Shown here: piece after piece, positions 1-64,000 of the stretch
Numbering within the stretch: position 1 is the first letter of the stretch
Layout of the letters: each line of letters begins with the position of its first letter
DNA from: Candidatus Diapherotrites archaeon
GTDB lineage: Archaea; Iainarchaeota; Iainarchaeia; Iainarchaeales; 1-14-0-10-31-34
Length of the DNA: 64,000 bases
NCBI GenBank assembly: GCA_040755695.1
Contig: JBFMAK010000002.1
Coordinates: 62,001-126,000, forward strand
Reading direction: 5' to 3'
The notes under the pieces: model-generated
What the model saw: only the letters and a program-made list of their open reading frames with translations
The model's database searches: none
What the model was told of the DNA's origin: nothing
Translations under genes and position numbers: made by a program

Positions 1-1
1 A

Positions 2-1675
2 TATTCTATTGCCCAGCCTGATGCCCACAAAGGATATGGATTTTGTATTGGAGGAGTAGCAGGAATTGATTATGAAACAGGCGTGGTGAGCCCTGGCGGT
101 GTAGGCTACGACATCAACTGCATCAAAGGCAAAACAAAAATTTTAAGTGAAGATGGATTCAAAAAAATAAAAAAATTTGAAAAGCAAAATTACAGAATAA
201 CAACAATAAATAATAAAAAAGCACTACTTGTTTTTCCTTCTTTTTTCATGAAATTTAAAAACAAAAAATTATTTAAGGTTACAACAGAATTAGGAAATTC
301 CATTTGTGCTACAAGAGAACATCCTTTTTTAACGCTTAATAGAATGAAAGAAATTGAAAAAATAAAGATTGGAGAAAAAGTAATAATCTTTGAAGATAAT
401 AAATTTATTGCAGATAAAATTGAAAGCATAAAACCAAAAAACCAAGAAACAGTTTTTGATTTCAATATTCAGGAAACACACAATTTCATTGCAAACAATT
501 TTGTTGTATCAAATTGCGGTGTAAGGCTTATTAAAACTAATTTGGAGTTAAAGGATGTAAAGCCTAAAATGAATGAATTAGTGAACAGGTTGTTCGAGGA
601 AGTGCCAAGCGGCCTTGGAAGCAAAGGGCAGTTCAAGGCAAACAGGAATCAATTGAATGAGGTAATGCAGGAGGGAGCAGAATGGGCTGTAAGGGAAGGC
701 TTTGGCTGGAAGAAAGACTTGCAGGCAATGGAGGAAGAAGGGTGCATTGAATTGGCTGACTCAAGCAAGGTTTCAGAGAAAGCCATTTCAAGGGGCCTTC
801 CACAATTAGGGTCTTTAGGCTCAGGAAATCATTTCCTTGAAATACAATTGGTACAAGAAATATTTGATGAGAAAACAGCAGAAAAATTCGGGCTCAAGAA
901 AGGCCAGATAGTGTTAATGGCTCACTCTGGCAGCAGGGGCTTAGGCCATCAAATTGCCTCGGATTACTTGGATTTAATGGTTTCAGCAATGAACAAGTAC
1001 AATATTAAAGTGCCTGACAGGCAGTTGTGCTGCGCTCCAGTAACCTCAAAGGAAGGCCAGGATTACTTGGGCGCAATGTACTGCGCAGTAAATTATGCTT
1101 TCGCGAACAGGCAGATGATAATGCACTGGACAAGGCAGGGATTCAGCAAAATCATTGGAAGGAGCCCAGAAGAAATGGAAATGGAGCTGCTTTACGATGT
1201 AGCCCATAACATCGCAAAAATTGAAGAACATAAAATTGAGGGAATTGAGGGGAAAAAGAAAAAATTGCTGGTGCACAGGAAAGGAGCAACAAGGGCTTTC
1301 CCTACAGGAAGAAAAGAGAACCCTAAAATTTATTCCGAGACAGGGCACCCGGCAATAATTCCAGGCTCAATGGGCACAGCCTCCTGGGTTGTAATAGGGA
1401 CACAGAAAGGGCTAGAGGAAACATTCGGGAGCGTGGCCCACGGCGCAGGCAGGGTGATGAGCAGGAATGCAGCAATAGCAAAAAAGAAGGGAAGTGAAAT
1501 ACAAAAAGAATTACTGCAGCAAGGAAAAATAGTGAAAGCAGCCTCTTTAGGAACCTTAGCAGAAGAAGCACCTTACGCCTACAAGGACGTGGATGAAGTA
1601 GTTCTTTCACTTGAATTAAGCGGCATAGCAGAAAAAGTTGCAAGAATGACTCCATTAGGCGTAGTAAAAGGATAG
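2..1675 (+). CDS. rtcB: RNA-splicing ligase RtcB, 5' end missing, interrupted by an intein
   Basis: This is the tRNA-splicing and RNA-repair ligase that joins 2',3'-cyclic phosphate and 5'-OH ends using GTP and Mn2+. The frame is open from base 2 and the N-terminus lies outside the window. Visible family motifs are the Q-P-D-A-H-K-G-Y-G stretch, the G-Y-D-I-N-C metal site, SGNHF, HSGSRGLGH and the AHGAGR segment that carries the guanylylated histidine. The G-Y-D-I-N-C site is split by a 132-codon intein; after splicing the protein reads GYDIN-CGVRLI. The gene ends two bases before the convergent gene on the other strand. The function is sure for the extein. A tRNA-Leu with an intron in this window is a plausible client. 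Confidence 0.96.
   Translation, partial: YSIAQPDAHKGYGFCIGGVAGIDYETGVVSPGGVGYDINCIKGKTKILSEDGFKKIKKFEKQNYRITTINNKKALLVFPSFFMKFKNKKLFKVTTELGNSICATREHPFLTLNRMKEIEKIKIGEKVIIFEDNKFIADKIESIKPKNQETVFDFNIQETHNFIANNFVVSNCGVRLIKTNLELKDVKPKMNELVNRLFEEVPSGLGSKGQFKANRNQLNEVMQEGAEWAVREGFGWKKDLQAMEEEGCIELADSSKVSEKAISRGLPQLGSLGSGNHFLEIQLVQEIFDEKTAEKFGLKKGQIVLMAHSGSRGLGHQIASDYLDLMVSAMNKYNIKVPDRQLCCAPVTSKEGQDYLGAMYCAVNYAFANRQMIMHWTRQGFSKIIGRSPEEMEMELLYDVAHNIAKIEEHKIEGIEGKKKKLLVHRKGATRAFPTGRKENPKIYSETGHPAIIPGSMGTASWVVIGTQKGLEETFGSVAHGAGRVMSRNAAIAKKKGSEIQKELLQQGKIVKAASLGTLAEEAPYAYKDVDEVVLSLELSGIAEKVARMTPLGVVKG
119..514 (+). mobile_element. Mini-intein inserted at the RtcB catalytic cysteine
   Basis: A 132-residue in-frame insertion starts with Cys1 (C-I-K-G-K-T) and ends with N-F-V-V-S-N before the extein Cys. 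Splicing block A is at the N-terminus. Block B is the ATREHPFL segment with its TxxH signature. Block F is the F-D-F-N-I-Q-E-T-H-N-F-I-A-N-N stretch, and the terminal Asn is present. There is no room for a homing endonuclease, so this is a minimal splicing domain. The penultimate residue is Ser where most inteins have His. The base composition is clearly richer in A+T than the flanking extein, which suggests transfer. The +1 residue is the metal-binding Cys of RtcB, so the ligase should be inactive until splicing. Confidence 0.95.
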
Positions 1676-1677
1676 TT

Positions 1678-3033
1678 TCATTCGAATTCTTTTATTTTTA
1701 TTTCTTCTTTTCCGTCAACGTATTTAGAGAAGAATTCATCAAAGCTTTTGCCTGAAAATTCCCCTAATTCTTTTTTTACATTGAAGGAGTTGCCTGTGCC
1801 GCCGTATTTTTTGTAAAGAAATTTCATGAATTCATCAAGGTTGATCTCTTTATTCAAGAGAAAGGCCACAATTGGGGCCTTCCTGTAATGCAGGAACTCC
1901 AATTCAGAGTAATGCTTATTGTAGTCCTCTGAAAGAATTGAACCCGAAAACAAAGACTGCTCTGCTTTAAATTGCTGGTACAATTCTTTCATGCCGGCAT
2001 TGAAGTCATAAAAGCCCAAAGAGCTTAAAGACTTAATTTCATAATAGGATGCAGTTGCTTCAGTGAACCACCTGCTTTTCCCTTCCTCTTTCATTCCGAA
2101 AGGCTCATAAGAATTAAAGACATGATGAATTCTGTGAGAGTAAAGCTCCCAGTTCCTTTCGGTTGAATAAGGCATTTCAAAGCCTAATCCATTGCTCCAT
2201 AAAGCACCAAAAATTTTGCCTCCGTCTTCTGCAAAAGGGGCAAATACTGCAAAAAAACTGCTTTCATGTTTTGCTCCAAATAAACTGGATTGATAAGAAA
2301 AAAGCTTGAAGGCATTCTCTGAAATCAATTGCTTGTGCTCTTCAGGCCACCTAGAGAAAGAAAAGACTGTAACGTTAAAGTCATTTATTATCCTGCTTTT
2401 TTGGGTGAATTGACCAAAAGCAATCACAGTATTATTCATTGAGTCTTCAATTGAGGCGGAAAGGAGTTCAGGGGCATAAAATCCTTCCTTCTTCTGCCAT
2501 GGAGTAATGACCTGCCAATCTCCCGGCACATTAAATGAAATTCTGATTTCTGCGTCCTGCTTTGTTTTAGGCAAAAGGAATAACTGGCCTGCGCTCACAA
2601 GACCGAAATTTTTATCTAAGTATCCTCTGTGTCCATGCCTTCCGTAAGTTCCGGGCTGCACAGAATAAGAAATGGTTAAGGGCTGGACTGCACTGCTCAA
2701 GTCAATTTCATAGCTGTATATTTGGTGCTCGAAGTCATCGCCTATTACTGTAACTGAATTCTGGTTTACATCCAATTCCTTTCCAATTGCATCTTTTACA
2801 ATTAAATCCCCTACATTCATCCAATCTGAATACTGCTGGGCAAAGAATTTTATTGAGTGCCCTTCAATATTCTGGGCTTTAATTGAAATTTCTATAAGGC
2901 CTGATTCCATGCCCACTGCTGCATTGCACTGTAGGCTTAATTTTCCTTTTAAAGGAATTGAAGGCAAAAAAGAGTACAGCAAAAGAAGAATAATTAGCGC
3001 AAGCAGCAGCAAAATGGTTAATTTAACCTTCAT
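1678..3033 (-). CDS. Membrane-anchored M1/M61-like gluzincin protein with degenerate zinc motif
   Basis: The likely start is the Met at 3033, giving about 451 residues that begin with a basic MKVK and one hydrophobic anchor (about residues 5-22), followed by an extracellular part. The C-terminal half has the layout of M1/M61 gluzincin peptidases: a histidine cluster SHRIHH (about residues 299-304), then a downstream W-F-T-E-A-T-A-S-Y-Y-E segment like the third zinc ligand region W-x-x-E-G-x-A-x-Y-Y. The Glu of HExxH is Arg here, so catalysis by the usual mechanism is doubtful. An A+T-rich TATA-like stretch lies at about 3085-3100. An in-frame upstream extension to 3153 exists but would overlap the divergent promoter. 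The family assignment is inference from motif order. Confidence 0.6.
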   Translation of the reverse strand: MKVKLTILLLLALIILLLLYSFLPSIPLKGKLSLQCNAAVGMESGLIEISIKAQNIEGHSIKFFAQQYSDWMNVGDLIVKDAIGKELDVNQNSVTVIGDDFEHQIYSYEIDLSSAVQPLTISYSVQPGTYGRHGHRGYLDKNFGLVSAGQLFLLPKTKQDAEIRISFNVPGDWQVITPWQKKEGFYAPELLSASIEDSMNNTVIAFGQFTQKSRIINDFNVTVFSFSRWPEEHKQLISENAFKLFSYQSSLFGAKHESSFFAVFAPFAEDGGKIFGALWSNGLGFEMPYSTERNWELYSHRIHHVFNSYEPFGMKEEGKSRWFTEATASYYEIKSLSSLGFYDFNAGMKELYQQFKAEQSLFSGSILSEDYNKHYSELEFLHYRKAPIVAFLLNKEINLDEFMKFLYKKYGGTGNSFNVKKELGEFSGKSFDEFFSKYVDGKEEIKIKEFE

Positions 3034-3122
3034 CAAATTTAGAAGGGAAAGAAGGCCTTTTATTTTTTGCTTTAAAGCTAAGGAAAACGCAATATATTTA
3101 AATTCTCTGGCAGACAAATTAG

Positions 3123-3150
3123 TATACATAAAATCACTACTTTGTAGTGA
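3123..3150. promoter_or_regulatory. TATA element and perfect palindrome before the surface-protein gene
   Basis: TATACATAA (3123-3131) is followed at once by TCACTAC-TTT-GTAGTGA (3134-3150), a 7-base-pair perfect palindrome with a 3-base spacer. The palindrome falls between the TATA element and the expected transcription start of the gene at 3165, where archaeal repressors commonly bind. It could equally form an RNA hairpin. A related sequence occurs ahead of the L3 gene at 5887-5910. Confidence 0.5.
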
Positions 3151-3164
3151 CAAGGTGGGGGCAA

Positions 3165-5792
3165 ATGAAGAAAAAATTATTGTTAAGTTTAATGGTATTG
3201 TTTAGCGCAATTTTTTTGTTTTCTCAGGCCAGCGCACAGCCGTTTACTGCTTCAGTGAATTTTGTTGAAGTTAAAAGCGACTCAGACAATACGTGGAGCA
3301 ATACAGTAAACGCAATTGACGGCGATTCTGTTGACATAAAAGCAAGCGTCTTCTTGGGCTATTACGAATATTATAATGTTGAACCAATCCCTTACCCTTA
3401 TGTAAGGGTTGAAGCAAAAGCAGAAATTTACGGTTATGACGGAAGCAATTGGGATTACATTGGCACTGCAGGCACAATAAGCCAGTACATTTACATCAAT
3501 GAATCAAGGGACTTTTACTGGAACAATGCCTTCACTGCAGACTCTTATTATTATCAATATGAAATCAGGGTTTATGCAAGATATGATTACGGTTACTGGA
3601 GCGACTACGACAATGCATTCGTTAATGTTTCTCTCACCAATTACTGCAGCGACATAAAAGTGAACACCTATTCTGTAGATCTGGATGAGGAAACAACAAA
3701 ATACCAGAATTTCACTGTATCAAATGACTCAAGCGACAGGTTCTATATTGATTCAATAGATGCATTCTCTGACAGGCCAGGCATATTCACTGTAACAGAA
3801 TACGATTATGATTTAAGCATTCCAGCAAACGGAAATGCCTCAATACAATTAAAGATTACAGCCGGCAAAGTGAGCTCAGACCAGAGCGGCACAGCACGAA
3901 TAAGGATAAGCGGGTATTATGCTAATGATGAAAGCTGCTCTTACTCTGAGATAGGGGAAGAAACATTCACTGTGTACGTTAATGATGTAAGCCCTACAAC
4001 TTACTGCAGCGACATTAAAGTGAGCACAAGAAGCGTTTACCTGGGTGCAGGAAAGACAGCATACGAAAACTTCTCTATCCAAAACAATTCAGGGGAAGAC
4101 TTCAGCATTACTTCAATTGATGTTTACGACAACAGCTCCTACTTTAGTGTGAGCAAAGAGGATTACGATTCATATATTAATGCAAATTCAAGCGGCATAC
4201 TTGAAACAAAGATAACAGCAGAAGACACAACAATTGACAGGAGCGGGACAGCATACATTAAAATCAACGGAGAATTTGTTAATGGAGACTATTGTTCTTA
4301 CAGCGATATTGGAATCCAGTCATTCACTGTGCATGTGAATGGAATTGAAGAAGGATTCTGCGACGACATAAGCATAAGCACAAAAACAATTGAATTGAAT
4401 GAAAACTCAACGAAGGCAGAAAACTTTTACGTATACAATAATTCAAGCGAAAAATTCTACTTAGATGACGTTCAGGCATATGATTATGCAAGCGCCTTCA
4501 ATTTAGAGGTTGCAGACTACAGCGATTACGTGAATTCAAACAATTCAGGATACATCAAAGTGAAAGTCAATTCAAATTCTGTTGACTCAGACCAGAGCAA
4601 TACTGCCTACATAAAAGTAAAAGGCCATTACTCTTCAGGCAGGACATGCACTTACAGCGACATTGGAGAAAAACAGTTCACTGTAAGGGTATTGAATGTC
4701 CCAAAGCCTTCGCCTAACTGCAGTAGCTTGGACATTGAAACACAGTCAATTACACTGAAAGCAGGGGAAAGTGTGGTAGAAGAATTTTCTTTAGTAAACA
4801 ATTCCTCGCAGAACTTTTACATTGATGCAGTGCAGGCATACGATTATGATTCAGGCTTTGAGTCAAGCGCAGTAAGCCTGGATGACAAGGCAACAGCATT
4901 CGGAGGCAGCGCGGACATTCAAGTGAAAATCCACGCCTATGATTCAGCTGAAGAAAAGACTGGAACAGCATACCTGAAAGTCAAAGGGCATTTCACTGGC
5001 GGAAAACAATGCTCTTACAATGACATTGGAATTGCATCATTCAATGTTACAATTAAAGGAAAAGAAATTACAAAGGAATGCTCTGACTTTAAGCTGACTG
5101 TCCCGGCAGAAAGGGCAATCAATGGGAGCGGAAGCTTAAGCATAAGCTATGACAATCCCTTGAACAAGAGCGCTGAAATCAAAATGTACGGCTCAGGCCT
5201 CAAAGTAAGCCCTTCAAAATTCAGCATTACAGCGAATGATTACGGAACAAAAACAATTGAAGTTGAATTTTCAGGCAATGAAGACACATTCTTGGTTTAT
5301 GAGATAAATATTTCTGGGTGCAATATTCCCTCAAAAACCACAAAAATCACCTTAATAGAAGAAGATGAAGAGCAAGACGAAGAGGAAGAAGGAGAAGTAA
5401 CAATTGAAGCAAAGGCACTGATTCCGGATACAGGCAATATTTATGAGCTCTACATTACAGTGAAAAACAATTCAGGCAGCACAATAAAAGGAACAATTAG
5501 TTTGGGCACCCCAAAGGAATGGAAGGTTGAGGGAAGCAAGAAAGTTTCAGTTGCAGCAGAAAGCCAGGAAACCTATCCCCTGAAAGTAACACCAAACAAG
5601 GACTTAACGCAAGAGCAGTTAAGCTCAATTACATTAAAGCTTGATTCAGGAAAAGAATTGTCAGAGAATGTTTCATTCAAGCCCAAATCAAACATTATTG
5701 GAACAGCATTCACTGCATTATCACAGAACCTCTTGGGCGTTGGAATTCTGATAATAGTCCTACTGCTCTTGTTCATAGTGCTGAAAAGGTGA
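3165..5792 (+). CDS. Large secreted cell-surface protein with tandem beta-type repeats and C-terminal anchor
   Basis: About 875 residues. The start at 3165 is preferred over 3147 because it follows GGTGGGGG and begins with a classic signal peptide (MKKKLLLSL, hydrophobic core, then A-S-A-Q). After an N-terminal Tyr-rich domain there are four copies of a domain of about 118-120 residues plus a fifth divergent one. Each begins with a Cys (C-S-D-I-K-V type) and has a second Cys in a C-S/T-Y-S-D-I-G motif near its end, which suggests one disulfide per domain. N-glycosylation sequons are frequent. An acidic linker (about residue 740) precedes a last Ig-like domain, then a hydrophobic segment and terminal K-R. 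An S-layer or adhesin-like role is inferred; I recognise no specific family. Confidence 0.85.
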   Translation: MKKKLLLSLMVLFSAIFLFSQASAQPFTASVNFVEVKSDSDNTWSNTVNAIDGDSVDIKASVFLGYYEYYNVEPIPYPYVRVEAKAEIYGYDGSNWDYIGTAGTISQYIYINESRDFYWNNAFTADSYYYQYEIRVYARYDYGYWSDYDNAFVNVSLTNYCSDIKVNTYSVDLDEETTKYQNFTVSNDSSDRFYIDSIDAFSDRPGIFTVTEYDYDLSIPANGNASIQLKITAGKVSSDQSGTARIRISGYYANDESCSYSEIGEETFTVYVNDVSPTTYCSDIKVSTRSVYLGAGKTAYENFSIQNNSGEDFSITSIDVYDNSSYFSVSKEDYDSYINANSSGILETKITAEDTTIDRSGTAYIKINGEFVNGDYCSYSDIGIQSFTVHVNGIEEGFCDDISISTKTIELNENSTKAENFYVYNNSSEKFYLDDVQAYDYASAFNLEVADYSDYVNSNNSGYIKVKVNSNSVDSDQSNTAYIKVKGHYSSGRTCTYSDIGEKQFTVRVLNVPKPSPNCSSLDIETQSITLKAGESVVEEFSLVNNSSQNFYIDAVQAYDYDSGFESSAVSLDDKATAFGGSADIQVKIHAYDSAEEKTGTAYLKVKGHFTGGKQCSYNDIGIASFNVTIKGKEITKECSDFKLTVPAERAINGSGSLSISYDNPLNKSAEIKMYGSGLKVSPSKFSITANDYGTKTIEVEFSGNEDTFLVYEINISGCNIPSKTTKITLIEEDEEQDEEEEGEVTIEAKALIPDTGNIYELYITVKNNSGSTIKGTISLGTPKEWKVEGSKKVSVAAESQETYPLKVTPNKDLTQEQLSSITLKLDSGKELSENVSFKPKSNIIGTAFTALSQNLLGVGILIIVLLLLFIVLKR
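3645..5080 (+). repeat. Four tandem domain repeats inside the surface protein
   Basis: Successive repeat-starting Cys codons lie at about 3645, 4005, 4359 and 4717, with a divergent fifth unit from about 5080. The spacing is therefore 354-360 bases. The first two units share the identical ten bases ttactgcagc at 3641 and 4001. The repeats encode Ig-like or NEW-type extracellular domains. Confidence 0.8.
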
Positions 5793-5860
5793 ATTTTAAT
5801 TCACTTTTTCCTTTATTCTTTTTTTATTTCTTTTTTTTAATTTTTGATTAGGAAATTGAA

Positions 5861-5911
5861 ACTATTTTAAACCTTTCCTAAGAGATTATTATTACTACTT
5901 TGTAATAGTAG
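5861..5911. promoter_or_regulatory. Putative promoter with palindrome upstream of the ribosomal superoperon
   Basis: A TATA-like ACTATTTTAAA (5861-5871) is followed about 20 bases later by an inverted repeat (5887-5910) whose core is TATTAC-TACTTT-GTAATA. The sequence ACTACTTTGTA is shared with the palindrome at 3134-3150. The rest of the leader to 6002 holds a second possible TATA (about 5945-5955) and a GGTG ribosome-binding site at 5986. I see no other gene in this 210-base gap. Confidence 0.45.
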
Positions 5912-6002
5912 ACTGTGTTTTCTGCAGTGACCCTGTTGAAAGCATAAATGCTATTTCAAGCAAGTTCGAAATTTTCCTCCATAGAACGGTGTAATATAAA
6001 AA

Positions 6003-7001
6003 ATGACAAGAATACACAAGCCTCACTCCGGAAGCAAGGGCTATTATCCAAGAAAGAGAGCTGAAAGGGAAACACCTAGCTTCAGCACTTTCCCTGAAAT
6101 AAAAACAGAGAAATCAAAGCCACTCAATTTTTTGGGCTACAAGGCAGGAATGACCCACTTGATTGCAAAGAACGCAAAAAAGGAAAGCCATGCCTTCGGG
6201 AGCAACATAATTGTTCCTACAACAGTAATTGAGTGCCCTCCACTGAAAGTATTTGGAGTGAGGGTTTACAGGCACACCGTGAACGGAGAAAAGGTTTTAG
6301 GTGAAGCATTAAGCGATAAAATAGACAAGCATTTGAGAAAGAGAGTTAAATCAATTTCAAGGAAAAAGAAAAAGCACGAAATAAAAGAACTGGAGAAAAT
6401 GCTTGAAAGGGCAAGTTTTGTTGTACTTTTAGTTCACACGCAACCTTATCTTACTGGAATAGGAAAGAAGAAGCCTGAGGCAAGCGAAATAAGATTGAGT
6501 GGGAGCGTTGCAGAACAATTCAATTACGCAAAAGAAAAATTTGGGAACGAAATTAAGTTGGAGGAAGTGTTCAAGCCCAACCAGTTCATTGACGTCAAGG
6601 CTGTAACAAAAGGAAAAGGCTTTCAGGGCGTAATTAAAAGGTTTGGCGTCAAGCAGTTCAGGCCTAAAGCAAAAAAGAGGAGAATTGTTGGAAGCCTTGG
6701 GCCGTGGAATCCGAGCACTATAATGAGGGCTGTTGCAAGGCCAGGGCAGATGGGTTACAGCACAAGGACAGAATACAACAAAAGAATTGTTTTAATGGAA
6801 AAAAATCTTGATATAAACCCGAAAGAAGGGTTTGCTCATTATGGCGTTATAAAAAATGACTTTATTGCATTGTCTGGGTCAGTGCCGGGGGCAATAAAGA
6901 GATGCATTGCATTAAGGGAACCAATAAGGAAAGCAAACGAAGGAGCATTCAATATCACAGAAATAAGCTTTGTTGCAACAAAAAAGAGTGAGAGAGAATG
7001 A
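6003..7001 (+). CDS. rpl3: 50S ribosomal protein L3 (uL3)
   Basis: This large-subunit protein sits near the peptidyl-transferase centre and opens the superoperon. Its 332 residues match the archaeal/eukaryotic form (H-K-P-H-S-G-S-K-G-Y-Y-P-R-K start, V-T-K-G-K-G-F-Q-G-V core, P-G-Q-M-G-Y near the tip of the internal extension). The start follows GGTGTAAT by 10 bases. The stop overlaps the L4 start as ATGA, so L3 and L4 are translationally coupled. Confidence 0.97.
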   Translation: MTRIHKPHSGSKGYYPRKRAERETPSFSTFPEIKTEKSKPLNFLGYKAGMTHLIAKNAKKESHAFGSNIIVPTTVIECPPLKVFGVRVYRHTVNGEKVLGEALSDKIDKHLRKRVKSISRKKKKHEIKELEKMLERASFVVLLVHTQPYLTGIGKKKPEASEIRLSGSVAEQFNYAKEKFGNEIKLEEVFKPNQFIDVKAVTKGKGFQGVIKRFGVKQFRPKAKKRRIVGSLGPWNPSTIMRAVARPGQMGYSTRTEYNKRIVLMEKNLDINPKEGFAHYGVIKNDFIALSGSVPGAIKRCIALREPIRKANEGAFNITEISFVATKKSERE

Positions 7002-7819
7002 AGGCAGAGGTTTATTCAATTGAAGGCAAAAAGATGAAGGAAATAGACCTCCCCCCAGTATTTGGAGAAGAGTATCACCCGAACTTGATTAAAAGGGCTG
7101 TAATTTCAATCCAGAGCGCTGGAATGCAGGCCAAAGGCGCAATGCCTAAAGCAGGAAGGCAAACCACAGCAACATACATTGGAATGAGAGGCCTTCCTCC
7201 ATTCAGGAGAACAATCAATGTTGATAAGGCAAGAAAGCCGAGGACAAAGCACAGGAGAGAATTATTGTACGGTGACGTAAGAGGAATTCCAGGCGTAGTG
7301 AAAGGACCTAGGGCTCACCCGCCTAAAGCAAAAAAAATTCTTATTGAAAAAATAAACAGGAAAGAGAAAAGAAAGGCATTGGATTCAGCTATTGCAGCTA
7401 CAGCAAGAATTGATTTAGTGAAAAAGAGGGGCCATAAAGTGAAGGAAGGCACAAAACTGCCTTTGGTGATAGAAGAAAAATTCGAGGAATTAAAGAAGAC
7501 AAAAGAGGTAATTTCAGTACTAAAAAAATTGTTTTTAATTGAAGACGTGAAAAGGGCAAAGAACAGGAAGAATGTCAGGGCAGGAAAAGGAAAGAAGAGA
7601 GGTAGGAGATACAAGAAAGCAAAAAGCATTTTGATTGTAACTGGAAGCAAGAGAAAAGAAAATTATGTTTTCAAGGCGGCAAGGAATATTGAAGGCATAG
7701 ATATAATTCAAGCAAGGAACTTGAATGCAGAGCTTCTTGCTCCAGGAGCACAGGCCGGAAGGCTTACTTTATGGACTGAAAGCGCAATAAAGGAATTAGG
7801 GGAAAGGAATCAGAAATGA
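6998..7819 (+). CDS. rpl4: 50S ribosomal protein L4 (uL4)
   Basis: The 273-residue archaeal L4 lines the exit tunnel with its basic loop (G-R-Q-T-T-A-T-Y-I-G-M-R-G-L-P-P, about residues 53-68) and carries the V-R-G-I-P-G-V-V-K-G-P-R-A-H-P-P block. The start overlaps the L3 stop, and its own stop overlaps the L23 start (ATGA), so it sits in the usual L3-L4-L23-L2 order. Confidence 0.97.
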   Translation: MKAEVYSIEGKKMKEIDLPPVFGEEYHPNLIKRAVISIQSAGMQAKGAMPKAGRQTTATYIGMRGLPPFRRTINVDKARKPRTKHRRELLYGDVRGIPGVVKGPRAHPPKAKKILIEKINRKEKRKALDSAIAATARIDLVKKRGHKVKEGTKLPLVIEEKFEELKKTKEVISVLKKLFLIEDVKRAKNRKNVRAGKGKKRGRRYKKAKSILIVTGSKRKENYVFKAARNIEGIDIIQARNLNAELLAPGAQAGRLTLWTESAIKELGERNQK

Positions 7820-8088
7820 GCGAAGCACTTAAAGCGCACGAAGTATTAATTCACGCCCTAATAAGCGAAAAGGCAGTGAACATGATTGAAGCAGAAAACA
7901 AGTTATGCTTTATTGTAAACCAGAAGGCAGGAAAAAAAGACGTAAAGAATGCAATTGAATCAATTTACAAAGTAAAAGTGGACAAAGTGAATGTCCTAAG
8001 GGACTTGAAGGGAAGAAAGAAAGCAATAGTGAAATTGAACAAGGAATTCAAGGCAAGCGATGTAGCAATAAAACTGGGAGTGCTCTAA
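7816..8088 (+). CDS. rpl23: 50S ribosomal protein L23 (uL23)
   Basis: A 90-residue tunnel-exit protein that provides the docking site for SRP and SecY. The family signature L-I-S-E-K-A-V-N-M-I-E-A-E-N-K is at residues 15-29, and V-Y/N-V-L-R-D-L-K-G-R-K-K-A-I-V-K-L lies near the C-terminus. It is coupled to L4 through an overlapping stop and start, and an 17-base spacer separates it from L2. Confidence 0.96.
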   Translation: MSEALKAHEVLIHALISEKAVNMIEAENKLCFIVNQKAGKKDVKNAIESIYKVKVDKVNVLRDLKGRKKAIVKLNKEFKASDVAIKLGVL

Positions 8089-8105
8089 AAAAATTGGTGA
8101 ATTGA

Positions 8106-8831
8106 ATGGGAAGAAGGCTGAAGGTACAGAAGAGAGGGAAGGGAACACCCAAGTACAGGGCGACAAAGAAAGGAACATATGAATTAAGCTATATTTCTTA
8201 TGATGACATCCAGAAGGCTGATGTCCTGAGGGCATTAATTACCGGAATAATCAAGGACCCAGGAAAAAGCGCTTTGCTCGCAGAAGCAGTTTTCGAGAAC
8301 AACCAGAAAAAGGTTTTAATTGCAGCAGAAGGCATAAGCAAAGGCCAGACAATCCAGTTAGGAAGAAAAGCGGAAATAGCAATTGGAAACATTCTTCCAT
8401 TAAAGTATCTGCCTGAAGGATGCCCTGTATTCAACATTGAATTGCAGCCAGGAGACGGAGGCAAACTCATAAGGACAGCAGGCTCTTATGCAATAATCCT
8501 CACAAAAGACAAGGACACTGCATTCATTAAAATGCCCTCAGGGAAAACCCAAGCAATAAATTTAGAGTCAAGGGCGACAATAGGATGCGCTGCAGGCGGC
8601 GGAAGAGGAGAAAAGCCCTTCATTAAAGCAGGGGCAAGATATCATTTAATGCGCTCCTTAGGAAAGCCTTATCCTGGAACAAGAGGGGTTGCAATGAACC
8701 CAGTGAGCCATCCATTTGGAGGAGGCCAACACCATCCAGGGCACAGCAAAAGCACTTCAAGGCATGCCCCCCCAGGAAGAAAGGTAGGGGCAATAGCATC
8801 AAAGAGAACTGGAAGAGTGAAAAAGAATTAA
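8106..8831 (+). CDS. rpl2: 50S ribosomal protein L2 (uL2)
   Basis: This 241-residue protein is needed for subunit association and peptidyl transfer. The diagnostic C-terminal R-G-V-A-M-N-P-V-S-H-P-F-G-G-G (about residues 195-209) contains the conserved His of the active-centre loop. The N-terminus M-G-R-R-L-K-V-Q-K-R-G-K-G is typical for archaea. A GGTGA element precedes the ATG. Confidence 0.97.
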   Translation: MGRRLKVQKRGKGTPKYRATKKGTYELSYISYDDIQKADVLRALITGIIKDPGKSALLAEAVFENNQKKVLIAAEGISKGQTIQLGRKAEIAIGNILPLKYLPEGCPVFNIELQPGDGGKLIRTAGSYAIILTKDKDTAFIKMPSGKTQAINLESRATIGCAAGGGRGEKPFIKAGARYHLMRSLGKPYPGTRGVAMNPVSHPFGGGQHHPGHSKSTSRHAPPGRKVGAIASKRTGRVKKN

Positions 8832-8855
8832 TAATTAAAGAACGGTGAAAATTGA

Positions 8856-9257
8856 ATGGCAAAAGAATTTACTTTCAGGGGAAAAACATTAAGCGAATTA
8901 ATGAAATTGAGCAATGAGGAATTCGCAAGACTCGTTAATTCCAGGGCTAGGAGAACCTTGATTAGAGGCTTCAACAAGACCCTGGAGAAAAAAATTGAGA
9001 AGGCAAGAAGGGAATTAGAGCAGGGAAAAAAGCCTAAACCAATCAGAACGCACTTGAGGGACACAGTAATTATACCAAAGATGGTTGGATTGCTTTTTGC
9101 AATCTACAAGGGAAAAGAATTCGAGGTAAGGGAAATAGAACAGGAAATGCTGGGCCATTACCTAGGCGAATTGGCTCTCACAAGAAAAAGGTTAGTTCAC
9201 GGAAAAGCAGGGATAGGCGCAACAAAATCAAGCACTGCAATAACAGCAAGAAAATAA
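8856..9257 (+). CDS. rps19: 30S ribosomal protein S19 (uS19)
   Basis: A head protein of the small subunit, 133 residues. The R-T-H-L-R-D-T-V-I-I-P-K-M-V-G block, followed by G-K-E-F-E-V-R-E-I and G-H-Y-L-G-E-L-A-L-T-R, is characteristic of archaeal S19/eukaryotic S15. GGTGA lies 8 bases before ATG. The order L2-S19-L22 is standard. Confidence 0.96.
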   Translation: MAKEFTFRGKTLSELMKLSNEEFARLVNSRARRTLIRGFNKTLEKKIEKARRELEQGKKPKPIRTHLRDTVIIPKMVGLLFAIYKGKEFEVREIEQEMLGHYLGELALTRKRLVHGKAGIGATKSSTAITARK

Positions 9258-9269
9258 AGTGAAAAAAAA

Positions 9270-9740
9270 ATGACAAAAAAAGAATACAATTACAGGATTG
9301 GAAACGAAGCAAAGATAGCAAAAGCAACAGCAAAGAATGCACGGGCATCCCTGAAGTATTCAACAGAATTGGGAAGGGAATTAAAAGGAATGAAACTCAA
9401 AAGGGCAGCAGAATTCTTGGGAAACATAATAACAAAAAAAGAATTCATTCCATTGAGGAAATACGTGAAAAAAATGGGGCACAGGAAAGGAAAGAGCATT
9501 TCATTCACTAAAACAGGAAGATATCCTAAAAGGACAGCACAAATCTTCCTTGATTTACTGAACAGCGTGAGAGCAAATGCAGACTACAAAGGACTGAACA
9601 CAGAAAATTTAATTATAAAACACGTTTTCGCATCACAAGGCCTTGGAAGGATTGGATACCAGCCAAAGGGACACATCTCTGGAAAGAGAAGGAAAAGGAA
9701 GGCAACACACATAGAAATAATTGTGGCAGAGGCATCATAA
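9270..9740 (+). CDS. rpl22: 50S ribosomal protein L22 (uL22)
   Basis: A tunnel-wall protein of 156 residues with the archaeal L22/L17e pattern: A-K-A-T-A-K-N-A-R-A-S-L-K-Y-S-T-E near the start, and G-H-I-S-G-K-R-R-K-R-K-A-T-H-I-E-I-I near the end. It is followed directly by the promoter/leader module at 9741 that precedes S3. Confidence 0.96.
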   Translation: MTKKEYNYRIGNEAKIAKATAKNARASLKYSTELGRELKGMKLKRAAEFLGNIITKKEFIPLRKYVKKMGHRKGKSISFTKTGRYPKRTAQIFLDLLNSVRANADYKGLNTENLIIKHVFASQGLGRIGYQPKGHISGKRRKRKATHIEIIVAEAS

Positions 9741-9803
9741 ATGATTTCAAATTTCAAAAGAAAATTTGAAACATATTTAAATTTGGGGAGAAAATTTAAA
9801 TGA
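9741..9803 (+). promoter_or_regulatory. Internal promoter/leader module before S3 (copy 1 of 2)
   Basis: The module contains a hairpin (stem 9746-9754 with 9762-9770), a BRE-like TTGAAAC (9766-9772) and a TATA box ATATTTAAATTT (9773-9784) centred about 24 bases before the S3 ATG, the distance expected for a leaderless transcript. The same bases also read as a 20-codon frame from ATG 9741, ending -Y-L-N-L-G-R-K-F-K, whose TGA overlaps the S3 ATG. A close relative sits at 23751-23807 before L18e. Confidence 0.7.
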
Positions 9804-10621
9804 TTGAAAGAATCTTCATACAACAAGGGCTAAAGAAAGTGGAGCTGGAGAAATACCTCAAAAAAGAATTAGAGAAAGCAGGATTCACAAGGCTTGAAAC
9901 AATGAAAACCCCCCTAGTAACAAGAATAATCATAAGCGTCACCAACCCAGGCCTGGCAATAGGGAAAGGCGGAACCAATATAAGGAAATTAACAAAAGAC
10001 ATAGAAGAAAAATTCAAGATAGACAACCCGCAAATAGAAATAAAAGAAATAACAGTGCCTGAACTGGACGCACAGGCAATGGCAGACAGGATAGCAGAAT
10101 TAATAGGAAGAGGCTTCAGCTGGAGAAGCGTAGCATACAAGACAGTCAAAGACATAAGCAGGGCAGGAGCACCAGGAGTTGAAATACTGCTCGCAGGCGC
10201 CCTTTCAGGAAAAGGACAAAGAAAAAGAAAAGTAAGAATATACGAGGGATACATGAAGAAGGTCGGAGAACAAGCAAGATACGTTGATTATGGTGCTGCC
10301 CCGGCAAGGGCAAAATTCGGGATTATAGGAGTAAAAGTAAAAATAGTAAAGCCCGGCACAATATTCACAGACAAAATAAAAATAGAAGAAGAAAAAGAAG
10401 AAACCAAAGAAAAAGAAATAAAAGAAGAAGAAAAAGAGGTAGTGGCAGCAGAACCTGAGGTCAAGGAAGAAGTGTTTGAAGAAAAAGCAGAGAAAAAGGA
10501 TGCCACAAAAGAAAAAAAGAAAAGACAACACGAAGAATCAAAGGAAGAAAAGGAGAAAGAGAAATTAAAGGAAGCAGAATTAGAGGAAGAAAAAAAAGAA
10601 GAAGAAAAAGAGGTAGAATGA
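9800..10621 (+). CDS. rps3: 30S ribosomal protein S3 (uS3) with long acidic/basic tail
   Basis: The mRNA-entry protein of the small subunit, 273 residues. The KH domain GxxG element is I-G-K-G-G-T-N-I-R-K (about residues 54-63), followed by the C-terminal domain through G-Y-M-K-K-V-G-E-Q-A-R-Y-V. The last 80 residues or so are a Lys/Glu-rich low-complexity tail, far longer than in most bacteria; such tails recur in S4, S13, S2 and L32e here. The start coincides with the predicted leaderless transcription start of the upstream module. Confidence 0.96.
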   Translation: MIERIFIQQGLKKVELEKYLKKELEKAGFTRLETMKTPLVTRIIISVTNPGLAIGKGGTNIRKLTKDIEEKFKIDNPQIEIKEITVPELDAQAMADRIAELIGRGFSWRSVAYKTVKDISRAGAPGVEILLAGALSGKGQRKRKVRIYEGYMKKVGEQARYVDYGAAPARAKFGIIGVKVKIVKPGTIFTDKIKIEEEKEETKEKEIKEEEKEVVAAEPEVKEEVFEEKAEKKDATKEKKKRQHEESKEEKEKEKLKEAELEEEKKEEEKEVE

Positions 10622-10622
10622 A

Positions 10623-10877
10623 ATGGCTCTGCTGAAGGTAAAGGAAATGAGGGGCTTCACGACAGAAGAACTGGAAGCTAAAATGCTTGAAGTGAAAGCA
10701 GAACTCGCAAAAGAGAAGGGCTCAATAAGCTCAGGGACAAAGGCAGAGAACCCTGGAAAGATAAGGAACCTAAGGAGAACAATAGCAAGAATTCTTACAG
10801 TAATAAAAGAAAAACAAATCCAGAAAGAAAAAGAGAAGAAAACAAAAACGAAAAAAGAGGTGAAAAAAACTAAATGA
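10623..10877 (+). CDS. rpl29: 50S ribosomal protein L29 (uL29)
   Basis: An 84-residue two-helix protein at the tunnel exit: E-M-R-G-F-T-T-E-E-L-E-A-K-M, then G-K-I-R-N-L-R-R-T-I-A-R-I-L-T-V-I-K-E-K. A Lys-rich tail of about 20 residues follows. The stop overlaps the aIF1 start (ATGA). Confidence 0.95.
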   Translation: MALLKVKEMRGFTTEELEAKMLEVKAELAKEKGSISSGTKAENPGKIRNLRRTIARILTVIKEKQIQKEKEKKTKTKKEVKKTK

Positions 10878-11176
10878 ATGAGGTATGCCAGATTTGCGGC
10901 CTGCCAAAAAATCTTTGCGTCTGCAGCGAAATAGAAAAAGAAGGGCAGAGAATAAAAGCAAGGGTCATGAAAAGAAGGTTCGGAAAAGTTGTGACAACAA
11001 TCTCAGGAATAGAAAACCAGGGGAGAGCAAAAGAACTTGAAAAAATACTGAAAAGAAAGCTTGCCTGCGGAGGGACAGTGAAAGGCACAGAAATAGAACT
11101 CCAAGGCGACCACAAGAAACACATAAAAGAAATATTAATGCAGCAGGGCTACAAAGAGGAATTATTGGATGTATGA
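10874..11176 (+). CDS. sui1: Translation initiation factor aIF1 (SUI1 family)
   Basis: It promotes start-codon selection on the small subunit. Its 100 residues include an N-terminal C-x-x-C-x-x-x-x-x-x-C-x-C zinc-type knuckle (C-Q-I-C-G-L-P-K-N-L-C-V-C), then the SUI1 fold with L-A-C-G-G-T-V-K and I-E-L-Q-G-D-H. It sits between L29 and the RNase P protein gene, as in many archaea, and overlaps both neighbours. Confidence 0.96.
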   Translation: MNEVCQICGLPKNLCVCSEIEKEGQRIKARVMKRRFGKVVTTISGIENQGRAKELEKILKRKLACGGTVKGTEIELQGDHKKHIKEILMQQGYKEELLDV

Positions 11177-11456
11177 AAAATTTTATTCAATAAACAGGAA
11201 GAATATTCTAGGGCATGAATTGAACGGCCTTAAAATAAATATAATAAATTCAAGCGACCCGAAAAAAATTGGAGTGAACGGAGTCATAGTAAAAGAAACA
11301 AAAAACACTTTTGTGATAGAAAGCCAGGGGAAAGAAAAAATCGTGCCAAAAAAAGAGGTTTTAATTGAATTCGAAATTCAAGGAGAAAAAATTGCAGTAA
11401 ACGGAAAAGAGTTAATTGCAAGGCCTGAAGACAGAATAAAAAAAATGTTTAGGTGA
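11169..11456 (+). CDS. rnp1: Ribonuclease P protein component 1 (Rpp29/Pop4)
   Basis: This 95-residue protein subunit of RNase P trims tRNA 5' leaders. The Sm-like barrel is indicated by I-L-G-H-E-L-N-G-L, G-V-N-G-V-I-V-K-E-T-K-N-T-F-V-I and R-P-E-D-R-I-K-K near the end. It overlaps aIF1 by 8 bases. Its TGA is part of the GGTGA that serves S17. Confidence 0.93.
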   Translation: MYEKFYSINRKNILGHELNGLKINIINSSDPKKIGVNGVIVKETKNTFVIESQGKEKIVPKKEVLIEFEIQGEKIAVNGKELIARPEDRIKKMFR

Positions 11457-11461
11457 AAAAA

Positions 11462-11767
11462 ATGGTTGAGGTTGAATGCACTGACAAAAAATGCGCATTG
11501 CACGGAAGCTTAAAGGTGAGAGGGAACATATTTACAGGAAAGGTAGTGAGCTCCAAAGCAAAAAATACTGTTACAGTTGAAAGAACAATAATGCATAAGG
11601 TTCCAAAATATGAGAGATACAAGAAAGTAAGGTCAAAGATTAAAGCTCATAACCCGCTCTGCATAAATGCAAGGGAAGGAGATATTGTCAAGATAGGGGA
11701 AACAAGAAAGATCAGCAAAACAAAAGGCTTTGTTGTAATAGGAATTGAAAAGAGGGAAGAAATTTAA
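11462..11767 (+). CDS. rps17: 30S ribosomal protein S17 (uS17)
   Basis: About 101 residues. The ATG at 11462 is preferred to the GTG at 11453 because GGTGA (11452-11456) spaces correctly to it. The OB-fold features are G-N-I-F-T-G-K-V-V-S-S-K-A-K-N-T-V-T-V and H-N-P-L-C-I-N-A-R-E-G-D, with I-G-E-T-R-K-I-S-K-T-K. The N-terminal C-x(4)-C pair is typical of some archaeal S17 proteins. Confidence 0.96.
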   Translation: MVEVECTDKKCALHGSLKVRGNIFTGKVVSSKAKNTVTVERTIMHKVPKYERYKKVRSKIKAHNPLCINAREGDIVKIGETRKISKTKGFVVIGIEKREEI

Positions 11768-12166
11768 ATGAAAGCAGTAAACGCATCACCGGTAAGGTGC
11801 CTGTCACAGAAATCAATGTGCTTATGTGCAGACAACAGTGGAGCAAAAATTGTGCAGATAATTACAGTATTCGGATTCAAAGGAAGAAAGAAAATGCACC
11901 CTAAAGCAGGGATAGGGGACATGGTGAATGTTGTAGTGAAAAAAGGAAAACCAGAAATAAGAAAAAAAGTTGAAAGGGCAATCATAATCAGGGTTGCAAA
12001 AGAATACAAGAGGAATGACGGCACAAGAATAAAATTCGAAGACAATGCTGTAGTGCTCGTGGATGACAAAGGAGCCCCAAAAGGCTCAGAAATAAAAGGG
12101 GTTGTTGCAAAAGAGGCAGCAGAAAGATGGCCTAAAATAGCAGGGATTGCCTCTGCAGTAGTCTAA
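11768..12166 (+). CDS. rpl14: 50S ribosomal protein L14 (uL14)
   Basis: A 132-residue intersubunit-bridge protein that starts immediately after the S17 stop. Signatures are [15 protein letters not shown] and [14 protein letters not shown], with the archaeal ending [13 protein letters not shown]. Confidence 0.97.
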
Positions 12167-12182
12167 AGGTGAAAGAAAGATT

Positions 12183-12557
12183 ATGAGTGAAAGCAGAAAG
12201 CCCTCAAAGCAGAGAAAAGAATTAATGGGTACGCCCTTGCACAAAAAGAAGAGCGGGCTGAACGCCCATTTAAGCAAGGAATTAAGAAAGGAGCTAAAGA
12301 AAAGGGCCCTGCAAGTAAGGGCCGGGGACAAGGCAAAAATAATGAAAGGAAAATTCAAGAAAAAAGAAGGCAAAATCACAAAAGTAAACCACAAGAAAGG
12401 GTTGGTGTTCATTGAAAAAATTACGAGAAAGAAGTCTGATGGGACAGAAACATTCATTCCATTGAAGGCATCCAATCTCATGCTTATTGAATTGGAGAGA
12501 AAAGATGAAAGGAGAACAAAATTTTTAAGTAAAGGAAAAAAAGCAGGTGAGAGCTAA
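12183..12557 (+). CDS. rpl24: 50S ribosomal protein L24 (uL24)
   Basis: A 124-residue assembly-initiating protein. It has the archaeal/eukaryotic L26 N-terminus (S-K-Q-R-K...H-L-S-K-E-L-R) and a KOW motif (R-A-G-D-K-A-K-I-M-K-G-K-F-K-K-K-E-G-K-I, about residues 45-64). Its stop overlaps the S4e ATG as TAATG. Confidence 0.95.
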   Translation: MSESRKPSKQRKELMGTPLHKKKSGLNAHLSKELRKELKKRALQVRAGDKAKIMKGKFKKKEGKITKVNHKKGLVFIEKITRKKSDGTETFIPLKASNLMLIELERKDERRTKFLSKGKKAGES

Positions 12558-13267
12558 TGGCAGGGAAAGGCGGTGCAAGGACAGAGAAAAGGATTTCTTC
12601 AGGCAAGATAAGGTCACTGAAAAGAAAAGAAAAAGTTTTCACACTAAAGCCAATGCCTGGACCCCATAAAGGAAAGGATTCAATACCATTAGGGTTAATT
12701 TTAAGGGATGCCTTGGGAATTGCAAGCAATGCACGTGAGGCAAAAAGAATACTCAACGCGGGAAAAGTGAAAGTGGACTTAATTGAAAGAAAGGAATTAA
12801 AATTTCCTGTAGGGCTGTTTGATGTAATTTCAATTGAAGAAGCAAAGAAAAATTACCGGGTAGTATTGGACGGCAAGGGAAGAATCCAGCTGAAAGAAAT
12901 AAACCCAAAAGAAAAAAACTTCAAGTTATGCAAGATAACAAGCAAAAAAGCCTTAAAAAAAGGGCTTACACAGTACGGCACAAATGACGGGAGAAGCTTT
13001 ATTGACAAGAAACCAGAATACAGGAAAGGAGACAGCCTGAAGATTGAGCTGCCAGAACAAAAAATAATTGAAAGGATTGAATTAAAGAAAGGAAATACAG
13101 CATTTATGGCAGGAGGAAAGCATGTTGGAACAACAGGCACCATAAAAGAAATAATTGAGGGGACACAAAGAAGGGAAAAAATAATATTAATTGAGGGAAA
13201 AGAAAAGGAATTCCGAACAAAGGCAGAAAATGTTTTTGTGGTAGGGGAAAAGAAAGCAGAAATATAA
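12557..13267 (+). CDS. rps4e: 30S ribosomal protein S4e (eS4)
   Basis: A 236-residue protein found only in archaea and eukaryotes. It contains an S4 RNA-binding segment (I-P-L-G-L-I-L-R-D-A-L-G-I-A-S-N-A-R-E-A), the central eS4 domain, and a KOW-like end G-G-K-H-V-G-T-T-G-T-I-K-E-I. Its presence at this position is a strong archaeal marker. Confidence 0.97.
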   Translation: MAGKGGARTEKRISSGKIRSLKRKEKVFTLKPMPGPHKGKDSIPLGLILRDALGIASNAREAKRILNAGKVKVDLIERKELKFPVGLFDVISIEEAKKNYRVVLDGKGRIQLKEINPKEKNFKLCKITSKKALKKGLTQYGTNDGRSFIDKKPEYRKGDSLKIELPEQKIIERIELKKGNTAFMAGGKHVGTTGTIKEIIEGTQRREKIILIEGKEKEFRTKAENVFVVGEKKAEI

Positions 13268-13280
13268 TTAAAGTGAGAAA

Positions 13281-13805
13281 ATGAAAGAAAAAAAAGAAAA
13301 CTCCATGAGGGAAATAAAGGTGGAGAAAGTGACAGTAAACATGGGCGTAGGCCAGACAGGGGAAGAATTAAGGAAAGGACAGGAGATATTAGAGAAGATT
13401 ACAGGCAGGAAGACAATCCAGACACTATGCAAGGTAAGGCAGCCCTTGTGGGGCATAAGAGAAGGCCTTCCAATAGGAGCAAAAGTCACCCTCAGAAAAC
13501 AGAAAGCAATAGAATTCCTCAAGACAGCGCTTGGAGCAAAAGACAACCAGCTGAACAAAAAGAATTTTGATTCAAGAGGGAATTTAGGATTTGGAATAAA
13601 AGAATACATTGACCTGCCTGGAGTGAAATACGACCCAAAACTCGGAGTAAAAGGCTTTGACGTGCTTGTAACGCTTGAAAGAAAAGGATTCAGAGTAAAA
13701 AAAAGGAAATTAAGGCAGGCAAAAATATCAAAATCACATTCAATAACAAGAGAAGAAGCAATTGAATTCATGAAAAAAAAGTTTGGAGTTGAGGTAATTG
13801 GTTGA
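13281..13805 (+). CDS. rpl5: 50S ribosomal protein L5 (uL5)
   Basis: This 174-residue protein binds 5S rRNA and contacts the P-site tRNA. Key stretches are [23 protein letters not shown] and [21 protein letters not shown] second Met (13305) could be the true start, since the first eight residues are very polar. The end overlaps the S14 start by 8 bases. Confidence 0.96.
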
Positions 13806-13932
13806 CAAAAGAAAGGCCGTGTGCAAGATATGCGGCAATAATCCTGGAATGATAAGAAAGTACGGACTGAATATATGCAGGAGATGCTTCAAGGATTACG
13901 CCGAAAAATTAGGGTTCAGGAAATATAATTAA
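13798..13932 (+). CDS. rps14: 30S ribosomal protein S14 (uS14), zinc form, TTG start
   Basis: A 44-residue protein assigned from a short frame inside the L5-S8 gap. TTG at 13798 follows GAGGTAA and overlaps the end of L5. The protein has C-K-I-C-G-N-N and [10 protein letters not shown], giving the CxxC...CxxC zinc site of the short zinc-type S14, and ends L-G-F-R-K-Y-N, which is the usual S14 C-terminus. It is missed by length-limited gene finding, but the position between L5 and S8 is exactly where S14 is expected. Confidence 0.93.
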
Positions 13933-13971
13933 AAAAAAGGAGAAAGAAGGAGACAAGGAAGTGAAAAAAAA

Positions 13972-14364
13972 ATGAGCGTTGTAGACCCGCTTGCTGACGC
14001 ACTCACAAACATAAAAAATAACGAGGGCGCAGCAAAAAAAGAATGCACTGTAAGGCCTGCCTCAAAGATATTGGGGGAAATATTAAAGCTTATGAAATCA
14101 AAGGAATACATACTTGACTTTGAAAGAGTGGAAGACGGAAGAGAAGGAATGTACAGAATAAGACTTGCAGGAAAAATAAATGAATGCAAGGCAATAAAGC
14201 CAAGGTACGCAGTAAAAAAAGACGGGTACGAGAAATATGAGAAAAGATACCTTCCTTCAAGGGAGATAGGGATACTGGTTGTCTCAACACCAAAAGGTGT
14301 TCTGCCACACCAGGAAGCAAAAAATAAGGGGTTAGGCGGAAGACTGCTGGCTTATGTTTATTAG
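13972..14364 (+). CDS. rps8: 30S ribosomal protein S8 (uS8)
   Basis: A 130-residue platform assembly protein that also regulates ribosomal operons in some organisms. The start D-P-L-A-D-A-L-T-N-I-K-N-N-E is diagnostic, and the end is G-V-L-P-H-Q-E-A-K-N-K-G-L-G-G-R-L-L-A-Y-V-Y. A 39-base spacer after S14 carries only the ribosome-binding region. Confidence 0.96.
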   Translation: MSVVDPLADALTNIKNNEGAAKKECTVRPASKILGEILKLMKSKEYILDFERVEDGREGMYRIRLAGKINECKAIKPRYAVKKDGYEKYEKRYLPSREIGILVVSTPKGVLPHQEAKNKGLGGRLLAYVY

Positions 14365-14374
14365 GTGAAAGGAA

Positions 14375-14911
14375 TTGAAGAAAAAACAGGAATTAATAAT
14401 TGAAATTCCAGAAGGGTTCAAGATTGAGGTAGAGGGAGGCAGGTTAACCTTATCAGACGGCAAGGATTCAGTGAACAAGGAATTCAAGGCAAAGGAAATA
14501 AAATTCAGCAAAAAAAACAATTCTGTTATTCTAAGCACAGAAAAATATTCGCGGAGGGCGAAGGCATTAATGAATAGCATAAAAGCCAACATAGAAAACA
14601 TGGTTGAAGGCCTCACAAAAGGATACGAATACAGGCTGGCAATAGTTTACAGCCATTTCCCGATAAATGTTTCAGTGAAGGGAAACCTTGTGGAAATAAA
14701 CAATTTCACTGGAGAGAAAAGGCCTAGGAAAGCTCAGATAATCGGAAACACAAAGGTTGAAATCAAGGGAAAGGAAATAATTGTAACAGGAAAAAACAAA
14801 GAGCACGCAGGCCAGACAGCAGCAAATTTAGAGAATGCCACAAGGATAAGAGAAAAAGACAGGAGAATTTTCCAGGACGGAATATTCATTGTAAGCAAGA
14901 ATGCAAGGTGA
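14375..14911 (+). CDS. rpl6: 50S ribosomal protein L6 (uL6)
   Basis: A 178-residue protein with two L6 repeats. It starts with TTG at 14375, about 8 bases after GGTGA. Motifs include I-E-I-P-E-G-F-K-I-E-V-E-G, M-V-E-G-L-T-K-G-Y-E-Y-R-L and R-I-R-E-K-D-R-R-I-F-Q-D-G-I. The stop TGA is inside the GGTGA used by L32e. Confidence 0.96.
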   Translation: MKKKQELIIEIPEGFKIEVEGGRLTLSDGKDSVNKEFKAKEIKFSKKNNSVILSTEKYSRRAKALMNSIKANIENMVEGLTKGYEYRLAIVYSHFPINVSVKGNLVEINNFTGEKRPRKAQIIGNTKVEIKGKEIIVTGKNKEHAGQTAANLENATRIREKDRRIFQDGIFIVSKNAR

Positions 14912-14919
14912 ATAAAAAA

Positions 14920-15444
14920 ATGGCAGAAAAAGAGAAGAAAAAAGAGAAAAAGCCGGTTGAAGCCAAAAAAGAATTAAAGAAAGAAGAAAAGAAGACTGAA
15001 ACAAAAGAGGCTGCCAAAGAAAAAAAGGAAGAGCAAAAGCAGGTTAAGCCAAAGGCAAAAAGAAGAGCAAAAGTGAATGACAAAATACTTGAATTGAGGG
15101 AAGAAATAAAAAAGAAATGGAAGCCGACCTTCAGGGGAAGATGGGGCAAAAAATGGCTGAGAAGACCAAGCAAGAAGAAATGGGATAAATGGAGACACCC
15201 AAGAGGAATTGACATTAAAAGAAAAAAGGAAGACGGGGCATTACCAAAAAGCGGTTACAGGACAGCAGGAGAAATAAGAGGCCTTCATCCAAGCGGCTTT
15301 AGGGAAAGAATGGTAAAAAATTCAAATGAATTAAATTCAGTTAAAGAGGGAGAAGCAATAAGGATTGCAGCAGCAGTAGGCAGGAAAAAAAGGAAAGAGA
15401 TAAGAAAGAAAGCAAAAGAAATGAATTTATATATTTTAAATTAA
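14920..15444 (+). CDS. rpl32e: 50S ribosomal protein L32e (eL32) with Lys/Glu-rich N-terminal extension
   Basis: The ATG at 14920 is chosen over the GTG at 14908 by its spacing to GGTGA (14907-14911). A Lys/Glu/Ala extension of about 45 residues precedes the conserved domain: W-R-H-P-R-G-I-D-I-K-R-K, then G-Y-R-T-A-G-E-I-R-G-L-H-P-S-G-F. The extension resembles those in some haloarchaeal and metazoan L32e proteins. The total is 174 residues. Confidence 0.95.
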   Translation: MAEKEKKKEKKPVEAKKELKKEEKKTETKEAAKEKKEEQKQVKPKAKRRAKVNDKILELREEIKKKWKPTFRGRWGKKWLRRPSKKKWDKWRHPRGIDIKRKKEDGALPKSGYRTAGEIRGLHPSGFRERMVKNSNELNSVKEGEAIRIAAAVGRKKRKEIRKKAKEMNLYILN

Positions 15445-15458
15445 AATTTGGTGAAATA

Positions 15459-15905
15459 ATGCAGTTAAACAAGATAAGGAGGATGAGTTCGCAAATACTG
15501 AAGACAGGGAAAAACAAGATATGGTTTGAGCCTGACTCAGGAGACAAAATAAAAGAGGCAATGACAAAAGACGATGTAAGGGAACTGATAAGGCAAGGCC
15601 TCATAAAGGAAAGAAAAGAGCAGATGCACTCAAAGGCAGGGGCAAGGGCCCTCAAAGAAAAAAAGAGGAAAGGAAGAAAGAGAGGCTTCGGGAAAAGGAC
15701 TGGAAGCAGGAAAGCCAGGGTCAAAGAAAAAACTGGCTGGATTAAAAGGGTAAGGGCCCAAAGAAAAAAATTGAAAGAACTCAAAAGCAAGGGAACAGTC
15801 AGCCCAAAGGATTACAGAAAATTGTATAAAATGATTAAAGGCAATTATTTCAAGGGAAAAAAATACATTGAACTGGCAGTGAAAGAAAAAAAGAAGGGAA
15901 AATAA
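15459..15905 (+). CDS. rpl19e: 50S ribosomal protein L19e (eL19)
   Basis: A 148-residue basic helical protein that forms intersubunit bridges. It begins M-Q-L-N-K-I-R-R-M-S-S-Q-I-L-K, and contains I-K-E-A-M-T-K-D-D-V-R-E-L-I and R-K-R-G-F-G-K-R-T-G-S-R-K-A-R, followed by the long C-terminal helix region Y-R-K-L-Y-K-M-I-K-G-N-Y-F-K. Confidence 0.96.
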   Translation: MQLNKIRRMSSQILKTGKNKIWFEPDSGDKIKEAMTKDDVRELIRQGLIKERKEQMHSKAGARALKEKKRKGRKRGFGKRTGSRKARVKEKTGWIKRVRAQRKKLKELKSKGTVSPKDYRKLYKMIKGNYFKGKKYIELAVKEKKKGK

Positions 15906-15906
15906 A

Positions 15907-16491
15907 ATGGCGCACAAGGCTACATTCGAAGTAAAATTCAGGAGGAGGAAGGAGGGCAGGACAGATTATAAGAAAAGGCTGGAATTGCTTAAATCAAGAA
16001 AGCCCCGCTTGGTAATAAGAAGGTCAAACAACAATTATTCAGTTCAATTAATCAGGTACGAAAAAAATGGGGATAAAACAATAGAAAGCGCCAGCTCAAA
16101 AGAATTGAGGAAGTACGGCTGGAAACTGCACGGGGGGAACATTCAATCAGCATATCTTACAGGCCTGCTTATTGGAGTGAAAGCCAGAAACAAGGTGAAG
16201 GAAGCAATTTTAGACATTGGAATGGTTACACCAGTGCATGGCTCAGGGGTTTTCGCTGCATTAAAGGGAGCAATTGACTCGGGAATGCATGTACCACACG
16301 AAGCAAAAGCACTGCCATCAGAAAACAGGATAAAAGGCGAAGACAAACAGAAATATTTTACTTCACTGAAAGAAGAAGAATTCAAGGAAAAGTTTTCTTC
16401 TTACGTAAAAGAAAAAATTGACCCTAAAAAGATAGTTGAATACTTTGAGGAAGCAAAAAACAAGATAATGAAAAGCGGTGAAAAGAAATGA
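15907..16491 (+). CDS. rpl18: 50S ribosomal protein L18 (uL18)
   Basis: A 194-residue 5S rRNA-binding protein of the archaeal/eukaryotic (L5e) type. It has F-R-R-R-K-E-G-R-T-D-Y-K-K-R-L-E-L-L-K-S, R-L-V-I-R-R-S-N-N and A-Y-L-T-G-L-L-I-G, and an ending region with V-P-H-E. The stop overlaps the S5 start (ATGA). Confidence 0.96.
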   Translation: MAHKATFEVKFRRRKEGRTDYKKRLELLKSRKPRLVIRRSNNNYSVQLIRYEKNGDKTIESASSKELRKYGWKLHGGNIQSAYLTGLLIGVKARNKVKEAILDIGMVTPVHGSGVFAALKGAIDSGMHVPHEAKALPSENRIKGEDKQKYFTSLKEEEFKEKFSSYVKEKIDPKKIVEYFEEAKNKIMKSGEKK

Positions 16492-17222
16492 GAGATAAGA
16501 CAGCAAAAGGAAAGAGGAGGAGAGAAGACTCTGGCAGAATAGAAAAAGTTCAAAGGGAAGAAATGGACTGGATACCAAGGACTGAAGCAGGAAAAAAGGT
16601 AAGGAATGAAGAGATAACATCATTCCAGCAGCTGCTTGACTCAGGCCTTCCAGTAATTGAACCGCAAATAATTGATTACCTCATCCCTGAATTAAAGGAA
16701 AAATTGGTTGAATTCAACAAGACAGCAAAAGTGAGGAGCGCAGGAAGAGTATTTTCTTTCAGGGCCTCAGTTCTTGTAGGGGATGGAGAAGAATTCATCG
16801 GAGTAGGCATAGCAAAAGACAAGGAAAAAATGCCCGCAATAAGAAAGGCCACAAACAGGGCGAAATTGAATTTAGTTAAAGTCAGGAAAGGGTGCGGGAG
16901 CTGGGAGTGCACTTGTGGAACCCATCATTCAATTCCTTTCAAGGTAGAGGGAAAGGCAGCCTCGGTAAGAGTAATATTAATGCCTGCCCCGAAAGGAACA
17001 GGGCTTGTTGTTGGAAGCAACATAAAGGACGTGTTTGAATTCATTGGAATCAAGGACATTTGGTCTGCAAGCAAGGGAAGCACTGGAACAAAATTAAATT
17101 TTATTAGGGCTGCAATCGATGCCCTGTCAAAAACAACTGAAATGAAGCTATCAGAAGAAACAACACAAAGAATAGACAAAAGAAAAAGAAAAGAAGAAAT
17201 TGAAGTAAAAGGAGAAGAATAA
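16488..17222 (+). CDS. rps5: 30S ribosomal protein S5 (uS5)
   Basis: A 244-residue decoding-fidelity protein at the mRNA entrance. After a charged N-terminal extension of about 25 residues come the double-stranded RNA-binding-like domain (V-R-S-A-G-R-V-F-S-F-R-A-S-V-L-V-G-D-G) and the C-terminal domain with A-P-K-G-T-G-L-V-V-G and I-K-D-I-W-S-A-S-K-G-S-T. The protein is longer than usual because of both tails. Confidence 0.96.
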   Translation: MRDKTAKGKRRREDSGRIEKVQREEMDWIPRTEAGKKVRNEEITSFQQLLDSGLPVIEPQIIDYLIPELKEKLVEFNKTAKVRSAGRVFSFRASVLVGDGEEFIGVGIAKDKEKMPAIRKATNRAKLNLVKVRKGCGSWECTCGTHHSIPFKVEGKAASVRVILMPAPKGTGLVVGSNIKDVFEFIGIKDIWSASKGSTGTKLNFIRAAIDALSKTTEMKLSEETTQRIDKRKRKEEIEVKGEE

Positions 17223-17224
17223 AA

Positions 17225-17686
17225 ATGCTTGCAGTAATAAGGGTAAGAGGGAGCATCAGGGCCGGAAGAGAGTTCCTAGATACAATGAAAATGCTCAAGC
17301 TCACAAGAGTGAACCATCTAGTCCTCTTCCCTGAAAAAAAAGAGATTGAGGGAATGATAAAGAAAGTGCAGAGCTTTGTTACCTTTGGGCAGATAAATGA
17401 AATCACCTTTGAGAAATTGCTGGAAAAAAGGGGAAAACTGAAAGGAGACAGGAAATTAGATAAAGAATTTTTGAAGAAGACCGGATTCAATTCAATAAAA
17501 GAGCTTTCAAAAGCGTTAATTGAAGGAAGGGCAACCTTAAGAAAAGCTGGAATAAAGGAAGTATTCAGGCTTAGGCCTCCAAGAAAAGGATTTGAAAGGA
17601 AAGGAATCAAAAAGACTTTTGCATTGGGAGGAGCACTGGGAAACAGAAGAGAAAAAATAAACGAATTAATACTAAGGATGATATGA
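17225..17686 (+). CDS. rpl30: 50S ribosomal protein L30 (uL30)
   Basis: A 153-residue archaeal-length L30. It begins with V-I-R-V-R-G-S-I-R-A-G-R and M-L-K-L-T-R-V-N-H-L-V, followed by the archaeal C-terminal extension ending F-R-L-R-P-P-R-K-G-F-E-R-K-G-I-K. It is packed two bases after S5 and before L15. Confidence 0.95.
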   Translation: MLAVIRVRGSIRAGREFLDTMKMLKLTRVNHLVLFPEKKEIEGMIKKVQSFVTFGQINEITFEKLLEKRGKLKGDRKLDKEFLKKTGFNSIKELSKALIEGRATLRKAGIKEVFRLRPPRKGFERKGIKKTFALGGALGNRREKINELILRMI

Positions 17687-17687
17687 C

Positions 17688-18101
17688 ATGACTGTAAGAA
17701 AAAGGAAAAAGAAATTGAGGCTCAGGGGAGGCAGAACCTTCGGCCAGGGAAACACAAAGAACAGGAGGGGTTCAGGCTCAAGGGGAGGCTGCGGAAGGGC
17801 AGGAAGCCACAAGCACAAGTTCTCAAAGTATTACGATTCATTCGGCACAAAAATAAGGATGAAACCAAAAGAAAGGGAGAAGGCAGTAAATCTGGATGAA
17901 TTGAATGAATTAATTCCAGGGCTGCTTGCAGAGAAAAAGATTATAGGGGAAGAAAAAAAAATAATAATTGATGCAAAAAATGTTTTATTCAGCAAAATTT
18001 TAGGCAGGGGAAAAACAGAATTTGTCCTTGAACTTAAAGGAATCAAGGCAAGCAGGAAAGCGAAGCAGAAGATTGAATCAAAAGGAGGAAAAATAGAATG
18101 A
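17688..18101 (+). CDS. rpl15: 50S ribosomal protein L15 (uL15)
   Basis: A 137-residue late-assembly protein. It has a Gly/Arg-rich N-terminal arm (L-R-G-G-R-T-F-G-Q-G-N-T-K-N-R-R-G-S-G) with G-G-C-G-R-A-G-S-H-K-H-K, then the globular L15/L18e domain. It overlaps the SecY start by 4 bases, the usual L15-SecY coupling. Confidence 0.95.
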   Translation: MTVRKRKKKLRLRGGRTFGQGNTKNRRGSGSRGGCGRAGSHKHKFSKYYDSFGTKIRMKPKEREKAVNLDELNELIPGLLAEKKIIGEEKKIIIDAKNVLFSKILGRGKTEFVLELKGIKASRKAKQKIESKGGKIE

Positions 18102-19531
18102 GCCTGCTTGATGCCCTTGAACCAATTTACACAAGACTGCCTGAAGTAAAGGCTCCTGAGGTTCAGCCTCCGCTTAGGAAGAAATTGATGTGGAGTGCAA
18201 TAGCTCTTCTCTTGTTTTTTATAATGGGAAATATAAGCATAATTGGGGTTTCGGACACAAGCAACAGGCTGGGTCAGTTACAGATAATTCTTGCAAGCAA
18301 TATAGGCACTTTAATTACAGTTGGAATTGGTCCAATTGTTCTGGCTTCAATAATCCTTCAATTGCTTGTAGGGGGAAAAATAATTAAAATTGACTTAAGC
18401 AATCCAAAAGACAAAGCAAGATTCACTGGAATGCAGAAATTGTTTGCAATAGTTTTGTGCTTCTTTGAGGCAGCAGTTTATGCCATGTCAGGCATGCTTG
18501 CTCCAAGCCCTGGAATGCTTGCCCCAGTGATAATGCAGGTGGCATTAGGGTCAATTATACTGCTTTACTTGGATGAAGTAGTATCAAAGTATGGCATAGG
18601 CTCAGGAATTGGGTTATTCATTGCTGGAGGAGTCTGCCAGGAAATTCTATGGAGGGCTGTGGCAATTCCTTTAACAACACCAAAGGGCCCAGTTGAAGGG
18701 GTAATCTTCGTTGCAGGAAGGGCTATAGGAGAAGGCCAACTGGCCGCAGGATTAATTGCATTGATTCCAATTCTTTTCACTTTGGTTATATTCCTTATTG
18801 TAACATTCGCTGAAGGAATGCATATAAATATTCCAATTACAATGGGAAGGAAAGGCACAGGGGGAAGGTTTCCTGTAAAGCTCTTGTATGTTTCAAACAT
18901 TCCTGTAATCCTTGCAGTAGCCTTGTTTGCAAACATAAGGCTCTGGGCAGAGCTCACAAGCAAGATGACTTTCCCTGTAATTCCAGAAATAATGAAGGCG
19001 CTGGCAAGCTTCACCACAATTCCGCACGGGCTTTTCCTGGAGTTGTTTTACAGGGGCATAGGCCCAGAGGTATTCGGGCAAATGGCAAATTATTTCATTA
19101 AACTTGAATTCATAGCTCAATGGAATAATATTACAGCGCTTTCAATGGGCGCGCAAATAATCCACGCAATAATTTACTTGATTATTTTGGTCATAGTGTG
19201 CGTTGTGTTCGGAAGGTTCTGGATTGAAATGGGAGGCCAAGGACCAGAAGCAATATCAGAACAATTAGACAAAAGCGGAATGTACATTCCAGGCTTCAGA
19301 AGAGACCCAAGAATAATCAGGGGAATTCTTGATAGATACATTCCCACAATTACGATTTTGGGTTCGGCGTTTGTAGGCCTGCTGGCAGGATTTGCGGACT
19401 TGGGAAACGCCCTAGGCTCAGGAACAGGAATCTTGCTTACAGTAGGAATTGTCTACAGGCTTTACGAAGAATTAGCCAAACAGCAATTACTTGAAAGCAA
19501 CCCGTTAATGAAGAAGCTGTTTGGGGGCTAA
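18098..19531 (+). CDS. secY: Protein translocase subunit SecY
   Basis: The channel-forming Sec61-alpha homologue, 477 residues with about ten membrane helices. The N-terminal amphipathic stretch L-P-E-V-K-A-P-E-V-Q-P-P-L-R-K-K is followed by TM1, a plug region (I-G-V-S-D-T), and the conserved T-V-G-I-G-P-I-V-L-A-S-I-I-L-Q. The cytoplasmic loops I-N-I-P-I-T-M-G-R-K-G and K-S-G-M-Y-I-P-G-F-R-R-D-P-R would contact the ribosome. SecD and SecF are also encoded in this window. Confidence 0.97.
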   Translation: MSLLDALEPIYTRLPEVKAPEVQPPLRKKLMWSAIALLLFFIMGNISIIGVSDTSNRLGQLQIILASNIGTLITVGIGPIVLASIILQLLVGGKIIKIDLSNPKDKARFTGMQKLFAIVLCFFEAAVYAMSGMLAPSPGMLAPVIMQVALGSIILLYLDEVVSKYGIGSGIGLFIAGGVCQEILWRAVAIPLTTPKGPVEGVIFVAGRAIGEGQLAAGLIALIPILFTLVIFLIVTFAEGMHINIPITMGRKGTGGRFPVKLLYVSNIPVILAVALFANIRLWAELTSKMTFPVIPEIMKALASFTTIPHGLFLELFYRGIGPEVFGQMANYFIKLEFIAQWNNITALSMGAQIIHAIIYLIILVIVCVVFGRFWIEMGGQGPEAISEQLDKSGMYIPGFRRDPRIIRGILDRYIPTITILGSAFVGLLAGFADLGNALGSGTGILLTVGIVYRLYEELAKQQLLESNPLMKKLFGG

Positions 19532-19602
19532 AAAAGGTTTTAAAAGAATGATGCAAGGAAAATATGTATGAGTTTTAATTCTTTTTTTGAGGTGCAATTG
19601 AA

Positions 19603-20106
19603 ATGGCATTGATCAGCCCAACAGTGGACATTGCGGTTCTCGCAATAATTGTTACAGGCATCTCTGTCTTCCTGCAGGGAAAACTCACGGACAGAAAAAA
19701 AATGAAGAAACAACAGGACGAAATGAAGGAAAAACAGAAGAGAATAAAAGAGCTAAGCAAAAATTCAGATAAAAAATCAAAAAAAGAAATGGCAAGAATC
19801 CAAATGGAAATTCTTGAAGCATCAACTGAAATGATGAAAGGAAGCATGAAATACATGATGGTTTCAATGGTTGTGTTCCTGCCAATACTTTACGCTATAA
19901 CCTTTCTGTACAGTGGAACAAAAACAATAATAGGGAACGTTACAATACCCTTTACTTCCTGGGTTGTGCCATCATACCTGGCATGGTACATAGGGGTAGG
20001 AATAATTTCAGGAATAATACTCAACGCAATAGTAAAAGCAATGGACAAAAGAAAAGAAGAAGAGCAAAACAAAAAAGAGGAAAGAGTGCAGGCAGAACAA
20101 AAATAG
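19603..20106 (+). CDS. EMC3/TMCO1-family membrane insertase (DUF106, archaeal YidC-like)
   Basis: A 167-residue membrane protein with three hydrophobic segments (about residues 6-25, 85-105 and 120-145) and a charged cytoplasmic coiled coil between the first two (about residues 27-70, rich in Lys, Glu and Gln). This matches archaeal DUF106 proteins of the Oxa1/YidC/EMC3 superfamily, which cooperate in inserting small membrane proteins. Its place directly after SecY is the usual one. The 71-base gap before it holds a TATA-like TTTTAAAA (19539-19546) and an unusually spaced GAGGTG site. Confidence 0.88.
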   Translation: MALISPTVDIAVLAIIVTGISVFLQGKLTDRKKMKKQQDEMKEKQKRIKELSKNSDKKSKKEMARIQMEILEASTEMMKGSMKYMMVSMVVFLPILYAITFLYSGTKTIIGNVTIPFTSWVVPSYLAWYIGVGIISGIILNAIVKAMDKRKEEEQNKKEERVQAEQK

Positions 20107-20117
20107 AGTGAGAGAAA

Positions 20118-20453
20118 ATGGTTCAAAGAAAAGACAGGTACAAAAAGAAGGTGTTCAAGAGGATTCCCTCAGGGAAAACAAAAGCAAGCTATAAGGAAAA
20201 AAAGCATTCAAAGCACTCCTGCGCGCTCTGCGGGAAAATACTGCACGGGGTGCCCCACGGAAAGAGCCCGAATGAGATAAGGAAATTAAGCAAAAGCCAG
20301 AGAAGGCCCCAAGTAATCTTTGGAGGCGTTCTATGCAGCGAGTGCAGGACAGCCATAGTGGAAGAAGCAGTGAAAGAGAAAGAAAAAAAAGCAGGAGAAG
20401 TAGACTTGAACCTCAAACCTTATGTTGAAACAATGATGAAGAGGATTAAATAA
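20118..20453 (+). CDS. rpl34e: 50S ribosomal protein L34e (eL34)
   Basis: A 111-residue zinc-binding ribosomal protein. The zinc ligands are C-A-L-C-G and C-S-E-C-R, separated by the family stretch L-H-G-V-P-H-G-K-S-P-N-E-I-R-K-L-S-K-S. The C-terminal end (V-D-L-N-L-K-P-Y-V-E-T-M) is about 20 residues longer than in many archaea. It is followed three bases later by the Cmk-like gene, the usual archaeal order. Confidence 0.94.
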   Translation: MVQRKDRYKKKVFKRIPSGKTKASYKEKKHSKHSCALCGKILHGVPHGKSPNEIRKLSKSQRRPQVIFGGVLCSECRTAIVEEAVKEKEKKAGEVDLNLKPYVETMMKRIK

Positions 20454-20456
20454 TTT

Positions 20457-20966
20457 ATGATTATAACAATTGCAGCGCTTCCGGGAACCGAAAGCAGGGA
20501 GATAAGCAAAATGCTTGCCCTGCAGTCCGGCCTGAGGTGTATTTCAAGCGACGAAATAAAGACAAGGATTGCAGTGGAATTGAATTCACAGAAAGAAAAA
20601 ATAAAAGAAGAAGAGCACCCGGAAAAATTCAAGAACATAATAATGCAGGAATCAAAAAAAGGTGATGTTGTAATCGACCATATAACAGGAAGCTGGCTTG
20701 CAGGAAACGCAGACATAAAAATATTCCTGAATTCATCAAAGAAGTCAAGAGCCAAAACCCTTTCAGAAAAAGAGAAAATCCCCCTAAGCGAGGCCCTTGA
20801 AAGAATTGAACTCCTGGAAAAAGACTTTGCAAGGCAGATGCTTAACAATTATGGAATAAATGTATTTGAATTGGAAGGCCATGACCTTGTATTGAACATG
20901 GACAGACTGGGAAAAGAAGGGGCAATAGCAGTAATAAATAAATTCATTGAGAAAATGAAGAAGTGA
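20457..20966 (+). CDS. Cytidylate-kinase-like protein with degenerate P-loop
   Basis: A 169-residue protein located where archaea carry cmk (between L34e and L14e), with Cmk-like overall layout: I-I-T-I-A-A-L-P-G-T at the start, a middle V-V-I-D-H-I-T-G-S-W-L-A, and I-K-I-F-L-N-S-S-K-K-S-R-A. The Walker A region normally reads G-x-P-G-[ST]-G-[KT]-T-T; here it is A-L-P-G-T-E-S-R-E, so the nucleotide-binding glycine and threonines are lost. The protein may therefore be a non-catalytic relative or have changed function. The family is likely, the activity doubtful. Confidence 0.75.
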   Translation: MIITIAALPGTESREISKMLALQSGLRCISSDEIKTRIAVELNSQKEKIKEEEHPEKFKNIIMQESKKGDVVIDHITGSWLAGNADIKIFLNSSKKSRAKTLSEKEKIPLSEALERIELLEKDFARQMLNNYGINVFELEGHDLVLNMDRLGKEGAIAVINKFIEKMKK

Positions 20967-20972
20967 AAAAAA

Positions 20973-21203
20973 ATGGCGGCAATAGAAGTAGGCAGGGTAT
21001 GCATAAAAAAGAAAGGCCGAGAAACAGGAAACAAATGCGTGATACTTTCAATAGAAAAAAATTTCGCTGTAGTGCAAGGAGAAAAGGTAAGGAAAAGGAA
21101 ATGCAATATAATGCACTTGATCCCATTAGACAAAAAAATTGAGGTAGGAAAAGAAACGGCACAAGGGGAAATAATAAAAGAATTAAAGAAAATTAAGGTG
21201 TGA
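20973..21203 (+). CDS. rpl14e: 50S ribosomal protein L14e (eL14), short form
   Basis: A 76-residue KOW-domain protein: V-G-R-V-C-I-K-K-K-G-R-E-T-G-N-K-C-V-I and N-I-M-H-L-I-P-L-D-K-K-I. It follows Cmk as in other archaea and precedes S13 by 26 bases. Confidence 0.9.
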   Translation: MAAIEVGRVCIKKKGRETGNKCVILSIEKNFAVVQGEKVRKRKCNIMHLIPLDKKIEVGKETAQGEIIKELKKIKV

Positions 21204-21229
21204 AAAAAAACCGAAAAATGTGAGATAAA

Positions 21230-21748
21230 ATGGAAAAAGAAATTAGATTGATTGTAAGAATTGCAAACAAAGACTTGAACGGAAAAGTGGCAATAGCAAG
21301 GGCATTAATGGGATTGAAAGGCATAAGCCAGAGGACTGGAAGAATTCTTGCCCAGAAATTCATAGAAGAAGCAAAAATTGGTGCTAATACAAAATTAGGG
21401 GAAATCCCAGAAGAAATGGACAGAAAGCTTGAAGATATAATACTCAACCCGGGAAAGCATGGAGTGCCTTCATGGTGCCTTAACAGAAGAAAAGACTTTG
21501 AGACAGGAGAAGACTCCCATAAAATAATGGGGGAACTTGACTTCAGCTTGAGAAAAGACCTGCAAAGGCTGAGCAAAATAAAAAGCTACAGGGGCTTAAG
21601 GCTTGGCTGGGGCCTTACAGTGAGAGGACAAAAAACAAAATCAACCCACAGAGGAAAAGGCGGAGTAATAGGGGTAATAAAGAAAGAGATTGCATTAAAA
21701 ATGAAGGCTGCACCGGCAGCAGAAAAAAAGGAAGAAAAAAAGAAGTGA
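21230..21748 (+). CDS. rps13: 30S ribosomal protein S13 (uS13)
   Basis: A 172-residue head protein that contacts the P-site tRNA and L5. It has the archaeal pattern I-R-L-I-V-R-I-A-N-K-D-L-N-G-K, then G-L-R-L-G-W-G-L-T-V-R-G-Q-K-T-K-S-T-H-R-G-K-G, and a short Lys/Glu tail. It starts the S13-S4-S11-Rpo3 block. Confidence 0.96.
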   Translation: MEKEIRLIVRIANKDLNGKVAIARALMGLKGISQRTGRILAQKFIEEAKIGANTKLGEIPEEMDRKLEDIILNPGKHGVPSWCLNRRKDFETGEDSHKIMGELDFSLRKDLQRLSKIKSYRGLRLGWGLTVRGQKTKSTHRGKGGVIGVIKKEIALKMKAAPAAEKKEEKKK

Positions 21749-21754
21749 CCTTCT

Positions 21755-22432
21755 ATGGGAGACCCCAAAAGAATAAGAAAAAAATATTTCATGCCCAAAA
21801 AGCCGTGGGACAGTGCAGCAATAGAAAAAGAAGGCAAGATAGTAGAATTATACGGGCTAAAAAACAAGAAGGAAATAAGGAAAGCCGAAACCTTCCTCAG
21901 AAAGAAAAGGCAGACAGCAAGAAAGCTCCTTACACTAAAATTAGAGGAAAGAATAAAAAAAGAAAAAGAATTGATCGAAAGCCTGAAAAGAATTGGAATG
22001 CTTAAAGAAGGAGCAATATTGGATGACGTGCTTGTATTAAATACAAAGGAATTATTTGAAAGAAGGCTTCAGACACTTGTATGGAGGAAAGGCCTTGCAA
22101 ACACAGCAAAACAGGCAAGGCAGTTTATAACCCACGGGCACATTTCAATAAATGGAAAAAAGGTTACTGTTCCCTCATACATTGTAACCCCAAAAGAAGA
22201 AGGAAGCATAAAATACTACAAGAAAGAAATGCAGCTCAAGCCAAAAGAAAAGAAAATAGAAATAAAAAAAGAGTTTGAGGAAGAAGTTCCAAAAGAAGAG
22301 GTAATCCCTGCAGGAGAAGAAGTACGGGAAGCAGAAAAAACAAAAGAAAAAAAAGATGAAAAAACAAAGAAACCAAAAAAGAAGAAACCTACAAAGGAAA
22401 AAGAAGAGAAAGAGAAAGGTGAAAAAGAATGA
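21755..22432 (+). CDS. rps4: 30S ribosomal protein S4 (uS4) with long charged tail
   Basis: A 225-residue assembly-initiating protein. It begins [19 protein letters not shown]. The S4 RNA-binding domain is [21 protein letters not shown] (about residues 113-133). The last 60 or so residues are a Lys/Glu repeat tail, absent from shorter archaeal S4 proteins. The stop overlaps the S11 start (ATGA). Confidence 0.96.
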
Positions 22433-22812
22433 GCAAAAAAGGCATAGTGCACATATTTGCCTCACATAATAATACAATTATCCTGCTTACAGACATTACA
22501 GGGCAGGAGACAATAGCAAAATGTTCAGGAGGCATTGTAACGAAATCACAGCACAAGGAAGGAAGCCCTTATGCGGCAATGAAGGTAGCAGAAATAGTGG
22601 CAGAAAAAGCAAAAGAGAAAGGGGTAACATATGTTGATGTAAAGATCAGGGCTCCAGGAGGCATAAAGACAAGGACCCCGGGGCAAGGAGCAGAAGCAGC
22701 AATAAGGTCCTTGACAAGAAGCGGCCTCAGGATAGGGAGCATTGAAAATGTAACGCCAATCCCCCACAACGGCTGCAGAAAGAAAAAGAGATACAGGGGA
22801 AAAAAGCAATAA
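22429..22812 (+). CDS. rps11: 30S ribosomal protein S11 (uS11)
   Basis: A 127-residue platform protein. Signatures are [18 protein letters not shown], followed by [16 protein letters not shown] and [14 protein letters not shown]. It lies between S4 and Rpo3 as in most archaea. Confidence 0.97.
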
Positions 22813-22831
22813 ACAAAAAAAGGTGGTTTTA

Positions 22832-23587
22832 TTGGAGATAGAAAAAATTGAAGGAAAAGGAAATAAAGCAAAATTTATGGTTAAAGGAGTTAATACAACC
22901 TTCATGAATTCCCTGAGGAGAACAATCCAGGCAGAAGTCAGAACCTTTGCAATAAAAACAGTGAATGTTTACGAGAATACAGGGGTAATGTTTGATGAAA
23001 TGCTGGCACACAGGATTGCAATGCTTCCATTAAGCTCTGAACCAAAGTATTACGATAAAGAAGAGAAAGTAATTCTAACCTTGGAGAAGGAAGGCCCATG
23101 CACTGTGTACTCAAAAGACATTAAAAGCACTGAGCCAGAAATAGAAATAGTAGACAAGAAAGTGCCAATAACAAAACTGAACAAAAACCAGAAAATCAAA
23201 CTGGAGTTAGAGGCAGTGACGGGAAAGGGAAGCACCCACTCAAAATGGAGCCCTGGAGTAATATCATTCAATCCAGTGCCATCAATTGAAGCATCAGAAG
23301 AGTCAATAACGCCAGAAGAATTAAAAGAGCTTACAAAGGATTGCCCTAAAGAATTAATTGAAGTAAAAGGCAAAAAAATTGTTTTGAATGAACCGGAGAA
23401 ATGCGATTTATGCAGCCAGTGCGTGCAGGAATCAAGGGGAAAATTGAAAATAAATTACAGCAAGGATTCCTTTGTACTGAATATTGAGTCATTCGGAAGC
23501 CTGGCGCCTGAAGAAATGCTAGAACAGGCAGTAGAAATACTGCAGGAAAAGGCAGGGGAATTCAAAAAGGAGTTAAGCAAGGCATAA
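22832..23587 (+). CDS. rpo3: DNA-directed RNA polymerase subunit Rpo3 (RpoD) with iron-sulfur motif
   Basis: The alpha-like assembly subunit, about 251 residues. TTG at 22832 is preferred to the GTG at 22823, because GGTGG followed by TTTTATTG matches the site used by L24e. The first part has the alpha-type signature F-M-N-S-L-R-R-T-I-Q-A-E-V. An inserted domain carries four Cys: one in K-D-C-P-K and three in C-D-L-C-S-Q-C (about residues 171, 191, 194, 197). That would suit a single [4Fe-4S] cluster, as described for some archaeal Rpo3 proteins. It would pair with Rpo11, which is not seen here. Confidence 0.95.
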   Translation: MEIEKIEGKGNKAKFMVKGVNTTFMNSLRRTIQAEVRTFAIKTVNVYENTGVMFDEMLAHRIAMLPLSSEPKYYDKEEKVILTLEKEGPCTVYSKDIKSTEPEIEIVDKKVPITKLNKNQKIKLELEAVTGKGSTHSKWSPGVISFNPVPSIEASEESITPEELKELTKDCPKELIEVKGKKIVLNEPEKCDLCSQCVQESRGKLKINYSKDSFVLNIESFGSLAPEEMLEQAVEILQEKAGEFKKELSKA

Positions 23588-23590
23588 AGT

Positions 23591-23717
23591 GCGGGGGTAC
23601 CCAAGCGGCCTACGGGGCAGGACTTAAGTTGAAAAGGAAAAAAATTCAAGATTTTTATTAAAACAGAAGAAATCCTGTGGCTTAGTGCCTTCGGGGGTTC
23701 GAATCCTCCCCCCCGCA
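23591..23717 (+). tRNA. tRNA-Leu (anticodon TAA) with a 43-base intron
   Basis: The acceptor stem GCGGGGG (23591-23597) pairs with CCCCCGC (23710-23716), with discriminator A at 23717; CCA is not encoded. The D-stem is CCC/GGG. The anticodon stem CAGGA (23618-23622) pairs with TCCTG (23673-23677). The loop carries TAA at 23625-23627. A long variable arm (about 23678-23692) marks a class II tRNA. The intron occupies about 23629-23671, at the canonical 37/38 site cut by the archaeal splicing endonuclease. The T-arm reads GGGGG-TTCGAAT-CCTCC. It starts four bases after the Rpo3 stop, so it may be co-transcribed. Confidence 0.93.
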
Positions 23718-23750
23718 TGAGAGCCAAAAGGATTAATTGAGTGAAAAAAA

Positions 23751-23807
23751 ATGATTTTTCAAGCAAAGCTTGAAACATATTTAAATTTTAGGAGAAAATT
23801 TAAATGA
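23751..23807 (+). promoter_or_regulatory. Internal promoter/leader module before L18e (copy 2 of 2)
   Basis: A hairpin (stem 23757-23764 with 23768-23775, loop AAA) runs into TTGAAAC (BRE-like) and ATATTTAAATTTT (TATA). The TATA centre lies about 24 bases before the L18e ATG at 23804. The same stretch reads as an 18-codon frame from ATG 23751, ending -Y-L-N-F-R-R-K-F-K, with TGA overlapping the L18e ATG. It matches the module at 9741-9803 in order, spacing and most bases. Confidence 0.7.
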
Positions 23808-24169
23808 AATCAAAACAGACAAGAATTGAAGTAAAAAAAATAATTTCAAGGCTCGCAAAAGAATCAAACAAAAGAAAGGAAAAATTATGGAAGGACTTAG
23901 CTGAAAGAATAGCCAAGCCGCGCAGGAACATGGCAACAACAAATGTGTGGAAGATAGAAAAAATGGCAAAAAAATTCAAGGACAAAGTGCTTGTTGTCCC
24001 AGGAAAGATTTTAAGCGAAGGCCAGCTCACGCAAAGAGTTGAAATTGCAGCGCTTGAGTTTTCAGGAAAAGCAAAAGAAAAAATTAATTCAATGAAAGGA
24101 AATGCATTAAGCCTGAATGAATTGCTGGACAAAAAAATTGAAGCAAAAAAAATAATTATACTTAAGTAA
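23804..24169 (+). CDS. rpl18e: 50S ribosomal protein L18e (eL18)
   Basis: A 121-residue archaeal/eukaryotic protein related to L15: W-K-D-L-A-E-R-I-A-K-P-R-R-N-M-A-T-T-N-V, then V-V-P-G-K-I-L-S-E-G-Q-L-T-Q-R-V. It opens the L18e-L13-S9-Rpo10 block and probably has its own leaderless promoter, since the tRNA and the module separate it from Rpo3. Confidence 0.95.
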   Translation: MKSKQTRIEVKKIISRLAKESNKRKEKLWKDLAERIAKPRRNMATTNVWKIEKMAKKFKDKVLVVPGKILSEGQLTQRVEIAALEFSGKAKEKINSMKGNALSLNELLDKKIEAKKIIILK

Positions 24170-24185
24170 AATTAAGTGAAAAAAA

Positions 24186-24614
24186 ATGAAGGGAACAGTA
24201 ATAGATGCAAAAGACTGCATTTTGGGGAGAATGGCCTCAAAATTAGCTGTAAGACTGCTTAACGGAGAAAAGATTTTTGTGGTGAACGCAGAAAAAGCAG
24301 TAATGACAGGGAATAAGCCATACATACTTGAACAGTACAGGAAAAGGATTGACGCATCACACAAAGGTAACCCTACAAGGAGCCCGAAATTCCCCTCAAA
24401 ACCAGAAGCAATATTCAAGAGGGCAGTAAAGGGAATGCTTCCCAGAAGAAAAGAAAAAGGGGAAAGGGCACTGAAAGGCTTTAAGACATTCATTGGAATG
24501 CCAGAAGAATTCAAAAGAAAAGAAATTGTTGTACTGGAAGAAACAAAAAACAAAGGGAAAATGAATTATTTGACTCTGGAGGAATTAAGCAGAGAGCTTG
24601 GAGCAAAATGGTGA
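24186..24614 (+). CDS. rpl13: 50S ribosomal protein L13 (uL13)
   Basis: A 142-residue protein with I-D-A-K-D-C-I-L-G-R-M-A-S-K-L-A, V-V-N-A-E-K-A-V-M-T-G-N-K and V-K-G-M-L-P-R-R-K-E-K-G, as in archaeal/eukaryotic L13a. It stands directly before S9, a conserved pair in all domains. Confidence 0.96.
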   Translation: MKGTVIDAKDCILGRMASKLAVRLLNGEKIFVVNAEKAVMTGNKPYILEQYRKRIDASHKGNPTRSPKFPSKPEAIFKRAVKGMLPRRKEKGERALKGFKTFIGMPEEFKRKEIVVLEETKNKGKMNYLTLEELSRELGAKW

Positions 24615-24619
24615 GATAA

Positions 24620-25102
24620 ATGGAAGAAGAAAAGATAGAAGAAGCGCAAGGAGCAGAAGCAAAAGAGAAGACAAAAAAGAAGAAAACAAAAAAAAGCAGG
24701 AAATACGGCATAATAACAAAATCAAAAAAGAAGAATGCTGTAGCCAGAGCCACAATAAAGACAGGGAAAGGAAAAATAACAATAAACAAAAGGCCAATTG
24801 AAATCTTTGAACCAAAGTATGTGAGAGAATTAATTATGGAACCCTTGAACATGGCAGGAGAAGAATTAATTAAAGGAGTAGACATTGAAGTTCAAGTTAA
24901 AGGCTCGGGCTTCATGAGCCAGGCAATAGCCGCAAGAAGCACTCTTGCAAAATCGCTTGTTGAATACTATAATGACGACAAACTAAAACACAAATTTTTT
25001 AATTACGACAAACTTCTTTTAGTTGACGACCCCAGAAGGGTGGAAGCAAAAAAGCCCTTGGGCTCAAAAGCAAGGAGAAAAAAACAGAAATCAAAGAGGT
25101 GA
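24620..25102 (+). CDS. rps9: 30S ribosomal protein S9 (uS9)
   Basis: A 160-residue protein whose C-terminal arm (R-R-K-K-Q-K-S-K-R) reaches the P-site tRNA. A Lys/Glu extension of about 30 residues precedes the conserved K-K-N-A-V-A-R-A-T-I-K-T-G-K-G. The stop TGA lies inside the GGTGA of the Rpo10 gene. Confidence 0.95.
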   Translation: MEEEKIEEAQGAEAKEKTKKKKTKKSRKYGIITKSKKKNAVARATIKTGKGKITINKRPIEIFEPKYVRELIMEPLNMAGEELIKGVDIEVQVKGSGFMSQAIAARSTLAKSLVEYYNDDKLKHKFFNYDKLLLVDDPRRVEAKKPLGSKARRKKQKSKR

Positions 25103-25108
25103 ATTATC

Positions 25109-25303
25109 ATGATTGTTCCTGTGAGATGTTTTTCGTGCGGAAAAGTAATAGGAGAATTCTATGAAGAATTCAAGAAGAGGATGCAAAAAGGAGAGGAAGC
25201 AGCAAAAGTATTGGACGAATTAGGAATTGAAAGATACTGCTGCAGGAGAATGCTCTTAACCCAAGTGGACAAAATAGACGAAATAATGAAATACAATTAT
25301 TAA
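25109..25303 (+). CDS. rpo10: DNA-directed RNA polymerase subunit Rpo10 (RpoN)
   Basis: A 64-residue zinc-bundle subunit that helps assemble the Rpo3-Rpo11 platform. It begins [14 protein letters not shown] and carries R-Y-C-C-R-R-M-L, so all four zinc cysteines are present. Many archaea have Rpo6/RpoK between this gene and S2; here only 18 bases separate them. Confidence 0.96.
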
Positions 25304-25321
25304 CGATTAAAAGGTGGATTA

Positions 25322-26125
25322 ATGGCAGAAGAAAAAAAAACTGAAATTTCAAAGGCACCAGAAGAAAAGACACTGGTTCCTGTGGACAAATACCTGAAGG
25401 CAGGAGTGCATATAGGAACAAAATTCAAGTCCTTCTACATGAAGAGATACATATTCAAGAGAAGGCCTGACGGTCTCTTTGTAATGGACATACAGACATT
25501 GGATGAAAGAATCAGGGCAGCAGCAAAATTAGCTGCGTCATTCCCCAAAGAAAAAATCATTGTAGTATCAAGGAAATTGTATGGGAAAACACCAATAAAC
25601 GAATTCGCTGACGCGATAGGGGCAAAAGCACTGACAGCAAGATTTGTTCCAGGCACCTTCACTAACCCGGGAGGAAAAGAATTCGTGGAAGCAGGATTAC
25701 TGATTGCAACAGAGCCTGATGCAGACGCGCAGGCAATAGAGGAAGCCTCCTCGCTCAGAGCCCCAATAATAGCTTTGTGCAGCACAAACAACGAAACAAA
25801 AAATATTGATTTGATAATTCCGGTAAACAACAAGGGAAGGAAAAGCCTTGCATTAGTTTACTGGCTTCTCGCAAGGGAACTCCTCAAGGAAAGAGGGGAA
25901 ATAAAAAGCGACGAAGAATTCAAGAAAAAAATAGAAGACTTCGAATTCAAGATAACAGAAATGAGAGAAGAAGACATAGAGCAGAAAAGAATGGAGAGAA
26001 GACCCCTTGAGAGAAGAAAGAAAATTTATGGAAGGACAGGCGAGAGAAGGGAAGAAAGAGGAGGAAGAAAGATAATAAGGGGAAGGGAAAAAAGGCCGGG
26101 AGAAAAAAGAAGAGGAAGAAGATGA
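25322..26125 (+). CDS. rps2: 30S ribosomal protein S2 (uS2) with basic tail
   Basis: A 267-residue protein, longer than the usual 200 or so. The conserved part contains L-K-A-G-V-H-I-G-T-K, R-R-P-D-G-L-F-V-M-D, R-F-V-P-G-T-F-T-N-P and I-P-V-N-N-K-G-R-K-S-L-A-L-V-Y-W. The last 50 residues are an Arg/Glu/Gly-rich tail. The stop overlaps the MEMO start (ATGACA). Confidence 0.96.
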   Translation: MAEEKKTEISKAPEEKTLVPVDKYLKAGVHIGTKFKSFYMKRYIFKRRPDGLFVMDIQTLDERIRAAAKLAASFPKEKIIVVSRKLYGKTPINEFADAIGAKALTARFVPGTFTNPGGKEFVEAGLLIATEPDADAQAIEEASSLRAPIIALCSTNNETKNIDLIIPVNNKGRKSLALVYWLLARELLKERGEIKSDEEFKKKIEDFEFKITEMREEDIEQKRMERRPLERRKKIYGRTGERREERGGRKIIRGREKRPGEKRRGRR

Positions 26126-26919
26126 CAAGAGAAGCAATTGTCGCAGGCTCATTCTACCCACGCACAAGAAAAGAAATAGAAGAAGGAATCAACAAATTTT
26201 TTTTGCAGGCAAAAAAAACTGAAAAAAAATCAAATAGTGTAATAGCACCCCACGCAGGCTACTTTTATTCAGGTGGAACAGCAGCATACTCTTATTCTGC
26301 GCTTTCAGAAGCTGACTCTTATATTTTAATCGGCCCAAACCACACAGGTTTTGGAGGGGAAATTTCAGTTTACCCTGAAGGAGAATGGGAGACTCCCTTA
26401 GGGAAGATAGGGATTGACTCTGAAACAGCAAAAAAAATCATAGAAAAAATAGGCGAAGCAGAATTGGACGAAATAGCACACCTGCAGGAGCATTCCCTTG
26501 AAGTGCAGCTTCCCTTCCTTCAATTAACACAAAAAAACTTCAAGATTGTGCCCATAACTTTAATGACAGATTTTGGTGGAGCAAAAAAATTAGGGAAAGC
26601 CTTGTACGAAATAGAGAAAGAATCAAAGAAAAAGATTGCATTAGTTGCCTCAAGCGACTTCAACCATTACCTGCCTGAAGAGACAGCAAGGGAAAAGGAC
26701 ATGAAGGCAATAAAAAAAATTCTGGAATTGAACATAGAGGAATTCAATAAACTGGTTGAAGAAAGGATGAGCATCTGCGGCTTCAGGGCAATAGAAGCAG
26801 TAATGCAGTACGCAAAACTCAAGGGAATTAAAAAGGCAGAACTCCTTCATTACACAACTTCAGCTGAAACCTCAAAAGACAAGGCCTCAGTTGTAGGTTA
26901 TGCAGCAATAAAATTCTGA
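26122..26919 (+). CDS. MEMO-family protein
   Basis: A 265-residue member of the MEMO family (related to class III extradiol dioxygenases), whose archaeal role is unsettled; it often sits with S2 and mevalonate genes. Metal/active-site stretches are A-P-H-A-G-Y-F-Y-S-G, G-P-N-H-T-G, H-S-L-E-V-Q-L-P-F-L and S-S-D-F-N-H-Y. The three His expected for metal binding (in P-H-A-G, P-N-H and F-N-H) are all present. It is translationally coupled to S2, and the downstream mevalonate kinase common elsewhere is absent. Confidence 0.93.
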   Translation: MTREAIVAGSFYPRTRKEIEEGINKFFLQAKKTEKKSNSVIAPHAGYFYSGGTAAYSYSALSEADSYILIGPNHTGFGGEISVYPEGEWETPLGKIGIDSETAKKIIEKIGEAELDEIAHLQEHSLEVQLPFLQLTQKNFKIVPITLMTDFGGAKKLGKALYEIEKESKKKIALVASSDFNHYLPEETAREKDMKAIKKILELNIEEFNKLVEERMSICGFRAIEAVMQYAKLKGIKKAELLHYTTSAETSKDKASVVGYAAIKF

Positions 26920-27011
26920 CAATCCTAATTTTCTGCCTTAAAAAAAGTAAATCTTTTAATTAGAAGACAGCTAATTCTATTAGTGGCAGAAAAGTCTTTG
27001 GGTTGAAGAAA

Positions 27012-28712
27012 ATGGAGCAGGTAATGAAGGACTTGGCGTACAAGTATGCAGTAAAGAATGCATTCGAGCACGAATTCAAGGCAGACCTCAAGGCAGTAAT
27101 AGGAAAGCTTATTGCACTAGACAAGGATTTCTCAAAAAATTTAAGCAAGGAAATAAAGGAAGTCAACGAAATAGTCGAAAAAGTAAATTCAATGAAAAGA
27201 GAGGGAATAGAAAGAGAATACAAGAGGTTTGAAGGCAGCTATGAACTAAAGCCTCAGGAGCAAAGGGAAGGACTGAAAGAACTGGACTGGGCTCAAGAAG
27301 GAAAAATTGTTACAAGGTTTGCCCCAAACCCCAATGCGCCATTCCACATAGGCAATGCAAGGGCAGCATACATGAGCTATGCCTACACCAAAAAATATGG
27401 GGGAAAGTTCATTCTCAGGTTTGACGACACAGACCCTAAAGTAAAGAAATCAATAGAGAATGCAGAACAAATATTTTTGGAGGACTTGGAATGGTTAGGC
27501 ATAAAGACTGACACAACATACTTTGCCTCTGACAGGCTTGAAATATATTTTAGGTATATGAGGAAACTAGTTTTAATGGGAAAAGCTTATGTGTGCACGT
27601 GCCAGAAAGAAGAATGGAAGAAATGCATTGATGCCAAAAAATGGTGCCCTTGCAGGGAGCTCCCGGAAGAAGTGCAATTGGAGAGATACGATAAAATGCA
27701 GAAGCACGAGTACAAGGAAGGAAAGGCAGTATTAAGGCTGAAAACAGACTTGAATTCAGATGACCCTTCAGTAAGGGACTGGTGGATGGCAAAAATTGTG
27801 GATGAACCAGAGCACCCGAGAATAAAAGTTCCAGTCCATGTCTGGCCTTCATATAATTTTGCTTCAGCAATAGACGACCACGAATTAAATGTGACTTACA
27901 TTATAAGAGGGCAGGAGCACGCGCAGAACGCAGTAAAGCAGAAGTTCCTTTATGATTATTTAGGGTGGGTTTACCCTCATGTTTCATTGATTGGAAGAAT
28001 TAAATTAGAGGGAGTAATACTAAGCAAGTCAGCAATAAACAAAGGAATAGAAGAAGGACTGTATCAGGGCTACGATGACCCAAGGCTTGGAACAATAAGG
28101 GCTTTAAGGAGGAGGGGCTTCAGGGCAGAGGTAATAATTGAAGCCCTTGAAGACATTGGAATAAAAAGCTCTGACGCAACCATTTCAATGAAGGCATTAA
28201 TTGCAATGAACAAGAAACTGATCGACAGGGAAGCAGAGAGATTCACCTTCATTAATGACCCCATTAAATTCGATGTTCAGTTCGTGCCCAAAATGAAAGT
28301 AGAGAAAGTAATTCACCCAGACTTCCCAGAGAGAGGGGCAAGGGCTTATGAATTGAATGAAGGCACGCAAACATTCTATGTTCCAAAAAAAGAATTAGAG
28401 GGAATAAAGGAAGGCCAGGTCGTAAGATTGAGGCACGCAGTGAACGCCAAAATAGTTGAATTAAGTGAAGAAAGGGTTTTCGCTGAATTTGTGGGAACAG
28501 GAAAACTGGAGAACAACCCAATTATTTCCTGGGTTTTAGAGGAAGTGGGAGCATCAGTCTTAATGCCTGACGCAGAAAAATTGTATGGAATAATTGATTA
28601 TGAGGCTTCATTAAAGGAAACAGGGTCTTACGTGCAGTTGGAGAAGTTTGGTTACGCCATAATTGACTCAAAAGACATGCACCAACTTAATCTATGGTTC
28701 TGCCACGAATGA
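27012..28712 (+). CDS. gltX: Glutamyl-tRNA synthetase (archaeal GluRS/GlnRS type)
   Basis: A class I aminoacyl-tRNA synthetase of about 566 residues that charges tRNA-Glu. In archaea it usually also mischarges tRNA-Gln for amidation by GatDE. The start at 27012 follows the pattern of the family better than the TTG at 27003. The HIGH motif is P-F-H-I-G-N-A-R-A, followed by L-R-F-D-D-T-D-P-K. The KMSKS counterpart is I-L-S-K-S-A-I-N-K-G. A Cys-rich insert (C-T-C-Q...C-x(8)-C-P-C) follows the Rossmann first half. The C-terminal anticodon-binding domain is a beta-barrel, as in eukaryotes. Confidence 0.95.
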   Translation: MEQVMKDLAYKYAVKNAFEHEFKADLKAVIGKLIALDKDFSKNLSKEIKEVNEIVEKVNSMKREGIEREYKRFEGSYELKPQEQREGLKELDWAQEGKIVTRFAPNPNAPFHIGNARAAYMSYAYTKKYGGKFILRFDDTDPKVKKSIENAEQIFLEDLEWLGIKTDTTYFASDRLEIYFRYMRKLVLMGKAYVCTCQKEEWKKCIDAKKWCPCRELPEEVQLERYDKMQKHEYKEGKAVLRLKTDLNSDDPSVRDWWMAKIVDEPEHPRIKVPVHVWPSYNFASAIDDHELNVTYIIRGQEHAQNAVKQKFLYDYLGWVYPHVSLIGRIKLEGVILSKSAINKGIEEGLYQGYDDPRLGTIRALRRRGFRAEVIIEALEDIGIKSSDATISMKALIAMNKKLIDREAERFTFINDPIKFDVQFVPKMKVEKVIHPDFPERGARAYELNEGTQTFYVPKKELEGIKEGQVVRLRHAVNAKIVELSEERVFAEFVGTGKLENNPIISWVLEEVGASVLMPDAEKLYGIIDYEASLKETGSYVQLEKFGYAIIDSKDMHQLNLWFCHE

Positions 28713-28727
28713 AAAAGGAGGAGAAAA

Positions 28728-29099
28728 ATGAAAACAACAATAGTTGCAGCAGCTGCAATCATAATAGGGGCAGCAATTCTCATAATACTGTTCTACTGGA
28801 TTCCTAGAATGAGAAACAAAGCAGAAAACGAATTAAGAAGGCTTGAGAGAGAGCACTGGAATTACGTGCAGAAAAAAACAGAAAAGAAAAGCGAAACAAA
28901 AAACTATTACAGCAAGGAACTGGCCGGAATATCAAAAGCAAAAGACAAAGAAAAAAAACTACCAGAAGCAGCAAAAATTATTACAAGACAGAGAAGGCAG
29001 GGGACAACAATAGAAGACTGCACCAGAACACTCCACGCGTCAGGCTTCAGCGAAAAAGAAATAGAAGACATCCTCGAACAGTCAGACAAAATGATGTGA
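28728..29099 (+). CDS. Small membrane-anchored protein of unknown function
   Basis: 123 residues: one N-terminal hydrophobic segment (residues 4-24) ending in W-I-P-R-M-R-N-K, then a charged Lys/Glu-rich linker, and a compact C-terminal helical region (R-R-Q-G-T-T-I-E-D-C-T-R-T-L, then G-F-S-E-K-E-I-E-D-I-L) that looks like a short three-helix domain. It starts 15 bases after GluRS behind GGAGG and is probably in that operon. I recognise no family. Confidence 0.7.
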   Translation: MKTTIVAAAAIIIGAAILIILFYWIPRMRNKAENELRRLEREHWNYVQKKTEKKSETKNYYSKELAGISKAKDKEKKLPEAAKIITRQRRQGTTIEDCTRTLHASGFSEKEIEDILEQSDKMM

Positions 29100-29162
29100 A
29101 ACTCCAAGAGAACAATTCCTTTTTTAAACCTTTTTTGAGGAAAACTAGTCCCTCATAATGCA

Positions 29163-29846
29163 CTAAATTTTGCCGGTTTTTTTGATTTTTTTAACAGTGT
29201 CATCAAAATCTTTGGCTAGTTTATCGACAATTACTCTAACACCATATTTTTCCAAAGCTTTGCCAGCCCTTCCAACACCAACAACATTCACAAAGTTGCC
29301 AGCCCTTTCACCACCAACATTAAACACAAATTCGCCAGCCCTTCCAACACCAACAACATTCACAAATCTGCCGGCCCTTTCACCACCAGCAGTTTTCAAT
29401 AAATCTAAAAATGGTTTTCCGGTATTTTTTATAGAAATTAATTTGGTTAATTCTTCTTTTTTAACTAGCTTTAACAACTTGGTGAATTCGCTTCCGAGTC
29501 CTTTTCTTTCAATTGAATAAATTAATGCTTTAGTTCGCCTTGATTTTAATAAATACCCATACACTTTTATTCTTTCAATTAATTCTCGCCTGCCTTTAGA
29601 CAAAATCTTTCTTTCAAGCCTGAATTCTCTTTTTGCCTTTGGTGGTTTTGGCTTGTTTTTAGCCTCAATATATTCGAGTTGTTTTTTTGAAAGAACAAGC
29701 CTTCCGTCCTTTGAAATTCTTGCGCCGCCCCTTAAAAGGCGTTCAGCTTCAATAACAGCAGAAGGCGTAGGAGCACCCCTGGCCATCAAACCAAAACTTC
29801 TCATCAAAGAAGGAGCCTTTCTGGGAATAGGTCTTTTGCCTTTCAT
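29163..29846 (-). CDS. Unknown basic protein with internal Gly/Val-rich repeats
   Basis: 227 residues, starting after TGAGGAATTC, with a TATA-like TTATATAAG about 40 bases upstream. The N-terminal two thirds are basic and helical (R-E-F-R-L-E-R-K-I-L-S-K-G-R-R-E-L). From about residue 155 an alternating repeat appears: G-G-E-R-A-G-x-F-V-N-V-V-G-V-G-R-A-G occurs twice, joined by E-F-V-F-N-V. The corresponding DNA repeats lie at about 29268-29394. Intact frame, own promoter and ribosome-binding site support a real gene. It is the only gene on this strand between 3 and 41 kb, so it may be a recent arrival. Confidence 0.65.
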   Translation of the reverse strand: MKGKRPIPRKAPSLMRSFGLMARGAPTPSAVIEAERLLRGGARISKDGRLVLSKKQLEYIEAKNKPKPPKAKREFRLERKILSKGRRELIERIKVYGYLLKSRRTKALIYSIERKGLGSEFTKLLKLVKKEELTKLISIKNTGKPFLDLLKTAGGERAGRFVNVVGVGRAGEFVFNVGGERAGNFVNVVGVGRAGKALEKYGVRVIVDKLAKDFDDTVKKIKKTGKI

Positions 29847-29943
29847 GAATTCCTCACAATAACAATAAGCTTCATACTTATATAAAAACTTTTCGTGGCA
29901 GAATTATGTAAAGCTTTTTTTGAATTTAAGCCTATGACGATGA

Positions 29944-29975
29944 GCAGTTTTTGAAGGAAAAAACTGCAAGGAGGT
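29944..29975 (+). promoter_or_regulatory. Leader hairpin next to the L7Ae ribosome-binding site
   Basis: GCAGTTTTT (29944-29952) pairs perfectly with AAAAACTGC (29959-29967), loop GAAGGA. The strong Shine-Dalgarno AAGGAGGT (29968-29975) begins right after the stem, and the L7Ae ATG is at 29985. Archaeal L7Ae is known to repress its own mRNA through a kink-turn in the leader. GA flanks the 5' side of this stem (29942-29943), but the matching 3' GA is not clear. Confidence 0.5.
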
Positions 29976-29984
29976 TGATTGGAA

Positions 29985-30350
29985 ATGACTGAATTCATAA
30001 GGTTCAGCGTAGGCAAAGAACTGAAAGAGAGGCAACTAGACTTACTGGAGAAAGCCAAGAAGACAGGAAAGATAAGGATTGGAATTAATGAAACAACAAA
30101 AGCCATAGAGAGAAGCCAGGCAAAGCTTGTCCTTATAGCAGAAGACGTTAACCCTAAAGAAATAGTAATGCACTTGCCTTTATTGTGCGAAGAAAAAAAG
30201 ATTCCTTATTCTTATATAAGCACAAAAAAGGAGTTAGGCGAAAAAGCAGGGATTGAGGTAGGGACAGCGTCAATTGCAATAACAGACGAGGGCAGCGCAA
30301 AAAAGGAATTGGACGAAATAGTGAAGAAGGTAAGTGAATTGAAGAAATAA
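29985..30350 (+). CDS. rpl7ae: Ribosomal protein L7Ae (eL8), kink-turn RNA-binding protein
   Basis: About 121 residues from ATG 29985, which follows AAGGAGGT; an in-frame TTG at 29979 is less likely. It has the L7Ae signature: [18 protein letters not shown], then [10 protein letters not shown] and C-E-E-K-K-I-P-Y. It functions in the ribosome, box C/D and H/ACA particles and RNase P. It heads the L7Ae-S28e-L24e-Ndk operon, the standard archaeal order. Confidence 0.96.
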
Positions 30351-30367
30351 AGGTAAGGTGAAAAGAG

Positions 30368-30577
30368 ATGGCAGAAGAAAGAGGAACTCCAGCTGAAGTA
30401 GTTGAAGTACTTCAAAGGACTGGAGTGCACGGGGAAATAATCCAAGTGCTGTGCAAGATACTGGACGGCCCAGAAAAAGGAAGGGTCAAGAGAAGGAATG
30501 TCAAGGGCAGCATAAGGAAAGGGGATATCATAATATTGCTGAACACTGAAAGGGAAGCAAAAGAAATAAAGGCATAA
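30368..30577 (+). CDS. rps28e: 30S ribosomal protein S28e (eS28)
   Basis: A 69-residue OB-fold protein: [17 protein letters not shown], then [12 protein letters not shown] and the C-terminal [13 protein letters not shown] lies 9 bases before the ATG. It sits between L7Ae and L24e as expected. Confidence 0.95.
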
Positions 30578-30598
30578 AGAAAAAAAAAGGTGGTTTAA

Positions 30599-30835
30599 TT
30601 GAAATGCTCTTTTTGCGGAAGAGAGGTAATTAAAGGAACGGGAAAAATTGTAGTAAAAAAAGAAGGCACAATGCATTATTTCTGTTCAAACAAATGCGAA
30701 AAAAATTTGCTGAAACTGAAGAGGAATCCATTGAAAACCAAATGGACAAAAGAATTCAGGAAACAAAAGCAATTAAGCAAGCACGAGAAAAAGAAAGAGG
30801 AAGCTCCTAAAGCAAAGAAAAAAAAGAAAAGGTGA
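30599..30835 (+). CDS. rpl24e: 50S ribosomal protein L24e (eL24), TTG start
   Basis: A 78-residue zinc protein: K-C-S-F-C-G-R-E-V, G-T-G-K-I-V-V, and F-C-S-N-K-C-E-K-N completing the four-Cys site. The conserved R-N-P-L-K-T-K-W-T follows. TTG at 30599 is preceded by GGTGG. The Lys-rich tail ends with a TGA inside the GGTGA of Ndk. Confidence 0.95.
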   Translation: MKCSFCGREVIKGTGKIVVKKEGTMHYFCSNKCEKNLLKLKRNPLKTKWTKEFRKQKQLSKHEKKKEEAPKAKKKKKR

Positions 30836-30840
30836 AAAAA

Positions 30841-31401
30841 ATGGAGAGGACTGTAATAATCGTAAAACATGATGGAATCCAGAGAGGTCTTGCAGGGGAA
30901 ATAATCAGAAGGTTTGAGCAGACAGGCCTCAAGATTGCGGGAATGAAGATGTTGCAGCCTACAAAAGAGCAGGCAGAAGTACAATACACGTTGACCGACG
31001 CATGGATTAAAAAGCTTGCAGCAAACACCAGGAAGGCAGCGCAAGAGAAAGGGATTGTGATAACAGAAACAGACAGGCAGATAGCAGAAAGAGTGCAGAA
31101 ATATTTGAAGGATTACCTTACAGAAGGGCCTGTAATTGTAATGACATTCGAAGGATATCATGCAATTGAAATCGGAAGAAAAATTGTAGGCCACGCAGAG
31201 GCAAGGCAGGCAGAGATTGGGACAGTTAGGGGAGACTACAGCGTTGATTCATACGAACTTGCTGACGAAAGACAGAGGGCCATAAGAAACATTGTTCACG
31301 CTTCAGGAAACAAAGAGGAAGCGGAGAATGAGCTGAAGTTGTGGTTCAAGAAAGAGGAATTATATAACTACAAAAGGAAAGACTGGGAGATAATCCATTA
31401 A
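30841..31401 (+). CDS. ndk: Nucleoside diphosphate kinase, extended form
   Basis: It transfers the gamma phosphate between nucleotides through a phospho-histidine. The ATG at 30841 is preferred to the GTG at 30832 by spacing. About 186 residues, against the usual 140-155. The front end V-I-I-V-K-H-D-G-I-Q-R-G-L and the active-site R-N-I-V-H-A-S-G are intact, with G-T-V-R-G-D-Y before it. The extra length lies in the middle (about residues 48-80, around W-I-K-K-L-A-A-N-T-R-K) and in a segment before the active His. Confidence 0.93.
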   Translation: MERTVIIVKHDGIQRGLAGEIIRRFEQTGLKIAGMKMLQPTKEQAEVQYTLTDAWIKKLAANTRKAAQEKGIVITETDRQIAERVQKYLKDYLTEGPVIVMTFEGYHAIEIGRKIVGHAEARQAEIGTVRGDYSVDSYELADERQRAIRNIVHASGNKEEAENELKLWFKKEELYNYKRKDWEIIH

Positions 31402-31414
31402 AAAGGTGAATAAA

Positions 31415-31840
31415 ATGGAATTGAAGGTTCAGAGGCTGGATAAGGGAATTGAATTGCCAGATTACGCCCACGAAGGGGACGCAGCATTGGATTTAAGGTC
31501 AGCAGAAGAATTTGTATTGAAGCCGTTGGAGAAAAAGCTTGTGAAGACAGGAATTAAAGTGGCAATACCAAGAGAGCATGTCGGGTTGGTGTGGGACAGG
31601 AGCGGCCTGGCAGCAAAGAATGGCATTCATGTTCTGGCAGGAGTGATTGATTCAGGCTACAGGGGAGAAATCTGTGTTGTGCTAATAAATTTAGGGAAAG
31701 CAGAATTCATTGTAGAAAAAAATTCAAGGATAGCACAAATGCTCATACAGCCAGTGCAGACAGTGAAGGTAATTGAAACAGAATCATTAGAGGAAACAAG
31801 AAGGGGAGAAAAAGGTTTTGGGAGCACTGGAAACCATTAG
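31415..31840 (+). CDS. dut: Deoxyuridine 5'-triphosphate nucleotidohydrolase
   Basis: A trimeric dUTPase of about 141 residues that keeps uracil out of DNA. The five motifs are present: E-G-D-A-A-L-D-L-R-S, W-D-R-S-G-L-A, H-V-L-A-G-V-I-D-S-G-Y-R-G-E, R-I-A-Q-M-L-I-Q-P, and the C-terminal R-G-E-K-G-F-G-S-T-G that closes over the substrate. The ATG at 31415 fits GGTGA at 31404. It is not the dCTP-deaminase-type homologue, since motif 3 reads A-G-V-I-D-S-G-Y. Confidence 0.94.
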   Translation: MELKVQRLDKGIELPDYAHEGDAALDLRSAEEFVLKPLEKKLVKTGIKVAIPREHVGLVWDRSGLAAKNGIHVLAGVIDSGYRGEICVVLINLGKAEFIVEKNSRIAQMLIQPVQTVKVIETESLEETRRGEKGFGSTGNH

Positions 31841-31868
31841 TTTTTGAATAATTGATTGGTGAAAAAAG

Positions 31869-33608
31869 ATGATAAGGAAGCCCATAATTGCAGTATTGGG
31901 GCACGTTGACTCAGGAAAAACCTCATTTTTGGATAGAATTAGAGGCACAACAATTGCAGCGCAAGAGGCAGGGGCAATAACACAGCACATTGGGGCAACA
32001 GAGGTGCCAATTGAAATAATAAAAGAATTATCCCAGGACTTATTGAAAAAATATCATTTCAGCCTGACAATCCCAGGCCTTTTATTCATTGACACTCCAG
32101 GCCACGAGGCATTCACAAATCTAAGGAAAAGAGGAGGCTCAATCGCAGACCTTGCAGTATTAATTATAGACATACAAAAAGGGATTGAACAGCAGACAGC
32201 AGAAGCAATAGAAATCCTGAAGGCATACAAGGTACCGTTCATTGCAGGCCTGACAAAAATAGACAAGCTCCAGCACTGGAACAGCAAGGAAGGCACATTC
32301 ACAGCAAACCTGAAAGAGCAGAGCGAAGAAGCAAAAGAGGAATTAGACCAAAAATTGTATGGAATAGTAGGGCAGCTGCACAGCAAAGGATTCAACTCAG
32401 AAAGGTTTGACAGAGTGAAAGAACTCACAAAAGAAATTCCAATAGTGCCATTATGCAACAAGACAGGCGAAGGAATTCCAGAAATACTCATGTTCCTTGC
32501 AGGCCTGAGCCAGAAATATTTGGAGAAGAAATTAAGCATTCATGTTACAGGCCCAGGAAAAGGAACAATACTCGAAGTAAAAGACGAAAAAGGCCTGGGA
32601 AAAACAATTGACGTAATTTTATACGATGGAACAATAAGGACAGGCCAAGAGATTGCAGTGGGAGGAAAAAACGGGGCAATAAAAACAAAGATAAGGGCCC
32701 TGCTATTGCCAAAGCCCTTGGATGAAATCAGGAGCCCGCAAGAAAAATTCGATTCAGTGAAAGAAGTGCACGCAGCAGCAGGCCTGAAGATTGCAGCCCC
32801 CAATTTAGAGGAAGCAATAGCAGGAGCCCCTCTTAGAGTAATAGAAAAAGATACAGACTTAGAAGAAGTCCAGAAAGAAATTAAAAGCATTGAAATAGAA
32901 TCAGATGATACAGGACCAATACTCAAAACAGACGCCTTAGGTTCATTAGAAGCAATAATCAAGCTGCTCGAAAAGCACGACCTCAAGGTAAGGAAGGCAA
33001 GCGTGGGGGAAGTAACAAGAAAAGACATAATTGAAATGGAATGCATGAAAGAAAAAGATGAAAATAAATGCGTCATAATAGCATTCAACACAAAGATCAA
33101 CCCTGAAGCAGAAGCAGAAGCAGAAAAAAGAGGGGTAAAAATATTCAAGGAAAACATCGTATACAAATTAATTGAAGAATACGAAAAATGGATTAAAGAA
33201 CAACAAGAAAAAGAAAAAAGGAAAGCATTAGAAGGAATAATGCTTCCAGCAAAAATAAAGATACTGCCAAGCTTTGTGTTTAGGAACTCAAAGCCTGCAA
33301 TAGTGGGAGTGAAAGTGCTCGAAGGAAAGCTTGTGACAGGAGTAAAATTGATGAGGAAAGGAAAAAACATAGGAAAGGTAGACGCAATCCAGATGCAGGG
33401 AGAAAACAGGAAAGAAGCAGAAAAGGGAAGCGAGGTAGCAATATCAATTGATGGCGCAGTTGTGGGGAGAACAATAAAAGAAAAAGACGAACTCTTAACC
33501 TCAATACCTGAATCCCACATGAAAAGGCTTGAAGAGTATGGCTCCTTGGGCGAAGAAGAAAAAAAACTGATAGAAGAAATAAGGAAGTATCACCCAAAAA
33601 AAGAATAA
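31869..33608 (+). CDS. infB: Translation initiation factor aIF5B (IF2-like GTPase)
   Basis: A 579-residue GTPase that promotes subunit joining and initiator tRNA placement. G1 is G-H-V-D-S-G-K-T-S, G3 is D-T-P-G-H-E, and the archaeal start I-R-K-P-I-I-A-V-L is present. G4 reads T-K-I-D (residues 129-132) in place of N-K-x-D. Domain II, the domain III C-D-A-L-G-S-L-E-A-type stretch (here T-D-A-L-G-S-L-E-A-I) and the C-terminal domain (I-L-P-S-F-V-F-R-N-S-K-P-A) follow. No intein is seen. Confidence 0.95.
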   Translation: MIRKPIIAVLGHVDSGKTSFLDRIRGTTIAAQEAGAITQHIGATEVPIEIIKELSQDLLKKYHFSLTIPGLLFIDTPGHEAFTNLRKRGGSIADLAVLIIDIQKGIEQQTAEAIEILKAYKVPFIAGLTKIDKLQHWNSKEGTFTANLKEQSEEAKEELDQKLYGIVGQLHSKGFNSERFDRVKELTKEIPIVPLCNKTGEGIPEILMFLAGLSQKYLEKKLSIHVTGPGKGTILEVKDEKGLGKTIDVILYDGTIRTGQEIAVGGKNGAIKTKIRALLLPKPLDEIRSPQEKFDSVKEVHAAAGLKIAAPNLEEAIAGAPLRVIEKDTDLEEVQKEIKSIEIESDDTGPILKTDALGSLEAIIKLLEKHDLKVRKASVGEVTRKDIIEMECMKEKDENKCVIIAFNTKINPEAEAEAEKRGVKIFKENIVYKLIEEYEKWIKEQQEKEKRKALEGIMLPAKIKILPSFVFRNSKPAIVGVKVLEGKLVTGVKLMRKGKNIGKVDAIQMQGENRKEAEKGSEVAISIDGAVVGRTIKEKDELLTSIPESHMKRLEEYGSLGEEEKKLIEEIRKYHPKKE

Positions 33609-33642
33609 TAATATTTTTTAAAAAAAAGCGGAGGAATAAAAA

Positions 33643-34131
33643 ATGCAATTGGTGTTAAGTGATCCTAAAACAGGAAAAGCTTACAGCAAAAAAATTGAGT
33701 CTCCTGCATTATTCTTGAACAAGAAAATAGGGGAGGAAATAAAACTGGATTCAGTAGGACTGGAAGGATACACAGCAAAAATAAAAGGCGGCTCAGACAA
33801 ACAAGGCTTTCCAATGAACCAGAGCATCCAGGGAAGCATAAGAAAAAAGATATTCACTGGAAAAACAACAGGCTTCAGGCCAAAAAGAAAAGGAGAAAGA
33901 ACAAGGAAAAGCGTTAGAGGAAACATCATAAGCAGCGAAATAGAGCAAGTGAATTTGACAGTAACAACATATGGAAGCAAGCCCTTAAGCGAAATCCTTG
34001 GAAAAGAACCAAAGGTTGAAGAGAAAAAAGAGTCAGTTAAAGAGCAAATGATAAAGGAGTCACTTGAAACAGTAGGAAAAGAGGGATTAGCAGAAGAAGC
34101 AAAGAAAGTAAAAGGAAAAGTAAAAAGGTAA
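33643..34131 (+). CDS. rps6e: 30S ribosomal protein S6e (eS6)
   Basis: A 162-residue archaeal/eukaryotic protein: V-L-S-D-P-K-T-G-K-A-Y, G-G-S-D-K-Q-G-F-P-M and R-K-S-V-R-G-N-I-I-S are diagnostic. The last 30 residues are a Lys/Glu tail. It sits between aIF5B and aIF2-gamma, a common archaeal arrangement. Confidence 0.96.
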   Translation: MQLVLSDPKTGKAYSKKIESPALFLNKKIGEEIKLDSVGLEGYTAKIKGGSDKQGFPMNQSIQGSIRKKIFTGKTTGFRPKRKGERTRKSVRGNIISSEIEQVNLTVTTYGSKPLSEILGKEPKVEEKKESVKEQMIKESLETVGKEGLAEEAKKVKGKVKR

Positions 34132-34137
34132 TATTGA

Positions 34138-35352
34138 ATGAAAAAAGAAGAAAAAAAGGCAGAGGCAAAACAGGCAGAGGTAAACATAGGGCTTATTGGC
34201 CATGTAGACCACGGCAAAACGTCAATTACTTACGCGTTAAGCGGGAAATGGACTGACACCCATTCAGAGGAAATAAAGAGAGGAATTTCAATAAGATTAG
34301 GCTATGCGGACACAACCTTCTACAAGTGCACTAAATGCAAGGGAGCAGAAGCATTCACAACAAAAGAAAACTGCCCCAACTGCAAAGGAAAAGCATTAGA
34401 ATTAAGGAAAGTAAGCTTTGTTGACGCTCCAGGACACGAAACATTAATGACCACAATGCTTTCGGGCGCAGCACTAATGCACGGCGCAATATTGGTTATA
34501 GCGGCAAACGAGCCCTGCCCTCAGCCGAGAACAGTAGAACACCTGATGGCATTGCAGATAGCAGAAATAAAAAATATTGTGGTAGCGCAAAATAAGATTG
34601 ACTTAGTGGACAGGCAGGCAGCATTAGAAAACTACAACCAAATAAAAGAATTCCTGAAAGAGTACGGCTATGAAAACGCCCCAATAATTCCGACTGCAGC
34701 GCACTTCGGCACAAACATTGACTTGTTAATAGAAGCAATAGAGAAAAATATTCCAACACCAAAATTCGACAAAAAAAAGCCATTGAAAATGTATGTTGCA
34801 AGGTCTTTTGACATAAACAAGCCTGGCGCAAAGCCTGAAAAAATTCAAGGAGGAGTGCTTGGAGGCACAATAATACAAGGCACAGTAAAAGAAGGGGGCG
34901 AAATAGAATTAAGCCCTGGGTTTGAAGAAAAAAAATTAAAGGCAAAGGTTGTGCAGATAAGCATAAGTGACGGCATAATAAGAGAGGCGTCACCAGGAGG
35001 CCTGATAGCAATAAAGACCCTTCTTGACCCTTCGCTCACAAAAAACGACCAAATGAAAGGCCAGGTAATAGGCGCAATAGACAGCCTTCCTGAAGCAACA
35101 AGAAAACTGAAATTGAAGATAGAATACTTCAAAAGGCAGATAAAATTAAAGGAAAATGAACTGAAATTGAACGAAACAATTGTTGCAAGCATTGGCACAG
35201 CAGCAACTTTAGGTGTAATAACTTCAATTAAAAAAGATGAAATTGAATTGACGCTAAAATCAGGGGTAATGGCAGAAAAAGACCAAAAAGTGGCATTAAG
35301 CAAAAAAGAAAACATGAGATGGAGGCTAACAGCAATTGGAATCATCAAGTAA
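34138..35352 (+). CDS. eif2g: Translation initiation factor aIF2 gamma subunit
   Basis: This 404-residue GTPase delivers Met-tRNAi. G1 is G-H-V-D-H-G-K-T-S, G3 D-A-P-G-H-E, and G4 Q-N-K-I-D-L. A zinc knuckle C-T-K-C-K and C-P-N-C-K lies in the G domain, as in all aIF2-gamma. Domains II and III end with M-R-W-R-L-T-A-I-G. The start is ATG six bases after the S6e stop. The PIN gene starts inside its last codons. Confidence 0.96.
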   Translation: MKKEEKKAEAKQAEVNIGLIGHVDHGKTSITYALSGKWTDTHSEEIKRGISIRLGYADTTFYKCTKCKGAEAFTTKENCPNCKGKALELRKVSFVDAPGHETLMTTMLSGAALMHGAILVIAANEPCPQPRTVEHLMALQIAEIKNIVVAQNKIDLVDRQAALENYNQIKEFLKEYGYENAPIIPTAAHFGTNIDLLIEAIEKNIPTPKFDKKKPLKMYVARSFDINKPGAKPEKIQGGVLGGTIIQGTVKEGGEIELSPGFEEKKLKAKVVQISISDGIIREASPGGLIAIKTLLDPSLTKNDQMKGQVIGAIDSLPEATRKLKLKIEYFKRQIKLKENELKLNETIVASIGTAATLGVITSIKKDEIELTLKSGVMAEKDQKVALSKKENMRWRLTAIGIIK

Positions 35353-35728
35353 AACAAAAATTGCCTTGGACACAAACTTCCTTCTCTCAGTAAGCGAATT
35401 AAGGAAGGATTTGGTAGAGGAAATCAGGAAAGAATTTGGGGCAAGAGCAGAAATAATTGCGCCTGAAGCAGTAATAAAAGAAATAGAAAGATTGAAGGAA
35501 AGAGACAAAAGCACAGCAAAAAAATGCAGGATTGCATTAGAACTAATAAAAAAGAAGAAAATCAGGGTATTAAAAGGAAAAAAGGAAAATGCAGATAAAG
35601 AATTAATTGAATTAAGCATGAAAGGATTTATTATAGCAACAAACGATTCAATGCTAAAGAAAGAAATAAGAATGCTTGGAGGCAAAAATTTATTTTTAAG
35701 AAAGAAAACCTTAATTGAAATCCAATAA
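35336..35728 (+). CDS. PIN-domain ribonuclease-like protein (FCF1/VapC9 type)
   Basis: 130 residues from TTG 35336, preceded by GGAGG inside the end of aIF2-gamma. PIN acidic residues are visible in I-A-L-D-T-N-F-L-L (first Asp), V-I-K-E-I-E-R-L (Glu), A-D-K-E-L-I-E-L and A-T-N-D-S-M-L-K (last Asp). An archaeal PIN protein next to aIF2-gamma and Rpo7 is a conserved pairing and has been linked to rRNA processing by similarity to Fcf1/Utp24. No antitoxin gene is adjacent, so a housekeeping role is more likely than a toxin. Confidence 0.88.
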   Translation: MESSSKTKIALDTNFLLSVSELRKDLVEEIRKEFGARAEIIAPEAVIKEIERLKERDKSTAKKCRIALELIKKKKIRVLKGKKENADKELIELSMKGFIIATNDSMLKKEIRMLGGKNLFLRKKTLIEIQ

Positions 35729-35752
35729 AAATAAAAAAAGGTGAAAAGAAAA

Positions 35753-36376
35753 ATGTACGCCATGATAACACTCAAAGACACTGTAAGGGTCCCACCAAAA
35801 GAATTTGGGGGAAAACTGGACAATGCAGTCCTTAAAATTCTCAGGGAAGACTATGAAGGGTTAGTTGACGAAAGCATAGGAGTAATAATCTCAATAATTG
35901 AAGTGCTCAAGACAGGCGACGGAAAAGTCATTCCAGGAGACGGGGCAGCATACTACGAAACAGAATTCAATGCATTAGTCTACAAGCCTGAAATACAAGA
36001 GGTAGTAGAAGGAACAATAACAGAAATAACAGAATTCGGCGCCTTCCTGAGAACAGGGCCAATTGAAGGGCTCATCCATGTAAGCCAGGTAATGAACGAC
36101 TACATAAATTACGACGCCAAAGCCCCTGCATTCATAGGAAAAGAAACAGGAAAGAAATTGGTTGTGGAAGACGAGGTTACAGCAAGGATAGCAACAGTAA
36201 GCCTCAAAGGAAGCATTCCAAACTCAAAGATAGGCCTCACAATGAGACAGCTGGGGCTAGGGAAAGAGGAATGGCTTGCAGCAGACCTGAAAAGAAAAGA
36301 CAAAAAAGAAAGAGAAGAAAAGAGAAGAAAAAAAGAAGAAAAAAAGCCTGCAGCAAAAAAAAGCGAAAAGAAATAA
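35753..36376 (+). CDS. rpo7: DNA-directed RNA polymerase subunit Rpo7 (RpoE')
   Basis: The stalk subunit, about 207 residues, that pairs with Rpo4 and binds the emerging RNA. The RNAP7 N-terminal domain runs to about residue 80 (I-T-L-K-D-T-V-R-V-P-P). The S1 domain follows with V-V-E-G-T-I-T-E-I-T-E-F-G-A-F-L and G-P-I-E-G-L-I-H-V-S-Q. A Lys/Glu tail is added. ATG at 35753 fits GGTGA better than the GTG at 35741. Confidence 0.95.
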   Translation: MYAMITLKDTVRVPPKEFGGKLDNAVLKILREDYEGLVDESIGVIISIIEVLKTGDGKVIPGDGAAYYETEFNALVYKPEIQEVVEGTITEITEFGAFLRTGPIEGLIHVSQVMNDYINYDAKAPAFIGKETGKKLVVEDEVTARIATVSLKGSIPNSKIGLTMRQLGLGKEEWLAADLKRKDKKEREEKRRKKEEKKPAAKKSEKK

Positions 36377-36400
36377 AATTGAACAGAAAAAGGTGGAAAA

Positions 36401-36595
36401 ATGAATAAAGGAAAAGCCTGCCGTGAATGCAGGAAAGTAATAGAAGAAGGGGAAAAGTGCCCTAACTGCGGAAGCACTGCATTCACAACATTCTGGAGAG
36501 GATACGTAATAATAATAGACCCAGAAAAATCAGAGATAGCAAAAAAAATGGGAATACAAACAATAGGAAAGCATGCTTTAAGGTTAAGCAGATGA
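36401..36595 (+). CDS. spt4: Transcription elongation factor Spt4 (RpoE'')
   Basis: A 64-residue zinc protein: A-C-R-E-C-R-K-V-I and C-P-N-C-G-S form the four-Cys site, then F-T-T-F-W-R-G-Y-V-I-I-I-D-P. It partners Spt5 to stimulate elongation. It follows Rpo7 and precedes S24e, the usual archaeal order. Confidence 0.95.
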   Translation: MNKGKACRECRKVIEEGEKCPNCGSTAFTTFWRGYVIIIDPEKSEIAKKMGIQTIGKHALRLSR

Positions 36596-36615
36596 AAACT
36601 CAAAGGTGAAAAAGA

Positions 36616-36981
36616 ATGGAAGTAAAAATAATTAAAGAACAAAACAATCCATTGCTAAAAAGAACAGAAATAGAATTCGAATCAGAAGCCTTTAAGGCAA
36701 CCCCAAAGATACAAGAACTAAGGGAAAAAATAGCAGCAAAAACAGGAAAAGACAGCGAATTAATTGCAATAGTGACAGTAAAACAGGAGTTCGGCGCACA
36801 AAAAGCAAAGGGAAAAGCACACTCCTACGAAACAAAAGAGCAATTAAAGAAGGTGGAGCTCCCTTACGTCCTGGCAAAAAACTTCGGCAAGGAAAAGGAA
36901 AAACTGAAAAAAATAAGGGAAAACAAAAAGGCAGAAAAAGAAAAGAAAAAGCTTGAAAAAGGAAAAACAAAAAAGAAATAA
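36616..36981 (+). CDS. rps24e: 30S ribosomal protein S24e (eS24)
   Basis: 121 residues: [11 protein letters not shown], then [17 protein letters not shown] and a long Lys-rich tail. GGTGA is at the normal distance. It is in the Rpo7-Spt4-S24e-S27ae block. Confidence 0.95.
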
Positions 36982-36998
36982 AAAAGGTGAAAGAAAGA

Positions 36999-37199
36999 AT
37001 GGCCGCAGAAAAAAAAGAAAAGAAAAAGAAAAAACAAAAGAAATCAGAATTCTATGAAGAAAAAGAAGAAGGCCTGAAAAGAAAGAAACTCTTCTGCCCT
37101 AAATGCGGTTCAGGCGTCTTCATGGCAGAACACAAGGACAGGTATCACTGCGGGAAATGCTCTTACACAGAATGGAAGAGGCAAGGTGAAAAAAAATAA
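36999..37199 (+). CDS. rps27ae: 30S ribosomal protein S27ae (eS31)
   Basis: About 66 residues from ATG 36999 (a GTG at 36987 is upstream). A Lys-rich N-terminus of about 20 residues leads to the zinc domain [17 protein letters not shown] and H-C-G-K-C-S-Y-T-E. No ubiquitin domain is fused, as is normal in archaea. Confidence 0.95.
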
Positions 37200-37219
37200 T
37201 ATTTGAACTTCTCTCAAAC

Positions 37220-37714
37220 ATGGTGTTGGACGCATTCTTGATAGGATTCCCAATACTTTACATTAAAAGAAAAAAAAAATTAAACATAAAAAAAGAGCTC
37301 TCCCTCAACTTTTTCGGGAAAAAAGATTTCGCACTCAAAACAACAGAACTGCTGCTGCTCCTCATAATTATTTCAATCATGATTAATGTCGCCCTGACAA
37401 TACTTTCATTGAATGACATGGCAAAAGTCACCCAAAAGATTTCAGTCACAGCACCAATACTCCTGGCTTACCTGTTCATAGTGAGGGTGACAGCAGAGGA
37501 ATGGTTCTTTAGAGGCTTCCTAGTAAAACAAATAGGGGTTATGGGCTCAAGCATTGCCTTTGCTGCAGTGCATGTATTCTATTTCTCGGTTGCAGAAGTA
37601 ATAGGTGCCTTCCTATTAGGGCTTGTGCTGGCACACTACTTCAAGAAAAATAATACTCTTTACCCTAACATCATAGCACACATTGCATACAATCTGTTCA
37701 CATTTTTCTTTTGA
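37220..37714 (+). CDS. CPBP-family intramembrane metalloprotease
   Basis: A 164-residue protein with about four or five membrane helices. The three CPBP (Rce1-like, Abi) motifs are present: A-E-E-W-F-F-R (EExxxR), F-A-A-V-H-V-F-Y-F (His) and I-I-A-H-I-A-Y-N (HxxxN). Members cleave membrane or prenylated proteins, and many are of unknown substrate. No prenylation system is evident next to it. It sits between S27ae and Sua5 with a very short spacer. Confidence 0.88.
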   Translation: MVLDAFLIGFPILYIKRKKKLNIKKELSLNFFGKKDFALKTTELLLLLIIISIMINVALTILSLNDMAKVTQKISVTAPILLAYLFIVRVTAEEWFFRGFLVKQIGVMGSSIAFAAVHVFYFSVAEVIGAFLLGLVLAHYFKKNNTLYPNIIAHIAYNLFTFFF

Positions 37715-37725
37715 AAAGTGAGAGA

Positions 37726-38331
37726 ATGGCTGAAATAATTAAAGCAAAAGAATTGAATAAAAGAGCCCTGAAAAAAATAATTGAAAAATTAAGGAAAGGG
37801 TCAACAATAATTTACCCCACAGAAACATGCTATGGCATAGGCTGCAGCATTAAGTCAAAAAAAGCAATAGAAAGGATTTATTCAATCAAAGGAAGAAAAA
37901 AAGGAAAGCCTTTCCCAATACTTTTTGCAGCCATGAAAAATGCAGGAAAAATTGCGGTAATAACAAGAGAAGCAGAAAAGCTTGCCGGCAGATTCATGCC
38001 AGGCCCACTTAATTTAATTGTAGAAAAAAAGGGAAGCAAAGGAAGCACTATCTGTTTTAGGATTCCAGGCAACAAAATAGCCTTTGCCCTGGCAAAAGGG
38101 CTGAATGAAGGATTAATAAGCACTTCATGCAACAAATCAGGGGAGAAAGAGGCTTACTCTGCAAGAAAAGCAATAAAAGAATTTTCCGGCAAAGTAGATA
38201 TTATAATAGACGCCGGGCCATTGCCAAAAAGAAAGCCCTCAACAGTATACGACATAAAAGCAGGAAAGGCTTTAAGGGAAGGAAAAATAAAAGAGAGAAA
38301 AATAATTAAAGTTTTAAAGGCAAAAAAATGA
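37726..38331 (+). CDS. Threonylcarbamoyl-AMP synthase (Sua5/YrdC family)
   Basis: About 201 residues that make the TC-AMP used by KEOPS to form t6A on tRNAs. The ATG at 37726 follows GTGAGAG better than the ATG at 37711. The YrdC signature is I-I-Y-P-T-E-T-C-Y-G-I-G-C, with K-G-R-K-K-G-K-P-F-P-I-L, P-G-P-L-N-L-I-V and S-T-S-C-N-K-S-G. There is no C-terminal Sua5 domain, so it is the short YrdC-like form. Kae1 is two genes away and Bud32 is at 49.4 kb. Confidence 0.93.
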   Translation: MAEIIKAKELNKRALKKIIEKLRKGSTIIYPTETCYGIGCSIKSKKAIERIYSIKGRKKGKPFPILFAAMKNAGKIAVITREAEKLAGRFMPGPLNLIVEKKGSKGSTICFRIPGNKIAFALAKGLNEGLISTSCNKSGEKEAYSARKAIKEFSGKVDIIIDAGPLPKRKPSTVYDIKAGKALREGKIKERKIIKVLKAKK

Positions 38332-39398
38332 AATTGAAGGAATTATCTTACGCGCAGGCAGGGGTGGACAGGAAAGAAAGGGATAAGGCAAAAGACTTCT
38401 CCCTCCTGCAGAGAATTCAGCCCAAGGATTCAATTAGAACGCCCTTCAATACACTCTTCCCTCTTAAGGGAACAGATTTATATTACACTTTCTGCTCTGA
38501 TGGAATAGGAACAAAAGTCCTGCTTGCGCAACTGGCTGGAAGGCACGATACAATTGGAATTGACGGGGTTGCAATGGTGGTGAATGATGTAATAAGGTGT
38601 GGGGCAAAACCTGAGAGCATGGTGAATGCAATAGATATAAAGAAATCAGAGCCATTGCTCCTGCAGGAAATAATTAAAGGGATAAATGCTGGGGCCCTGG
38701 AAGCAGAATGCCCTGTGATTGGAGGAGAAACAGCAGACGTTCCAGAACTCATAAAAGGAGTCAGCGAAAATCCCTATCATATAAATTTTGCTTGCATTGG
38801 AATTGCGGAAAAAGAGAAAATAATTTACGGAAACAATCTGGAGAAGGGCGACCTAATAATTGGGCTGGAGAGCAATGGAGTGCACAGCAATGGAATAAGT
38901 TTGGTGAGAAAAGTATTGTTCAAGGAATGGAACGGCTGCTATGAAAAAGCGTATTACAGTGAAGAATTGAAAGCAAAGGTATTGGATGAAGTTCTCAAAC
39001 CAACAAAAATTTATGTGAAGCCCGTTCTCAAGGCAATGCAAAAAAGCGAAGTAAAGGGGGCAGCACATATCACGGGGGACGCTTACTTGAAGTTCAACAA
39101 ATTCTTTCCCTTCAACCCGAAAATAGGGTTTGAATTTGAGTTGAATAAAGTAAAACCAATATTCCTTTTCATTCAAAACAGCGCGAAAGGGATTGGAAGA
39201 AAAATTACAGAAGAAGAAATGCTCAAGACATTCAATATGGGTTGGGGATTTGCATTAATCACAGCAAAAGAGAAAGGAGAGCAATTAATCAAACTGCTTG
39301 AAAGAGAAAAAATCAATGCTGAAAAAATTGGGAAAATCACTGGCAGGAAAGGAAGGATTGAAGTAAAGCTCAAGGGAAAGAAAGTAGAATTAAAGTAA
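38328..39398 (+). CDS. purM: Phosphoribosylformylglycinamidine cyclo-ligase
   Basis: AIR synthetase of the purine pathway, 356 residues. It shows S-Y-A-Q-A-G-V-D, the ATP-binding C-S-D-G-I-G-T-K and M-V-V-N-D-V-I-R-C-G-A-K-P, G-G-E-T-A-D-V-P-E-L and H-I-T-G-D-A-Y. It overlaps Sua5 by four bases (ATGA). No other purine gene lies in the window, so this gene is isolated from its pathway. Confidence 0.94.
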   Translation: MKLKELSYAQAGVDRKERDKAKDFSLLQRIQPKDSIRTPFNTLFPLKGTDLYYTFCSDGIGTKVLLAQLAGRHDTIGIDGVAMVVNDVIRCGAKPESMVNAIDIKKSEPLLLQEIIKGINAGALEAECPVIGGETADVPELIKGVSENPYHINFACIGIAEKEKIIYGNNLEKGDLIIGLESNGVHSNGISLVRKVLFKEWNGCYEKAYYSEELKAKVLDEVLKPTKIYVKPVLKAMQKSEVKGAAHITGDAYLKFNKFFPFNPKIGFEFELNKVKPIFLFIQNSAKGIGRKITEEEMLKTFNMGWGFALITAKEKGEQLIKLLEREKINAEKIGKITGRKGRIEVKLKGKKVELK

Positions 39399-39417
39399 AA
39401 AGAAAGTGAGAGAATAA

Positions 39418-40395
39418 ATGCTTGCTCTAGGAATTGAAAGCACAGCACATACATACTCAGTGGGGATAGTGGACAAAAAATGCAATGTGCTTGCAAACGA
39501 AAAAAAGAGTTATACATCAAAAGATGCAGGAATCCATCCAAGAGAGGCAGCAGATGCACACTACAGGAATGCACCTGAGCTAGTCACAGCAGCAATGCAG
39601 AAGGCAGGAATAGAATTCAATGAATTGGATTTAATTGCTTTCTCCCGCGGTCCAGGGCTAGGGCCATGCTTAAGGGTTGGGGCAGTAACAGCAAGAACAC
39701 TCGCACTTATACATAACCTCCCTTTGCTTGGGGTCAACCATTGCATTGCGCACATTGAAATTGGGAGAGAGAAATGCAAATGCAAAGACCCGATAATTGT
39801 TTATGCTTCTGGGGCAAATACCCAGATTACAGGCTATGAGTCAGGCTATTACAGGATTTACGGCGAAACATTAGACATTGGAATTGGAAACCTGCTTGAT
39901 GCTTCCGGAAGGGAATTGGGATTGGGTTTTCCTGCCGGGCCAATAATAGATGAAATGTATTTCAAGGCAAAAGAATTGGTTGAACTGCCTTATTCTGTGA
40001 AGGGAATGGATTTGGTTTTTTCAGGCCTGCTTACTGCTGCAGCACAAAAAATTGGAAGAGAAAAAAAAGAGGAATTGGCTTTCAGTTTAATGCATAATGC
40101 CTTTGCAATGCTCTCAGAGGTAGCAGAAAGGGCTTTGGCCCACACAGAAAAAAAGCAATTAATGCTTACTGGGGGGGTTGCAGCTTCAAAGGCATTGCAG
40201 GAAATGATGCAGAAAATGTGCAGTGCTAGAAAAGCAGAATTTTTTGTCTGCCCCAGAGAACTGGCCACAGACAATGCAGCAATGATTGCATGGCAGGGCC
40301 TGATTGAATTCAAGGCAGGCAACAAAATGAAAGTGCGGGAAAGCTACATAAGGCCTAAAGAGAGGACAGATCAAGTAAAGGTGAACTGGCGCTGA
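39418..40395 (+). CDS. kae1: KEOPS subunit Kae1 (tRNA t6A threonylcarbamoyltransferase)
   Basis: A 325-residue ASKHA-fold protein that transfers threonylcarbamoyl to A37. The metal-binding H-C-I-A-H-I-E (HxxxH) is at about residue 107. Other marks are G-I-E-S-T-A-H-T-Y-S-V-G-I-V at the start, S-R-G-P-G-L-G-P-C-L, Y-A-S-G-A-N-T-Q-I and L-T-G-G-V-A-A-S-K. Bud32 is encoded separately at 49434, unlike the fused Kae1-Bud32 of many Euryarchaeota. Confidence 0.95.
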   Translation: MLALGIESTAHTYSVGIVDKKCNVLANEKKSYTSKDAGIHPREAADAHYRNAPELVTAAMQKAGIEFNELDLIAFSRGPGLGPCLRVGAVTARTLALIHNLPLLGVNHCIAHIEIGREKCKCKDPIIVYASGANTQITGYESGYYRIYGETLDIGIGNLLDASGRELGLGFPAGPIIDEMYFKAKELVELPYSVKGMDLVFSGLLTAAAQKIGREKKEELAFSLMHNAFAMLSEVAERALAHTEKKQLMLTGGVAASKALQEMMQKMCSARKAEFFVCPRELATDNAAMIAWQGLIEFKAGNKMKVRESYIRPKERTDQVKVNWR

Positions 40396-40455
40396 AGGCT
40401 GTAATTGAATTCTACGAGGCAAATTTAGACTTTTTACCTCGAGAAAAGCACAAAG

Positions 40456-40488
40456 CTTTTTATATGTGACCCTATTAAATCTTAATAG
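40456..40488 (+). promoter_or_regulatory. TATA box and palindrome upstream of the SWIB-like gene
   Basis: TTTTATAT (40458-40465) is a good TATA element. Just downstream is the perfect palindrome CTATTAA-ATC-TTAATAG (40472-40488), which would cover the expected start of transcription. A leader of about 50 bases follows, ending in the strong ribosome-binding site TAAGGAGG (40524-40531) before ATG 40540. Confidence 0.6.
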
Positions 40489-40539
40489 CAATTCTATATT
40501 ATCGTGTTTTTTTAATTGAATTGTAAGGAGGAATATTAA

Positions 40540-40692
40540 ATGGCAAAGAAAGCATTTGGTGGATATCACATCAGCTTTAAGGGATGCAAGGACTCAATGG
40601 AATCAGTCTTTGGTTCAGGCAATCTTGCTCCAAGCGAGATGACAAAAAAGCTTTGGGTTTACGTGAAGAGAAAGAAACTTTCAGGAAAGTAA
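40540..40692 (+). CDS. 50-residue SWIB/MDM2-like small basic protein
   Basis: The frame opens at ATG 40540, nine bases after TAAGGAGG, and encodes 50 residues. The second half, L-A-P-S-E-M-T-K-K-L-W-V-Y-V-K-R-K-K-L, matches the core of SWIB/MDM2 domains (typically L-[AST]-x-x-E-x-x-K-x-L-W-x-Y-I-K). The first half, K-K-A-F-G-G-Y-H-I-S-F-K-G-C, is unlike known SWIB proteins to my knowledge. It is a single-gene unit with its own TATA box, palindrome and terminator, suggesting high expression. A DNA- or chromatin-associated role is only a guess from SWIB biology. Its short length hides it from ordinary gene calling. Confidence 0.85.
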   Translation: MAKKAFGGYHISFKGCKDSMESVFGSGNLAPSEMTKKLWVYVKRKKLSGK

Positions 40693-40718
40693 ATTCTGAA
40701 AGGCAACTGGTTTTTTTT

Positions 40719-40749
40719 AGGAACTCTAATTTTTGGAGTTCTTTTTTCT
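40719..40749 (+). terminator. Hairpin plus T-rich terminator after the SWIB-like gene
   Basis: AGGAACTC (40719-40726) pairs with GAGTTCTT (40736-40743) with one G-T wobble and a 9-base loop, followed by TTTTTT and more T-rich sequence to about 40760. A further T run (40711-40718) precedes the stem. Archaeal termination mainly needs oligo-T, so the hairpin is a bonus. It fits a discrete monocistronic unit. Confidence 0.75.
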
Positions 40750-40847
40750 ATTTTTTTTATTCTAATTCAGGCGGGAAGGGATATTATTAAAAAATTTTGT
40801 GTTTCGAGCATAATTATTGATGGGAAAGTTTTGCAGAGGAAAGAAAA

Positions 40848-41063
40848 ATGAATGTAAGCTGCACTCACTGCGGGAAAAAATTCGAATTAGAACCAGAGAT
40901 ATATGAAGAAGGCGACACAGTGGAATGCCCTGAGTGCGGCACAGAGCTTTCGGTTGTAAAGAAAGGAAAAAAGATCACAGTAATAAAATCATTTGAAGAA
41001 GCCCTTCCTGAAGAGGACCTGGGCGAAGAAGAATTCGGCGAAGAATACCAGGGAACAGAATAA
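40848..41063 (+). CDS. LysW-like zinc-ribbon protein with acidic C-terminus
   Basis: A 71-residue protein with V-S-C-T-H-C-G-K-K and V-E-C-P-E-C-G-T-E-L, a two-knuckle zinc ribbon. The tail is very acidic (E-E-A-L-P-E-E-D-L-G-E-E-E-F-G-E-E). This is the layout of LysW, the amino-group carrier of archaeal lysine/arginine synthesis, whose C-terminus is E-D-W-G-E. Here the sequence ends in E-Y-Q-G-T-E. No lysX/argX-like ligase is nearby, so a carrier role is not supported by context. It could instead be a general zinc-ribbon protein. Confidence 0.7.
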   Translation: MNVSCTHCGKKFELEPEIYEEGDTVECPECGTELSVVKKGKKITVIKSFEEALPEEDLGEEEFGEEYQGTE

Positions 41064-41068
41064 TAATT

Positions 41069-41341
41069 TTATTTCTTAGTCTTTTTCTTATCTTCTCTCT
41101 CCTGCCTGTAGAGAATTGTCATGGTATAAATGTAAATCAGCAGGGCAAGCATTACAACGAAAGCAATCAAATTGAGGGGGAAAGGAATTTCAGGCATCCC
41201 TGGAATATTGCGTTTCGGGTCAAGGTAAAAATAAATTGAAAGCATTATAATGAAAGAGAACAGGAGCTCAATTGCAGTAATCACAACAAGCCTCGGGTCC
41301 TCTTTAGCCTCTTTCAATCTCGCCGTTATTTTTTCTTTCAT
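41069..41341 (-). CDS. Small two-helix membrane protein, unknown
   Basis: 90 residues: a basic N-terminus (K-E-K-I-T-A-R-L-K-E-A-K-E), then two hydrophobic helices (about residues 20-42 and 53-73) joined by P-K-R-N-I-P-G-M-P-E-I-P-F-P, and a charged end. It follows the M50-like gene on the same strand and may be co-transcribed. No family is recognised. Confidence 0.65.
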   Translation of the reverse strand: MKEKITARLKEAKEDPRLVVITAIELLFSFIIMLSIYFYLDPKRNIPGMPEIPFPLNLIAFVVMLALLIYIYTMTILYRQEREDKKKTKK

Positions 41342-41366
41342 GCAGACTGCCCTAAATTAATTGAAT

Positions 41367-41969
41367 TCACCCTAATAAAAATCTTCCTATCATTGAAACC
41401 AAATCATTAATATAAGAAAGGAATCTCTCGGAGTAAGGCGGATACAAGGAAAAAACCAGGATCAAAACTATCCAGAGCAGCCTGAGCTTGGAAGAATAAT
41501 TGAACGCCAGCATTATCCCCAAAACCAAGATTAATGGAATGAAAACAAAAGGCAGGGTAATGAGCCAGAAAAGCCTCTTGAACAAATTGCCCTTAAAAAT
41601 ATTCTTTGAATAAAATTCTGCAACAGAATCAAAGGCATTCTTCGAGTCATGCAGGGAAGGAAAAGAATAGAATACTAAAGCCAAGGCAAACCACACGAAA
41701 ATCAGGCCGAAGGGATTGAGCACTGCAAGCAAAGAGAAGCCAAATGCAATAAAAATCAAGGCAAAAAAGCTTCCTAAAATAAAAGGTGCCAAGGCAATTA
41801 TTACTGCCTTCCATGCATTAGGCTTATCGTGCACCACAAAAGCTTCTTCAACCCCAAACAATTTCACTTTCCTTACCTTAACCCCCAAAAAAAGGCATGC
41901 AGTATAATGGCTTAACTCATGGAAAATCATCCCTGGGAAGAAGACCCAATGAAAAGAAATCTTAGGCAT
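41367..41969 (-). CDS. M50-like (site-2 protease type) membrane metalloprotease
   Basis: A 200-residue protein with about five membrane helices. The first contains the zinc motif F-H-E-L-S-H-Y (HExxH, about residues 17-21) followed by A-C-L-F-L-G-V-K-V, as in M50-type membrane peptidases and the DUF3267 group. A clear second motif (NxxPxxxxDG) is not seen; N-P-F-G near residue 85 is the closest. Peptidase or chaperone-like function is therefore uncertain. Confidence 0.7.
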   Translation of the reverse strand: MPKISFHWVFFPGMIFHELSHYTACLFLGVKVRKVKLFGVEEAFVVHDKPNAWKAVIIALAPFILGSFFALIFIAFGFSLLAVLNPFGLIFVWFALALVFYSFPSLHDSKNAFDSVAEFYSKNIFKGNLFKRLFWLITLPFVFIPLILVLGIMLAFNYSSKLRLLWIVLILVFSLYPPYSERFLSYINDLVSMIGRFLLG

Positions 41970-42011
41970 GAAATAGAATAAGCCGAAAGAAGAATAAAAA
42001 GTTAACTCAAA

Positions 42012-42185
42012 TTACTTGCCGAACAAGTATACAGCGCCCCAGCTTATGAGCACCACAGGCACAGCAAACTTCCAGAATTCAGCATTATACCAGAAATCCC
42101 ACTGCATCAAATTCATTGAAATGAATAAAATTATTATTCCGAAAACCACAAGCCACAAGCCGAAGCCTTTGCTTTTCTCCCCCAT
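42012..42185 (-). CDS. 57-residue two-helix membrane protein
   Basis: ATG at 42185 follows AGAGGTAATTTTT. The protein starts M-G-E-K-S-K-G-F-G, then has two hydrophobic segments (L-W-L-V-V-F-G-I-I-I-L-F-I and F-A-V-P-V-V-L-I-S-W-G-A-V-Y), separated by a Trp/Asn-rich turn, ending F-G-K. It is upstream of the M50-like gene on the same strand and is likely the first gene of a three-gene membrane-protein operon (42185 to 41069). It is not related to a family known to me. Confidence 0.75.
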   Translation of the reverse strand: MGEKSKGFGLWLVVFGIIILFISMNLMQWDFWYNAEFWKFAVPVVLISWGAVYLFGK

Positions 42186-42270
42186 AAAAATTACCTCTTA
42201 ACAGTAACAACAATCCAACAAATTAAATTCTGGGAAAAAAAGTATTTAAAGGGTAGCGAAAGGAAAGCAG

Positions 42271-42729
42271 TTATTCCTTTTCCCTTACACCCAATTCCTC
42301 GTCTATCTCGCGGGCGATTTCTTCCATTTCCCTGAACATGCGGCAGATGTCCTGCTCGATCCAGCGCAGGGTCCTAAAGAGAGAGGGATTTCTAGACCTG
42401 TAAAAACGACCTTCTTTAACAATAAGGCCTGAGAGAAGGAGGTTATTTAAGTGGTTTATTACAGAGCCTCGGCTCATCCTAAGCCTTTTAACGAGCTCTA
42501 CAGCAGTAATCCCCCCAAAAGAAGGGATAATACCTGAAGAAGCCTTAACAATCTCTCTGAACACAGAGGCAGCGCTTTTCTGGCCTTTCACAGGCCCAAA
42601 AAAGCCAAAGCTCCTAAGCAACCAATCAAATTCTTCATTGAAGTCTTCAGAAAAAGGCCCTTCAATCTGCCTCAAGACAAGCTTAAACCTCGGGCGCTGT
42701 TCTATGACCTGAACTTTCTTCTTCTGCAT
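42271..42729 (-). CDS. Winged-helix transcriptional regulator next to the heat-shock operon
   Basis: About 152 residues from ATG 42729, which is 27 bases from a TATA-like TTTAAACC (42752-42759 on the other strand), so probably leaderless. The middle has a winged-helix segment: A-V-E-L-V-K-R-L-R-M-S-R-G-S-V-I-N-H-L-N (helix-turn-helix), then L-I-V-K-E-G-R-F-Y-R-S (wing). The C-terminal part is a long charged helix (I-C-R-M-F-R-E-M-E-E-I-A). It is divergent from grpE, so control of the DnaK operon is a natural hypothesis, analogous to Phr or HrcA but not homologous by eye. Confidence 0.75.
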   Translation of the reverse strand: MQKKKVQVIEQRPRFKLVLRQIEGPFSEDFNEEFDWLLRSFGFFGPVKGQKSAASVFREIVKASSGIIPSFGGITAVELVKRLRMSRGSVINHLNNLLLSGLIVKEGRFYRSRNPSLFRTLRWIEQDICRMFREMEEIAREIDEELGVREKE

Positions 42730-42814
42730 AAGAAAAAATAATGGGGGAAAAGGTTTAAAAAGATTTTGACTAAAAAGTTTAATCATTAACCAAGATTTTT
42801 AATCGGGGATAACT
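42730..42814. promoter_or_regulatory. Divergent promoter region between the HTH regulator and grpE
   Basis: The 85-base gap holds GGTTTAAA (42752-42759), a TATA element read leftward for the regulator, and GTTTAATCATTAA (about 42777-42789), a possible TATA for grpE. The decamer TAAAAAG(A/T)TT occurs twice 15 bases apart (42756 and 42771), a candidate tandem operator site shared by both promoters. Confidence 0.5.
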
Positions 42815-43423
42815 TTGTTTGGAAAAGAGCAGGAACAGAAAGGCAGAGAGGAAAAAAAGAGCAAAAAAGAGGGATTAGAGAAAGAATTACTGGAAACAAA
42901 AGCCAAATTGCAGGAATACACTGAAAGCCTTCAAAGGCTTCAGGCTGAATTCGAGAACTTCAAGAAAAGGATTGAGAAAGAGAAGAAAGAATTCATGGAA
43001 TACAGCAATGCAGGCCTCATAGCAAAAATCCTTCCAGTAATTGACTCAATTGATGCAGCAGTAAAACACTTTAAGGAAACAGGCAATACAAAAAAAGAGG
43101 ATTTCATCAAAGGAATTGAATTAATAAGAAAGCAGTTAATGGAGACCTTAGAGAAAGAGGGTCTCAAAGAAATCAAGAGCAAAGAAGAAAAATTTGATCC
43201 TTTATACCATGAAGCAATGATATGCTGTGAGGACAAGGAAAAAGAGAACCACAAAATAATAGAGGAATTGCAGAAGGGATATATGCTGTGGGAAAAGGTG
43301 TTAAGGCATTCAAAGGTCAAAATCAATAAATTAAAAGAGGAAAAAGAAATTGAAAAAGAAAAAATTGTTGAAGGAGGAAAGCAAAATGGAAGCAAAGAAG
43401 AAAGCAAAAATAGTAAAACCTAA
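42815..43423 (+). CDS. grpE: Nucleotide exchange factor GrpE
   Basis: A 202-residue co-chaperone that releases ADP from DnaK. The TTG start at 42815 is the first in-frame start of the family length. A charged N-terminus and coiled coil (Y-T-E-S-L-Q-R-L-Q-A-E-F-E-N-F-K-K-R) is followed by V-I-D-S-I-D-A-A-V-K-H and the beta domain G-L-K-E-I, F-D-P-L-Y-H-E-A-M and V-L-R-H-S-K-V. The tail is Lys/Glu-rich. It opens the operon and overlaps the next gene by 38 bases. Confidence 0.94.
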   Translation: MFGKEQEQKGREEKKSKKEGLEKELLETKAKLQEYTESLQRLQAEFENFKKRIEKEKKEFMEYSNAGLIAKILPVIDSIDAAVKHFKETGNTKKEDFIKGIELIRKQLMETLEKEGLKEIKSKEEKFDPLYHEAMICCEDKEKENHKIIEELQKGYMLWEKVLRHSKVKINKLKEEKEIEKEKIVEGGKQNGSKEESKNSKT

Positions 43424-43748
43424 AAAGGAGGCTTCAAAGGAAAAAAAGCCTGAGCAGAAAAATATCGACATGACAAACATTGATGAAAGAATCAATGAAA
43501 TAAACAAGAACAAGGGCTTTGTGATTGCAATAAGCATTAACCCCCAAGAGAACAGGACTGACACTGCCCTCTCAATAAAAGGAATAACAATAAATGATGT
43601 CCTTGCAGAAATAGAGAAATTCAAGATTGCATTCATGTTCGGGGCACAGAAGAACGCCCAACAGCAGGCACATCAGCAAAGCCAGCAGCAAGGGCAGATG
43701 CAGGCGCAGAAACCAAAAGAGGAAGAGCCCTTGAGTTATGCGCACTAG
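43386..43748 (+). CDS. Unknown protein between GrpE and DnaK
   Basis: About 120 residues from ATG 43386, which follows AAGGAGG; the ORF could also start at 43350. A Lys-rich N-terminus precedes a compact domain (I-D-E-R-I-N-E-I-N-K-N-K-G-F-V-I-A-I-S-I, then D-V-L-A-E-I-E-K-F-K-I-A-F-M-F-G), and a Gln/His-rich end (Q-Q-Q-A-H-Q-Q-S-Q-Q-Q). It overlaps grpE and precedes dnaK by 25 bases, so it is co-expressed with the chaperones. I recognise no family. A heat-shock accessory role is inferred from context alone. Confidence 0.75.
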   Translation: MEAKKKAKIVKPKKEASKEKKPEQKNIDMTNIDERINEINKNKGFVIAISINPQENRTDTALSIKGITINDVLAEIEKFKIAFMFGAQKNAQQQAHQQSQQQGQMQAQKPKEEEPLSYAH

Positions 43749-43773
43749 AAGAGCTTGAAGAGGTGATTAAAAA

Positions 43774-45654
43774 ATGGCAAAAGAAAAGATCGTAGGGATA
43801 GACTTAGGCACATCGAACTCTGCGGCAGCAGTATTAGAGGCTGGAAGACCCGTGATAATTCCAAGCGCTGAAGGAACAACAGCCTACGGAAAAGCGTTTC
43901 CCTCTTATGTTGCTTTCACTAAAGACGGGCAAATGCTTGTAGGAGAGCCTGCAAGAAGGCAGGCTATAAGCAATCCCGAAGGCACAATCACTGCAGCCAA
44001 AAGGAAAATGGGAACTGACTTCAAGTACAAGATTTTCGGGAAAGAATATACCCCACAACAGATTTCTGCTTTCCTGCTCCAGAAAATAAAGAGGGACGCA
44101 GAAGCATTTTTAGGAGAGCCAATAAAAAAAGCTGTAATAACCTGCCCTGCATACTTTGACGACAACCAGAGGCAGGCCACAAAAGACGCCGGATCAATTG
44201 CAGGATTGGAGGTAGTGAGAATAATTAATGAGCCTACGGCAGCTTCTCTTGCATATGGATTAGACAAGCAAGTGAAAGAACAGAAAATCCTTGTATTCGA
44301 TTTAGGCGGGGGCACATTAGACGTGACAATAATGGAATTTGGCAATGGAGTGTTTGAGGTAAAAAGCACTTCAGGAGACACCCAGTTAGGCGGAACAGAC
44401 ATGGATAATATTGTAATGGAATGGATTGTAAGGGAATTCAAGAAAATAGAGGGAGCAGACTTAATGAAAGACAAGATGGCAGTGCAGAGGGTGAAAGAGG
44501 CAGCAGAGAAAGCAAAAATTGAATTAAGCAATGTGCTTGAAACAGAAATAAACCTGCCTTATATTACTGCTACACCTGAAGGGCCAAAGCACTTGGTAAT
44601 GAAATTGAACAGGGCAAAATTAGAGGAATTAATTGCGCCGATAATAAAGAGATGCGAGCACCCAGTGAACCAGGCGCTTGCTGACGCCAAGCTGACTCCG
44701 GCAGAAATCGGAAGAATCATTTTGGTTGGAGGCCCTACAAGAATGCCTGTAGTGCAAAAGTTTGTGGAAAAAATAATTGGAAAAAAAGTGGAAAGAGGTG
44801 TTGACCCCATGGAATGCGTTGCAATGGGTGCAGCGATCCAGGCAGGAGTGCTTGCAGGAGAAATAAAGGATGTACTGCTATTGGATGTAACGCCTTTAAG
44901 CCTTGGAATTGAAACCTTGGGAGGGGTATTCACAAAACTGATTGAAAGGAATACTACAATACCGACAAGGAAAAGCCAGGTGTTCAGCACAGCAGCAGAC
45001 AACCAGACTGCAGTGGACATTCATGTCCTGCAAGGTGAAAGGCCTATTGCAGCAGGAAACAAGACATTAGGGAGATTCCAGTTAATTGGAATTCCTCCTG
45101 CTCCAAGAGGCATTCCACAAATTGAAGTAACATTCGATATTGATGCCAATGGAATTGTGCACGTGACAGCAAAAGACTTGGGCACAGGCAAAAGCCAAAA
45201 AATAACAATTGTGGCATCACAGAAATTGAACGAAGAAGAAGTAGAAAGAATGAGAAAAGAGGCGGAAAGCTTTGCAGAAGAAGACAAGAAAAGGAAAGGT
45301 GAAGCAGAAACATTAAATGAAGCTGACGCAATAGTTTACAGCACTGAAAGACTGCTTAAAGACATGGAAGGAAAAGTCTCTCAAAGCAAATTAGAGAAGA
45401 TAAAGAAGAAAAACGAGGAATTAAAGAAAGAAATGGAATCAGAAGAAAAAAATATTCCCGCGATAAGGAGAAAACTGGATGAGCTGAACCAATTAGTGCA
45501 AGAGGCATCAATTGAATTATACCAGAAAGGCAAGAGACCCGAAGGAGAAGAAAAGGGCGAACAAACAGGAGAAGAACCGAGAGAAGGCCCGGGAGACGAC
45601 AATGTTGTAGATGCAGATTATACAGTGGAAGACGAAGACAACAAAAAGAAATAA
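43774..45654 (+). CDS. dnaK: Molecular chaperone DnaK (Hsp70)
   Basis: A 626-residue ATP-dependent chaperone. Signatures are [35 protein letters not shown] and V-G-G-P-T-R-M-P-V. The substrate domain begins [14 protein letters not shown], and an acidic lid tail ends it. DnaK is found patchily in archaea and was obtained from bacteria. The whole GrpE-DnaK-DnaJ set is kept here in bacterial order. Confidence 0.97.
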
Positions 45655-45673
45655 AAAGATTGAAGTGAATTAA

Positions 45674-46831
45674 TTGCCTGCAAAAAAAGACTATTATGAC
45701 ATTCTGGGAGTCAAAAAAGGTGCAACACCTGATGAGATAAAGGAAGCATACAAAGAGCTGGCGAAGAAATATCATCCTGATGTAAGCAAGGAACCGAACG
45801 CAGAAGAAAAATTCAAGGAAGTATTAGAAGCATATTCAGTCCTCTCAGACCCAGAGAAAAAAGCTAATTACGACCAATTTGGCCACGCAGCAGAAGGATT
45901 CACAGGATTCAGGGGATACGGAGATTTCAGCAGGGGATTTGATTTCGGGGACTTCGGCAACATTGAATTCGACTTTGATGACTTATTCAAAAGCTTTGGT
46001 TTCGGAGACATCTTTGGAAGAGAATTCAGGACAAGAGAAAAGAGAAGGCCGAGGAGAGGTCTTGACTTAAGGTATGATTTGAATATAAGCTTTGAGGAAG
46101 CGGCATTCGGCACAAAAAAAGAAATTGAAGTAGAAAGAATAGAGGAATGCGAGGAATGCAGAGGCAAAGGAAGCATTGGCTCAGACGGAATGATTCAATG
46201 CCCTCAATGCACAGGAAAAGGATTCATTGAAAGGACACAGAGAACCCCATTTGGAATATTCTCTACAAGAACCACCTGCCAGAAATGCAAAGGAGAAGGA
46301 AAAATAAATAGGAATCCCTGCCAGAAATGCAGAGGCTTGGGGAGAATAAAAAAGAAAAGAAAAATTACTGTAAGAATTCCTGAAGGAATAGAGAACGGTG
46401 CATTCCTCAGAATGCAGGGGGAAGGAAACGCAGGGGACAGGGAAGCCGGAAACGGAGACTTATATGTTGTAATATTCATTGAGCCCCACGAATTCTTCAA
46501 AAGGGACGAAGCAGACCTTTACGCTGAAATTCCCATAACTTTCTCTATGGCCGCGCTTGGGGGAGAGCTTTCAGTTCCAACGCTGAAAGAAAAAGTGAAA
46601 TTAAAGGTGCCTGCAGGAACGCAGACAGGAACAATATTCAAGCTTAAAGGAAAAGGAATCAAAGACATAAACAAAGGCAGGTATGGGGATGAGTACATCA
46701 AAGTAATTATAAGGACTCCAAAGCACTTGAACAAAAAAGAAAAAGAATTATTCGAAGAATTACATAAAGAAGAAAAAGAAGAATACAAAGACAATGGTTT
46801 TTTCAAAAAGTTCTGGGGCAAAAGCGGATAA
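45674..46831 (+). CDS. dnaJ: Chaperone DnaJ (type I Hsp40)
   Basis: A 385-residue co-chaperone. The TTG start at 45674 follows AGTGAATTAA. The J domain has K-Y-H-P-D-V-S (HPD). A Gly/Phe-rich region follows, and the zinc domain has all four repeats: C-E-E-C-R-G-K-G, C-P-Q-C-T-G-K-G, C-Q-K-C-K-G-E-G and C-Q-K-C-R-G-L-G. The C-terminal substrate domain ends in a charged tail. It is the last gene of the operon. Confidence 0.97.
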   Translation: MPAKKDYYDILGVKKGATPDEIKEAYKELAKKYHPDVSKEPNAEEKFKEVLEAYSVLSDPEKKANYDQFGHAAEGFTGFRGYGDFSRGFDFGDFGNIEFDFDDLFKSFGFGDIFGREFRTREKRRPRRGLDLRYDLNISFEEAAFGTKKEIEVERIEECEECRGKGSIGSDGMIQCPQCTGKGFIERTQRTPFGIFSTRTTCQKCKGEGKINRNPCQKCRGLGRIKKKRKITVRIPEGIENGAFLRMQGEGNAGDREAGNGDLYVVIFIEPHEFFKRDEADLYAEIPITFSMAALGGELSVPTLKEKVKLKVPAGTQTGTIFKLKGKGIKDINKGRYGDEYIKVIIRTPKHLNKKEKELFEELHKEEKEEYKDNGFFKKFWGKSG

Positions 46832-46834
46832 AAA

Positions 46835-47755
46835 TTAAAGCCCCTTGAACCAGTCAGTGAGCCTGATGAAATGAACTACATTGGTTTTGTCTATTGAGAT
46901 AACATTCCGCTGCTCTAACTGGTATAAGGTGGCAGCAAGGGAAGACTTTGAGATCCTGGACTCCTTCTCCAATTGATTGCGCTTTACTTCTCCATTATAA
47001 TTCAATAAAAGCTCTACTACCTTGCGCTGGTTTTCGGTGAAAGCCTTCAAGAGATTCTTTTGCCCTTGAGTTATCTTTTCTTTTACTGCAGGGAGTTCCT
47101 CTTTCACTGCAACCAATTCTCCCTTACTTTCCTTGGATTCAATTTTTTTGTTTTTGCTTCTAAAAACAAAAAATATAATTAATGCGATTATTATTACAGC
47201 AAGAATTACCAAAACAATAAGAATTAAATCAGTGCCTTGCTCTTCTTGAGGGGTTTCCTTGAAAGAATAACCAATTGAGGCAGTTTTTGTGCCTGGGGGG
47301 ATTGCATTCCATTCAACTATTTTTGAAGTGTCTGACTCTGATATAGCTGCCTTTGGGGAAGTGGAATTTATAACAGAATTTTTTGGCAGAGAGATTGAAA
47401 CTGAAATTGACTCAAAGCCTTCAGGCAATGAAAGAGTAAAGAGCCAGTTGCCTTCATTCTTTTCTGTGAGCAGAGAGGAAGTGAAATAAACTGAAGCGCT
47501 GACTGCAGAACCAATGCTGACATCAATGCCATTGCTTGCCTTAACATACAAGGCGTCTTCCACTTCAAGGTTTTGCGGGGCATCCTCTGGAAGGGGGACA
47601 TTAATTGTGCCTGAACCCTGAAGCCTAATTATAACCAAGGCATTGCCGTTTTCTGCAACAATAGACTGATAGCCTAAAGAGATTGCTTTAGCTGAAACAG
47701 ACAAAAGAATTAGAAATATAGATAGAATAATAAATAAAGCAAAAAACTTCTTCAA
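46835..47755 (-). CDS. Secreted-domain membrane protein with cytoplasmic winged helix
   Basis: 306 residues from a TTG at 47755. A signal peptide (to about residue 23, S-A-K-A) is followed by an extracellular beta-rich domain of about 150 residues, one membrane helix (L-I-L-I-V-L-V-I-L-A-V-I-I-I), then a Lys-rich linker and a C-terminal winged-helix domain (Q-R-K-V-V-E-L-L-L-N-Y, then S-S-L-A-A-T-L-Y-Q-L-E-Q-R). This layout resembles archaeal membrane-spanning regulators of the DUF7343/7345 type. It ends three bases before dnaJ, convergent. Signal sensing across the membrane is inferred. Confidence 0.75.
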   Translation of the reverse strand: MKKFFALFIILSIFLILLSVSAKAISLGYQSIVAENGNALVIIRLQGSGTINVPLPEDAPQNLEVEDALYVKASNGIDVSIGSAVSASVYFTSSLLTEKNEGNWLFTLSLPEGFESISVSISLPKNSVINSTSPKAAISESDTSKIVEWNAIPPGTKTASIGYSFKETPQEEQGTDLILIVLVILAVIIIALIIFFVFRSKNKKIESKESKGELVAVKEELPAVKEKITQGQKNLLKAFTENQRKVVELLLNYNGEVKRNQLEKESRISKSSLAATLYQLEQRNVISIDKTNVVHFIRLTDWFKGL

Positions 47756-47835
47756 TTCAATATCACTTAACTAATTGTGAAAGAAAAAAATTTTAAAGCA
47801 GAAGGAAGCAAGGGAATGGGGGATAAAGCTCCCTT

Positions 47836-48657
47836 CTACTCTTTTCTTAATTCGTTAAGCAGTTCCTTGAATTCCCTTCTTTCTTCAACCATGCCCCTAA
47901 GCTTTTCAACCTTGTTTTTTTGCTTGAAATCTTTCACCAGATTGACAAGCTCTTTTCTCTCCTGCTTTAAATTGTTCAGCGCCTGGAAGTAGTCCTTCAA
48001 CTGCTGCACCAAGGCATCCCTTTCAGCCTGGTTTCCTGAAAGCCACATAAGGAAAAGCTTGTTTTTGAATTTTGGCCCGAAAAAACGGAATTCGTTGTAA
48101 AGCCACTGTTTTTTGTCCTTGAAATACTTATTGTAATCAATGTTCTCCAATGCATCAAGGAGATTTTGGTCTGAGATATTCAAGTCCTTGAGCTTTTCTT
48201 CTATTGCATGCAGGAATTCTCTCTCGCTAAGCTCTCTGATCATTTGGAGGCTGAAGTTGCCGTCAAAGTTCTGGTCGCGGATTTTTTCTCTTACTAAATC
48301 CTTTAGGTCTTTTGCCTTATCATTCAACGGAATCATGAAATAGCTTAAAGGAATCTTGTAGTCATTGTCTTTAAGGTATTCGTGAAGGTCCTTCCAATAA
48401 GCCTTTTTTATTTGTTGGATGTCTGAAATGAACTTGCCTTGTATTATGAATCTGTGCTCTAGAGAATTAACGTCAAGAAAGGAATTTTCATCCAATTCCT
48501 GCCATAATTCCTCATTGTCATCGTTTTCGTCGTCTTCTTTTTCATTGAATTTGCCTTTGAATTCTTTTTCATGTGAAGCCCAGAAAGGGTATGCCGAAAC
48601 AATGCCGCTAAAAAGCAACACTGAAATTATTGTTAAAGCCAAAAATTTTGATTTCAT
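47836..48657 (-). CDS. Secreted, highly charged helical protein, unknown
   Basis: 273 residues with a clear signal peptide (M-K-S-K-F-L-A-L-T, core to about residue 22, V-S-A-Y). The rest is almost all charged helix: acidic near residues 35-60 (E-D-D-E-N-D-D-N-E-E), then coiled-coil-like stretches to L-L-N-E-L-R-K-E. No Cys follow the signal. The start has AAGGAGG at the expected distance. I recognise no family; an envelope-associated helical protein is the most that can be said. The 195-base gap upstream (48658-48853) contains only promoter-like A+T-rich sequence for the two divergent genes. Confidence 0.75.
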   Translation of the reverse strand: MKSKFLALTIISVLLFSGIVSAYPFWASHEKEFKGKFNEKEDDENDDNEELWQELDENSFLDVNSLEHRFIIQGKFISDIQQIKKAYWKDLHEYLKDNDYKIPLSYFMIPLNDKAKDLKDLVREKIRDQNFDGNFSLQMIRELSEREFLHAIEEKLKDLNISDQNLLDALENIDYNKYFKDKKQWLYNEFRFFGPKFKNKLFLMWLSGNQAERDALVQQLKDYFQALNNLKQERKELVNLVKDFKQKNKVEKLRGMVEERREFKELLNELRKE

Positions 48658-48853
48658 TTTATCTCTTCCTCCTTAACCTGCATAGCCTAAAACGGCTTTT
48701 ACCTGATTAAATGCAGCGTGAACAGAATAAATACCCCGAGTAGAACAGGCAGGAACAAGAATGAACGGCAAGGAATTAAAGGCAAAAAAAGGTAATATTA
48801 AATAATTGCCTTAATTAAAGAGTATATGGAAAACAAAAAATCGCGTGGAAAAA

Positions 48854-49423
48854 ATGGCCAAAAAATGGTTGATTGCAATAATACTTATCATAGTAATTGC
48901 TCTTGCTTATTTGAACAAAGACAAAGTCCTTGCTTTTACTATGAGCTTTGATGAAGGAATCAAGAAACTGAATGAATTGGACGCAAAATATAATGTGGGC
49001 GAAGGATTTCTTGCGCCTAGCACTGGAGAAGCCCTTTCATCCTACAAAACAGAATTAAGCAATTTAAGGAAAAACTTTGAGCCAAACCAAAGCAATGACT
49101 CAAAAGCATTAGTGAAAGTAATAGACATAAAGATTGCATTAAGCGAAATGCAGGGATCATTGCTTAAAGCGCAAGAGCAGACAGTAAAAGCAGGCATACC
49201 TGACTGCAGCGCAAACGGAAACGTGAACAAGATAACAAAAGAATTCGAAGGAGCAATAAGCGCAGCAGAAAAGGCCTATTCATTAAACAAAGAATTGAAA
49301 GAAGGCTACACAAGCTACGCAAAAAAAATAGAAAACTTCACTGAAAATATTGAAATAACAACCACTGCAACAGCAGACACAGCAAGAGAACTCAACGCAA
49401 AACTGAAAGCATACTGCGCGTGA
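48854..49423 (+). CDS. Membrane-anchored extracellular helical protein, unknown
   Basis: 189 residues from ATG 48854 (a GTG at 48845 is also possible). An N-terminal hydrophobic anchor (residues 4-17, I-A-I-I-L-I-I-V-I-A-L-A) is followed by a helical domain with Asn-linked sequons and three Cys-containing points (D-C-S-A and a final Y-C-A). It reads toward Bud32, ten bases downstream. No known family; probably a surface helical bundle. Confidence 0.7.
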   Translation: MAKKWLIAIILIIVIALAYLNKDKVLAFTMSFDEGIKKLNELDAKYNVGEGFLAPSTGEALSSYKTELSNLRKNFEPNQSNDSKALVKVIDIKIALSEMQGSLLKAQEQTVKAGIPDCSANGNVNKITKEFEGAISAAEKAYSLNKELKEGYTSYAKKIENFTENIEITTTATADTARELNAKLKAYCA

Positions 49424-49433
49424 AAAAAAATAA

Positions 49434-50048
49434 ATGATTTCTATGAAGCTTTTAAGGAGGGGAGCAGAGGCAGAGCTCTGGCTCAAGGAGACAAGGAAGG
49501 AAAAAATTCTTTTGAAGAAAAGGGCGCCGAAAGAATACAGGAGAAAAGAATTGGATGAAAGGATTAGGAAGCATAGGACGAGAAGTGAATCAAACCTTAT
49601 TGCAAGGAGCGCAAGGATCGGGGTGAAGACACCTCAAATACTGGATGTGAATGAAAAAGAATGCACAATAGAAATGGAATTCATTGAAGGGAAAAGGCTG
49701 AAGGATGCCTTGAATGAAAGGAATGTTTTCTTGTGCAAAGAAGTAGGAAAAGAAATTGCGTTAATGCACAGGGAAGGAATAATTCACGGGGATTTAACAA
49801 CATCAAATGTTATTCTGAACAGGAAAAAAGAGCTTATCTTCATTGATTTTGGTTTGGGATTTCACTCAAACAAGATTGAAGACAAGGCAGTTGACCTCCT
49901 GGTTTTCAAGAAGACATTCATGGCAACGCACTTCAAGCTCAATAAAGGATGGCAATTAATTTTAGAGGGTTACAGGAAAAATTACAGTGAAGCAGGAAGG
50001 GTTATAAGGCAAATCAAAAAAGTGGAAGAGAGAGGCAGATATTTGTAA
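49434..50048 (+). CDS. bud32: KEOPS subunit Bud32 (atypical small kinase/ATPase)
   Basis: A 204-residue minimal kinase that stimulates Kae1. The N-lobe is R-R-G-A-E-A-E-L-W. The Lys region is I-L-L-K-K-R-A-P-K-E-Y-R, followed by R-T-R-S-E-S-N-L-I. The catalytic loop is I-I-H-G-D-L-T-T-S-N, and D-F-G-L-G-F is the DFG counterpart. All Bud32 signatures are intact. It is stand-alone, not fused to Kae1 (39.4 kb). Pcc1 and Cgi121 are not visible in the window. Confidence 0.95.
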   Translation: MISMKLLRRGAEAELWLKETRKEKILLKKRAPKEYRRKELDERIRKHRTRSESNLIARSARIGVKTPQILDVNEKECTIEMEFIEGKRLKDALNERNVFLCKEVGKEIALMHREGIIHGDLTTSNVILNRKKELIFIDFGLGFHSNKIEDKAVDLLVFKKTFMATHFKLNKGWQLILEGYRKNYSEAGRVIRQIKKVEERGRYL

Positions 50049-50157
50049 AAACCTATAAAAACCTTCCCTTGGAATGAATATTTAAAATAAAAAAACAGAA
50101 TTAAAAAAAAGCTAATTTATACATAACTTGGTTTGTCTTTTTTTGAAGTGAAAAAAA

Positions 50158-50583
50158 ATGGTTAAAGAACATGAACAAGCAAGGGAAAAAAAGCCTGTGT
50201 GGGTCGAAATAAAGGAAAAAGAATTAGAGGAATTGATTGTAAGCTTATTCAATCAAGGAAACAGCCCTTCAAAGATTGGAGTAATTCTGCGCGACCAGTA
50301 TGGAGTACCTAAAGCAAAACTTCTGGCAAAGAAAAGGCTTGCAAAAATCCTGAAAGACCACAAGCTTGAATTGAAGATGCCCGAAGACCTCATGAATTTG
50401 ATAAGGAAGTCTGTTGCAGAATACAGGCACTTAGAGGAAAACAAGAAGGACTTCAAGGCAAAAAGAGGCTACCAGCTCACAGTATCAAAAATCAGAAGGC
50501 TTACTAAATATTATATCATGGAAGGAAAAATTCCAAGCGATTGGAGATACACCCCAGAAAAAGCGTCATTGCTTGTGAAGTGA
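50158..50583 (+). CDS. rps15: 30S ribosomal protein S15 (uS15)
   Basis: A 141-residue archaeal/eukaryotic S13-type protein, with N-terminal domain P-V-W-V-E-I-K-E-K-E-L-E-E-L-I and the middle P-S-K-I-G-V-I-L-R-D-Q-Y-G-V-P. The S15 domain ends R-L-T-K-Y-Y-I. A TATA-like run and GAAGTGAAA precede the start. S3Ae follows after a 41-codon gene. Confidence 0.95.
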   Translation: MVKEHEQAREKKPVWVEIKEKELEELIVSLFNQGNSPSKIGVILRDQYGVPKAKLLAKKRLAKILKDHKLELKMPEDLMNLIRKSVAEYRHLEENKKDFKAKRGYQLTVSKIRRLTKYYIMEGKIPSDWRYTPEKASLLVK

Positions 50584-50590
50584 AATAAAA

Positions 50591-50716
50591 ATGAAAACAA
50601 AATACGAATTTGAATTGAAAGCGAAGGAGAAGAAAAAGGAAATAAGAAGAAAAGGAGAAAAAGAATTAAGTGAACTATTAATTGAATTAAATGAATCTTT
50701 AAAGGAACTGAATTAA
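50591..50716 (+). CDS. 41-residue charged protein between S15 and S3Ae
   Basis: An ATG frame with the mRNA spacing of an operon gene. It encodes a highly charged helix, M-K-T-K-Y-E-F-E-L-K-A-K-E-K-K-K, ending L-I-E-L-N-E-S-L-K-E-L-N. The preceding stop TGA and AAATAAAA leave no strong Shine-Dalgarno, so translation is plausible but unproven. Other archaea carry the KEOPS subunit Pcc1 or other small genes near here, but this is too short for Pcc1 and lacks its pattern. Confidence 0.45.
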   Translation: MKTKYEFELKAKEKKKEIRRKGEKELSELLIELNESLKELN

Positions 50717-50735
50717 TTTTTTGGTGAAACAAAAA

Positions 50736-51365
50736 ATGCCTGCAATAGAGGAAACAGCAAAAGAAAAAGAGACAGCAAAAAAAGCTGTTGGAAAGACCTC
50801 GCGCAGGACAATAGACAAATGGAAGAAAAAGAAATGGTTTGTATTACATGCATCAAAATCATTCAACCAGAGAGAGATAGGGGAAACGCCGGCAGAAAAG
50901 CCTGAATTGGTTGAAGGCAGGACAATTTTAGTTAGCGCACAAGAACTGGTGAATGTGCCAAAAAAACAGCACTTAATGCTCAAATTTAAGGTAGATAAAG
51001 TTCAAGGACTGAAGGCTTACACCAGGCTTGTAGGCCATGAAGTAAACCCTAATTTTATAAGAAGGCTTGTGAGAAGGCGTACAAGCAAGATTGAATCAAA
51101 TCAAGTTGTAGAATTAAAGGACGGCAAAGCAAAAGTCAAAGCACTTACGGTGACCGCAAGAAAGCTTTTTGGAAGGCAGGAGACAAAAATAAGAAAGATA
51201 ATGGCAGACAAAATTGCTTCTGCGGCAAAGAAAAAAGAATTTGAGGAATTCCTGCACGAACTGCTTTTCGGGAGCGTGCTAAGCAAAATAAACTCTGAAG
51301 CAAAAAAGATTGGGCTGCTGAAAAGGATTGAAATAATAAAGACTGCTTTTATTGAAAGCAAATGA
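50736..51365 (+). CDS. rps3ae: 30S ribosomal protein S3Ae (eS1)
   Basis: About 209 residues from ATG 50736, which is preceded by GGTGA; TTG at 50721 is possible. Conserved features are K-W-K-K-K-K-W-F-V-L-H-A, V-G-H-E-V-N-P-N-F-I-R-R-L-V-R-R-R-T-S-K and V-T-A-R-K-L-F-G-R-Q. An Ala/Lys/Glu extension precedes the domain. It is normal for this to follow S15. Confidence 0.95.
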   Translation: MPAIEETAKEKETAKKAVGKTSRRTIDKWKKKKWFVLHASKSFNQREIGETPAEKPELVEGRTILVSAQELVNVPKKQHLMLKFKVDKVQGLKAYTRLVGHEVNPNFIRRLVRRRTSKIESNQVVELKDGKAKVKALTVTARKLFGRQETKIRKIMADKIASAAKKKEFEEFLHELLFGSVLSKINSEAKKIGLLKRIEIIKTAFIESK

Positions 51366-51371
51366 ACTCAT

Positions 51372-52046
51372 ATGAGCCAATTAACTGAAATAATCATCCT
51401 CCTTGTTTTTCTGGCTTTATTCTCTTTAATTACATTAAAGAAAAAAAATTATGATATTGAGGGAATCCTGACAGGAAACATAATTGGAATTGCATCCTAT
51501 TTATTGGGCGGCCTGACAGCATTCATGGTCATAGCATACTTTTTTGTGATAGGAGAAATTGGAACACGATATGGAAGGAATAAAAGAAAAGACAAGCACG
51601 AAAAGAGAAGCACTGGAAACGTGCTTGGAAACAGCCTGCCTTCATTTTTCTTTCTGCCATTCAGTTCAATTGCTTTTTTTTCTGGAATTGCAAGCGCCCT
51701 TGCAGACACCCTTGCAGCAGAAATAGGCATGCTCAGCAAAAAAAAGCCTGTCCTTATCACAGATTTCAGGAAGGTTGAGAGAGGCACAGACGGGGCAATA
51801 ACAGCTCTTGGATTAATTGCCTCAATAATTGGAGCAGGATTAATAGCATTAATCCATTACGGCTTATTCAGGAACATTAATTCTTTCATTATAATTCTGA
51901 TTGCAGGATTTTTGGGTTCAATAGCAGACAGCTTTCTTGGGGCAACACTGCAGAGAAAGAAATTATTGGACAATAATTCAGTCAACTTCTTTGCCACAGC
52001 CATGGGCGCAGCAGCAGCATTTATATTAGCGAAAGCAGTAATATAA
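51372..52046 (+). CDS. DUF92/TMEM19-family membrane protein
   Basis: A 224-residue protein with about six hydrophobic helices. The family stretches are N-V-L-G-N-S-L-P-S-F, S-A-L-A-D-T-L-A-A-E-I-G-M-L, and T-D-G-A-I-T-A-L-G (about residue 140), with G-S-I-A-D-S-F-L-G-A-T-L-Q later. Relatives include phytyl-phosphate kinases of plants (VTE6), so a role in isoprenoid phosphate handling is possible but unproven in archaea. Confidence 0.85.
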   Translation: MSQLTEIIILLVFLALFSLITLKKKNYDIEGILTGNIIGIASYLLGGLTAFMVIAYFFVIGEIGTRYGRNKRKDKHEKRSTGNVLGNSLPSFFFLPFSSIAFFSGIASALADTLAAEIGMLSKKKPVLITDFRKVERGTDGAITALGLIASIIGAGLIALIHYGLFRNINSFIIILIAGFLGSIADSFLGATLQRKKLLDNNSVNFFATAMGAAAAFILAKAVI

Positions 52047-52057
52047 TTGGGCCAGAA

Positions 52058-52492
52058 ATGTCTTACAAGCTGTTTTATAAGGGAGAACAGATTGAAGTAA
52101 AAGACCTTAATAGATTTGACTTATGGAATACTTTCAGGATAATGAAAAAATTTCAAGTGCCATTTGAGACTGCGGGAAAAATGCATGAGGAAATGAAAGG
52201 CTCTGACTATTATAAAGGGAAAGAACTTGAAATATTAAAAGACGAAAAAAACAAATATGAAATTTTAGAATACAGAAGAGATCCTGAACAAAATTTTAAA
52301 AACAAAATCAGGAAAATGAAGGAAGAAAAATTGGAATTAATCCGAGAAATAAAAAGCAAAGAAGCCATAAAGGAAAAAATAAGAGAAACAATGAGAAAAA
52401 GAAATAAACCGCGGCAAAAAATGCAAACCCAAAAAAAAGAAGAGAAAAAAGGGAAATTCAGGCGTAAACCCCAGCCTAAGCATTACAGGTAA
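52058..52492 (+). CDS. Small basic cytoplasmic protein, unknown
   Basis: 144 residues. The first 60 form a compact region (S-Y-K-L-F-Y-K-G-E-Q-I-E-V, F-D-L-W-N-T-F-R-I-M-K-K-F). The rest is very basic and low-complexity (E-K-I-R-E-T-M-R-K-R-N-K-P-R-Q-K), ending P-K-H-Y-R. An RNA-binding role is possible by composition only. It follows DUF92 by 11 bases and is probably in the same transcript. Confidence 0.6.
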   Translation: MSYKLFYKGEQIEVKDLNRFDLWNTFRIMKKFQVPFETAGKMHEEMKGSDYYKGKELEILKDEKNKYEILEYRRDPEQNFKNKIRKMKEEKLELIREIKSKEAIKEKIRETMRKRNKPRQKMQTQKKEEKKGKFRRKPQPKHYR

Positions 52493-52500
52493 AAAAAAAA

Positions 52501-53430
52501 CTATTTTGCCTGGATTGAGGGCTGAAGGTTTGCTGGACGTACTGCTGTAATAAAGCCTGAGCCAAATGAAAAACCTGCTTGAGAAAAAAGGTCAGAGAAA
52601 GACAGCTGCTTTTTGCCGTAAACTTTAAGGGAAGGCTCTCCTTTAATGCCTGCGAGTTCTCCTGCCTTCAGTATTGCTTTATCCCTTGTGCCCAAAGCGT
52701 CAATCAATCCTGCTTTTTTTGCCTGGGCGCCTGAAAGAATTCTTCCATCTGCAACCTCCCCAAATTTCTCTTGTGAAATTTTTCCTGCCCTGAATTTCAG
52801 TACATCGCGCTTGAAGTGAGAGAAAGCATCGCTTAAAATTTCCTGAATCAATTGCTCTTCTTCTGCTGAAAGTTCCTCGAAAGGATTGCCTAAAGCCTTG
52901 TATTTCCCTTCCTTTATAATTTTCACTTTCACCCCCAACTTCTCCATCAAACCGTTAATGTCAGGGGCAATGGAAATTACTCCAATGCTACCAGTAATTG
53001 AATCCTCGTCAGCCATAATGAAGTCTGAAGCAGAAGCAATATAGTATGCCCCGGAAGTGCAAATGTCCGCAATCCATGAAACCTTGGGCTTTTTTGTTTC
53101 CTTCAATTTTGCCACAATCTGTTTTGTTGGAACAATTGCCCCTCCAGGGCTGTCTATGTCCAGAAGAATTGCTGAAACTGAAGGGTCATTTTCAGCTTCA
53201 TCAATTGAATCAATTATTTCCTGTGAGCTCAGCGATGAACTAAGATAAGGGGCCCCTGAAACAATCTCTCCTTTAATTGGAATTATTGCAATTGAGGGGC
53301 CAAAAGACAAGAAGCCTCCTGAAGAACTAAAACTTTCACCTCCAAAGAAAATGCTTGCAAGCCATGCAAAGCCCACTAAAACAATTATAGCAAAAACAAT
53401 TATTATTAGCGCAAGCAATTTTTTATCCAT
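52501..53430 (-). CDS. sppA: Signal peptide peptidase SppA (S49 family)
   Basis: About 309 residues from ATG 53430, which follows GTGGT. An N-terminal membrane anchor precedes the S49 domain: I-A-I-I-P-I-K-G-E-I, D-I-D-S-P-G-G-A-I-V, and the catalytic Ser in C-T-S-G-A-Y-Y-I-A. The general base Lys is expected in I-K-E-G-K-Y-K-A-L-G-N-P-F. It digests cleaved signal peptides and damaged membrane proteins. CarS is divergent and 70 bases away; SecD/SecF are nearby, forming an envelope cluster. Confidence 0.93.
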   Translation of the reverse strand: MDKKLLALIIIVFAIIVLVGFAWLASIFFGGESFSSSGGFLSFGPSIAIIPIKGEIVSGAPYLSSSLSSQEIIDSIDEAENDPSVSAILLDIDSPGGAIVPTKQIVAKLKETKKPKVSWIADICTSGAYYIASASDFIMADEDSITGSIGVISIAPDINGLMEKLGVKVKIIKEGKYKALGNPFEELSAEEEQLIQEILSDAFSHFKRDVLKFRAGKISQEKFGEVADGRILSGAQAKKAGLIDALGTRDKAILKAGELAGIKGEPSLKVYGKKQLSFSDLFSQAGFSFGSGFITAVRPANLQPSIQAK

Positions 53431-53500
53431 TAAACCACATAAAGAAAAGAATACAATTAATAATTTAAATGTAACCAAAATCTTAAATTAGGAGAATAAA

Positions 53501-54019
53501 ATGGATTTAATTACTTCAATTGTAAGGATGGCATTGATTGCTGCCCCGCTTTATGCAGCCAATGGAAGCGCGGTAATCTTTTCAGGGAGAACGCCCTTGG
53601 ACTTAAACAGCAAATTTGTTGACGGAAGAGAAGTCTTCGGGAAAGGAAAAACCTTCAGGGGAACCTTTTTCGGAATAATAACAGGAATAATTGTAACGCT
53701 GATAATAGCAAACTTTTTCTTCAATGAAACCCTATTACTCACAAAACACTATGTTTTTTATGGAATACTAGTTTCAGTTGGAGCAATTTTCGGGGACCTA
53801 ACAGGAAGCTTCCTTAAGAGAAGAATGGGATTAAAGAGAGGAGCCCCAGTAATAATCCTGGACCAATTTGATTTCCTTTTTGTGGGAATACTCTTCGGCG
53901 CATTCTATGCCCTGCCCTCAATAGAAGAATTCATTGCGCTCGCAGCAATAACACTCATAGCGCACAAGCTCTCAAACATGATTGCATTCAAGTTCAAATT
54001 AAAGAAAGTTCCCTGGTGA
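53501..54019 (+). CDS. carS: CDP-archaeol synthase
   Basis: A 172-residue membrane enzyme that activates digeranylgeranylglyceryl phosphate with CTP for archaeal phospholipids. The DUF46/CarS motifs are A-N-G-S-A-V-I-F-S-G, D-G-R-E-V-F-G-K-G-K-T-F-R-G, F-G-D-L-T-G-S-F-L-K-R-R and V-I-I-L-D-Q-F-D-F. About five hydrophobic helices are present. Its place before the archaeosortase-like gene is notable, since archaeosortases link proteins to archaeol-type lipids. Confidence 0.94.
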   Translation: MDLITSIVRMALIAAPLYAANGSAVIFSGRTPLDLNSKFVDGREVFGKGKTFRGTFFGIITGIIVTLIIANFFFNETLLLTKHYVFYGILVSVGAIFGDLTGSFLKRRMGLKRGAPVIILDQFDFLFVGILFGAFYALPSIEEFIALAAITLIAHKLSNMIAFKFKLKKVPW

Positions 54020-54032
54020 AAGGTGAGTAAAG

Positions 54033-54527
54033 ATAAAAAAAGAAAACGAAACAGAAAAAATTTTATTCTTCCTAATAAAATTTGCAGTAATATTCTCTGC
54101 CCTGCACCTGCTCGTATGGACTGTGGACCTGAAGTTCTTGGAGGACTGGCTTGCAGGAACAGAAGCAGGCTTCACAGGCCTCCAAAGCAAGGGAAACATC
54201 ATTTTCCTGAAAGAAGAAAAAATTGAAATCAATCCTTCCTGCACAGGCCTCATAAGCGCAAGCATTCTGGCAGCAGTAATCTTTTCATTGAGGAAGCCTG
54301 AAATAAAAAAGAAGATTTTGATTTTCTTGGGTGGGACAATAATTTTATTCCTTTTGAATATTGCGCGAGTGTACTTTGTGCTCTTAATTGGAATAAGTTA
54401 TGGAGCCCAAACAGCAGAATTCGCTCATCAGCTGACCTGGCTGAGCACAGCAGCATTCATTGTAATTTTATGGTATTACTTCACTTTGCGCATCACGAAA
54501 TCAAAGGAATTCCACGAGCTACTCTGA
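54033..54527 (+). CDS. Archaeosortase/exosortase-like membrane protein, apparent ATA start
   Basis: The frame is open from just after a stop at 54024 and reads K-K-E-N-E-T-E-K-I-L-F-F-L-I-K, a basic start and TM helix, and then the downstream protein. The only start with correct spacing to AGGTGAG (54021-54027) is ATA at 54033; the first ATG/GTG in frame is GTG 54123, inside the first helix. About 164 residues with four helices. Exosortase/archaeosortase active-site residues are recognisable: Cys in N-P-S-C-T-G-L, Arg in L-L-N-I-A-R-V-Y-F-V, and His in E-F-A-H-Q-L-T-W. The frame lies 14 bases after CarS. Confidence 0.78.
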   Translation: MKKENETEKILFFLIKFAVIFSALHLLVWTVDLKFLEDWLAGTEAGFTGLQSKGNIIFLKEEKIEINPSCTGLISASILAAVIFSLRKPEIKKKILIFLGGTIILFLLNIARVYFVLLIGISYGAQTAEFAHQLTWLSTAAFIVILWYYFTLRITKSKEFHELL

Positions 54528-54536
54528 GGAAATAAA

Positions 54537-54815
54537 ATGCTATTAAAACCCGGATCAAAAAAAATTGGAACCCTAAGCAATTACTTTTTGAAATTCAAAG
54601 GAAATGTTCCTGAAATAGAAAGTAAATTGGCTTCGATGCCAGCAAAAAAAGTTGCTGGAGAAATGGGAATTCCAGTGCACCCATTTGAGGGATTCATGAA
54701 ACATTTCAATCTAACAAGCACTCGCGGAGAAGCAGAAGCAGAGCAAAAAGAAAGGCGATTTCTGAAGGGCAGTTTCTGGAACAAAAAAAGTGAAATTGAT
54801 CAGAGGAAATTTTAG
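54537..54815 (+). CDS. Unknown small protein, possibly the front half of a frameshifted gene
   Basis: 92 residues, starting ten bases after the archaeosortase-like gene behind GAGGAA. It begins with L-K-P-G-S-K-K-I-G-T-L-S-N-Y-F and has a helix-turn-like K-K-V-A-G-E-M-G-I-P-V-H-P-F. The frame ends after W-N-K-K-S-E-I. Removing one A from the A7 run at 54783-54789 would join it to the +1 frame, which reads on with the sensible sequence K-S-N-E-E-L-C-N-L-L-G-V-P-P-T-R-G. The function is unknown. Confidence 0.55.
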   Translation: MLLKPGSKKIGTLSNYFLKFKGNVPEIESKLASMPAKKVAGEMGIPVHPFEGFMKHFNLTSTRGEAEAEQKERRFLKGSFWNKKSEIDQRKF

Positions 54816-54957
54816 GACAAAAAGCAATGAGGAACTATGCAATTTACTGGGGGTTCCTCCTACAAGAGGAAACCAGAAAAGAATTGTGGCTTATATCTCA
54901 TGGCTTAAACTGAAAAGAAAACAAAAAAAAAGGCAAGAAAAAAAAATTAAATTAATT
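54790..54957 (+). other. Downstream half of the possible frameshifted gene
   Basis: The frame from GTG 54790 encodes L-I-R-G-N-F-R-T-K-S-N-E-E-L, then P-P-T-R-G-N-Q-K-R-I-V-A-Y-I-S-W-L-K, which looks like real protein, then a Lys-rich run. No Shine-Dalgarno precedes the GTG. The frame stays open to 55080 and overlaps the convergent secD by about 120 bases, so its true end is unclear. I list only the part before secD. Confidence 0.4.
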
Positions 54958-56574
54958 TTATTTCTTGTGCGAGAGCAGGTATTTTGCTATTTCGCTGTAG
55001 GCAGGCCTTGTGATAATGACTCCTGCCAGAAGGCCTACAATTGTGGTTATTGCAAATCCTACGAGCTTTCCCATTCCTGAACTGAAAATGATTAATGGAA
55101 GCATTGTTGCAATGACCGTTGCAGCAGCAGTGAATATAATGAAAAAGGCTCTCTTAATCCTGTTCACAAAAGATGTCTCAGTTTCAGTTTCCCTCTTCAG
55201 CAATTCATCTGTAATGACAATTTGGTCATTAACGCCTGTTCCGACAACAGTAAGGATTCCAGCAATTGAGGCAAGATCCAAATTCCATTTAATAAGGGAA
55301 GCAAAACCTAAGGTTAGGACAACCTCGCATACTGCAGTCATCATCATTGGGAGAGTTAAACTCAACTGCCTGTAGCGCAAGTACAACACCAATGCAACAA
55401 TCACCAAAGCAATCAATCCCATTATAAGCGCGGTATTCAAGAACTCTCTTCCAAGGGTGGCGGAAACAGTCTCCTTTGAAATGCTTTCAACTGAAATTGG
55501 AAGCGAACCGGATTCAAGAATTACTGTCAGGTCTGAAAGCTTCTGCATTGCATCCTGCTGGCTTTCCCCGTAACCCCTTATTATTAACTCAGAGTAAACT
55601 GTAGCGTCATCTATGTCTTCCTTGTAAGGGTTAAGGTTTGTTACGTCCTCGCTTAAGGAGATAACCTCTTTTGCTCCTGTTGCAGTCCAAGTCCAAGGGA
55701 CATCAGTTTCTGGTTCAATCTTCTTTACATTAAAGCCTAAAGAATTCAAGTCTTCGATGATTTTAAGGTCAATATTAGAAGGAACCAAAGCGTTTGGATG
55801 CAATTCAAGTGAGGAAAGAAGTTCTTCTTTCTGTTCTGCTGAAAGATTCTGGTCAAATACAATGAATGGAACTGAAGCATTTTTCTGCAATTCATCAATT
55901 TTCGTGCTGGCTGGAATGCTTGCAAGCCTGTTTCCCTTCAAGTACAATTCCTTGTCGTAATTGAATTGGTCCTGCGAGAAAACCAGAACTGAATCCAAGG
56001 GCCTGTCAATAAAGAAATAAGTTCTTTCACAGTCATAGGTCTTCTGGTTTGTCTGGGGGTCAAAGCCTATAGTGCATTTATGGAAGGTTTGCTCAGTAAA
56101 ACTCTTTGCTCCAGCATCACTCAAAAGGAAAGGCAGAGTCCACTTGTAGGCGTCACCTTCAGGCATGAAGCCATAGCCTTTCTGGGGGTCCTTAAAAATC
56201 TGCTTTAAGTCTGCTCCAGTGAAAAGAATATCCCCATCCAATGTCGCCTCAAATTTCCCCTGCTTTTTAAGCAGGAGTTCAATCCTCCCAACATTTGCAG
56301 GGTCAGATTCAGCTACCTGAACCAAAATAAAGTCTGAGCCAAAGGTTGAAACCTTTGTGTCCTTCAATCCAGTCCAGTCCAAGCGCTTTGAGACAACAGA
56401 AGTAATCAAAGCCAATTCATCTGGATTAACAGGCTTTGAGAGATGAATAAGGAATTGAGTGCCTCCACTGAAATCCAAGCCGAACTTCAATCCATTAACA
56501 AAAATTATGAGTACTGCAAAAAGCATTACAGCTATTAAAAACAATAACTTCCAGTTCTTTAGAAGCTCTCTCAT
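54958..56574 (-). CDS. secD: Protein-export membrane protein SecD
   Basis: A 538-residue RND-type subunit that helps late steps of Sec export. TM1 is followed by the D1 motif G-L-D-F-S-G-G-T-Q-F, then a large extracellular P1 domain and five clustered helices, with G-T-G-V-N-D-Q-I-V-I-T-D-E-L in the TM4 region and E-T-S-F-V-N-R-I-K-R-A-F. The start overlaps the SecF stop (ATGA), so the order is secF-secD, typical of archaea. Confidence 0.94.
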   Translation of the reverse strand: MRELLKNWKLLFLIAVMLFAVLIIFVNGLKFGLDFSGGTQFLIHLSKPVNPDELALITSVVSKRLDWTGLKDTKVSTFGSDFILVQVAESDPANVGRIELLLKKQGKFEATLDGDILFTGADLKQIFKDPQKGYGFMPEGDAYKWTLPFLLSDAGAKSFTEQTFHKCTIGFDPQTNQKTYDCERTYFFIDRPLDSVLVFSQDQFNYDKELYLKGNRLASIPASTKIDELQKNASVPFIVFDQNLSAEQKEELLSSLELHPNALVPSNIDLKIIEDLNSLGFNVKKIEPETDVPWTWTATGAKEVISLSEDVTNLNPYKEDIDDATVYSELIIRGYGESQQDAMQKLSDLTVILESGSLPISVESISKETVSATLGREFLNTALIMGLIALVIVALVLYLRYRQLSLTLPMMMTAVCEVVLTLGFASLIKWNLDLASIAGILTVVGTGVNDQIVITDELLKRETETETSFVNRIKRAFFIIFTAAATVIATMLPLIIFSSGMGKLVGFAITTIVGLLAGVIITRPAYSEIAKYLLSHKK

Positions 56575-57638
56575 TTTCGCACCCTTGATTTTATTGATTC
56601 AAAATACCATAAAAGGACAGGAGCATTAAACATCCATGTCGCAATCATGTCCCCAATCAAGCCAAACAGTAAGACTGCAGCAATCTCAAAGATTACAATT
56701 ATCTGGTACAAGTAACTGAATACAAGCATTACAATTACAGCTACAAGCGCAGTCAAAGTCATTGTAATTCCAGTCCACATTGCATCAATTGTTCTTTCTC
56801 TTGGGGTCCTCTCTCTTCTCTTCAGGAGCCTTGTGGTGAGAAGAATGTCTGTGTCAACACTGTAACCGAAAAGCATCAAGAGAGCAGGAATTGAGTTTAA
56901 GGAGAGTGGAATCCCAAAAAACACCATTCCACTCATTGCGGAGAGCACATCAAACATTCCTGCAAAAATTATTGCAAGAGAAGGAATGAATTCCCTGAAA
57001 GCAACAAAAACTACAATGATAATTGAAATAAAGGCAACAATTGCAACAAAAACCGCATTATCCCTGAAAGCCTTCCCTAAGGTAGGCTCAATGCTCCTCA
57101 CCTGAAAGAAGCTTTCAGAGCTTAAGCCGAAATTCTGCCTTATGACCTGCCTTATTTCCTCAGTGAAAGAATTTCTTGCCTTGGAGTAAAGCTCGTCAGC
57201 CTTATCCACTAAATCCTTTCCTTTAAGCGAAGGCATTGATTCATCCTTAAGGAAAATTAGGGAAGAAGTAATGCTGTTTCGCGCATGCAGTTCAGCGTTA
57301 GCAGCATCATTTGATTCAAGGAAGCCTTTAGCCAAATTCAATTCCTTTGCAGCATTGCTCAAGTCCTTGTTTTCAGCGAACTCAATGTTCACTCCATAGC
57401 CTCCTGGCCCTGAAACAGAGGAAACCTTTAATTCGGAGAAATTGAACTGTTCTGAGAGTATTCCCTCAAGCTTTTTTGCATCAACAGGCTTGTCAGCCTT
57501 GAACACAATCAGGGTTCCGCCCTTCAAGTCAATTCCCTGGGCAATTTTAGGACTGAAAAAAACCAGGTAAATGAACAGAATTAATAGTATAGCGGGCACT
57601 ATCATGTAATACTTGTAGTTCCTGTCAAACAAACGCAT
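56571..57638 (-). CDS. secF: Protein-export membrane protein SecF
   Basis: A 355-residue partner of SecD. It has TM1 followed by G-I-D-L-K-G-G-T-L-I, an extracellular domain with a helical insert, and the RND-type C-terminal helices with L-F-G-Y-S-V-D-T-D-I-L-L-T-T-R-L-L and R-T-I-D-A-M-W-T-G-I-T-M. An A+T-rich stretch upstream (57640-57734) separates it from the divergent pilin-like gene. Confidence 0.94.
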   Translation of the reverse strand: MRLFDRNYKYYMIVPAILLILFIYLVFFSPKIAQGIDLKGGTLIVFKADKPVDAKKLEGILSEQFNFSELKVSSVSGPGGYGVNIEFAENKDLSNAAKELNLAKGFLESNDAANAELHARNSITSSLIFLKDESMPSLKGKDLVDKADELYSKARNSFTEEIRQVIRQNFGLSSESFFQVRSIEPTLGKAFRDNAVFVAIVAFISIIIVVFVAFREFIPSLAIIFAGMFDVLSAMSGMVFFGIPLSLNSIPALLMLFGYSVDTDILLTTRLLKRRERTPRERTIDAMWTGITMTLTALVAVIVMLVFSYLYQIIVIFEIAAVLLFGLIGDMIATWMFNAPVLLWYFESIKSRVRK

Positions 57639-57734
57639 TAAAGCTCACTCAAAAGCAAAAAAAATCCAATAAAAATTTAACCCAAAGAAAAGAATAAAAA
57701 CAAGATACTTTCAATTAAAATACTGGAGAACATA

Positions 57735-58544
57735 ATGAACAAAAAAAGCCTGAAAGGCCAAGGCACATTTGAATACCTCCTAATAGTGGTCGGGGCAATA
57801 GTAATTGCAGCCATAGCAATAGTACTGCTCACAGCACAAGGTGAAACAGGAAAAAATGCAGTGAACACAGGAAACACTGCTTTCTCCACTGGAACAGAAG
57901 AACTCCTTGGCCCTCAAGCAGACTTTAACTCAGACAAAACAGAAGGCACAATAAATGACACTTTTAATTTCACAGACCTTTCTACAGCGCCTTCAGGAAG
58001 CAGCATAACTTCATGGAACTGGAGTTTTGGGGATGGGGCAGGAAGCAGTGAACAAAACCCCTCACACCAATACACGAAAGGGGATGATTACACTGTAAGG
58101 CTTACAGTAATAGACAGCAAAGGCAAGACAAGCACTAAAGGAAAATTGATTAAAGTCACTTATTCTACAATCGCAGCAGATTTCACTGCACAGCAATTAT
58201 CCGGAGTAAAGACAGTTACTTTCACTGACACAACAGCAGTGCCCCCTGGAACAACAATTCTTGTAAGGGAATGAAATTTCGGGGACGGCAGCCCTCTATC
58301 ATATGAACAAACCCCGGCTCATGTATATGCAGGCTACACCTCTTACAATGCAACTTTAAGCGTAACAAACGACAAAGGAGAGCAAGGCACAGCAAGCCAA
58401 AATATTTGGGTTGAAAGATTATGCGGTAATGGCATTTGTGAACCGAGTGAAACATGCATGGTCCGCGGTGCTGACTGCGTTGAGCCAAACCCTTATTGTT
58501 GTGATGGGGCCTGCCAGTCATCATCAGTATGCCTGCCAACTTAA
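57735..58544 (+). pseudogene. Pilin-like PKD-domain surface protein with in-frame TGA at a conserved Trp
   Basis: The N-terminus K-G-Q-G-T-F-E-Y-L-L-I-V-V-G is an archaeal class III (type IV pilin) signal with its following hydrophobic helix. PKD domain 1 contains W-N-W-S-F-G-D-G. PKD domain 2 reads I-L-V-R-E-(TGA)-N-F-G-D-G, so the stop at 58272 occupies the conserved Trp position and one base change (TGG to TGA) explains it. The same frame then stays open for 90 codons, finishing the PKD domain and adding a Cys-rich end with C-G-N-G-I-C-E-P-S-E-T-C, to TAA 58542. Alternatives are a nonsense mutation, programmed readthrough or a sequence error. TGA is the normal stop elsewhere here. Confidence 0.8.
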
Positions 58545-58589
58545 AAAAAACAGCACAATAAAATAATCTTTTCTCTTTAATTTTTTATT

Positions 58590-59588
58590 ATGGAAAAAAT
58601 AAACCAGATAAGCCAGCTTAATTCAAGCGAATTATTTGAATCATGCTTCAGGAGGATGCACAAGGTAAGCGTTGGAAGAATCAGAAAGAAAAAAAGGTTT
58701 GTGCTAAAAAGAGAGACAGAGAAAGTAAAGGCTTTTGCTAATTGCCTGAGCGAAAGGCTTTCCTCTTACATTAATTCTTTCCCTCGCTTTGAAGAAGTGC
58801 ATCCATTCTACCAGGAATTAATTGAATTGATCGAAAGCAGGGACGAATACAAGAAAAGCTTAGGGCATTTAAGCAAGCTCAACAAAATCATAAGGAACAT
58901 AAGGACAAAAACAGTCAAGGAAATGCATCACAGCGGAAAAGAGGAGGAAATAATTGCTATTTCAAGGGGATTTTTTGGGAGAATTAATTCACTCAAGAAA
59001 GACTTGGAGAAAGAAACAGCAAAAATGAACAGGATTGCATTTGAATTAAAGGAGTTCCCTTCAATTGAATTTGATGCCCCAACAATAATCCTTGCAGGAA
59101 TCCCTAATGCAGGGAAGACAACAGTCCTGAAAAGGCTTACAGGAGCAAAAGCAAGGATTGCCTCCTGGCCTTTCACTACCCAAAAAATCCAGTTAGGCTA
59201 CTTTACGGAAAGATACTATAGAATCCAAGTAATTGACACCCCGGGCCTGCTTGACAGAGAGGAAAGCAAGAGAAACCCAATAGAAAGAAAAGCCGTTGAC
59301 GCCCTAAAGAATTTGCAGGGAATAATTGCTTTTGTGTTCGACCCAGTGCAACAGAAAGAAGAAGGCATCAAAGCCCAATTGAATTTAATTAGGGAAATCA
59401 AGGCCCACAAAAAAAGGGTTGTTGTACTGATAAACAAGAGCGACATTGCAGGAAGAGAAGAAATAGGCGGGGCAGAAGAAAAAATAAGAGAATTAAAAGA
59501 GGAATTTGCTGTCTGCGGTGAAGGAAGAGAAAAAGAATTAAGGGAATTCATTGTTGCAAAATTAAGGGAAGAAAAACTTATAAAGTGA
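58590..59588 (+). CDS. NOG1-family GTPase (Obg superfamily)
   Basis: A 332-residue protein of the NOG1 type, implicated in large-subunit assembly. An N-terminal helical domain (F-E-S-C-F-R-R-M-H-K-V, about 165 residues) precedes the G domain: G-I-P-N-A-G-K-T-T-V-L-K (G1), F-T-T-Q-K-I (G2 region), D-T-P-G-L-L-D-R (G3) and I-N-K-S-D-I (G4). The archaeal proteins lack the long eukaryotic C-terminus. The start follows the pilin-like gene by 45 bases. Confidence 0.93.
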   Translation: MEKINQISQLNSSELFESCFRRMHKVSVGRIRKKKRFVLKRETEKVKAFANCLSERLSSYINSFPRFEEVHPFYQELIELIESRDEYKKSLGHLSKLNKIIRNIRTKTVKEMHHSGKEEEIIAISRGFFGRINSLKKDLEKETAKMNRIAFELKEFPSIEFDAPTIILAGIPNAGKTTVLKRLTGAKARIASWPFTTQKIQLGYFTERYYRIQVIDTPGLLDREESKRNPIERKAVDALKNLQGIIAFVFDPVQQKEEGIKAQLNLIREIKAHKKRVVVLINKSDIAGREEIGGAEEKIRELKEEFAVCGEGREKELREFIVAKLREEKLIK

Positions 59589-59720
59589 AATTCAATTAGC
59601 CAATATTAGTATAATTACGATTATACAGTTTAGGGATAGAAAAAACAGTTTATGGAGAAAGTTTTTTAAACATTATTATTTTTATAATAATTATTTATTT
59701 AATAATTATTGAGTGGTTAA

Positions 59721-61151
59721 ATGCTTTTTTATAACAGAGAACCGGAATTGAAGGAACTGCATAAAATGAACAACATTGCAGATAATAAGAGTGTATTGTG
59801 TGTCATTACTGGCGTTAGAAGAGTGGGCAAAACTGAGCTGATAAAGAAATTTTTTGCAAACAACAAAGGAGTTTATTTTTATGCTGACTCCACAAAAAAT
59901 TCCCGGCAATTGCTGCAAGATTTTTCCGGCACGCTTATTTCTTCCTTCAATCTCGAGAAATCAATCAAGCCTGCTTCCTGGGAAGACTTTTTAAGAATTC
60001 TTTTTGAGTCAGCCAAAGACAAAAAAGCTGTTGTGGCTTTTGACGAATTCCAGCGCTTCTCAGACATTTTTCCGGGTTTTGTGCAGCAAATGCAAAAATA
60101 TTTTGATTTAAATCAGAACAAATCAAGGCTTTTCTTGATTGTTTCAGGCTCTAGCATTGGCTTGCTGAAAAAAATGTTTTTTGAGCAGAAAGCGCCATTG
60201 TTTGGGAGAACTCACAATATATTGTATTTGAAGCCGTTTTCAATCAAAACCGTACTTAAAATTCTTAAAGATTATGGGATTTCAAATATTGAAAAGCAGA
60301 TTGAATTTTTTGCTTTTTTTGGGGGAATGCCAAAATTCTATGTCTTAATTGGCGATAGGAGAATTAAAAATATTGATCAGGCATTAGAAGAATTGGTTTT
60401 CTCTGATAATGCGCCCTTGCGCAAAGAAGTTCAAAGCATTATAACAGAAGAATTTGGGAAAGAAGTAATATCTTATTACGGGATATTAACTGCGATCGCT
60501 CTAGGCAAAACAAAGGCAAATGAAATTGCAGACTTCATTCAAATAAAGGAAACCTCTTTAACCCCTTATTTTTATGATTTAACTGAATTACTGGAAGCAG
60601 TAAAAAAAGAGGTGCCTGCAGTTGAACCAGAATTCAAAAAAAGCAAGAAAGCAAGGTATTTTCTTAAAGACAATTTTTTCAGGTTCTGGTTCAAGTTCAT
60701 TTACAGAAACAGGAACAAATACGAAATAGGAAATTATGCCCCAATAAAAGAAAACCTCAAAAAAGAATTCAATGCCTTTGTAGGAATAGCTTTCGAAGAA
60801 GTTTGCAAGCAGGCAGTAATAGAACTATCAAAAAAAGACAAATTCTTTTCATTTGACAAAATGGGCAGGTGGTGGCACAAAGACAAAGAAATAGACATCA
60901 TTGCATTAAATGCCAGTTCAAAGAAAATAAATTTTATTGAATGCAAATGGCAGAACAGCAAAATCAAATTAAAAGAATTAATGGAACTAGAAGAAAAAAG
61001 CAGGTTTGTTGAATGGAACAAAAAAAACAGGGTTGAAGGATTCGCTTTTTTTTCAAAGAAAGGCTTTGAACAAAAAGCACTCGATTACACAAAACACAAA
61101 AAAAACTGGAAACTCTACACCATAAAAGACCTAAAAAAAATACTAAAATAA
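59721..61151 (+). CDS. Archaeal P-loop ATPase with DUF234-type nuclease-like C-terminus
   Basis: 476 residues. The Walker A is G-V-R-R-V-G-K-T-E-L-I, with Walker B V-V-A-F-D-E-F-Q-R-F. The arginine-finger region G-S-S-I-G-L-L-K-K, a winged-helix middle (A-D-F-I-Q-I-K-E-T-S-L-T-P-Y) and a C-terminal DUF234-like region (W-W-H-K-D-K-E-I-D-I-I-A, then F-I-E-C-K-W) resembling a PD-(D/E)xK nuclease core follow. The family is common in archaea and of unknown function. It is flanked by an IS200-type element and by A+T-rich sequence with own TATA (59662-59712), pointing to an accessory, mobile gene. Confidence 0.88.
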   Translation: MLFYNREPELKELHKMNNIADNKSVLCVITGVRRVGKTELIKKFFANNKGVYFYADSTKNSRQLLQDFSGTLISSFNLEKSIKPASWEDFLRILFESAKDKKAVVAFDEFQRFSDIFPGFVQQMQKYFDLNQNKSRLFLIVSGSSIGLLKKMFFEQKAPLFGRTHNILYLKPFSIKTVLKILKDYGISNIEKQIEFFAFFGGMPKFYVLIGDRRIKNIDQALEELVFSDNAPLRKEVQSIITEEFGKEVISYYGILTAIALGKTKANEIADFIQIKETSLTPYFYDLTELLEAVKKEVPAVEPEFKKSKKARYFLKDNFFRFWFKFIYRNRNKYEIGNYAPIKENLKKEFNAFVGIAFEEVCKQAVIELSKKDKFFSFDKMGRWWHKDKEIDIIALNASSKKINFIECKWQNSKIKLKELMELEEKSRFVEWNKKNRVEGFAFFSKKGFEQKALDYTKHKKNWKLYTIKDLKKILK

Positions 61152-61563
61152 AACAAAAAGAAAAACACCGCTTGTTAACATAATCATTCATTTTATTCTC
61201 ATCTTTTCCGACTCCATGAAAGTAATAGCTTGGATTCCACAAGCGACCTTTCCAGAAATATTTTTCTCTCAAGTAGGGGAACTCCTGCATTAATATTCTA
61301 CTACTCCTTCCTTTCAATGCTTTCATTACCTGCCATAAAGCATATCTTGGACTCAAATCAAAAACCATATGACAGTGATTATCATCAAAACCCAAAGAAT
61401 CAACAGAAATGTCTTTTTCTTCAAAAACTTGTTGAAAGACTTGCTGACAACGTTTTCTGACTTTCTCATCAGAAAAGATTTCCTGGCAGTATTTCGCCTT
61501 GATTCCAACATGAACCTTTAACTTACCTATGCTGGAACTATAAGTAGGTAAATCGTTAAACAT
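60964..61563 (-). CDS. tnpA: IS200-type (Y1/HUH) transposase TnpA, probably altered at the C-terminus
   Basis: From ATG 61563 the first 130 or so residues are TnpA: H-V-G-I-K-A-K-Y at the start, H-C-H-M-V-F (HUH motif, residues 63-65), F-W-K-G-R-L-W-N-P and the catalytic Tyr in M-N-D-Y-V-N-K (Tyr128). After this the frame runs through hydrophobic Cys/Phe-rich sequence antisense to the ATPase gene and stops at 60964, so the natural C-terminus seems lost or replaced. Single-strand transposition would be the family function; activity is doubtful. Confidence 0.75.
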   Translation of the reverse strand: MFNDLPTYSSSIGKLKVHVGIKAKYCQEIFSDEKVRKRCQQVFQQVFEEKDISVDSLGFDDNHCHMVFDLSPRYALWQVMKALKGRSSRILMQEFPYLREKYFWKGRLWNPSYYFHGVGKDENKMNDYVNKRCFSFCFILVFFLGLLWCRVSSFFCVLCNRVLFVQSLSLKKKRILQPCFFCSIQQTCFFLLVPLILLI

Positions 61564-61640
61564 GTAATCTGCCTCCTGCCGGCGCGCGAAAAAACACGTG
61601 CGCCGACAAGAGGAATAACACCACAAAAAAGAAAAAAAAG
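61145..61640 (-). mobile_element. IS200-type insertion element with end hairpin
   Basis: The gene-free interval between the ATPase stop and UPF0147 (61152-61825) is filled by tnpA and its upstream end. A G+C-rich hairpin, CGGCGCGCG (61580-61588) with CGTGCGCCG (61597-61605), sits 17 bases before the TnpA start, as the left-end hairpins of IS200/IS605 elements do. Exact termini cannot be fixed. Between 61640 and 61825 only inverted repeats (such as 61738-61758) and the UPF0147 leader are visible. Confidence 0.7.
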
Positions 61641-61737
61641 ATTAGGCCACCACAAACCACCATTTAAAAAATGGAGGAATTCGCAAGCTTTAAAACATAA
61701 TGCCTTTTTTGATGTTTTTTTGGGCTGGGGGAAAATT

Positions 61738-61758
61738 GAAATGCTTTTTTAAGCATTT
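61738..61758. repeat. Inverted repeat before UPF0147
   Basis: AAATGCTT (61739-61746) and AAGCATTT (61751-61758 area) form an 8-base-pair stem with a TTTT loop, and T-rich sequence follows. It could terminate leftover IS transcription or regulate the gene at 61826. Nothing more is evident. Confidence 0.5.
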
Positions 61759-61825
61759 TCTTTGCACTAATTTTAATAGGGACTTTTTCTTTTCTTTAAG
61801 GCACCAGGAAAAGGGGGCGGAAAAA

Positions 61826-62110
61826 ATGAAAGGCAAGAAAAGCAAAGACAAAAAAATTGATGTAAGCAATGTAGTCGAATTAATGGAAATAGTAATAAAC
61901 GATACAAGCGTTCCAAGAAACATCAGGAGGGCAGTGGAAGAAGCAAGAGAAAAAGTGAAGGAAGGCAAGGAAGAATCAAGCGTGAACATCAGCTCGGCAA
62001 TTTACGTTTTGGACGACATAAGCAATGACATCAACATGCCTTCGCATACGAGGACAGACATCTGGACCATAATAAGCCAGTTGGAAGCATTAAAGGAGAA
62101 AGCAAAGTGA
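61826..62110 (+). CDS. UPF0147 family protein
   Basis: 94 residues from ATG 61826, preceded by GGGGGCGG. The sequence V-V-E-L-M-E-I-V-I-N-D-T-S-V-P-R-N-I-R-R, then I-Y-V-L-D-D-I-S-N-D-I-N-M-P, matches the UPF0147 family, a small helical archaeal protein of unknown function (about 90 residues). The upstream in-frame extension to 61700 has no support. It lies 9 bases before DP1. Confidence 0.92.
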   Translation: MKGKKSKDKKIDVSNVVELMEIVINDTSVPRNIRRAVEEAREKVKEGKEESSVNISSAIYVLDDISNDINMPSHTRTDIWTIISQLEALKEKAK

Positions 62111-62119
62111 GGTAAACAA

Positions 62120-63676
62120 ATGGAATTAGAAGAAAGAAAAAAAGAGATATTAGGTTTTGCTGAAGAGAACAATCTGGTTTTGGACTCAAAGGCCATGGAA
62201 TTATTAGCCGGAAGGCCGATCGAATACAAGGGCCTGCTGAAGGAACTGGCAGAAGGGAACGCCTTCATTATCTCAAAGGGCATGCTGGAAGAAAAAATCA
62301 AGGAAAGATTCGGCTTAGAGGAAAAGAAAAAAAAAACTTCGTGCAATGCAAGAGAGCTTCAGCCTGACATAAGGCTTATTGAAGAATTGAATGTAACAAG
62401 CAATTCTGTTTCTGAGGGGAAAGTGAAAGACTTTATTGCATACTTTCAGGACAAATTCTTGAGCCTCTCTGAAATGCTCTCAAAAAGGCCTAATTTTAAT
62501 CCAAGGCCTATCAAAAGGCTTAGGACTACAACAAGGAACAATGAAATAGAATTAATTGCAATGGTGAGAGAGAAATGGAAGACTAAAGCAGGAAACATTG
62601 CATTCAGGATTGAAGACTTGGAAGCAGAGTGCGTTGCAGTAATATCAAAAGACAACCTTCAATTGAACAAGGTTGCAGAAACAATATTGTGCGACAATGT
62701 TATTGGAATCAAGGCAATAAAGGCATCAGAGGGAATGATAATAGTAAAAGAACTATTCCAGCCTGAACTGCCCTTAAGGACATTCAAGAAAGCCGAAAGG
62801 GAAGTGAATTTAATTGCAATCTCTGACCTGCACGTGGGAAGCAAGCTTTTCCTAGAGCACTCTTTCTATAAATTCCTTGAATGGCTGAACTGCCAGAACA
62901 TTCCGGAAAAAGAGATTGAAGCAGTAAAAAAAATAAAGTACTTGCTTATACTCGGCGATATTTCGGACGGAATTGGGGTGTACCCAGAACAAATAAACGA
63001 ATTAAACATAAGGAATATTTATGACCAATACAAGAGGTTCGAGCAATTAATGATGGAAGTGCCTGAACACATTGAAGTAATAATGATTCCGGGGCAACAC
63101 GATGCAGTAAGGTTCGCTGACCCCCAGCCTGCAATCCCAGAAGAATTTTTGCCTGAATTATATGAAAAAAAGAATTTTCATTTCCTGAGCAGCCCTGGGT
63201 GGGCTGAAATAGAAGGACTGAAATGCTTGTTATATCACGGTCCTTCGCTGCACGACCTTTACTCAAGCGTGAGCTTTCTGAGCTACAGCAGGCCTCACGA
63301 GGCAATGATTGAATTGCTTAAGAAAAGAGATCTAATGCCCTGCTACGGCATGAAAAGGCCTTATGTTCCAGAAAAAAAAGATTACATGGCAATAAAAGAA
63401 TTGCCTGATTTATTTTTTGAAGGAGACCTGCACCACAATTCTTACGGTGAATACAGGGGCACAATTGTTGTTAGCTGTGGCACCTGGCAGAAGAGAACAG
63501 AATTCCAAGTAAAGCAAGGACATGTTCCAACCCCTGGAATTGCAGTAATGCTTGAACTGAATACTGGAAAAATAATTGAAAAAAGCTTTTACTCTGAGGC
63601 AGCAGGCGAAGGCACAATAGCAGAAGAAATAGAATTAGGAGAAGAAGAAATAGAAAGCGAAGAGGAAAAAGAATGA
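62120..63676 (+). CDS. polB: DNA polymerase D small subunit DP1
   Basis: The 518-residue exonuclease subunit of PolD. After an N-terminal helical domain and an OB fold, the calcineurin-like phosphoesterase domain carries I-S-D-L-H-V-G-S, L-G-D-I-S-D-G-I, P-G-Q-H-D-A-V-R, Y-H-G-P-S-L-H-D and E-G-D-L-H-H-N. The usual G-N-H-D motif is G-Q-H-D here, but the metal-binding His and Asp remain. The C-terminus is acidic. Its stop overlaps the DP2 start (ATGA). Confidence 0.95.
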   Translation: MELEERKKEILGFAEENNLVLDSKAMELLAGRPIEYKGLLKELAEGNAFIISKGMLEEKIKERFGLEEKKKKTSCNARELQPDIRLIEELNVTSNSVSEGKVKDFIAYFQDKFLSLSEMLSKRPNFNPRPIKRLRTTTRNNEIELIAMVREKWKTKAGNIAFRIEDLEAECVAVISKDNLQLNKVAETILCDNVIGIKAIKASEGMIIVKELFQPELPLRTFKKAEREVNLIAISDLHVGSKLFLEHSFYKFLEWLNCQNIPEKEIEAVKKIKYLLILGDISDGIGVYPEQINELNIRNIYDQYKRFEQLMMEVPEHIEVIMIPGQHDAVRFADPQPAIPEEFLPELYEKKNFHFLSSPGWAEIEGLKCLLYHGPSLHDLYSSVSFLSYSRPHEAMIELLKKRDLMPCYGMKRPYVPEKKDYMAIKELPDLFFEGDLHHNSYGEYRGTIVVSCGTWQKRTEFQVKQGHVPTPGIAVMLELNTGKIIEKSFYSEAAGEGTIAEEIELGEEEIESEEEKE

Positions 63677-64000
63677 AAGCAAAAATTAAAGAAACAGAAT
63701 TGCTTGCAAGGGAGGACTTAAAAGAATACTTCAAGGAATTAAAAGAGAAAGTAAAAGAAAGGTTTGAGATAGCCGAAGAAGCAAGGGAAAAAGGATTGGA
63801 TACAGAAGAAAAAGTGGAATGCATTCCTGTGACAGACCTTGCAGAGAGAGCAGAAAGCATTATAGGGCCCAAAGGCTTAGCGCAAAGATACAGGCAATTG
63901 TTCAAGGAACTCAAAGGAGACAGAATGAAGGTGATATTCAAATTATTCAAGGAGATAATAGAAGGAGAATGGTGCAAAATAGAAGATGAAGGAAAAAGAG
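63673..64000 (+). CDS. polC: DNA polymerase D large subunit DP2, 3' end outside the window
   Basis: The first 109 codons are visible. The N-terminus has F-E-I-A-E-E-A-R-E-K-G-L-D, then V-T-D-L-A-E-R-A-E-S-I-I-G-P-K-G-L-A, the typical DP2 start. The catalytic part lies beyond base 64000. PolD is the replicative polymerase of most non-crenarchaeal archaea. The adjacency of DP1 and DP2 is a common order. Confidence 0.93.
   Translation, partial: MKAKIKETELLAREDLKEYFKELKEKVKERFEIAEEAREKGLDTEEKVECIPVTDLAERAESIIGPKGLAQRYRQLFKELKGDRMKVIFKLFKEIIEGEWCKIEDEGKR

Follow-up and report, generated by a model that had tools for sequence, protein, structure and literature searches.

What kind of protein is encoded by a 50-codon gene of a Diapherotrites archaeon whose product resembles a SWIB domain, and what could it do in such a cell? 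SWIB domains have been listed in Chlamydiae, Verrucomicrobia, some Proteobacteria and eukaryotes, with a debated origin (PMC6426960, available text), have been described as rare in prokaryotes outside chlamydiae (PMC12445093, available text) and were reported to have moved between Patescibacteria (PMC12455944, available text). No archaeal or phage half-size SWIB is mentioned in the accessible parts of these three papers or of PMC10303687, and none, either archaeal or half-size, was described in the wider literature searched, which held little subscription content. The gene, here called half-SWIB, lies in the window (the whole 64-kb stretch of DNA that was analysed). An earlier note, made from the sequence of the window, had described it as a minimal SWIB gene with strong expression signals and a possible role as a nucleoid or transcription protein.

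The gene and its locus

The half-SWIB gene is located at 40540..40692 on the forward strand (ATG at 40540, 50 codons, with the stop codon included in the range) and encodes the 50-residue protein MAKKAFGGYHISFKGCKDSMESVFGSGNLAPSEMTKKLWVYVKRKKLSGK, which was identical letter for letter to the translation in the earlier note (ORF 40540-40692, forward strand). A single copy was found in the genome (1.3 Mb, 99.85% complete). Homologues at E<1e-12 were detected in 27 of the 53 genomes of the order (its own included) and were matched to residue 49 or 50, and the stop codon followed within a few residues after the matched end in 27 of these 27; four weaker rows of the order (E 0.007-0.3) were left out of the count. 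An antisense or spurious ORF was dropped as an explanation because the sequence is conserved. The ORF is a real gene, and the stand-alone gene proposed by the earlier note was confirmed; related genomes have homologues with matching start and end.

Upstream on the same strand lies the TsaD/Kae1 gene (39418-40395; PF00814, E 1.9e-76), which ends 144 bases before half-SWIB. The same order was also seen in L183 and L187 of the same family, with one or two small ORFs in between. Downstream, also on the forward strand, a 71-residue zinc-ribbon protein (LysW-like, Zn_ribbon_4) is encoded at 40848-41063; a zinc-ribbon gene also follows half-SWIB in L183 and L192 (two other genomes of the same family), and within this family alone it may be a loosely linked operon partner.

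The signals listed in the earlier note were all located on the forward strand, with differing weight. A TATA-like element (TTTTTATAT, 40457-40465) stands about 80 nt upstream of the start. A TATA-like 8-mer with at least 7 of 8 matches was present in 35 of the 37 loci of the order, and in 25 of them it lay 54-68 nt upstream of the start; since 7 of 8 matches were also reached in 67% of the trials with shuffled upstream DNA, only the clustered position is informative. The perfect inverted repeat CTATTAA-ATC-TTAATAG (7-bp arms, 40472-40488), near the expected transcription start, means little by itself because 25 repeats of its type were counted in the 64-kb window. The Shine-Dalgarno sequence (TAAGGAGG, 40524-40531) is separated from the ATG by eight bases. 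In the 64 kb, AAGGAGG was counted 12 times on the forward strand and twice on the reverse strand, and a Shine-Dalgarno-like motif was found in 36 of the 37 loci of the order. Behind the gene, a terminator-like hairpin with a T run is located at 40719-40743 (one found versus a mean of 0.3 in shuffles).

Relation to the SWIB domain

The sole Pfam match of the protein was SWIB (PF02201), with E 7.7e-4 and 19.6 bits versus the curated cut-off of 25. Residues 17-47 (40588..40680, forward strand) were aligned to profile positions 6-36 of 74, and the full domain of about 74 positions was not matched. The cut-off was passed in 7 of the 87 genomes of the phylum by genome search. Because both the score and the two-part domain that define the family fell short, half-SWIB is not, as judged from its sequence, a full member of PF02201. 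NCBIfam gave only weak matches, to models of SWIB-tailed topoisomerases, and no PHROGs family was matched by the window protein or three homologues.

Profile-profile comparison was done with alignment A1, which consists of 28 rows (the window protein and 27 of the 29 half-SWIB loci found in a scan of GTDB contigs; the duplicates L064 and L067 and four Opitutia hits, which are full SWIBs, were left out), and with 26 full bacterial SWIB domains, from which duplicates and the divergent L166, L167 and L172 had been removed. With hhalign, residues 18-48 of half-SWIB were aligned to the N-half of SWIB at Prob 97.8-98.0, and the C-half came as second choice at Prob 6-17% (6-24% for C-half matches overall). 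The score against the N-half was 58.2 (best of 200 column shuffles, 17.5), by which shared ancestry of half-SWIB and the SWIB N-half was shown at the level of profiles. The score against the C-half was 18.1, barely above the best of 200 column shuffles (17.8), and that of the N-half against the C-half of SWIB itself was 18.3, just above the best of 200 shuffles (16.2). A search with the profile against the PDB gave the N-half of UAF30 at E 0.0032, and, weakly, 1v31, with helix 2 in its N-half and the strand and helix 1 in its C-half.

The SWIB core that the earlier note had seen in the second half of the protein is thus real (Pfam E 7.7e-4, hhalign Prob 98%), but the similarity spans residues 17-47 and not only the last 20, and the front half is therefore partly SWIB-like too. 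The view of a minimal SWIB, that is, a whole domain in shrunken form, did not hold, as only the first half (positions 6-36 of 74) was matched.

Half-SWIB and the members of PF02201 (stand-alone bacterial SWIB, UAF30, BAF60 and MDM2) have in common the core D..(h)..V.G...(h)..SE-M-T-K-K-(L/I)-W-x-(Y/F)-(V/I)-K and, as predicted for half-SWIB, the two-helix arrangement; the Opitutia SWIB proteins are, like half-SWIB, also small, basic and stand-alone and start with MAKK. In contrast to PF02201, the half-SWIB gene is without the C-terminal half and has a front of its own, FGGYxIxF, with a predicted beta-hairpin. Two of its invariant residues, F24 and M34, characterise the SWIB C-half, and W39, K37 and Y41 characterise the N-half. 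Over 27 aligned columns, the majority residue equalled that of the N-half only in 6, of the C-half only in 4, of both in 6 and of neither in 11. A single repeat, two copies of which take both places, would be expected to show such a mixed pattern. Since half-SWIB was aligned to the N-half and weakly to the C-half, and the two SWIB halves weakly to each other, it looks like a single repeat of the two-repeat SWIB fold, and a single repeat would most simply form a homodimer. Kussie et al. are said to have described in 1996 a pseudo-two-fold symmetry of the MDM2 fold. In the control genome of Methanocaldococcus jannaschii, a weak PF02201 match was seen at E<=0.05, below the cut-off.

Predicted structure

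An AlphaFold2 model from the 28 natural sequences (pLDDT 83.7, pTM 0.61) predicted a compact unit of two strands (residues 10-13 and 16-19) and two helices (20-24 and 31-44). Foldseek against the PDB returned three matches at E<=10, among them MDM2 and MDMX at E 7.6 and 9.3 with TM 0.45 over 28-29 columns; weak as they are, these two matches would agree with half a SWIB fold and are not proof of it. In VIA-align of the model, no SWIB chain was recovered at Z>=2, and none of the 44 matches at E<=10 in the fold search of BFVD was informative (best E 2.3). A control model of full SWIB from 4 sequences was so poor (pLDDT 49.9) that it was kept out of the fold searches.

Distribution of the family

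Besides the 29 half-SWIB loci, four full SWIB loci (Opitutia/Verrucomicrobia) were obtained in the scan of GTDB contigs. The record titles of the 29 loci read Aenigmatarchaeota, Micrarchaeota, Diapherotrites, Rokuibacteriota, Deltaproteobacteria and Acidobacteria. Such titles are not always right for metagenome bins, and the Acidobacteria-titled protein was identical to a Rokubacterial one. When whole phyla were searched with the A1 profile at E<=1e-3, matches were found in 61 of the 95 genomes in the phylum of a Rokubacterium (G088), 15 of the 95 having two half-SWIB genes, in 50 of the 156 in the phylum of an Aenigmatarchaeon, in 21 of the 245 in the phylum of a Micrarchaeon and in 30 of the 46 in the phylum of G097. 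In the latter phylum, 21 of the 30 have half forms and the other 9 gave only weak matches to residues 17-50, as a full SWIB does; weaker matches of this kind to residues 17-50 occurred in 15 of the 46 genomes, and 6 had both kinds. The second gene of G093 is a full SWIB (PF02201 positions 1-74).

Five viral scans yielded copies on five IMG/VR contigs, two of which are close relatives, and no match to the window protein at E<=0.1 was obtained among INPHARED phages or PLSDB plasmids. The family is confined neither to this order nor to archaea: it is present in other DPANN phyla, in Rokubacteria and in phages. On sequence grounds, half-SWIB can be regarded as a previously undescribed and widespread half-size relative of SWIB.

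Protein length was 48-58 residues in 125 of 141 loci (a few places being counted twice in this set: L065/L212, L069/L219, L073/L211, L082/L257 and L083/L250), and the others had an extended front, or a start that in some of them was chosen wrongly. Across the 28 rows of A1, from archaea and bacteria, 13 columns were invariant. In a tree of 134 different sequences, most bacterial forms stood apart from the archaeal ones (support 96/86), and the copies of phages L143 and L144 stood next to a second copy from Rokubacteria (96/76). L229, which is the second copy of G087, was grouped with the phage copies. As the tree has only 53 columns, its deep forks are weak and the direction of transfer is not settled.

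Gene neighbourhoods

The neighbourhood survey covered 742 neighbour ORFs at 91 loci (37 of its own order, 18 other archaeal, 31 bacterial and 5 viral). For Rokubacteria the naive ORF caller took wrong frames, which was mended in part by third-position GC. No telling neighbour cluster common to archaeal and bacterial hosts was found among these 742 ORFs, and a conserved neighbourhood was accordingly given up as the main guide to function; in the hosts the gene is mostly solitary. By eye, an HU-like ORF was seen on the strand opposite to the Rokubacterial half-SWIB, at a distance of one or two genes (L065, 6856-7122; L073, 6876-7142; L220, 6274-6543).

In phages L143 and L144, half-SWIB stands between the genes of a gp32 ssDNA-binding protein (PF08804) and RecA/UvsX (PF00154, phrog_97), and the surroundings in L143 also include DNA polymerase B, a UvsY-like protein (phrog_231) and a 5'-3' exonuclease. 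At L146/L237 a UvsX-like gene ends 1.7 kb upstream of half-SWIB, and the genes nearby are those of dCTP deaminase, DNA polymerase, UvsX-like, ThyX, half-SWIB, SbcD and SbcC. At L142/L239 an SbcC-like gene ends about 5.8 kb upstream, and L145 has two half-SWIB copies 4 kb apart, without recombination-type neighbours. One of the copies on this 188-kb viral contig (4812-5183) carries about 60 extra residues at its front (MIEGVDVNGKKVKGRIYVV...) and a Lys-rich tail; the other copy is downstream of it.

In archaea, RPA adjoins half-SWIB, with RadA within 2 kb, at 3 of 105 loci (L087, L180 and L189; two lineages), versus about 0.15 RPA adjacencies estimated by chance in 105 loci on the assumption of about 1,400 genes per genome; since RPA and RadA adjoin each other, they make up a single signal. 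L180 and L189 belong to one genus and have RPA/RadA on the same strand, and L087 bears a Micrarchaeota title and has them on the opposite strand. At the locus in the window neither RPA nor RadA lies within 5 kb, and the single RPA gene of the genome is far from half-SWIB. The archaeal link to RPA/RadA, in two lineages, is suggestive.

Function

The sole functional clue found points to modules of DNA replication and recombination. It is tentatively proposed, with a confidence just short of an even chance, that half-SWIB is a DNA-associated accessory protein of ssDNA handling and recombination, or of the nucleoid, that works as a SWIB-like dimer. Each protein (mostly 48-58 residues, basic) would equal one SWIB/MDM2 repeat; two copies may associate, each supplying the half that the other lacks, and the dimer may bind either DNA itself or a short motif in a partner that is bound to DNA. 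It would then act as an accessory factor beside the ssDNA-binding protein and the recombinase, or more generally in the nucleoid. The limits of this reading are the usually solitary gene in the hosts, the small number of viral contigs (five, with two close relatives among them), the weak fold matches and the scores for the C-half and the repeat, which are barely above those of shuffles. Its fullest form, a living one-repeat SWIB/MDM2 protein that is a homodimer, a model of a duplication-fusion origin and a partner of the ssDNA-binding protein and the RecA-family recombinase in DPANN archaea, Rokubacteria and phages, is considered rather doubtful.

A role as a nucleoid or transcription protein, as suggested in the earlier note, is possible. 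If half-SWIB were, like stand-alone bacterial SWIB proteins, a general nucleoid-associated (chromatin-like) protein of small size and basic charge, perhaps abundant and bound to duplex DNA with no special tie to recombination, then its pI of about 10 (9.4-10.6 in 28 of the 28 A1 proteins), the Lys/Ala/Pro tails of about 20-25 residues in two archaeal members (L193 and L270), the longer Lys-rich flank of the viral L145 copy and the mostly solitary gene with its own expression signals would be readily accounted for, and in Waddlia a SWIB protein is bound all along the genome (PMC6426960, available text). Lys-rich tails, however, can arise in many gene families, and the phage copies lie inside replication/recombination modules; such a general role is held to be unlikely, though less so than the two readings that follow.

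In one of these, half-SWIB is a protein-binding adaptor that, in the manner of MDM2 and without contact to DNA, grips a short helical motif of a partner from transcription, the ribosome or repair. An amphipathic helix is bound by the SWIB domain of MDM2 (PMC10303687, available text), and the invariant face of F24, M34 and W39 is hydrophobic, but without dimerisation the cleft may be missing from a half domain, and no partner gene is conserved across hosts; the adaptor is held to be improbable. Much further down in probability is the view that this is a SWIB gene in decay or cut short, which persists by chance and has no meaning as a repeat or a dimer. A truncation would agree with the far better match to the N-half than to the C-half; against it, archaeal and bacterial phyla have kept both the sequence and the length (13 invariant columns and the family-specific FGGYxIxF front), and half and full forms coexist as separate genes (both in 6 genomes of the G097 phylum, and in G093).

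Among the nearest known systems are the chlamydial ones. In Waddlia, the stand-alone SWIB protein Wcw_0377 was found to bind heparin, and its ChIP-seq peaks were spread over the entire genome (PMC6426960, available text); as described in the accessible parts of PMC6426960 and PMC12445093, Wcw_0377 and the SWIB-tailed TopA share with the proposed role a DNA-associated SWIB, in Wcw_0377 also as a small stand-alone protein, but theirs are full domains of about 79 residues versus the 50 of half-SWIB. With the T4-like UvsY mediators, half-SWIB shares the position of a small phage protein encoded beside gp32 and UvsX (L143 and L144); it has no sequence relation to UvsY and did not match the phrog_231 profile, and it is not a replacement of UvsY in L143 because a separate UvsY-like gene (phrog_231) is present there.

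With a conserved half-size SWIB in DPANN archaea, phages and several groups of bacteria, the fold would gain a one-repeat relative and, with it, a testable path of origin for SWIB/MDM2; lineages with little-studied recombination machinery would gain a candidate DNA-handling factor. As the protein has only 50 residues, synthesis, NMR and binding tests are easy. Among the other neighbours, a SepF-like gene was noticed by eye just upstream of half-SWIB in L071 and four other loci, several of them of Aenigmatarchaeota.

What the first reader, a model, noticed from the sequence alone, without database searches (positions are those of the whole stretch)
57735..58544. In-frame TGA at the conserved tryptophan of the second PKD domain of a pilin-like surface protein
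The frame reads I-L-V-R-E-TGA-N-F-G-D-G, while domain 1 of the same protein reads S-W-N-W-S-F-G-D-G. The stop is exactly where Trp belongs, and 90 intact codons follow, with Cys-rich C-G-N-G-I-C-E-P and a clean TAA. Such an intact downstream half argues for a recent TGG-to-TGA change, programmed readthrough, phase variation of surface protein length, or a sequencing error. TGA serves as a normal stop in dozens of genes here, so whole-genome reassignment is unlikely.
Basis: partly seen in the sequence, partly recalled or inferred. Interest (0 to 1): 0.8.

Follow-up and report, generated by a model that had tools for sequence, protein, structure and literature searches.

The report
Pilin-like surface gene interrupted by TGA
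In a small uncultured archaeon, a gene for a pilin-like surface protein carries one stop codon exactly where its second PKD domain should have an almost invariant tryptophan; nothing in the genome points to special decoding, so this is most likely an ordinary recent nonsense mutation or a consensus error.

Summary
Window 57735-58274 (+) encodes 179 aa: a class III (archaeal pilin-like) signal, one full PKD domain and the first strands of a second. It ends at TGA 58272-58274, and 89 intact codons follow in frame to TAA 58542-58544. Read through, the second PKD domain is a clear Pfam match (39 bits, cut-off 27). The site is Trp in 525 of 549 aligned x-x-FGDG sites from relatives, and no relative examined has a genuine stop there.

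No decoding machinery for this TGA was found. The one tRNA-Trp has a CCA anticodon and a full 5-bp anticodon stem. ARAGORN's only UCA tRNA is an intron-bearing tRNA-Met. There is no tRNA-Sec above its cut-off, no SepSecS, and no unusual RNA fold or repeat at the site. TGA is a normal stop throughout the window.

The gene has no orthologue in 86 other genomes of the phylum. Its site, between secF and a NOG1-like GTPase, is empty in one sister genome and holds a toxin-antitoxin-like pair in another. I conclude that this is a dispensable lineage-specific gene with a recent TGG-to-TGA lesion. Consensus error or a strain variant is the main rival. Functional readthrough is possible but unsupported.

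The parts
57725..57728 (+). Shine-Dalgarno-like GGAG, 6 bases before the ATG
   Evidence: sequence, (by eye)
57735..58271 (+). open part of the gene, 179 codons, ATG start: class III signal, PKD domain 1, start of PKD domain 2
57753..57824 (+). class III (archaeal type IV pilin-like) signal sequence KGQGTFEYLLIVVGAIVIAAI
   Evidence: PF04021 over the cut-off in the genome search; 23.0 bits, just under the cut-off of 23.7, in hmmscan
57912..58136 (+). PKD domain 1, intact, with W-N-W-S-F-G-D-G
   Evidence: PF18911, residues 60-134; 62 bits in the genome search
58188..58406 (+). PKD domain 2, interrupted by the in-frame TGA
   Evidence: PF18911, 39.1 bits, one TGA inside
58272..58274 (+). in-frame TGA at the conserved Trp position; next base A
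   Evidence: W in 525 of 549 relative sites
58275..58541 (+). 89 intact in-frame codons after the TGA
58422..58541 (+). Cys-rich CGNGICEPSETC... C-terminal tail
   Evidence: similar sequence in 13 other genomes of the phylum and once more in this genome
58542..58544 (+). TAA that would end the full-length protein

Best explanation
This is a lineage-specific, dispensable archaeal surface-protein gene: a class III signal (pilin-like), two PKD domains and a Cys-rich tail. A single TGG-to-TGA change removed the conserved Trp codon of the second PKD domain recently enough that no second lesion has accumulated. Translation stops there and gives a 179-aa product with the pilin-like anchor, PKD1 and a stub of PKD2, or no useful product. 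Shown: the domain content, the stop at the Trp site, the intact tail, the missing orthologues and the variable insertion site. Inferred: that the ancestral codon was TGG, that the allele is fixed or at least real in the population, and that the truncated protein is tolerated.
For: The frame downstream is homologous to real domains (PKD_4; Cys tail) and synonymous codon choice continues across the TGA within PKD2 (+0.22 per codon before, +0.10 after; wrong frames -0.15 and -0.25). Trp is nearly invariant at the site, and TGG is one transition from TGA. Simulated neutral decay leaves the tail open with probability 0.46 after 5 mutations and 0.11 after 15, so few changes have occurred since. No orthologue in 86 other genomes of the phylum (best hit 38% identity over PKD repeats). 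The locus between secF and the NOG1-like GTPase is empty in G004 (about 240 bp) and holds a YoeB-like toxin pair in G003, with the start of a similar first gene in G005. No dedicated UGA-decoding component found.
Against: Only one sequence of the gene exists in the collections searched, so selection cannot be measured and the ancestral codon is inferred from paralogous domains. The completely intact tail is also what functional readthrough, or an error in the consensus, would give. The tRNA inventory obtained is incomplete (33 genes).
Confidence: 0.65

Rival explanations
1. The TGA is not in the organism, or only in part of the population: a consensus error, or a minority strain allele, in a draft assembly of 42 contigs.
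For: The assembly is in 42 contigs, probably a metagenome-derived draft; the gene is otherwise perfect; the lesion is a single base.
Against: Substitution errors are rare in consensus sequence (general knowledge). The site is not a homopolymer. Reads and coverage are not available here.
Confidence: 0.2
2. Functional UGA readthrough: the normal tRNA-Trp(CCA) misreads this UGA at a low or regulated rate, so that a small share of the protein carries PKD2 and the Cys-rich tail.
For: The stop sits where Trp is wanted and the tail is intact. UGA is the stop codon most often misread as Trp by the near-cognate tRNA (general knowledge; 4-bp-stem tRNA-Trp(CCA) reads UGA in PMC13092985).
Against: The single tRNA-Trp has a 5-bp anticodon stem, not the 4-bp stem linked to readthrough. 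Downstream RNA folds no better than shuffles (z +1.2 and +0.2). The same TGA-A context ends normal genes in the window. No relative examined shares the TGA.
Confidence: 0.11
3. Selenocysteine or a dedicated suppressor tRNA decodes the TGA.
For: An in-frame TGA with an intact tail; ARAGORN called one tRNA-Sec(TCA) candidate.
Against: That candidate is an intron-bearing tRNA-Met(CAT): with the intron removed it folds as a perfect tRNA-Met. No tRNA-Sec above the gathering score; no SepSecS, while the M. jannaschii control rings. A pattern search for a UCA-anticodon tRNA gave only non-tRNA sites or other parts of known tRNAs.
Confidence: 0.02
4. Phase variation of surface protein length by a switch at this site.
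For: Surface proteins often vary in phase (general knowledge).
Against: No simple repeat, invertible element or useful direct repeat near the TGA; the change needed is a substitution.
Confidence: 0.02

Closest known systems
Nonsense-interrupted genes (recent pseudogenes or truncated alleles) of accessory surface proteins
   Same: One stop, homologous frame intact after it, gene lineage-specific and at a variable site
   Different: Population data are missing, so fixation is not shown
Archaeal class III signal (type IV pilin-like) proteins, Pfam PF04021
   Same: N-terminal KGQGTFEYLLIVVGAIVIAAI signal; seven such matches in the genome
   Different: Carries PKD domains and a Cys-rich tail
UGA-to-Trp decoding by tRNA-Trp(UCA) or 4-bp-stem tRNA-Trp(CCA) (PMC13092985)
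   Same: In-frame UGA at a Trp position
   Different: Only a CCA tRNA-Trp with a 5-bp stem found; UGA is a standard stop; a single gene is affected

Membership tests
PKD domain (PF18911), domain 2 | profile match over the curated cut-off when the stop is passed over | tested here: met
   39.1 bits, cut-off 27
Class III signal peptide protein (PF04021) | profile match at the N-terminus | tested here: met
   25.9 bits, over the cut-off, in the genome search; 22-23 bits, just under 23.7, in hmmscan
Genome-wide UGA=Trp code | UGA no longer used as a stop | tested here: not met
   TGA ends 35 of 77 ORFs in the window, including CarS
Genome-wide UGA=Trp code | tRNA-Trp(UCA) or 4-bp-stem tRNA-Trp(CCA) | tested here: not met
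   one tRNA-Trp, CCA, 5-bp stem; pattern search for UCA negative; the tRNA list is incomplete
Selenoprotein | tRNA-Sec and SepSecS in the genome | tested here: not met
Programmed stop readthrough | stop conserved in relatives with a conserved tail | tested here: inconclusive
   no orthologue exists to compare; no genuine stop at this site among 549 paralogous or distantly related PKD sites
Programmed stop readthrough | extended protein made in cells | not testable with these tools
   needs mass spectrometry or ribosome profiling
Nonsense-interrupted gene | stop real and fixed in the population | not testable with these tools
   needs raw reads or further strains

The most novel reading that the evidence does not exclude
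The UGA is kept on purpose: near-cognate tRNA-Trp(CCA) reads it at a set low rate, so that a small fraction of this pilin-like protein carries the second PKD domain and Cys-rich tail. That would be a case of functional stop readthrough in an archaeal surface protein.
Probability: 0.06. Interest if true: 0.6.

Novelty: new member of a known kind. Interest (0 to 1): 0.13.

Why it matters
If ordinary, it matters little: an accessory surface gene in a small archaeal genome carries a nonsense codon or an assembly error. It would matter if peptides after the TGA were found, because functional readthrough at a domain's own Trp codon would then need explaining in an archaeon with a standard code.

Tried and rejected
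tRNA-Sec call by ARAGORN at C2:9112-9217: rejected, it is tRNA-Met with an intron in the anticodon stem. Other TGA-containing PKD hits: L025 in G085 was read and its TGA is a normal C-terminal stop; L026 in G057 (5 TGA and 1 TAA inside) was not examined. Stops at the Trp site in other loci: three, all off-frame. Viral contigs: no match to the site with G or A in the third place after ATG-like 'AATGR'. Plasmids: only general PKD proteins, none covering 80% of the query. RNA structure and repeats: nothing. Rfam found nothing in the window. Synonymous codon score: the tail as a whole is at the 10th percentile of gene chunks and 39% of wrong-frame chunks reach it, so codon usage alone does not prove that it is coding; homology does. 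Structure prediction was not run, as the fold of PKD domains is known and would not tell a mutation from readthrough.

Full report
OBSERVATION. The ATG at 57735 opens a frame of 179 codons that ends at TGA 58272-58274. After the TGA 89 sense codons follow without a stop to TAA 58542-58544. The protein begins with a class III signal sequence (PF04021: over the cut-off, just below), followed by a complete PKD domain (PF18911, residues 60-134). A whole-genome PKD_4 search recognised the interrupted second domain by itself (C2:120188-120406, window 58188-58406, 39.1 bits, one TGA inside). The tail after it is Cys-rich (CGNGICEPSETC...) and similar sequence occurs in 13 other genomes of the phylum at E<=0.01 and once more in this genome.

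THE SITE. Among 549 distinct x-x-[FYW]GDG sites in the loci of relatives, 525 have W where this gene has TGA. The three that show a stop are off-frame matches with several other stops. One TGA-bearing PKD hit in a relative (L025) was read, and its TGA is a normal C-terminal stop. So the TGA replaces a near-invariant Trp codon and, among the relatives examined, it is found only here.

ORGANISM AND CODE. The window lies in a 1.30 Mb archaeal draft of 42 contigs, 99.85% complete. Neighbours are archaeal: SecD/SecF, CDP-archaeol synthase CarS, a NOG1-like GTPase, the DNA polymerase small subunit. TGA is a normal stop: of 77 non-overlapping ORFs of at least 100 codons (a mechanical set, some may be spurious), 35 end in TGA, 33 in TAA, 9 in TAG. 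CarS matches its profile to the last position and ends in TGA, followed by A as at 58272.

DECODING MACHINERY. Thirty-three tRNA genes were found. The only tRNA-Trp has a CCA anticodon and a 5-bp anticodon stem CTTGG/CCAAG. The 4-bp stem form that reads UGA in some eukaryotes and bacteria (PMC13092985) was therefore not seen. ARAGORN's one UCA call, C2:9112-9217, has an intron; taking it out so that CCAGA pairs with TCTGG gives a perfect tRNA-Met(CAT). tRNA-Sec reaches no gathering score and SepSecS is absent. A pattern for any UCA anticodon followed by a T-arm, allowing an intron up to about 28 bases, found only tRNA-His, tRNA-Thr (other parts of those genes) and three places that are not tRNAs. 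A limit: several isoacceptors (for example Lys, Glu, Asp, Pro, Cys, Tyr) were not in the list, so the inventory is incomplete.

READTHROUGH OR SWITCHING SIGNALS. RNA after the TGA folds no better than shuffles (z +1.2 and +0.2). No repeat or inverted element of note lies around it.

EVOLUTION. No orthologue was found in 86 other genomes of the phylum; the best matches are PKD repeats at 31-41% identity or signal sequences only. Nor was one found in public genome contigs, viral contigs or plasmids. The genus is represented by this genome alone. The three other genomes of the same family keep secF, and two of them the NOG1-like GTPase beside it. Between these, G004 has about 240 bases without a gene of note, and G003 has a two-gene pair whose second member resembles Txe/YoeB toxins (22.6 bits, below the cut-off); G005 shows the start of a similar first gene before its contig ends. 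The spot is thus variable, and the pilin-like gene is an accessory gene.

AGE. In a simple neutral model with 10% indels, the tail stays open with probability 0.86 after one mutation, 0.46 after five, 0.11 after fifteen. The intact tail therefore suggests few changes since the stop arose, or continued use, or an error. Synonymous codon preference is similar on either side of the TGA within PKD2 (+0.22 and +0.10 per codon) but is -0.11 in the Cys tail (41 codons), and over the whole tail it does not separate well from wrong frames.

CONCLUSION. A recent TGG-to-TGA nonsense change in an accessory surface gene explains all observations with no added machinery. A consensus error or strain variant is the next likeliest. 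Functional leak-through by near-cognate tRNA-Trp is possible, but nothing found here supports it specifically. Reads at 58274, or a second strain, would decide.

Noticed in passing
G000 C2:9112-9217 (L142): tRNA-Met(CAT) with an intron of about 31 nt inserted in the 5' strand of the anticodon stem rather than at the usual 37/38 site; ARAGORN misreads it as tRNA-Sec(TCA).
   Followed up: yes
23591-23717 (+): tRNA-Leu(TAA) with a 43-nt intron, missed by the default window scans (ARAGORN and Rfam) but found by the genome search.
   Followed up: partly
G000, whole genome: Only 33 tRNA genes found; several isotypes (for example Lys, Glu, Asp, Pro, Cys, Tyr) are missing in a 99.85% complete genome and many found ones have introns, so further tRNAs may be hidden by unusual introns or be split.
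   Followed up: partly
54123-54527 (+): Exosortase/archaeosortase family protein (TIGR04178 55 bits; PF09721) about 3 kb upstream of the surface gene; not assigned to a named subtype.
   Followed up: partly
L174 327-967 (G003): At the syntenic site in a sister genus lies a two-gene pair, the second weakly like Txe/YoeB toxins (22.6 bits, below cut-off), in place of the pilin-like gene.
   Followed up: partly
54537-54815 (+): 92-aa ORF right after the archaeosortase, same frame, with no Pfam or NCBIfam match.
   Followed up: no
G000 C2:269508-269633 (L198): A second CGNG-type Cys-rich tail in this genome, at the end of contig C2, in a frame of 1152 codons.
   Followed up: no
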